22,594 bases of DNA from the IMG/VR virus record IMGVR_UViG_3300045051_000165, positions 1 through 22,594 of that record; one strand, 5' to 3'. The notes below the pieces were generated by a model. It searched no databases, was not told where the DNA came from, and saw nothing but the letters and a program-made list of their open reading frames with translations. The position numbers and the translations under genes are program-made. Each line of letters starts with the position of its first letter. Position 1 is the stretch's first letter. This DNA is from a virus. Positions 1 to 22,594 of this stretch are shown piece after piece.

Positions 1-210
1 AATTATCGCCCACGCGGCCAAGCCGAAGTCATTAGCCGTGCGGAGGTCGAAAACATCCCTGTACCAATTCGCCCAAAAATCCCTTTGGTTATCGTCGTAC
101 CACGCTTGCTTTTGGCGAACGAGCGTTTCCAGGCGGGCCGCGTCGTTGTATTGCCAAAGCAGGGCACGCAGTAGGTCGACCGAGTAGTCGAATTCCTGAA
201 TTTGGCTCAT
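1..210 (-). CDS. DUF2612-type phage tail/baseplate protein (partial, N-terminal 70 residues)
   Basis: The gene starts at the ATG at 210 and runs off the left window edge with no stop. The visible 70 residues read MSQIQEFDYS and continue with LLRALLWQYNDA, a WYDDN stretch, an FWANWYRDVF stretch and a GLAAWAII end. This Trp-rich pattern is what I know from DUF2612 proteins, which follow the J-like baseplate gene in contractile-tail phages and are thought to join the baseplate to the tail fibres. The start codon overlaps the stop of the J-like gene as ATGA, so translation is probably coupled. The family call rests on recall of the motif and on position. The exact role in the baseplate is inferred. 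Confidence 0.75.
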   Translation of the reverse strand, partial: MSQIQEFDYSVDLLRALLWQYNDAARLETLVRQKQAWYDDNQRDFWANWYRDVFDLRTANDFGLAAWAII

Positions 211-1412
211 AAAACGATAACCTCGATTGCTCCGGCGGCAATGGTCGCCTTCTGGTTCAGGGCGATAGTAATTTCGTCCGTCGTCCAAGAGATGACCGAG
301 GCCAAGGAAATTTCGCACTTCTGCACGTATACCCCGGGGGCCTCACGGCTTACCGCCCCGGCTAGTTCGAACGCACTCGCATTGCTGCCGACCGTAAAGC
401 CGGTTTCCCCCTCAATTTGCCCCGTGGCGTAAGCCACAATCGCGGCGCGCACGGTTTGCGGTATGTCCCCCAAGGCCGACCCCTTACGCACGGTTACACG
501 GGCCGCCAGGGCGACGGAGGCGGGGCGGTCGAACTTGACGGGGTAGACTTGGCCGCTCCCGGGGTGGGGGAGATTGACCGTTACCGCGCCGTTCCAGTTG
601 GCCCCGAGGCTTTTGTTCGCCAGGAGGGCGGCGGCTATGTCGGCGTCGGCCCCGCCATCGACGCACGCCCAAACGCTATTCGCGAGTAGAAAAATGCCGT
701 CTATCGTGGCGTCGGCTTTCGTGAAATTCTCGCGGTATTGCAGGCTTTTGACCCCTTCAAGGTTATAGAGCGCAGAAGTAGCCGAGAGCGGGAGGGCAAC
801 GTTTTGAAGGCTCAAGGTATTTTTCCGACGCCGTCGGGCTGCCGTGTCGCCCTCAATAAGGCGGCCGATGGTGGTTTCGTCGGTGCCCGTCGGGTTCGTT
901 ACGCTATCCCAACCAAGGACCGCCGAGACCACGCGGTTAAGCGCGCCGGGGGCGACGGCAATCGGCCCCGTATCAACCGCCCGAAAATCTACCGTCCCGT
1001 TGCCGCCTCCGTCCAAAGTAACGGCCGCGAGGCTTTCGAAAAGCGTCCCGTCGACGAGAGAGGCTTGCGACCCGGCCGCGATAACGGTCCCTGGGAGCCC
1101 CAGCAAAGAAACCCCCGGAACTACGGATTTTGTCGCGGCCTTACGTGCGCCCCCCGTCAAAGCCCAAATGGCGTCGAGGAAAACGCCCCCGGCAAGGTTG
1201 GGGTTGATCTGATTCGCCACGGTGGCATTGTTGCGGAGAACCCCCGAGCGTGCCGTAGTCTCGGCAACAATAAGCGCGCCTTGAGGCGTGTTGTCGGCAG
1301 TGATAAGGTCTTGCCCCAAGGCCGCCTTAAACTCGCCTTCCACCGTCGTTTTTACGTCGCCCGTGTCCGGAACGATAACGCCCGTTGTGTCGATAAATTG
1401 GTAATCAGCCAT
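207..1412 (-). CDS. Baseplate J-like protein (baseplate wedge)
   Basis: This 401-residue protein follows the gp25-like gene, the usual place for the P2 gpJ / T4 gp6-like wedge protein. The N-terminal part contains the GVFLDAIWALTGGAR stretch typical of baseplate J-like proteins, where the chain is told to start from a nearly complete wedge. The middle has an Arg-rich RRRRKNTLSL segment. The C-terminal third holds a VRKGSALGDIPQTVRAAIVAYATG stretch in two short pieces, which matches the end domain of the family. Length is normal for the short version of this family. It overlaps the upstream gene by 8 bases. Its role is to form the wedge ring around the hub and spike. Family assignment is firm, the wedge role is inherited from the family. 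Confidence 0.88.
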   Translation of the reverse strand: MADYQFIDTTGVIVPDTGDVKTTVEGEFKAALGQDLITADNTPQGALIVAETTARSGVLRNNATVANQINPNLAGGVFLDAIWALTGGARKAATKSVVPGVSLLGLPGTVIAAGSQASLVDGTLFESLAAVTLDGGGNGTVDFRAVDTGPIAVAPGALNRVVSAVLGWDSVTNPTGTDETTIGRLIEGDTAARRRRKNTLSLQNVALPLSATSALYNLEGVKSLQYRENFTKADATIDGIFLLANSVWACVDGGADADIAAALLANKSLGANWNGAVTVNLPHPGSGQVYPVKFDRPASVALAARVTVRKGSALGDIPQTVRAAIVAYATGQIEGETGFTVGSNASAFELAGAVSREAPGVYVQKCEISLASVISWTTDEITIALNQKATIAAGAIEVIVL

Positions 1413-1752
1413 TCAAAACCCCCGGCCCGTAGTCGGTCGTAATTGTCGCCGTGTAGTTTAGCGCATTATCGGCCCGGGTTATGGTCAGGGAGGCAACCCC
1501 CGTTACGTGAGGTATGCCGAGCAGGGCGCGGCGCAAGGCGGCGTCGAATTGCGAAATGTTCGGCGACCCGTTCCACACGACGGCGAAATTGGGCAAGCCC
1601 TCGTCGACCGCGTACTCCATTTCGCCGCGCATGGTTTGGGCGGCTTGTTGCGCGGCCTGCATGACGGCGGCGAGGTCTTCGGCCAAGGCGAGTGACCCCG
1701 TAACCCCCACGTAAAGGTCGTTGTTCTCGTCGACTGCTAAAGTTCGCGTCAT
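1405..1752 (-). CDS. gp25-like baseplate wedge protein
   Basis: The 115-residue product has the size and layout of short T4 gp25/P2 gpW-like wedge proteins. It has a beta-rich start (LAVDENNDLYVG), a helical middle with Ala and Gln repeats, a MEYAVDEGLPNFAVVW segment and an alternating beta C-terminus. In gp25 proteins the equivalent region contacts the sheath and starts its assembly. The gene lies between the spike and the J-like wedge, which is the conserved order. It overlaps the spike gene by 4 bases and the J-like gene by 8 bases. I rely on size, order and overall pattern. The classical EPR core motif of T4 gp25 is not obvious here. Confidence 0.75.
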   Translation of the reverse strand: MTRTLAVDENNDLYVGVTGSLALAEDLAAVMQAAQQAAQTMRGEMEYAVDEGLPNFAVVWNGSPNISQFDAALRRALLGIPHVTGVASLTITRADNALNYTATITTDYGPGVLNG

Positions 1753-2507
1753 GATATCGGGCCTCCAGTGTTGCCCCCGTCGTGCTCGGGGTGCCGGTGG
1801 GTTCCAAACTCAATCCCCCCAATACGGACCCCGTCGGGAAAATCAACGTGGCCGGTAAAGGTCGTCCCCCCCGCCCCCATAGTTGCCGAGGCCCCCGTAG
1901 TCGCGAAGGTAATCCCCGACGGGGTAAGAACCGCAGAAGACGCCCCGTTTTCGAGGGAAACGTTAGCCGGGCCAACCTCGACAAACATCGTCCCTTTTGT
2001 AATCTTGACGCGATCAGGCCACACGGCCAAGCGTACAGAACCGTCAAGCGTTTGGAGTACCGCGTGGGTCGCGTCTTCTTCGGCCAAGGTGAGGCCCCGC
2101 ATTACGTCGGGGATAAAAACCGCGTCTTGGAACGAGTGCTTACGGAGGGTATTCGGCGCGCTCTCGCGGTAACTCTGCAAGAGTATGGAAATATCGCGGT
2201 CGTTGGCCTTAATCCAGCCGAGGTCGCCCGCCTTGAGGTTGAACGAGAGCGCCACGCCATCGCCGCCAAACATCATGACCGGGACGGCGGCAATTTGGGC
2301 GCGGCCTACTTGGCGGTTATCGGTCGTCAGCACTTTGACCAGGGGGACAACGGTCGCCCGGTTCGCTTGGCGGTCATAGGAGACCACGCGGGCGGGCAGC
2401 ATGTCGTCGACCTGGGCCAGGAACTTGTCGAGGATTTGGCGAGCCATGCCTAGCAACGAATCGTCGTTGGCAGGGTCGCGGGAGGGGGTGGCGTGCGGGT
2501 CGCTCAT
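1749..2507 (-). CDS. Gp138-type baseplate spike protein
   Basis: The 252-residue protein fits the Gp138 N-terminal domain family of membrane-piercing spikes. Residues about 35-125 form an OB-like beta domain, including MLPARVVSYDRQANRATVVP and a GDLGWIKANDRDIS stretch. The second half is made of short alternating beta segments rich in Gly, Thr and Val (VSLENGASSAVLT, FATTGASATM), as expected of a trimeric beta-helix. The C-terminus carries FGTHRHPEHDGG, a His-rich tip like the metal-binding apex of other spikes. It would sit at the bottom of the tail below the hub and pierce the outer membrane on contraction. It overlaps both neighbours by a few bases. Confidence 0.88.
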   Translation of the reverse strand: MSDPHATPSRDPANDDSLLGMARQILDKFLAQVDDMLPARVVSYDRQANRATVVPLVKVLTTDNRQVGRAQIAAVPVMMFGGDGVALSFNLKAGDLGWIKANDRDISILLQSYRESAPNTLRKHSFQDAVFIPDVMRGLTLAEEDATHAVLQTLDGSVRLAVWPDRVKITKGTMFVEVGPANVSLENGASSAVLTPSGITFATTGASATMGAGGTTFTGHVDFPDGVRIGGIEFGTHRHPEHDGGNTGGPIS

Positions 2508-3331
2508 TGGTTAGCCCGGGTACATTCGGCAATGTAGTAAAAAGGGGTGTCGCGGCTGGATAGTTCAAAGCCCAGCTTGAAGACAGTATAAACCCCATTG
2601 GCCGCCGGGTTTAGCTTGCTCGAAACCCGCAACCCCCCGCCGAGCGTGGTCGCGTTGTCGAACAGCATTTTTACCTTTAGGCCCTGCTCGGTAAATTCGG
2701 GGATGCCGATTAATCCCGAGTCTAGACTAAGGTCGCGAACCTGCCGCTCTAGCGCCTTGTTGAACTCTTTGACGACGAGGGTTTTATCGTCGATGTAGGC
2801 ATTAACCCGGCCCATGTTGCCGAGGTGTTCGACCTGTTTCGCCGCGCTCCCCGTGAAAGTGTAGTTCGATATTTGCTTGGCTTTCGCCTCGAAACGGAGG
2901 GCTAGCCCCAAGTCGGCCGCGACCTTGGCGGCGACGTTCCGCAAGGGGGAAATGGCCGGTTGCGACGTGGCAATAATGACCCCCTTGGCATAATCCCCGG
3001 TCGCCGCTTTGAGGGTCAAGGTAATGTCGGGGGGTTGTGCCCCGACGGCGCTCGTAATGTCCCCGGCGAATACCAGGGAGTACCCGGTACTTACGCGGCC
3101 CGCCTCCACAGTCAAAAGCTTGCGCCGCTTGTTCTTGTTAAACGGGCTGGTTTCGGTCAAGAGAAAATCGCGGGTTGCTTGGTCGAGGTTGGTTATTTTT
3201 ACTTCACACTCGTTCTGTATCGGGTTGGCGTACTTGGTCCCGCTCGCGGTCATGGCGAGGCCTTCGTAGAGCTTCAAAACGCCATTTACTTCGATGCCGA
3301 TTCGAAGTAATCGGGGGTCGAGTTCGGCCAT
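2504..3331 (-). CDS. Baseplate hub protein
   Basis: This 275-residue protein lies between the plug and the spike, the standard place of the hub (gp27/gpD-like) in DUF3383-sheath phages. The N-terminus (LRIGIEVNGVLKLYEGLAM) and the region NECEVKITNLDQATRDFLL are the start of this hub family, with a KRRKLLTVEAGR strand after it. Residues 125-215 are a helix-strand domain ending in YIDDKTLVVKEF. The end has NPAANGVYTVFKLGFELSSR, a typical last beta domain. The start ATG overlaps the plug stop as TAATG. Hubs trimerise, hold the spike and end the tail tube. The family is clear to me, and the structural role is inferred from it. Confidence 0.85.
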   Translation of the reverse strand: MAELDPRLLRIGIEVNGVLKLYEGLAMTASGTKYANPIQNECEVKITNLDQATRDFLLTETSPFNKNKRRKLLTVEAGRVSTGYSLVFAGDITSAVGAQPPDITLTLKAATGDYAKGVIIATSQPAISPLRNVAAKVAADLGLALRFEAKAKQISNYTFTGSAAKQVEHLGNMGRVNAYIDDKTLVVKEFNKALERQVRDLSLDSGLIGIPEFTEQGLKVKMLFDNATTLGGGLRVSSKLNPAANGVYTVFKLGFELSSRDTPFYYIAECTRANQ

Positions 3332-3642
3332 TACTCCCCCCGGAAGTCGGCTAATTCAGCGTCAGAAACATAGACGAGGAATTGCGTAACGCCAAATTGG
3401 TCCCAATAGGGCAGGGCGTCGTCGTCCGTTACCAAGGCGAAGTTGCCCGCCTCTTGGTATGGGTAGGGGAGCAGGGGCGACCCGGCGGTAATCCGAACGC
3501 CGGATATTACCGTTTCGCCGTCGCGGGTAATGGTCGCGGCCATAACGCCCCCTGCGTCCTTTATCTCGATTTCATAAAAGCGGCCGTCGAGTTGAACCGA
3601 TAGGGATTGATTCGGGACGGCGGCTAATCCGATTTCCATCAT
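3331..3642 (-). CDS. Phage baseplate plug protein (DUF6983-like)
   Basis: The 103-residue product resembles the small baseplate plug family found next to Dit-like and hub genes. It begins with a strand region that includes SLSVQLDGRFYEIEI, then has ITRDGETVISGVRI and the ending ALPYWDQFGVTQFLVYVSD. The family usually has about 100 residues and an LDG(R)xYx(I)xI motif like the one here. The ORF begins with two consecutive ATG codons (3642 and 3639). Either may be used, and both overlap the end of the Dit-like gene. In related particles the plug closes the tail lumen at the hub, so the same role is inferred here. Confidence 0.78.
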   Translation of the reverse strand: MMEIGLAAVPNQSLSVQLDGRFYEIEIKDAGGVMAATITRDGETVISGVRITAGSPLLPYPYQEAGNFALVTDDDALPYWDQFGVTQFLVYVSDAELADFRGE

Positions 3643-4148
3643 TTAAAAATGCTCCCGAGAATAGAGGTTTTCCGCTCGGGGGGCGGTTCGGTCGGCTGCT
3701 TTTGGCCTTGCTTGACGGTCGCGGAGTTCTTCGGCTTCTCTACCTTAACCGTGGAGAACTTCGGCGACACGAAAAGCGCCTCTTTGAGGGTAATCGCCAC
3801 GGCGACCCCGTCGAGCATTTCGGGCGTCTCGTCGTGCGGTATCTTCTCGATCAGCATGGACGGGAACGAATCGACCCGCGTTTGCACAACGAGCAATTCC
3901 CCGGCCAAGAAAAGGTCGCATATTTGCCGATAAACGGCGGGATAGTCTTCGCTCGTCAAGAGCATGGAAAGCTCAACGACGGTCGGCAAAATGATACGGT
4001 GGTCGGTTACGAGCGCGCCGGTTTCCAAAGGGTGCTCCATAGCCTTGGACCCCCTCATAACGGTAGCCTTTACCGCGCGGGCCTTCTCGAATACCTGCAC
4101 GTAGTCGGCATTGAGAACGGCGGTAACGTCCTGCGCGCCGGGGGTCAT
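3639..4148 (-). CDS. Dit-like baseplate protein (N-terminal Dit-like domain)
   Basis: The 169-residue protein follows the tape measure gene with an ATGA overlap, which is where Dit-like or tube-baseplate adaptor proteins occur. The features seen are the VTAVLNADYVQVFEKARAVK start, a HPLETGALVTDHRIILP stretch typical of this family, and the helix PAVYRQICDLFLAGELLVVQT. The last 40 residues are Lys, Pro and Gln rich and look disordered. The end of the chain is KTSILGSIFK. The protein would join the tail tube to the hub. The family call is from motif recall. No enzymatic function is expected. Confidence 0.75.
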   Translation of the reverse strand: MTPGAQDVTAVLNADYVQVFEKARAVKATVMRGSKAMEHPLETGALVTDHRIILPTVVELSMLLTSEDYPAVYRQICDLFLAGELLVVQTRVDSFPSMLIEKIPHDETPEMLDGVAVAITLKEALFVSPKFSTVKVEKPKNSATVKQGQKQPTEPPPERKTSILGSIFK

Positions 4149-5731
4149 GCCAAAACCCCGTCGTCGAAGTTGGCCGCCGCCTGCTGCATTTGTGCCCGCA
4201 TGGAGCCGCCAATGGCTTTACTGATGCCCTCGGCGTCGGTCGCGGCGGTCTTGACCTCCACCTTGCCCACGTTGACGGAGGTCGAGCGGGAGGTAGCCTT
4301 GCTCGTGTTGCTGATGCTATTTGAGGTCAGGGAGGCGAGCGGATTTTTCGCGGCTTGGTCTAGGGCGCTCTTGCCCTCGATTAGCCCCTTCGTGGTAATG
4401 TCCAACCCCTTGCCGAAGGCCGAGCCGACCGCCCCAAGGGCCGAGCCGATACCCGAGCCAATTTGTTTTATCAGGTTCCACACGAACGAAAGCGCCTCCC
4501 CTACCCCGTCAATCATGGTTTTCAGGATACCGAAAGCCGATTGGAGGGGGGCGGATTGGCTTATGAATTCGGCGACAATGTCGAGACCTTGGCCGAACGC
4601 GGCCCAAAGGAAACGGAACCCGGCGGCCACAACGCCGACCAGGGCGTTAAGGAATTCGAACGATTTGACCCATTCGACCAACTGCCCTATCAAGGACTCC
4701 CCGCCGTCTAGGAACGTCATTACGTCCTCATAGAGCAGAGCGAACGCCGCGCCGACGGCCGCAACCGCGAGGCCGATCAACAGGAAGGGGGCGATCATCG
4801 CCCACACGGCAACCGCGCCTTTTATGGCGGCCGGGATCATGAAATAAGTAATCGCCGCGCCGATAGCGATAAAAACCCCCTCGACGAACTTGTTATGCTT
4901 CAGGAGGAAATCGACGAATTGCTTGACGTATTTGGTCGCGGTCGTCAGGGCGTCGGTAAAAAACGGCATGGTCGAAACCTTGAAGCTCTCGGCTAGTTTC
5001 TCCATGTACATTTTCAAGGTATTGACCTCGACCGAGAGGCCCTTCGACGCCTTGGTATATTCGGCCGCCCGTTTCACGGCTTGCTCCAAGTTGAACCCGC
5101 TCGCCCGGTCGACCTCGTTCATGCGCTTTTGAAGGGCGACAAAATCCGCGTTGAATAGCTTGAGCATGGCCGGGTCCAGGCCTAGCCGCTCCATAACGCG
5201 GATTTGCGTCCCCCGCTCCATGCCGTGCAACTTCTCGGCGAGTTCGGCCATAACCACCGTAGTCGGTTTGACCTTCCCGGCGGCGTCGGTAACGCTAATC
5301 CCGATTTCCTCGAATACCTTTTTAGCCCGGCCCATGCCGAGAAAGGTATCCTGTATGGCGGTTTCCAGGGACTTCAAAGCCCCCACGCTCGCCTCCTCGC
5401 TAATGCCGAGCAAGGTCGAGGCGTCGGTAAATTCGTCGATTGCCTCGGTCGTCGAGCGGAAACGGGCGGCGAGCTTGCCGAGTTCGTCGTAAGCCGCCGC
5501 CGTGGATTTCACCCCGGCCACGAGTGCGCCAATTGAGAGGCCGACCCCGAGCAGGCCCGCCCCTTTCTCGATCAGGCCATAAAGGGAGGCCCCCGCCTTA
5601 GCCCCGTGTTTGTCTACGTCCTTGAGCTTGTCGGTCAGCTTTTCCGCCTTCTTCTCGGATTCTTCCAAACCTTTATCCAGCTTGGAAGCATCCGAGTCAA
5701 AGAGAATGTAGAACGTATCTAGGAGGCTCAT
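4145..5731 (-). CDS. Tail tape measure protein
   Basis: The 528-residue protein follows the tail assembly chaperone, as tape measures do. The N-terminus is a charged coiled-coil region (residues about 15-45, Lys/Glu/Asp rich). Several hydrophobic segments follow: GAGLLGVGLSIGALVAGV near residue 57, a long one around residues 290-340 that includes AVWAMIAPFLLIGLAVAAVG, and FLNALVGVVAAGFRFLW near 365. These are the segments that enter the host membrane in this class. The C-terminal 80 residues are Ser/Thr/Ala rich. With the usual 0.15 nm per residue, the tail would be about 80 nm long, which is short for a myovirus (inference). Its start codon overlaps the stop of the frameshifted chaperone. 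Confidence 0.9.
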   Translation of the reverse strand: MSLLDTFYILFDSDASKLDKGLEESEKKAEKLTDKLKDVDKHGAKAGASLYGLIEKGAGLLGVGLSIGALVAGVKSTAAAYDELGKLAARFRSTTEAIDEFTDASTLLGISEEASVGALKSLETAIQDTFLGMGRAKKVFEEIGISVTDAAGKVKPTTVVMAELAEKLHGMERGTQIRVMERLGLDPAMLKLFNADFVALQKRMNEVDRASGFNLEQAVKRAAEYTKASKGLSVEVNTLKMYMEKLAESFKVSTMPFFTDALTTATKYVKQFVDFLLKHNKFVEGVFIAIGAAITYFMIPAAIKGAVAVWAMIAPFLLIGLAVAAVGAAFALLYEDVMTFLDGGESLIGQLVEWVKSFEFLNALVGVVAAGFRFLWAAFGQGLDIVAEFISQSAPLQSAFGILKTMIDGVGEALSFVWNLIKQIGSGIGSALGAVGSAFGKGLDITTKGLIEGKSALDQAAKNPLASLTSNSISNTSKATSRSTSVNVGKVEVKTAATDAEGISKAIGGSMRAQMQQAAANFDDGVLA

Positions 5732-6278
5732 TTGCTGCCCTTGGCTTTCGCGTGTTCAATGGCGAGGTGTTCGTTATACCGCGTCGTCATGATGACCTCC
5801 CAAAGCGTAAAGGCGTCCTCGACGCTGTAGACGGTCTTCAGTTCGTTTAGGGTCGCTTTCCCTTCTGCGACAATTGCCCCGATAAATCCGTCAACGTTTG
5901 GGAAAGGAACGCTTGGGCCTTCTTGGCGATAGCTTCTAAGAAAGTCGAGCCTTTCCCGTTCCCGAAAAAACTTACGTTGTATTCCAGCATCGCGAACTCA
6001 ATCCGCGCCAAGGTTTCCCAATCCGGCACATGATTGTCGACGAGCGCCCGCGTGTTGAGCAGGAGCGGGGGCAAGTCCCCCTCGCGGGGGACGCCGACAA
6101 AGGCCATGAGCTTTAGCATGGTTTCCTCGTTGACCGCGTAATCCCCGAGCTTGGGAACGGCAGAAAGCGGGTATTTTGCGATAATTTCGCGCCCCTGCAC
6201 GGCGGGGAATTTCGAGAGGACGAACGTTTTTTGCTCGCCCTTTTGGGTCTCGATAACGATTTCTTTCGGTTCAATCAT
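5728..6278 (-). CDS. Tail assembly chaperone, long form made by -1 frameshift (gpGT-like)
   Basis: This is the fusion product. Residues 1-141 are read in the frame of the short form, then the ribosome slips back one base on GGGAAAG at 5862-5856. Translation continues as ATLNELKTVYS and reaches a TGA at 5730-5728, adding 42 residues for a total of 183. The added tail contains DAFTLWEVIMTTRYNEHLAIEHAK, here split for reading as DAFTLWEVIM and TTRYNEHLAIEHAK. This is the helix pattern known from the second chaperone ORF in many tail operons. The extension has no start codon of its own at its 5' end, and it ends by overlapping the tape measure ATG. The phage lambda G/GT frameshift uses the same heptamer. 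The fusion is seen in sequence; its use is inferred. Confidence 0.82.
5847..6278 (-). CDS. Tail assembly chaperone, short form (gpG-like)
   Basis: The 143-residue zero-frame product starts MIEPKEIVIETQKGEQKTF and has the acidic, helical character of small tail assembly chaperones. It has FVLSKFPAVQGREIIAKYP and a C-terminal helix with FGNGKGSTFLEAIAKKAQAF. Its position between the tube and the tape measure is the diagnostic one. It binds the tape measure protein and guides tube subunits during tail assembly but is not part of the mature particle, according to the lambda G model. No good Shine-Dalgarno is visible, and the start lies 3 bases beyond the tube stop, so reinitiation is likely. Confidence 0.85.
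   Translation of the reverse strand: MIEPKEIVIETQKGEQKTFVLSKFPAVQGREIIAKYPLSAVPKLGDYAVNEETMLKLMAFVGVPREGDLPPLLLNTRALVDNHVPDWETLARIEFAMLEYNVSFFGNGKGSTFLEAIAKKAQAFLSQTLTDLSGQLSQKGKRP
5856..5862 (-). promoter_or_regulatory. Ribosomal -1 slippery heptamer GGGAAAG
   Basis: The heptamer reads G GGA AAG in the zero frame, a perfect X XXY YYZ site placed 3 codons before the zero-frame stop. A short hairpin, GCGTC-GAG-GACGC on the minus strand (5813-5825), lies about 30 bases downstream. That is further than stimulators usually are, so its role is doubtful. Confidence 0.8.
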
Positions 6279-6281
6279 AGC

Positions 6282-6728
6282 TTATGCCCGGTTGACGTTT
6301 TCGAAGACAAACGAATACGTTTTGGACTTCAAGCGGCCTGAGCTTTGCGCGCCGCTAATCGGCGGGCCGTCGGTAATGGTGCCTTGGCTAAAGGCGGCCA
6401 CGTCGCCCGACGGGTAGATAAGGACGATAGAGACCACATCGCGCGCGCCAAACTTGCCTTTACCGACCCGGTTCGCCTCGAACAGGACGGCCAAATTACG
6501 GTCGTCTTCGCTATCCGGGACGACACTGATCGTCAAGGGGATAGGGTTCGCCTTGCTCCAGGTAATAAGGTCGCCATTGACCCCCATACCTTTGTCCTTA
6601 ATTTGCAGAACGGGCGAGTCGACCGGGTCGGCGTCGTCGGCAAATTGGGTTACGTTGAACCCGGCCGGGAAGGTTTGCGACGCGACGACCTGGGCTTGCA
6701 GGCCGAAAACGCTGATGTCATTACTCAT
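6282..6728 (-). CDS. Tail tube protein (DUF3277-like)
   Basis: This 148-residue protein follows the sheath gene directly. It starts MSNDISVFGLQAQVVASQTF and has the acidic FADDADPVDSP loop. The mid section NGDLITWSKANPIPLTISVVP and an end that includes LKSKTYSFVFENVNRA match the DUF3277 tube family as I recall it. It is mostly beta, as expected of a tube ring subunit, and would form stacked hexamers inside the sheath. A Shine-Dalgarno-like AAAGGA lies 9 bases before the ATG. The chaperone gene begins 3 bases after its stop, so the tube, chaperone and tape measure genes are made in order. Confidence 0.85.
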   Translation of the reverse strand: MSNDISVFGLQAQVVASQTFPAGFNVTQFADDADPVDSPVLQIKDKGMGVNGDLITWSKANPIPLTISVVPDSEDDRNLAVLFEANRVGKGKFGARDVVSIVLIYPSGDVAAFSQGTITDGPPISGAQSSGRLKSKTYSFVFENVNRA

Positions 6729-6741
6729 GGCTTATTTTCCT

Positions 6742-8247
6742 TTAAATGAGAACGTGGGAGCCTTCGACCTTACGAACAGCGTCGTCCTTGGAGTAAATCA
6801 GGGTATAGACCGCCTTCCATTCGGTGCGGCCGTCTTGGGTCGTGTAGCTCTGCAAGACGCAGTCGAGCCAGTAGCCGAGGCGATAAACTTGTTGCCACGC
6901 CAGGGGGTCGCCGGTCATGTTGCCGATATAGAGTTTTTGCGTGGTATTCAGCGGCTTGCCGATGCTGATCGTACCGTTAAAAACGGCGGTTTCGATAACC
7001 GATTGCAGAACCGCGAGCAGTTGGGAGCGGCCGGTAGCGTTCGCCGATACCCGGGCGAGCGATAACAAAAGCTCCATGACCTTGGCCCCTGCCGCATCCT
7101 TGAGCCACATTTCGTTAGCGTAGGTATTCAGGTCGACCGGGTCGCTCGCCAAGCCCATCATAATGCCGCGTTGGAAGAAGTCGAGGAATTGGCCCGCCGT
7201 TTGCGTGCGACCGTAGTAATTAACGCGGGAGGCGTCCATTGCGTCGGCGGTGGCGTTGTCCTGCACGCTCGGGGTAAGCGCCGCTTGCTGGAACATGTAA
7301 TTTTGTACCGAGTTGCGACGGCTGTAGTCGGTCGCCGCCAGGATAGCGGCCGGGAGCAGTTCGGGGTACTCGGTCGAAAGCGGGGCGAGGACGGTCGCAA
7401 CGCCCGACAAACCCGAGAGCGCGCCGTAATACGCGGCGGCGTCGGCCTGGGCAATACCTACCAAATACATAAACTTGACGTTATATGTATCGTTTTGCAG
7501 CGCAACGGCGGCGACCTGGGCTTGGGTAAGCGCCGAGGTAAAGGCAAACGAACCGAAGTTATCGGAGACCTGCACCGACGCGGTAAAAGCGTCGAGAGGT
7601 TCTTGCGCGGCCACGCCGGGGGAAAATACGGCGGTCGCATCCCAACCCAGCAACGAGCGGACATCAACGCCGGAACCAGGGGCCGCCGTGGCGATAGCCT
7701 CCGCGCCCACGACGCCGCCGACGAGTTCGAACCGGTTAGCCGTGGCGTTGTACGTAACAGTCGCGGCGGTCCAGTCCGCGCCCCCGGCTACAATGGCGCG
7801 GATAGCGGTTTGCAACGTCGTGGCGACGGCCGAAAGGGTGCCCGCGCCGGTAAAGTTCAACCCGGTTACGTCGGCGGTATACGCGCCAATGGTCAGCTTG
7901 AGCGCGCCGGTAGATACGCCCGTAAATTGCGAAATGACAAAAGATTTTGTCGCCCCGTAAATTCGACCGGCGGCGGCAACGTTGGCCCATCGCGAGAATG
8001 AAATTTTCTTGGGGGCGGTGACGAGTTTCGAGATAAACCCGAAATAAAAGACCGCGCGGAGGTACTCCGGGGAGGACGCGCCGAAATAGGCTTTCACGTC
8101 GTCTGCCGAGGTCATTTCAATAACCGTACCGGCCGGTACGCGGGTATCGGTCGAGAACAGCCGCAGAATCAAATCACGGAGGCGAACCCCCGCCCCGCCG
8201 CCGACGCCGGAAACGATATCGACGAAACGTTTAAACGAGATAGCCAT
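6742..8247 (-). CDS. Tail sheath protein, DUF3383 family
   Basis: The 501-residue product is the largest of the tail block after the tape measure. Residues 1-90 have KRFVDIVSGVGGGAGV, LRDLILRLFSTDTRVP, and a DDVKAYFGASSPEYLRAVFYFGF stretch (shown in part), which are the hallmarks of DUF3383 proteins. These are the sheath of contractile-tail phages. The middle is a beta-rich insertion with many Ala and Thr residues. The C-terminal 100 residues include IGKPLNTTQKLYIGNMTGD and end with VEGSHVLI. It would wrap the tube and drive contraction. The start has an AAGGGG site 7 bases upstream. It is the main evidence that the phage is a myovirus. Confidence 0.92.
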   Translation of the reverse strand: MAISFKRFVDIVSGVGGGAGVRLRDLILRLFSTDTRVPAGTVIEMTSADDVKAYFGASSPEYLRAVFYFGFISKLVTAPKKISFSRWANVAAAGRIYGATKSFVISQFTGVSTGALKLTIGAYTADVTGLNFTGAGTLSAVATTLQTAIRAIVAGGADWTAATVTYNATANRFELVGGVVGAEAIATAAPGSGVDVRSLLGWDATAVFSPGVAAQEPLDAFTASVQVSDNFGSFAFTSALTQAQVAAVALQNDTYNVKFMYLVGIAQADAAAYYGALSGLSGVATVLAPLSTEYPELLPAAILAATDYSRRNSVQNYMFQQAALTPSVQDNATADAMDASRVNYYGRTQTAGQFLDFFQRGIMMGLASDPVDLNTYANEMWLKDAAGAKVMELLLSLARVSANATGRSQLLAVLQSVIETAVFNGTISIGKPLNTTQKLYIGNMTGDPLAWQQVYRLGYWLDCVLQSYTTQDGRTEWKAVYTLIYSKDDAVRKVEGSHVLI

Positions 8248-8258
8248 TTTCTAGCCCC

Positions 8259-8801
8259 TTAAACCCGACCTAGATTTGCCTCAATCGTCGCCACGGCCGG
8301 AATAGTGGAAACGCGCGTTCGCTTGTGTGTCAAGGTAACGTCGAACGTCGGAACGGTTGCGAATTGGTCGCGCTCGTCGACTATAGCTTGGTTCCTAACG
8401 TCCGTCACCCGAAGAACCCCGACCCCCTGCGCTCGGAAAGCGGCCAAGATTTCATCGCTTTGAATAATACCCGAAACCGCGTTGAGAATGTCAGATTCGG
8501 TTAGCTCGTCCGGGTCCGTTCCGGCCTGGGGTATCCAGGCGGAAAACTGAACCAGGGTTTCGTATTGCTCGGTTTCGGTGTATTCGAAAACCCCGCGCCC
8601 TTCATCCCATACCCCTTTTCGGTTGGGGTGCCCGTGGCGATGGTCCCCGAGCTTGGAGAAATAGACGTAAGGCGAGGTCGAGGCCCCATGTTGCCGAGGC
8701 TGGAAATTGCGGGCCAGTTTAACCCCGGCGAGGCCGTCGGTTGCCTGAACCAAAGGCAGGACCGAGGACATAAAGAGTTTAAAAAGTTGCCGGTCATTCA
8801 T
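8259..8801 (-). CDS. Neck/tail terminator-like protein (LIC_12616-type)
   Basis: The 180-residue protein comes directly before the sheath, the position of the tail terminator or neck protein. Seen in the sequence are a helical start (RQLFKLFMSSVLPLVQA), the SPYVYFSKLGDHRHGHPNRK loop, the core ETEQYETLVQFSAWIPQ, and the ending FDVTLTHKRTRV. This resembles the small terminator family that blocks tube growth and then binds the head connector. The match is by shape and position, and I could not compare it directly with a family model. Its start overlaps the previous gene by 8 bases. Confidence 0.65.
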   Translation of the reverse strand: MNDRQLFKLFMSSVLPLVQATDGLAGVKLARNFQPRQHGASTSPYVYFSKLGDHRHGHPNRKGVWDEGRGVFEYTETEQYETLVQFSAWIPQAGTDPDELTESDILNAVSGIIQSDEILAAFRAQGVGVLRVTDVRNQAIVDERDQFATVPTFDVTLTHKRTRVSTIPAVATIEANLGRV

Positions 8802-9165
8802 ACGGGGGAACCTCGACGCAAAGTATTTTCCGGTACTCGCCGACGCCCGACCAGTCGCGGTCGCTCTCGCATTGCCACGTCAGGCCGTTGAACAAAACCA
8901 AGTCCCCGTCGCGGTCGCGGGCCGTGGGTATGACCGGCCCGAAAACGTAAAGCGTCGAGTAGTTCTTGGCGAGGTTAAGCCCTAACTCTTGGTATAGCCG
9001 CATATCGACGGGTTGCATTGACCCCTTGATGTCAGCGGCGGGGGCGAAGGTTGCCACGGTGTCGCCCGCTGCGTTCTCGATACGCCCGATAAACGCCCGG
9101 TGTTTGAGTGTTTGGGGGCGGATTGCCCGCAAAGCCAAGCCTAGAAGATTTGAACCGGGGGTCAT
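8794..9165 (-). CDS. Head-tail connector/collar-like protein
   Basis: This 123-residue protein lies between the gp10-like gene and the terminator-like gene, so a connector or collar role is likely. It starts MTPGSNLLGLALRAIRP and includes NLAKNYSTLYVFGPVIP and the strand pair DLVLFNGLTWQCESD, with the ending LCVEVPPYE. These recur in small phage collar proteins of this gene order, which I recall but cannot name exactly. Its start overlaps the upstream stop as ATGA. No catalytic residues stand out, and a purely structural part is inferred. Confidence 0.6.
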   Translation of the reverse strand: MTPGSNLLGLALRAIRPQTLKHRAFIGRIENAAGDTVATFAPAADIKGSMQPVDMRLYQELGLNLAKNYSTLYVFGPVIPTARDRDGDLVLFNGLTWQCESDRDWSGVGEYRKILCVEVPPYE

Positions 9166-9707
9166 TTGCCGCTCCCTTCGCTAACAGGCGTTATTGTACC
9201 GTTCGCCTCGTAAGAAAGGGTCGCCAAGAGTATCCCCGTATCGACGAGGGGCTTTGTAATGCCCGCGATACCTGCGCCGCCTTTGGCCCCGGTAACGCTC
9301 GCCCCCTTGTCGGCTAGACGGCGCTTTCTTGCCGCAATCGTGGCCTCCTTGAGGGGCGGGGCTACGACCTTGGATATTTGGGCCGCCATGTGGCCCCCGG
9401 CGGCCATCGTGAGGGCTTCCATTACCTGCTCGGGGGCAACCTGCCCGCGCATGGCGGCCCGGGATACCTGCTCAACGAGGCCGCGCCATTCCTCTTGCTT
9501 CTCGCGGGCGGTCGTCCTCATGCCAAGCCGGGGCGGGATACCTTGCGCGGGGCTACCGAACTCTTGGACCGCTGCCACGCCTGCCACGGGTGCGCCGTCT
9601 TCATACTTGGCCGTCTCGAACCAACCGACGCGGCCTTGCGCGTCCTGAAGGCCCGCGACCGCCTGCCGAAGGGCGTCGATTTTCCCCGCTTTGCGAGTGA
9701 TTCGCAT
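9162..9707 (-). CDS. HK97 gp10-like / virion morphogenesis neck protein
   Basis: I place the start at the ATG at 9707, giving 181 residues starting MRITRKAGKIDALRQA. The reading frame stays open further upstream, but those codons overlap the DUF4054 gene and have odd composition. The ATG at 9707 comes 2 bases after that gene's stop. The chain has RVGWFETAKYEDGAPVAGVA followed by VQEFGSPAQGIPPRLGMR, the pattern of gp10-like proteins in which an EFG loop and a Pro-rich R-x-x-MR segment are conserved. The C-terminal half is helical, then VDTGILLATLSYE. It is expected to join the head connector to the tail end. No Shine-Dalgarno is clear, so coupling is likely. Confidence 0.72.
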   Translation of the reverse strand: MRITRKAGKIDALRQAVAGLQDAQGRVGWFETAKYEDGAPVAGVAAVQEFGSPAQGIPPRLGMRTTAREKQEEWRGLVEQVSRAAMRGQVAPEQVMEALTMAAGGHMAAQISKVVAPPLKEATIAARKRRLADKGASVTGAKGGAGIAGITKPLVDTGILLATLSYEANGTITPVSEGSGK

Positions 9708-9709
9708 GG

Positions 9710-10141
9710 CTACAGGAAGACCCCGCCGACCTTGCGGAAGGCCGCCCGCTCGGGGAGGCCCCCAACAAAGAAGCCGCCCGCACTCTGCATTTCGAGCAGG
9801 GCAACGAGTTGGGAACCGTAGGGGGTTTGGTTGAGCCAATACCGCCATTGGCCGCGCTCGGGAGGGGGTTGTAGTTGTACCTGCACGTCGCCCACGCGGG
9901 AGGCAATGACAACGCCCGTTTGCCCGGCCGCCGCCATATCGCCAAGGGCTAGCAAGTGGGCGAGCATGAGGTTAAGCGCCTGGGGGCGGAACTCCAAGGC
10001 CATGTCCCCGTATTCGTCGGGCGATATGAAGGCCGTCGCCATCGTGAAATTAGCGCGCAACCGGGCGTCGGGGTAGGTGTTGGGGTCGGCGAAGGCCGGG
10101 AAGATTTGCCGAAATTCGGCGGGGTTTAGTGCGATGGTCAT
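9710..10141 (-). CDS. DUF4054 head-tail adaptor
   Basis: I use the ATG at 10141 (143 residues, MTIALNPAEFRQIFPAFADP). The upstream extension is Arg-rich and overlaps a terminator hairpin, so it is unlikely to be coding. The NPAEFRQIFPAF start and the PDARLRANFTMA and LNLMLAHLLAL segments are what I know from DUF4054, the phage connector family with helical bundle fold. A middle segment, GDVQVQLQPPPERGQWRYWLNQTPYG (broken here as QVQLQPPP and RYWLNQTPYG), is also typical, and the WLNQTPYG stretch is well conserved in that family. A GAGGG site lies 9 bases upstream of the ATG. It would form the ring below the portal. Confidence 0.85.
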   Translation of the reverse strand: MTIALNPAEFRQIFPAFADPNTYPDARLRANFTMATAFISPDEYGDMALEFRPQALNLMLAHLLALGDMAAAGQTGVVIASRVGDVQVQLQPPPERGQWRYWLNQTPYGSQLVALLEMQSAGGFFVGGLPERAAFRKVGGVFL

Positions 10142-10151
10142 TTGTGCGGCC

Positions 10152-10187
10152 CTCAAAAGAAAAAGCCGGAAGCGAAACCGCCCCGGC
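10152..10187 (-). terminator. Intrinsic terminator between the 139-residue gene and DUF4054
   Basis: On the minus strand a hairpin forms from GCCGG/CCGGC (10165-10169 with 10183-10187), and a further GCG/CGC pair (10172-10174 with 10179-10181) lies inside it around a 4-base loop. The minus strand continues with TTTTTCTTTTG. This has the form of a rho-independent terminator. It would end or reduce leftward transcription before the tail genes. Confidence 0.6.
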
Positions 10188-10213
10188 CTTCTGTACGGCA
10201 AAGCCCGGGGGGC

Positions 10214-10633
10214 TTACTTCTTTTTCGAAGTTTTCGGGGCGGTAGCCTCTTGGACAACCTCGCCGCCGACAACGGTCGAAACATCATTTCCGGCGACATT
10301 GTCTTGCGGGACAACGGGGGCGGATTCGTCGCGGCCGGTCATATCCGCCGCGACCACATCGGCGTCGGCGGCGGCTTCTTGAATGGTGATAAAGCCGTTG
10401 GCCTCGTGGAGCTTGAAGACCTCGTTTTGACGAAGGTACTCGACTTGCTCGGCGGTAACGCGAGTCATAACGCCGCGCGGGGTAACGAGGCGGTCATTTG
10501 CCACGCCTGCACCGCCCTTGATAACGACGGGGTCTTGAGCAATCGGCATATCGCCGCCGCCCGGGGTGTGGTTGGTATAGGCGACATCGCTCGCCAGGGT
10601 GGAGAAGACGAAAAGGATTTGCGCGGAAGACAT
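10214..10633 (-). CDS. Hypothetical protein, 139 residues, after the capsid block
   Basis: I do not recognise this gene with certainty. It starts at the ATG at 10633, 7 bases after an AGGAGA Shine-Dalgarno site. The N-terminal half contains MPIAQDPVVIKGGAGVANDR and the TRVTAEQVEYLRQNEVFKL helix, which resembles short phage proteins in the head-tail junction region. The second half is acidic and low in aromatic residues (repeats of Ala, Asp and Val) and ends with Lys-rich KTSKKK, so it is probably disordered. It has its own promoter candidate just upstream and a terminator on each side, which suggests a separate expression level. Function unknown. Confidence 0.7.
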   Translation of the reverse strand: MSSAQILFVFSTLASDVAYTNHTPGGGDMPIAQDPVVIKGGAGVANDRLVTPRGVMTRVTAEQVEYLRQNEVFKLHEANGFITIQEAAADADVVAADMTGRDESAPVVPQDNVAGNDVSTVVGGEVVQEATAPKTSKKK

Positions 10634-10671
10634 AGGGGAATCTCCTAAAGGTTAAGGGGGGTGCACGGGGA

Positions 10672-10700
10672 ATAATAGCACGCCCTTAAAAAGTTGTTGA
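10672..10700 (-). promoter_or_regulatory. Leftward sigma70-like promoter for the tail block
   Basis: On the minus strand, TCAACA (10700-10695) is 17 bases before TATTAT (10677-10672). The base pair TG stands one base before the -10 box (TGCTATTAT), an extended -10. Matches are 4 of 6 and 5 of 6. Transcription would start near 10665, ahead of the AGGAGA site for the gene starting at 10633. It fits the need for a promoter after the capsid terminator. Confidence 0.55.
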
Positions 10701-10726
10701 CGGGCGGTAATTTCGTAATACATAAT
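10697..10726 (+). promoter_or_regulatory. Rightward promoter of the plus-strand gene
   Basis: TTGACG (10697-10702) and CATAAT (10721-10726) are separated by 18 bases. The gene's ATG is at 10759 behind a GGGAG site 7 bases upstream. The -35 hexamer overlaps that of the leftward promoter, so the two promoters could compete for polymerase. Confidence 0.6.
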
Positions 10727-10758
10727 ACGCTCACCAACTAACCAAACGGGAGCAAGCC

Positions 10759-10995
10759 ATGATTAAGCAAGCCTATACCTTGGAACAGCAGGCCCGCATT
10801 CTAAACGTTACGGTCGAGCAGTGCCGCCAACAACACCGCCGTAACGCGGAGTCAAGTCGTGTTCTTGCAGAAAAGGCGGAAAAGGCGGGGCGCAAAATAA
10901 ACGGATACACGGCGGAACAGTGGAAAGCCTCCGCCCGCCTGCATTCCGAAATCGCCAGCGGGGAGGCCTCCGCTTTGCATGGGGGTAAGCCCTAA
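10759..10995 (+). CDS. Small plus-strand hypothetical protein (moron-like)
   Basis: This is the only gene on the plus strand inside the structural block. The 78-residue product is helical and basic. It starts MIKQAYTLEQQARILNVTVEQ, which has the look of a short helix-turn-helix, and continues with RVLAEKAEKAGRKINGYTAEQ and SARLHSEIAS. It has no signal peptide, no cysteine pair and no recognisable catalytic motif. It has its own promoter, a Shine-Dalgarno-like GGGAG, and sits just before the terminator of the capsid operon. A gene with its own promoter inserted between morphogenesis genes fits the moron concept, but other functions are equally open. A DNA-binding role is possible, not shown. 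Confidence 0.72.
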   Translation: MIKQAYTLEQQARILNVTVEQCRQQHRRNAESSRVLAEKAEKAGRKINGYTAEQWKASARLHSEIASGEASALHGGKP

Positions 10996-11029
10996 AGAAA
11001 AAACCCCCGGAAGCCGAAGCAACCGGGGG
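10995..11029 (-). terminator. Intrinsic terminator after the major capsid gene
   Basis: The minus-strand stem CCCCCGG (11029-11023) pairs with CCGGGGG (11010-11004) around a 12-base loop, followed by TTTTTTCTTT. It lies 26 bases after the capsid stop. It ends the head transcript before the plus-strand gene. On the plus strand the same hairpin lacks a T-run. Confidence 0.85.
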
Positions 11030-11054
11030 CAACCGCGCTACACCCTACAGGAGA

Positions 11055-12179
11055 CTAGATGCCGGTCAGGCGTTGGATAGCGAACGGACGCTTGACGAAA
11101 ATGCCCGCCGTCGCGTTGCTGAAGTCCTCGACGTAGCCCTTAGCCTTCTTCTCGGTGCCGAGGGCTTGGAACTTGGCCGGGACGATTTGGGCGAAGGTTG
11201 CGCCGCCGTCGCTGCCTCCGTCCTCGACCGAATCGGCATACAGGTATGCCACGTTCGCGCCGCCGTTGGCTGCGTCCAGTTCCGGAGCGGAAACGACGCG
11301 ACAATTCGGGTAGGTCTCGGCAAGCCAAGCGTTAACCGATTTGCCGAAGTCGCTCGTAACGGTCAAGTATTGCTCAACGGACAAGGCGAGGGCCAAAGTG
11401 GTTTTGGTCTTCTTGACGTTGATTTGACCCTTACCGGCCGCTTGCAGGCGGGCGAACATGCCGCGAATGTCGGCGGTGATCTGAAGGAAAGTTTTAGTCG
11501 CCCACGTCGTACCGCCGCCCGGGTTGGCCGCCGTAACGTAAGCGGGCAAGCTCGGGTCGTTGAGGAAACCATAGGTACGGTTTGCCCCGGCGTTGTAGCC
11601 GTAAAAGCCGACCTTGTTCCGGATGATGTCCAGGGCGAGCGACATCGCGGCGCGCTTCTCGGCGGCGTTGTTGATGCGGACGCGGGCGGAGCGCGCATCT
11701 TCCAACAGGCCGACCATAAAGCCCTTTTCGAAGCGAATCACGGTGCGGCGTTCGAAGTTGGCATTCCAAGAACCAAGCGGAACGTTGGTGTAATCGCCAT
11801 ACAAGACGGCCTCGCCAACCGGTTCCAGCACGCCCTGGATAACTTCCTCGTCGTCCCATTTGCCCGCCGTGGTAATGCCCACAAGCTCGTCGATTTGACG
11901 GGCGGCGGTCATAACGCGGACAAAGCCCGGGAGCCAGGATTGCAGGAATTGAATCGGGTTCGTAATGCTCGCCGAGGTGACGAGACCTTGAGTGTCGTCC
12001 ATCGCCATGCCGTCGAGGCCCAAATCACGAATTTGGTCGCGAACGAAGCTCGGGGGCAAGCCGATACCGACTTGAGCAAGCGCGCCGTATTGCGCGCAAT
12101 CCTCGGCAGACATCGCCAGGGCGCGAACGTCGCGGCCGTAAACGTGGCTACGGACTTCAGTTGCTTTCTTAGCCATCAT
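11055..12179 (-). CDS. Major capsid protein, DUF2184 family
   Basis: The 374-residue product follows the cement-like gene and is the typical length of DUF2184 capsid proteins. The N-terminus includes AKKATEVRSHVYGRDVRALAM, then a DTQGLVTSASITNPIQFLQ region and the WLPGFVRVMTAARQIDELVG stretch that I know as conserved in DUF2184. Later parts are the E-loop region near GDYTNVPLGSWNANFERRTV, and a C-terminal FVKRPFAIQRLTGI. The first two codons are ATG ATG, preceded by AAGGAG. It forms the icosahedral shell with an HK97-like fold. It is the last gene before a strong terminator, so its mRNA probably has a defined 3' end. Confidence 0.92.
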   Translation of the reverse strand: MMAKKATEVRSHVYGRDVRALAMSAEDCAQYGALAQVGIGLPPSFVRDQIRDLGLDGMAMDDTQGLVTSASITNPIQFLQSWLPGFVRVMTAARQIDELVGITTAGKWDDEEVIQGVLEPVGEAVLYGDYTNVPLGSWNANFERRTVIRFEKGFMVGLLEDARSARVRINNAAEKRAAMSLALDIIRNKVGFYGYNAGANRTYGFLNDPSLPAYVTAANPGGGTTWATKTFLQITADIRGMFARLQAAGKGQINVKKTKTTLALALSVEQYLTVTSDFGKSVNAWLAETYPNCRVVSAPELDAANGGANVAYLYADSVEDGGSDGGATFAQIVPAKFQALGTEKKAKGYVEDFSNATAGIFVKRPFAIQRLTGI

Positions 12180-12187
12180 TTTACTCC

Positions 12188-12676
12188 TTATTTCAGGCCG
12201 GTAAGGGAAACGACGGCGAGACCGGCCGCCGCGTTCGAATAGCGTTCAACGCGAGCGCCCGGGATTTGGGTTTGGCCCGCGCCTGCGGTGCCCGCCCCCA
12301 AGGTGCCGTCGGCTTGCACGAAGTAAACCGCGTCACCCGGGTTGCAGGCGTTCGACATTTGAACCACGATTTCGTCCATGGTCGCGAACTCGCAAACCGT
12401 ACCGGCCGGGACGACCAGGGTCGGAGCGAGCGGGCCGTTTGCCGAGGTTCCAACAGACTGGAGCCCCTTCGGGTTGCAGAGGATGCCGCCCAAAGCGCCC
12501 GTGCCGCCCGGCTGAAACTGGCCGTCGGCAACGTCTTGAGTAAAGAAGCGGCCGACCACGATGTTAGCGGCGGTGCCCTTAACGACGCCCGGTTGCGCGC
12601 GGCGCGGGCCGTCAAAGACGGATTCGCCGACAACGCCGAAGGCTTGCGCCAGGGCAATAGAAGTTTGGAAGCCCAT
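12188..12676 (-). CDS. Structural cement-like head protein
   Basis: The 162-residue protein lies between the protease/scaffold gene and the major capsid gene, where cement or decoration proteins sit. It starts MGFQTSIALAQAFGVVGE and has GGILCNPKGLQSVGTSANGP and a VPAGTVCEFATMDEIVVQM stretch, followed by GDAVYFVQADGTLGAG and a final GLAVVSLTGLK. This resembles the Gp24-like cement family and other beta-rich head proteins of this gene order. A GGGGAG site is 7 bases before the ATG and overlaps the upstream stop. A capsid-stabilising role is inferred. No assay-level evidence is possible here. Confidence 0.75.
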   Translation of the reverse strand: MGFQTSIALAQAFGVVGESVFDGPRRAQPGVVKGTAANIVVGRFFTQDVADGQFQPGGTGALGGILCNPKGLQSVGTSANGPLAPTLVVPAGTVCEFATMDEIVVQMSNACNPGDAVYFVQADGTLGAGTAGAGQTQIPGARVERYSNAAAGLAVVSLTGLK

Positions 12677-12679
12677 GAT

Positions 12680-13183
12680 TTACTCCCCTTTCAGGTGCTT
12701 GGAAACGAAGTTATCACCGCCCTTGGCCGGGTCGGCGGCGTCGAGGGCTACGGTCGGAGCCGGGACGGCCGCCGGTTTGGCTTGCAGGAAGCCCGACAGC
12801 GTGGCGACCTCGTGGCCCTTATCGGCGGCGAGGCCCAGCTTTTCGCAACCATACGCCACGACCGCGTCGAGGGTCATAGCCGAATGGTCAAAGGTTCCGA
12901 CGTGTTGCGAAATCTTCTTGGCGAGTTCGTCGCGCTTTGCCATGCGGGCAATAAATACGCTTTCGTCCATGCCGGTGCCTGCCGGGGTGCCTTCGCCGCC
13001 CTCGCCGTTGGCCGGGGTTTTGTCGGCGCCTTCGGTCGGGGTCGGGTTCGCCATCGCGGCGAGGGATTTTTGCATCTCGGCAACCTGCGCCGCAATCGGG
13101 GCGAAAGCCTTGATTGCTGCGGAGATTTCAGACAGGGACATTTCGCCGCCGCCTGCGCCGCCTTCTTCGGTTTGCTCTGCCAT
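12680..13183 (-). CDS. Probable nested in-frame scaffold protein
   Basis: Inside the fusion gene an ATG at 13183 (residue 346) is preceded by AAGGAG with a 6-base spacer (AAGGAGCTAGAAATG), a much better site than most others in this operon. It would give 167 residues from MAEQTEEGGAGGG to HLKGE, in frame with the larger gene. This resembles the lambda C/Nu3 arrangement, where a scaffold is translated from an internal start in the protease gene. The product has an acidic helical start (residues about 14-45), a Gly/Pro linker and a helical part. The internal start is seen in the sequence. Its use is inferred. Confidence 0.6.
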   Translation of the reverse strand: MAEQTEEGGAGGGEMSLSEISAAIKAFAPIAAQVAEMQKSLAAMANPTPTEGADKTPANGEGGEGTPAGTGMDESVFIARMAKRDELAKKISQHVGTFDHSAMTLDAVVAYGCEKLGLAADKGHEVATLSGFLQAKPAAVPAPTVALDAADPAKGGDNFVSKHLKGE

Positions 13184-14218
13184 TTCTAGCTCCTTGGAGT
13201 CAAAAGTAAATGTGAAGTGGTCCATAACGGCCACGTCAGGCCCCATGCGTCCCTCGACAACGAGGGCTAGATGGTTCCCGCGTATATTACGCTGAATTGC
13301 GTCATAGCGTAAGCCGTTCCAAACGCCCGCCGTCATATCGTATATGCAGCGATACCCGGCGGAAAGTTCGCGTTTTCCCGCCTCAATGAGGGCGGCCAGG
13401 GTCGAGGAGAAGGCCTTTATGTTCCCGTACAACGTGCCGTCTTTGTAAAAAACATCCTCGCCGATAACCCCTTGAACCCCCTTTTTCTCAGCAGGCAACG
13501 CGCGGTCGGTCAATTCCTGGGCAACCGGGCCTAACATTACGTGTTCGTCAATCCAGGGCAGGAGCTTGAACGAATCGACGCACTCGGGAGCCCCGAGTTC
13601 TTCCGGCGGGCGGAGGACTTGAAAAATTTTGTCGGCGTCTTCGCCCGTCAGGCCAAGCTGACGACCCGAGTACGGGAAAATCCCCGCCTTGCTGATCGGG
13701 TTGGCTTTGATTTCATACCATCCATTGCTGTCGTATTCGCGGGCGTCCATCCCCATACCAAGCGGCGGGAGGGCGGCCAGGGTTGCGGCGACGCCCGGGT
13801 GCAGAGGTTGCGGGAGGGCGGCCAGCGGTGCCCACACATAACCCAAATGCTCGTCGTTGAGGACAGGTGCGAAAGGTTCGGCGACGGTCAGGGTAAAGGT
13901 AACGAAGCCGTCGGCATAGTCGAGCAGGCAAAGCGGCGCGGCCGGGGCTTGCCCGATTTCCTCTTGGCACTCCCGGATTGCGGCTTGCTCGGCGGTCTCG
14001 CCGTCCTCAACGCCGCCGCCAGGAAACCCCCAATGCAACGGGAAGTCGCGAGTATTACCCGAGCGCAGCAAGAGCAAGACCGAGTCGCCGCAACGGTACA
14101 GAACCCCCGCCCCAGCGTGGCTGCCTTGGACAAGCCCCCGGGCGATTACCGCCGCCCGTTCCGCCTCGACCCCTTGGCGATACAGGGATACAAAAATGTC
14201 GTCGGTAACGAGAGGCAT
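12680..14218 (-). CDS. Nudix-DUF2213 fusion: head maturation protease with acidic C-terminal scaffold
   Basis: Three parts are visible in 512 residues. Residues about 25-150 are a Nudix hydrolase domain with the box G-x5-E-x7-RE-x2-EE-x-G at 68-90 (REcqEEiG). Residues about 155-345 are a DUF2213-type head protease domain, with YEIKANPISKAGIFPYSGRQ, LSAGYRCIYD near 285 and RGNHLALVVEGR near 313. The rest is a low-complexity acidic region rich in Ala, Gly, Glu and Pro, as in phage scaffolds. The protease trims the scaffold during head maturation. What the Nudix domain hydrolyses is unknown. The Nudix box has Cys and Gln at two usually hydrophobic sites, but the metal-binding Glu residues are present. 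Confidence 0.85.
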   Translation of the reverse strand: MPLVTDDIFVSLYRQGVEAERAAVIARGLVQGSHAGAGVLYRCGDSVLLLLRSGNTRDFPLHWGFPGGGVEDGETAEQAAIRECQEEIGQAPAAPLCLLDYADGFVTFTLTVAEPFAPVLNDEHLGYVWAPLAALPQPLHPGVAATLAALPPLGMGMDAREYDSNGWYEIKANPISKAGIFPYSGRQLGLTGEDADKIFQVLRPPEELGAPECVDSFKLLPWIDEHVMLGPVAQELTDRALPAEKKGVQGVIGEDVFYKDGTLYGNIKAFSSTLAALIEAGKRELSAGYRCIYDMTAGVWNGLRYDAIQRNIRGNHLALVVEGRMGPDVAVMDHFTFTFDSKELEMAEQTEEGGAGGGEMSLSEISAAIKAFAPIAAQVAEMQKSLAAMANPTPTEGADKTPANGEGGEGTPAGTGMDESVFIARMAKRDELAKKISQHVGTFDHSAMTLDAVVAYGCEKLGLAADKGHEVATLSGFLQAKPAAVPAPTVALDAADPAKGGDNFVSKHLKGE

Positions 14219-14227
14219 AGAAAGTCC

Positions 14228-14506
14228 TTAGAAAATAGGCGGGGAAACGAAAACGCCGCCCTCGCCGACGGCTTGGTTTTGACCCGTGGCGACGGCCCGG
14301 TAAGCATACGTTCCCGCCTTCGCCAAGTCTAGGTCGAAGTAGTGGAGTCCGACGCCAGTATTAACCACGATGGCGAGGGCCGTCGTTCCGTCAGGGTCTT
14401 GAACCGTAACGGCGAGCGCGGTCGGGTTGGCGAGGTTCCCGTTAATATCCCGAGTCGTAATCTCGACGCGAACCGCGTCCCCGACAGTGAGAGGTTCGCA
14501 ACTCAT
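14228..14506 (-). CDS. Small Ig-like/beta-sandwich virion protein
   Basis: The 92-residue product starts MSCEPLTVGDAVRVEITTRD and contains NPTALAVTVQDPDGTTALAI and GLHYFDLDLAKAGTYAYRAV, ending GGVFVSPPIF. The strand-loop-strand pattern with GTYxYR and a DPDG turn looks like a small Ig-like domain, known in virion decoration proteins. Its start overlaps the stop of the LamG-repeat gene (ATGA). No enzymatic motif is present. I read it as a small head decoration or fibre-associated protein, but the exact family is not known to me. Confidence 0.65.
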   Translation of the reverse strand: MSCEPLTVGDAVRVEITTRDINGNLANPTALAVTVQDPDGTTALAIVVNTGVGLHYFDLDLAKAGTYAYRAVATGQNQAVGEGGVFVSPPIF

Positions 14507-15966
14507 AGCGGTTTGACCTCGAAAGTAATGGTTCCAATTTTCCGCATATTACCCGAAATTCTCCCCCGGGCGCGCGGGGTCAAGCAAAGCTCGCCGGGAA
14601 CCGCCGGAACTTGACCCGAAAGGAAAGCCATGCTCCCGACCGTCGAAGCGAGCAGGGCGGCAACCGAGAAGCGAGGCGACGGAGCAAAGGCCATACTCCC
14701 AACCGCCGGGGCTAGTTGCGCGGCAACGGTAAAGACCGGTTGCGACTTGAACGCTTGGGAGCCAACGACGGGGGCGGTTTGGGCCGTAACCGCCAAACGG
14801 GACGAGGGGCCGAACGACATCGCGCCCCTGGTTGGGGCGGTTTGGGCCGCGACGGCAAACCTCGGTTGCGCGGCGAAAGCCATGTTCCCGACCGTCGCCC
14901 CCGTGGTGGCGTTGATAGCAACGCGCGCCGAGGGGCCGAACGACATCGCCCCCACGACGGCGGCCGTCAGAGCATTGACCGCAAAGGCCGGTTGCGACTT
15001 GAACGCTTGGGAGCCTAGGGTTTGCCCGGTTGTTGCCGCAACGGTAAAGACGGGTTGCGACTTGAACGCTTGGGAGCCAACGACGGGGGCGGTTTGGGCC
15101 GTAACCGCGACCCGAGAGGCAGGGCCGAACGACATCGCACCAACGACGGCGGCCGTCAGAGCATTGACCGCAAAGGCCGGTTGCGACTTGAACGCCTGGG
15201 AGCCAACGACGGGGGCGGTTTGCGCGGATACGGCCAGCGAGGCCCCGGCGGCGGCAGAGGCCTTTAAAAGCGCAACGTTCGGGGCCGCCTTGAAGATTTG
15301 CCAGGGGTTATTCGAGAAGGATTTGACCTCGGCAGCCGATAGCGCCCGCGCCCACAAGGGCATGAGCAGAACGCTACCGTTCGGTGACGTAGAGTCCGGA
15401 TTACCGAACGCCCCATACCGCGAAAAGGTATCGTAGCTCGGGTTGGCCGACAAGGCCCCGGAGGCAAAGGCCGCGCCGTTGTCATATCCGACGAGGGTCG
15501 AGCCGTTGGCAACAAGACCGAAAACCCCTTGACCTGCCGACCATACGCCCGACTCAACCGAAGCCCCGCCGCAATAAACGCGCCTCCCCCGGGAGCCATA
15601 GGCCGCGTAGAGCAAATATCCGTTGTTGCCCGACGTGTAGCCCGCAACAGGGGAAGACCCCGCCGCCGTGCCAATCTCCCCGACGAGGAAGAACGACAGG
15701 GGAAGGGCGGTAATTTTGGCGTGTTGAAATGAGTTGGCCGACCCATTATTGCGCGCCCCGTACACCCCGTTGCTGCCCGCCGTAGCGATGACTCGCCCGA
15801 CCCCCTTCGGCGTGGCTTGCAGGGCGGCCCCGGTAATGCCTGGGGCATCCTTGGCGAGCAGGTCGAAGGGGTGTCCGTTCCCGCACCATAGGACGGAAAC
15901 AAGCCCCCGGGTTAGGGGGTTCGACCAATCAATTTGAACGCCCGCCGGGGGTTGCGAATACCGCAT
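14503..15966 (-). CDS. LamG/concanavalin-like virion protein with ten 21-residue repeats
   Basis: The 487-residue protein has two regions. Residues 1-240 resemble LamG (concanavalin-like) domains of phage proteins, with ALPLSFFLVGEIGTAAG, LLMPLWARALSAAEVKSFS and NPWQIFKAAPN near 220-230. The NPWQ(I/L)F motif is a well-known end of these domains. Residues 244-453 are ten repeats of 21 residues. The consensus is AVxAQTAPVVGSQAFKSQP and differs slightly between copies. The last 34 residues are basic, including TPRARGRISGNMRK. Such proteins bind glycans or other surface ligands. It lies among head genes, not near the tail fibres, so it may be a head fibre or decoration. Start has no clear Shine-Dalgarno; ATG 15966 is 1 base after the upstream stop. 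Confidence 0.8.
   Translation of the reverse strand: MRYSQPPAGVQIDWSNPLTRGLVSVLWCGNGHPFDLLAKDAPGITGAALQATPKGVGRVIATAGSNGVYGARNNGSANSFQHAKITALPLSFFLVGEIGTAAGSSPVAGYTSGNNGYLLYAAYGSRGRRVYCGGASVESGVWSAGQGVFGLVANGSTLVGYDNGAAFASGALSANPSYDTFSRYGAFGNPDSTSPNGSVLLMPLWARALSAAEVKSFSNNPWQIFKAAPNVALLKASAAAGASLAVSAQTAPVVGSQAFKSQPAFAVNALTAAVVGAMSFGPASRVAVTAQTAPVVGSQAFKSQPVFTVAATTGQTLGSQAFKSQPAFAVNALTAAVVGAMSFGPSARVAINATTGATVGNMAFAAQPRFAVAAQTAPTRGAMSFGPSSRLAVTAQTAPVVGSQAFKSQPVFTVAAQLAPAVGSMAFAPSPRFSVAALLASTVGSMAFLSGQVPAVPGELCLTPRARGRISGNMRKIGTITFEVKPL
14608..15237 (-). repeat. Ten in-frame 63-bp tandem repeats within the LamG-type gene
   Basis: Ten units of 63 bases encode ten 21-residue repeats. Units differ by substitutions, but long blocks are nearly identical, for example the blocks beginning at 14738 and 15053, which are 315 bases (five units) apart. 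The repeats are all in frame, so gain or loss of a unit would keep the frame. Confidence 0.9.
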
Positions 15967-15967
15967 G

Positions 15968-16330
15968 TTAGATGCCGGTTAGCTCTTGGCCGAAGGCTTC
16001 GGCGGTAATGCCGTTGGTCGCCCCGTTGGTAATCGTTACGTTCGCAAACATGGCCGACGGGGGCAACTCGACCGGGAAATTCATGGGGTAATCGCCCGCC
16101 GTAACGCTTCCCGAGAACTTGGCGAACAGGTATTTTTTGCCCGTTGCATCGCCGGTATAAACAGAAACCGTCGGTACGGTCGTAGGGGCGGAACCCGGGA
16201 GCGACAATTGAACGTTGAGAAGCCCGCCGTAAGCCGTCGACAGGTTCCACTCCGAGGCGTTGAGGGAAGCATTAGCGGCAATTGAGCTTCCCGCCGCGAT
16301 AAGTTGCCGTTGGGTTTTTGTAGCCGCCAT
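15968..16330 (-). CDS. Small virion protein, 120 residues
   Basis: The product starts MAATKTQRQLIAAGSSIA, contains STAYGGLLNVQLSLPGSAP, VSVYTGDATGKKYLFAKF and FPVELPPSAMFANVTITNG, and ends FGQELTGI. It is mostly beta with Gly/Ala/Thr turns, as in virion proteins. The start overlaps the stop of the 149-residue gene (TAATG). A GGGAG site is 9 bases upstream. I do not recognise the family. Its order among head genes suggests that it is part of the virion or assists assembly of the LamG-type protein that follows it. Confidence 0.65.
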   Translation of the reverse strand: MAATKTQRQLIAAGSSIAANASLNASEWNLSTAYGGLLNVQLSLPGSAPTTVPTVSVYTGDATGKKYLFAKFSGSVTAGDYPMNFPVELPPSAMFANVTITNGATNGITAEAFGQELTGI

Positions 16331-16779
16331 TATTTCGCGCTCCCGTCGTCGTTAAAGAGGGCCTCGGCAACTTCCCGCACCCCGACCGAATCGGGGCGTT
16401 CCGCAAGGGCTTTGACCTTGTTGACGTCGGCCTGGGGAAGAACGCCCGCCCCGGCAAGTCCGTCAAGTAGGAGGCGGGTTGTCGGTGCGCCCACGTCGAG
16501 GCCGCTTGTTTTGAGCCAAGCCACGCCCCGGCGGATTGCGCCGAAACAAGGCTGAAGCGGGGGCGGAAGGTCGGCGGCCGTCTTGATGTTTTCCAAGGCC
16601 GACAAAAAGGCGTCCCCTTGAATCGGCCCCAAGGCATCCAGAATCCCCCGCTCCCCAACCTCGTGAGATACGGCACGAATCCGCCCGACAGACATCGCCG
16701 CCGCGAGGGTTTCGCAATCCCTCGCCGCGACCGCTTCGGCCAAATCCGGCCGGTTTAGGATGTCTTCGCGGAGGCCCAT
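16330..16779 (-). CDS. Hypothetical protein, 149 residues, all-helical
   Basis: This protein starts MGLREDILNRPDLAEAVAARD and is rich in Ala, Leu and Arg with SVGRIRAVSHEVGERGILDAL and FLSALENIKTAADLPP helices. The last part is a helical domain with LLLDGLAGAGVLPQADVNKV. Proteins of this shape occur in many phage head operons next to small virion proteins, but I cannot give a function. It begins just after the stop of the 123-residue gene (1 base) and is followed by a TAATG overlap, so it belongs to a tight operon. It has no Shine-Dalgarno of note besides a GAAGG sequence. Confidence 0.6.
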   Translation of the reverse strand: MGLREDILNRPDLAEAVAARDCETLAAAMSVGRIRAVSHEVGERGILDALGPIQGDAFLSALENIKTAADLPPPLQPCFGAIRRGVAWLKTSGLDVGAPTTRLLLDGLAGAGVLPQADVNKVKALAERPDSVGVREVAEALFNDDGSAK

Positions 16780-16780
16780 T

Positions 16781-17152
16781 TTAGGCGTTGCCTTCGGTCA
16801 GGGTCGCGCCGACGGTATAGGTAATGTCGACGCCCGTTACGACGTTGCCGGTAAAGGTACAGTCCGTACCTACGAGGTAAGTAGCTACGGCGGCATCCGC
16901 CGAGGTCGTAACGAGGACAAAGGTCGGCGTTCCGTTGACGTGCGTGGCGTTGTTCTGCGTTACGGTTTCGTTCAAGTCGATAACGCCGCCCGTGGCCGTA
17001 CCGAGCGCGCCGGTTACGTTCAAGGTTGCCAAGAGCGTACCGGCCGGGGCGAGCGATTCGGCCCCGGTGTAAAACTTGAGTTTCGGGTTCGTACCCGCCG
17101 CCGCGATGATGTCGCCCGCGCGAGTGTTGCGAAGTGCCGTCGTGAGTTTCAT
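16781..17152 (-). CDS. Small phage virion-associated protein, 123 residues
   Basis: It starts MKLTTALRNTRAGDIIAAAG and contains LKFYTGAESLAPAGTLLATLN, ending with YTVGATLTEGNA. The pattern of a helical start, YTGA, LLATL and a final EGNA is widespread in phage virion proteins that I know as small decoration-like or fibre-like beta proteins. A strong AGGAGGCGG Shine-Dalgarno precedes the ATG. That site overlaps the stop of the possible 40-residue ORF upstream. The function is inferred from context to be structural. Confidence 0.68.
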   Translation of the reverse strand: MKLTTALRNTRAGDIIAAAGTNPKLKFYTGAESLAPAGTLLATLNVTGALGTATGGVIDLNETVTQNNATHVNGTPTFVLVTTSADAAVATYLVGTDCTFTGNVVTGVDITYTVGATLTEGNA

Positions 17153-17164
17153 TTGAACCGCCTC

Positions 17165-17287
17165 CTAAAGTGAATAGCCGCAGTATAAACCGAACCAATC
17201 AAACGCGGGGACATCGAACGCCCCCGCCGCCAAGCTCGCTTCCCAATAAAACGGCCAGGAGAGCGAGGCCCTAACCCCCGTCGGCAT
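17165..17287 (-). CDS. Candidate 40-residue protein
   Basis: The minus-strand ATG at 17287 lies inside the end of the gpF-like gene in another frame and opens a 40-residue frame: it starts [20 protein letters not shown] and continues with AGAFDVPAFDWFGLYCGYSL. The pattern WEASL, AFDxxAF and aromatic residues is like the tiny proteins known in similar places in other phage head operons. Its TAG stop sits directly in the Shine-Dalgarno of the next gene, a good sign of a real coupled reading frame. It lacks a strong ribosome site of its own, so it would depend on coupling. Chance occurrence cannot be ruled out at this length. Confidence 0.45.
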   Translation of the reverse strand: MPTGVRASLSWPFYWEASLAAGAFDVPAFDWFGLYCGYSL

Positions 17288-18140
17288 AGTCAAAGACCGG
17301 GGACATGACACACCGACAATTCGGCGCTTGCCCGGGTATGCCTCGCTCCCCTGTTCGCTTGTCGATTACCGGCGGGTTGTCAAACCGGTAAATCTGCCCG
17401 TCCATCGCTACATGGTCCTCGCGCGGGTGCGCCCCGCCGCCGGAATGGTGCCACATAAACTTTTTCACGCCGAGGGCTTCCATGCGCCCCCGGTTGATTG
17501 AGTTGTACGCCTTGCGCGTCTGGTCGAGTGCGATGTTTTTCGCGCGGCGGTGGGTTTGGCCGTCGAACTGTTCAAGCGCGGGGATTAGGTCTTGCAGGCC
17601 GTTCCCCGTGGTAATGGAGCGCATAACCGCCCCCTCGACCTTTTGTAGGTAATCGGCGGCTATCGACTTGATAAGGCCCACGTTCTCGGCAACCACGGCT
17701 TTTGTAATTTCGGCGAGGCCTGGGGAGGCGAGCGAGGTTTTCAAACTCATACCCCCCGAAAGTTTCAGCAGGCTAGCATGCAGGGCTTTGACTCCCTCGC
17801 GGTCGGCGGCCTTTACCATCGCCTCGGATAGCGGCTTGGCGTTCTTGGCGAACAGGGCGCTAAACCGATTGGCTAGGGCGTTCATCAAGATTCGGGATTG
17901 GCTGGAAATGGTCGCATCCTGCCCGAAGTGCGCCCCGGCCGCGTCAGTATCAAAGAGCGCCAGGACTTCCCGCCGTACCGTTTCGGTCATTTGCGCGGTC
18001 AGCTTGCCGAGGGCCTCGGCGTACTTGGCCGCCGCCGCCGCGCTATGCTGGAGCGGCGCGCCCTTGAAGACGGGAGCGGCCGATTGCTTGGCCGCCCACG
18101 CTTCACGCCGGGAGGTTAGCTTGACCGTCTTCCGGGGCAT
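17271..18140 (-). CDS. Mu gpF-like phage head morphogenesis protein (minor head protein)
   Basis: The 289-residue product overlaps the portal gene by 38 bases. The N-terminus is helical and basic. The C-terminal part carries the conserved SPP1 gp7 / Mu gpF motifs: [17 protein letters not shown] near 231-247, a Pro-rich RFDNPPV segment and [10 protein letters not shown] near 268-277. In known phages the protein binds the portal and assists head assembly and DNA ejection. The conserved HxxR..H..H and NCRC patterns are visible. Length is typical. Reads [19 protein letters not shown] at the start, which is consistent with the true N-terminus. Confidence 0.9.
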
Positions 18141-19644
18141 CTTGATTGCTCAAAACCGCTAGGCCGTTAAAGCCGCTTTGCTCGTCGTTTGAGAGTTTTT
18201 CGCGAACCTCTTGACCGTCGACCGCCATGATATCGACCGAGTAAATCTTGTCGGCTTCGGCGTTGAGCTTGCGAACCTCGGCGGCTTCCTTGCTGCTCAT
18301 GGAGTCAATTGGCCGCCAAGTGCAATCAAAGCCAAACGGCTTGATGTTGAACCGGGGGCAAATCTCCGAGCGCAGCAGGCAAACAATATGGCGATCAATG
18401 AGCGGCTCCATGTCGTTGGCCTGAATACTTTCGAGTTCCTCGTGATAGCTCTCGGCTTCGTACTCCCCGGTCGCGTTGAACCCCTTAGGGGTCGTGCCGA
18501 GCAGCTTGGTGGCCGGGACGTTAGCCGCCGCCGCGACGATTTGGTATTGGGTCATGATGACCGAATCGAGGTCGCTTAGAGCCGTGTCGTGTTGCTCGAC
18601 TAGGTCGGCTTCCTTGTCTGCAACCTTGACCCCGTAATTGTCCCGATACTGCGCCCACGTCTGCAAACTGGCCTCGAATTTGGCTTGATTGGCGAGGGCC
18701 TTCGCCGCGTCGGTGTAGAAGACCATAGAACGCTTGGAGAGCGCCAATTGAGGGGCTTCGTTCGCGGTACGCTCGGCGGCATATACCCGTTCAAAAATCA
18801 TTTGCGGAACGCTCAACCCGCCGTACAGGTAAGCAGGCTTGAGGATGTCGGCAACCTCGGGGCCGCGCATAATGACAAGGTGCGATTTGTGGTAACGCTT
18901 GCCTGCGATCAGCCAATAGGTCGGCTCGTAGAAGTCAATCGCGGCCGGGTCTTTGGCGTTGGTCGCGGTTAGCTCGGGGACGACCCAATACGGGTCAATC
19001 TGAGAGATGCCGCGATAGCTCCCCGGGCGGATAGCATCGGGGTTGAACGGCTTGACATAGTATTCTTCGTCGTCGCTATCGACCCGGAACAAGGCGACGC
19101 GAATCCCGAAAACCCGCCCCTGTCGGACGTACTCGACGAGGGTACGGTTCAGGCGGTAACGCTTGTTCGCCTTCTGGATAGCGTCGAGGACTTCGGGGGC
19201 GACCTCGGACCCGTCATTTACCGTCAGGTCGAATCCCTTGCGGAGGGCATCGCGGGCCGGGATGGTGCAAGCCTTATTGACCAGCCAGTTCTGAGCGATC
19301 AGGGCGCAAAGTTGGTATCCGATAAAGCCTTGGGAGCCATACCAAAGCGCCTGAACCTCGGGGAGGCCGACTTGCGCCAGGGAGAACGCCGATTTAATCC
19401 CGTTGTCGTCCATAGCGAAGGTTTGGGCGGTCTTCCCGTCGCCGGTCAAAACGTAGGTGTTGGCCACGGTTCGAGGAAACGCGAGGGCGTTCAACCGGGC
19501 TAGCCGTTCCTCGCGGGTCAAACGCTCGTCTAGGTCGATATCGGTCGAGAAGTACGACTCGCGGGACGGGGGCGGGGCCTCGGGAACGGGGGTGACCTCG
19601 GGTTTCGAGGGGCCGAACAGCCAACGGAGAAAGCGGGTAATCAT
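18103..19644 (-). CDS. Portal protein, HI1409/DUF1073 family
   Basis: I use the ATG at 19644 (513 residues, [17 protein letters not shown]) because GAGGG lies about 8 bases upstream. A TTG 21 bases further upstream keeps the frame open but overlaps the large terminase gene. The family is seen from [36 protein letters not shown], the [14 protein letters not shown] motif, and [20 protein letters not shown]. These are the marks of TIGR01555/DUF1073 portal proteins. The C-terminus includes [20 protein letters not shown] and a helix, with no extra domain. It forms the twelve-subunit vertex ring that lets DNA enter and leave, and it binds terminase and gpF. Confidence 0.9.
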
Positions 19645-19654
19645 GGGCAAGCCC

Positions 19655-21277
19655 TCACAGATCAAAGAAGCCGCGCCGCTCGGGTTCGGCCGGTGCGAAG
19701 GCGATCATAACCGAATCCGCCAAGTTAGGCGATTTCGTGCCCTCGGGTTGCTTGTTTATCAGGAGCTTGCCCGCGCCGTTCTGCCCGTAGGTCGGTTGGG
19801 ATAGCTCAATGGCGAGCTTTTGCAAGCCGGGGATTTTCGAAGAAATCGAAATAAGGGCGTCTGGGTCTTCAACCGGGTGCCCGAGGACAACCGCGCGATA
19901 CGTTCGCAAGAAGCGAAGCCGCAACGACCACCATGCTTGCGCTTTGGCGTTGAGGAAATAATCCTTGTTCGTGCGCTCGTCCTTGTCCTTGGACTCGTCG
20001 CCGTCGAATTGCGGAATTTTGCCGTCGGGGTCAACAACCGCCGCCGAGCCTTGGAACTTCCGAACCGTAATACCGTTACGGTCGCGCCCTTCGTTGATTT
20101 TCCGCGCATCGCCTTTGACCCCTGCCCCCAAGCCGTCGCCGTCGTAGGCAAACTCCGAATACCCGCCGTCGTCGCAAATCCGAAAGGCCCGTTCGACCGT
20201 CGTGTAAATGTCGGCCCCCTTGCCGCTCCATCCTTCGCAGTATTCCAAGAGGATACCGTAACGCCCCGCGAAACCGTTCATGTCGCTACCCTCGTCGGCA
20301 ACGTCCAGGCCGCCCGAACGCTTCCCGCTTGGCTCAATACCGAGCTTTATGTGGGCGTCGATAGCCGCCTGAACCCATTCGTTCGGGATGACGACGCCCG
20401 ATACCGAAGCCGTGTAGTTGATGTCGTATTCCTGGGCGATAACCGTCGGGTCGCGCGTGGCCTTGAGGTTTTCGTACCAAGCCTCGGTTTTGCGCGGGTC
20501 GCTCCGCCAGTGGAAAACGAAAATGTCCTCGGCGGGCCAAGAGTGCGCCTTGACTGCGAAAGGGTTGTCCATACCCTTGACTGACGACAAGTCTATGCGG
20601 CAGTTGGTCGTTGCGCTTAGGGCTTCTTCGGCAAGCTGGGGGCGCTCAAGGTGCGCGGACTCGTCCACGAAGTACAACGCCGCCCGGTCGCCCCGGCCGA
20701 TATTGTCTCCCGCCTCGCCGGTCATGACAGAACCAAGCTCGGGGAACGTCAGGCGCATGAAAGCCCCGTTTTTCTCCCGGGTCCAGCCGCCCCGAAACTC
20801 GACGGGGAGGTTAGCCAGGAATACGCGGGCTTTGTAGAACAAGGATTTCGGCGAGTCCAGGCGGTCGACGTACTCTTCTTTGCGGGAACCGAAGCCAATC
20901 GCCATTCCCTCGTAGAAAAGGCAGAGCGTGCAGGATAGGGCAATCGCTACCCAAGACGCCCCCGTGTCGCGGCTCTTGGGAACAAGACCGTCGCGGGAGT
21001 TCTGCCAATGCCCGACAATCCATTGCATTAACTCGACTTGACGGGGGAAGGGGATAAACGGAATGGTCGCCGGTAACCCCCGCTCAAGGTTGCGCGGGTC
21101 GTAGGTCATGCCCCAATCCTCAACGAACTGCCAGGGGTTGAGCTTGTAGTACGCCTTGAGGACCGGGACCAAGGACGGGTCGCGGCGAATCTTTCCGAGT
21201 AGCTTTAGCCGCCGTTGGAATACCGCGCCGTAATCCGGGTTTTGAAAATCAAAGCCTTCCACGCTAGCCGCCCACAA
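19655..21277 (-). CDS. Terminase large subunit
   Basis: The 540-residue product has both expected domains. The ATPase part has a Walker A-like site at about 99-108 ([10 protein letters not shown]) and a Walker B at 201-206 (LYFVDE). The nuclease part has acidic residues at D325 (GGLDVADEG), D379/D381 (FAYDGDGLG) and D521 (SPNLADSV), which could bind two metal ions in an RNase H-like fold. It cuts and pumps phage DNA into the head. The frame opens at a TTG at 21277, and a GTG at 21262 is an alternative. Either start gives a chain that overlaps or touches the small terminase gene. No ATG start is near. Confidence 0.92.
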
Positions 21278-22025
21278 TCTGCGAATACAACGCGCCGAGT
21301 TGTTGCGGGTCGCTCGGGAGGTCGGCCGGGGGCGTCGCCGGTATCAGGGGCTTTCCGTCCTTGCCCGTCAATTCCTTGCGCTCGATCAGAAGGCCTGCGT
21401 ATTGGGCCAGGACTTTAAGCGCCCCATCTTGGTCCCGTAGCTTAACCTCAAGCCCGTCTTTGGTTCGCTTGATACCGGCGATCAATTTCCGCTCGGGTCC
21501 GGTTAGGCCCTCGGTATCCTTGAAAACAATGTCCTCGTGGCCCTCGCCGTGGCACTCAGGACACGCGGGGTTCGGCTCGGCATTGCCCCTGAACCCGAAC
21601 CCCCCGGAACAGTCTGGAAACGCCTCCTGGGCCTCTCCGCGCTTTAGGGGGCGGGTTGCCTGGTCGCACGCTTCGGCGTACTCCCGTTCGCGCCATTGGT
21701 ACTTATGCCCGACGCCATGACAGTAGCGGCAATTGACCCGCCGAACGTGCATGATTTTGGAGGGGTCGGCGGTCGCGATTGCGAGAAACTCGCGGAGGAC
21801 CAGGGCGGCGTCCACAATGGCCTCTTGGCTTACGCGGGCCATCTCCGCCTCGATCATTTCTTGGACCTTGATATCGCTCAACAATCGCGAAGCCACACTC
21901 GCCGCGCTATCCGGGTTCGAGGTGTAGCCCGCCCGAATTGCGGCCTGGGTTCCGTTGCGGTCCTTGGCGTACTCCTCCACGAACCGGGGGACGCGCTTGG
22001 AGCGGATAGGGTCTTGGTTGTTCAT
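21264..22025 (-). CDS. Terminase small subunit (Terminase_2-like with zinc-binding insert)
   Basis: I take the ATG at 22025 (253 residues, MNNQDPIRSKRVPRFVEEYA). A TTG 21 bases upstream is less likely. The helix-turn-helix start (VEEYAKDRNGTQAAIRAGYT, followed by ASRLLSDIKVQEMIEAEM) fits small terminases that bind DNA. The middle carries two CxxCxGxG-like pairs, CRYCHGVGH and CPECHGEGH, with FPDCSGGFGF between them, like DnaJ zinc fingers. This insert is known in the small terminase family of HI1409-type phages. The end is GPERKLIAGIKRTKDGLEV. It recognises the packaging start and recruits the large subunit. It overlaps the TTG of the large terminase. Confidence 0.88.
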   Translation of the reverse strand: MNNQDPIRSKRVPRFVEEYAKDRNGTQAAIRAGYTSNPDSAASVASRLLSDIKVQEMIEAEMARVSQEAIVDAALVLREFLAIATADPSKIMHVRRVNCRYCHGVGHKYQWREREYAEACDQATRPLKRGEAQEAFPDCSGGFGFRGNAEPNPACPECHGEGHEDIVFKDTEGLTGPERKLIAGIKRTKDGLEVKLRDQDGALKVLAQYAGLLIERKELTGKDGKPLIPATPPADLPSDPQQLGALYSQIVGG

Positions 22026-22066
22026 GCCTTCTATTCTAGCTAACAAAAGATATGCAGAGCAACCAC

Positions 22067-22271
22067 AACCCGTAACCGGAAATTTTAAGCGCCAAAAATC
22101 CCGGGTAAGTTATCTTTTTTCCTTTATTTTCATGTATTTACTTATTTACCTTTATTTTCCTGAAGTTTGAATAGGAGATTAATATATATAAGATAATATA
22201 AAGAACGCTTATATAACGTAATATGTCTTAAATTACTAGGGAGAATTTACCCCCAACATCGGTTACGGGTT
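22067..22271. repeat. 11-bp inverted repeat AACCCGTAACC / GGTTACGGGTT
   Basis: AACCCGTAACC at 22067-22077 is the exact reverse complement of GGTTACGGGTT at 22261-22271. The arms are 183 bases apart, with the AT-rich stretch between them. A third related copy, CGTAACCGG, occurs at 22071-22079 and 22306-22314. The arms could bind the same protein. Confidence 0.6.
22121..22159. repeat. 11-bp direct repeat CCTTTATTTTC
   Basis: CCTTTATTTTC occurs at 22121-22131 and 22149-22159 with a 28-base period. Between them lie two TATTTA-type runs. The setting is AT-rich, so chance is possible, but the exact 11-base match on the same strand is notable next to the terminase gene. Confidence 0.5.
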
Positions 22272-22323
22272 ACTTTTGGTTATCCTAGTCAAATCAAGCC
22301 CTTAGCGTAACCGGGTTTTTCGC

Positions 22324-22352
22324 TTGCCTATTAGGTAACGTATTGATATAAT
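22324..22352 (+). promoter_or_regulatory. Strong rightward sigma70 promoter
   Basis: TTGCCT (22324-22329) and a perfect TATAAT (22347-22352) have 17 bases between them. A GTAAC box (22335-22339) lies in the spacer, a good place for a repressor. Transcription would start near 22359 and the ATG is at 22383, with AGAGG 7 bases before it. Confidence 0.75.
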
Positions 22353-22382
22353 GCCGCCATCTATCTTTTAAGAGGCCCAATC

Positions 22383-22594
22383 ATGGAAATCAAGACTCGC
22401 CGCCAAGCCGCCGAAGCGGGGGAGAACAAATATTACACGGGCAAACCTTGCGTTCATGGGCACGACGGCCCCCGCTACACGGCCTCGGGCATATGCTGTA
22501 AGTGTAATAATGACGGGGTAAAGAGGTATAACAAGAACCTCACGAAAATGAAGGTATCGCGCGCCCTCGGGGCCTTTACTTACCCCCTCCACCC
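22383..22594 (+). CDS. Rightward zinc-ribbon-like phage protein (partial)
   Basis: The gene starts at ATG 22383 and is open to the window end (70 complete codons). The chain starts MEIKTRRQAAEAGENKYY and has TGKPCVHGHDGPRYTASG followed by ICCKCNNDG. The pattern CxHGH...RY...CxxC is a likely zinc site. It is found in phage proteins related to endonuclease VII and in short hypothetical proteins, so a nuclease or nucleic-acid binding role is possible but unproven, as the rest of the chain is missing. It is transcribed away from the terminase operon. It may begin the early or another rightward operon. Confidence 0.75.
   Translation, partial: MEIKTRRQAAEAGENKYYTGKPCVHGHDGPRYTASGICCKCNNDGVKRYNKNLTKMKVSRALGAFTYPLH

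Follow-up and report, generated by a model that had tools for sequence, protein, structure and literature searches.

A phage LamG protein with a 21-residue repeat array: a putative surface protein with a conserved base and an exchangeable tail

The locus considered here raises the question of what a protein composed of a LamG-like domain and a long array of short repeats might do among phage head genes, and which of its two parts would face the host. The gene, at positions 14503-15966 on the minus strand, encodes 487 residues and lies in a window (the whole stretch of DNA analysed) of 22,594 nucleotides from the IMG/VR virus record IMGVR_UViG_3300045051_000165. The first-pass annotation of this DNA had read the protein as a regular fibrous stalk carrying the LamG domain at one end. 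Here, we describe the two parts of the protein and its viral relatives, and argue for a reading that we hold to be about evenly poised between right and wrong, namely that it is an accessory virion-surface protein with a LamG base and an exchangeable repeat array as its outer part.

The N-terminal part (15262-15966, minus strand; residues 1-235, closing with NPWQIFKA) is a LamG or ConA-like jelly-roll domain, as the first-pass annotation had correctly proposed. A Pfam profile search with the window protein alone returned no match; Laminin_G_3 (PF13385) is matched by 27 of 45 aligned relatives, and an AlphaFold2 model built on the 45 aligned sequences has an N-terminal ConA-like jelly roll mostly at pLDDT 70-97. 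Foldseek matched it to ConA-like domains in the PDB with a probability of 1.00, as well as to viral LamG proteins, the alignments to solved structures reaching little past the jelly roll. When aligned with viral LamG proteins, the window domain shows the family ending NPWQ-F. By sequence, a PDB search gave no match for the window protein, while tblastn of the gene against 50,697 phage records gave nothing at 1e-5 and, at E = 10, only a weak 35-residue piece of LamG. The PDB matches included many toxin and sialidase chains of clostridia, which were set aside as sharing a generic ConA-like fold only (8-19% identity, TM ~0.3), with no toxicity implied.

Behind this domain lie ten tandem units of 21 residues (63 nucleotides) each, at 14620-15249 on the minus strand (residues 240-449), as had been noticed earlier at 14608-15237, a placement shifted by 12 nucleotides. 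For the tail, the best periodicity score reaches 362, whereas 20 shuffles gave at most 46; the DNA self-identity rises to about 0.51 at lags of 63, 126, 189, 252 and 315, all multiples of 63, and is about 0.29 at the others tried. With its default threshold, Tandem Repeats Finder did not detect the array, because most pairs of units reach a DNA similarity of only about 50%; judged from the nucleotides, the array is a diverged one with a few recent copies. Two exact runs mark these copies. A run of 56 nucleotides at lag 315, the distance at which near-identical blocks had been reported, joins unit 3 (15061-15123, minus strand) and unit 8 (14746-14808, minus strand), which are near-identical (56/63 nucleotides, 7 differing), and a run of 53 nucleotides at lag 189, missing from the earlier account, joins unit 2 (15124-15186, minus strand) and unit 5 (14935-14997, minus strand), which are identical in protein and differ by two silent changes (61/63 nucleotides). 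These near-identical pairs support the earlier suggestion of recent duplication inside the gene. The two sorts of unit then described are both present (GSQAFKSQP and GAMSFGPS), but intermediates such as GNMAFAAQP and GSMAFAPSP make them a graded set rather than clean classes. Between units, dN is lower than dS (0 versus 0.12, 0.06 versus 0.30 and 0.18 versus 0.77), and the protein sequence of the units is therefore constrained. Minisatellite drift is ruled out by this difference together with a period that is held across unrelated sequences, as described below. The array is followed by a non-repetitive C-terminus of 38 residues and the stop codon (14503-14619, minus strand; pLDDT <50).

The gene sits in a head-gene neighbourhood. 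In the order of transcription, the small and large terminase, portal and gpF genes are followed by genes of 123, 149 and 120 residues, the LamG-repeat gene, a 92-residue gene, and then the Nudix-DUF2213 head protease, cement protein and major capsid protein. The 123-residue product (16781-17152, minus strand) weakly matches the head-class family phrog_3758 (virion structural protein), and the 92-residue gene (14228-14506, minus strand), whose start overlaps the LamG stop, has a weak MG2/Ig-like match. Leptolyngbya phage Lbo-JY16 has a capsid protein 53% identical to the one encoded here, and among the matches listed the next named phages follow at about 48-51%. In Lbo-JY16 nothing is inserted between gpF and protease; in Burkholderia phage Bm1 the space is taken by different small genes, and the LamG insertion is missing as well. 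Uncultured relatives with an 83% identical terminase have the site empty (L006) or filled by a 97-residue gene (L004); in L007, also a close relative, the slot contains a different protein of 720 residues (1697-3856). As close relatives have empty or other content at this site, the five genes are an accessory insertion at a variable position. Two further features of the region can be recorded: the Nudix domain is fused to the DUF2213 head protease (12680-14218), whereas the two are separate neighbouring genes in Bm1, and a terminator-like hairpin lies between gpF and the first insertion gene (17205-17227, minus strand), in a region where terminator-like sites are about as numerous as in shuffles.

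Nothing very close to the window gene was found, and the 120-residue gene directly upstream (15968-16330, minus strand) served as the lead to its wider family. This gene also precedes LamG in L034, L035 and L036 (50-58% identity), and a profile of their LamG domains led to 80 viral loci. Relatives of the 149-residue gene (16330-16779, minus strand) lie about 370-530 nucleotides upstream of LamG at many loci; both small genes precede LamG in unrelated phages too, frequently though not universally. The survey set comprised 78 LamG ORFs less than 80% identical to one another, in which a C-terminal extension of at least 60 residues is present in 57 and absent in 21. Tandem repeats occur in 48 of the 57 extensions, and in 43 of these 48 the best period is 20-24 residues or double that. 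The unit sequences are mostly unrelated between tails, examples being TETGAAADSQ... in L036 (20 residues), HALLANDLQSTSSVQ... in L081 (22), ITVSGYAPT... in L045 (24) and GSLAVTEASDSLAATGALALA in L109 (21). As a local control, 32 of 628 other ORFs of at least 150 residues were periodic, and those with a period of 20-24 or 42 were mostly separate genes right after LamG or a second repeat gene at the locus. A separate repeat gene lies directly downstream in 11 of the 19 extension-less LamG genes with downstream sequence, so that the fused and neighbour-gene arrangements agree. The window protein has both features of the class, an N-terminal LamG with NPWQ-F and a C-terminal array within the 20-24 period. 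The LamG nearest to its own (L040, 43% identity) carries a tail of 22-residue units of another flavour. Tails tested against Pfam and PHROG gave no clear match to a named family, no account of 21- or 22-residue phage repeats was found in the limited literature searched, and a prophage search of genome contigs gave a single marginal match.

Several loci show departures from this layout. At L001 (3350-4207 and 4209-4997) and L032 (2154-2996 and 3001-4143), relatives that are 50% identical, the LamG and repeat ORFs are in different frames, with TGACATG in both and an Fn3-like domain seemingly split across the junction, an arrangement that could reflect re-initiation or programmed frameshifting. 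L043 (919-6556) and L046 (979-6532) each have three LamG genes in tandem, the repeat tail being on the last only. In L036, L052, L061 and L104, a short motif like AENRTLxxxAENR stands at the C-terminus after several unrelated tails. The LamG protein of L089 (3962-6388) has a tail with a period of 14 residues (ADSDQRWSVLNAAL), perhaps a coiled coil instead of a beta-type tail.

How the tails change is best seen where related phages are aligned across the LamG border. Among 22 pairs of phages, found through LamG and required to be similar to within 30 nucleotides of its end, DNA similarity running from upstream into LamG stops no more than 40 nucleotides from the LamG end in 18, a count that does not represent 18 independent events since several pairs share members. 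L052 and L070 are 94% identical in DNA over 1.6 kb, up to 35 nucleotides past LamG, and have tails of 800 and 1583 nucleotides. The LamG domains of L052 and L057 are 93% identical and their tails 29%, with the converse found in L064 and L113 (tails 58%, LamG domains 41%). The first-pass annotation had expected repeat number or length to vary among homologues. Length does vary, from no tail to more than 600 residues, but mostly through replacement of the whole tail, the nearest pairs keeping theirs (331 and 331 residues in L068 and L080; 528 and 517 in L070 and L094). Because similarity stops at the domain border and close pairs keep their tail length, the tail is usually replaced whole; on these alignments it appears to be exchanged as a block, and change in copy number would not be the main pattern. 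The combination of a conserved N-terminus and an exchanged C-terminus was observed among the relatives rather than for the window phage.

This pattern bears on which end of the protein would face outwards. Phage receptor-binding proteins follow a rule by which the end that is conserved and co-inherited sits on the virion (PMC10684548), which is why we take LamG to be the base, with the repeats forming the outer part. LamG travels with the upstream genes, homology breaks at its border and the C-termini have no common anchor, all of which suggests that LamG is on the virion side. In the opposite arrangement, the C-terminus would fasten the array to the virion as a stalk, with LamG at the tip as a sugar-binding head. 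Sugar binding is frequent among LamG and ConA folds, and the ConA-like match found here fits such a role. There is also precedent in the bacterial Periscope proteins, whose tandem arrays lift an N-terminal ligand-binding domain (PMC8201768). A C-terminal anchor should nevertheless be conserved, yet the tail C-termini differ widely; LamG is the common part, inherited with neighbouring genes, and roughly a quarter of the LamG ORFs (21/78) have no fused stalk. We consider the stalk arrangement doubtful. What stands of the first-pass annotation is a LamG domain with a regular repeat tail among head genes; its placing of the N-terminal, upstream-inherited LamG at the far end of a stalk is not supported, and it probably has the wrong end outward.

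Whether the tail is folded at all is a separate matter. It could be a flexible, largely unfolded spacer or brush, its common period a by-product of array growth, and the low AlphaFold2 confidence of the tails and the abundance of Ala, Ser, Thr and Gly in many of them would agree with this. The tail of the window protein is modelled at pLDDT of only ~50-70, yet with a strand at 264, 285, 306, 327, 348, 369, 390, 411 and 432, exactly every 21 residues; the recurring strands are what the earlier prediction of a regular fold had anticipated, although at this confidence the model leaves such a fold weakly supported. Hydrophobic and polar residues alternate visibly in the units, the period stays at 20-24 across unrelated sequences and dN is lower than dS, all of which argue against a brush, and we regard it as unlikely. 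The tail model of L081 has strands about every 22 residues at pLDDT 40-60, below that of the window tail; the two models do not support one fold common to both flavours, their strand patterns differing and confidence being low. That the protein lies off the virion surface, as an assembly factor or internal protein with repeats serving head assembly, would fit a gene between those for portal/gpF and protease but is very improbable, as relatives that have these head genes lack the LamG gene, tail swapping is typical of host-facing proteins (PMC10684548), and a repeat protein in phage OANV2 adjoins a tailspike.

We therefore return to the surface protein with a LamG base, for which virion presence, orientation, fibre shape and adhesion are what we infer from the gene and its relatives. 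The N-terminal jelly roll would be a conserved base co-inherited with neighbouring virion genes, and the ten-unit, beta-rich array would form the elongated outer part, as one member of a large set of interchangeable tails built from units of about 20-24 residues. New tails would arise mainly by recombination at the LamG/tail border, with duplication within the array (units 2 and 5, 3 and 8) as a slower second process. Ahead of engagement by the tail proper, such a protein would probably cling to the host surface or other polymers, or brush against them. The 'head' assignment may itself be wrong, because a tail-type gene follows a few positions downstream in L035, and the neighbours of OANV2 gp11 are tail genes. 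The window gene alone would be one more member; it is the unrelated tails with a common unit length, exchanged exactly at the border, that form the notable pattern. Tentatively, they may represent a class of phage surface appendage that is widespread and so far undescribed, in which a conserved LamG base takes exchangeable tails under one rule of a ~22-residue (20-24) unit. If so, tails of unrelated origin could plug onto the same base or be encoded adjacent to it. The period common to unrelated repeats suggests a single structural constraint, such as, perhaps, one coil or rise per unit, and a plug-in tail system in many uncultured phages; if the tails are on the particle surface, one could read from them what different phages need to touch.

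Known systems offer partial parallels. In adenovirus-type triple beta-spiral shafts, short beta units of ~15-22 residues build a fibre, a likeness in unit type for which no sequence or fold match was found. Each unit of a Periscope protein is a folded domain of far more than 21 residues. Those proteins resemble the present one as surface proteins with tandem arrays of similar units and near-identical DNA copies, but their array lifts a ligand-binding domain and changes in copy number, versus block replacement here (PMC8201768). In gp11 of the cultured Octadecabacter podophage OANV2 (MW805364.1), a 22-residue array like that of L081 lies next to virion genes, behind another N-terminal domain instead of LamG; 13 of the first 17 residues are common to gp11 and its tailspike neighbour, and by analogy this layout supports the reading of a LamG base with repeats outward. 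The gp11 gene (L121, 6320-7846) is annotated as 'ribonuclease E', probably a misannotation of this repeat protein. Phage tail fibres and tailspikes show domain mosaicism, with a conserved N-terminus and an exchanged C-terminus (PMC10684548); the sharp break and non-homologous C-terminal parts in close relatives are alike, whereas here the conserved part is LamG, the exchanged part is an array of near-constant unit length, and the gene is among head genes in the window and several loci read. The head filament candidate gp76 of phiCbK (PMC3556154), a Gly-rich protein of 2,799 residues, differs in size, composition and the central position of its ConA-like lectin domain, and the likeness is one of domain and location. 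With that domain, a tandem duplication, a place near head genes and a proposed role as a host-touching head appendage, it is the closest functional parallel to a head appendage of the kind proposed here.
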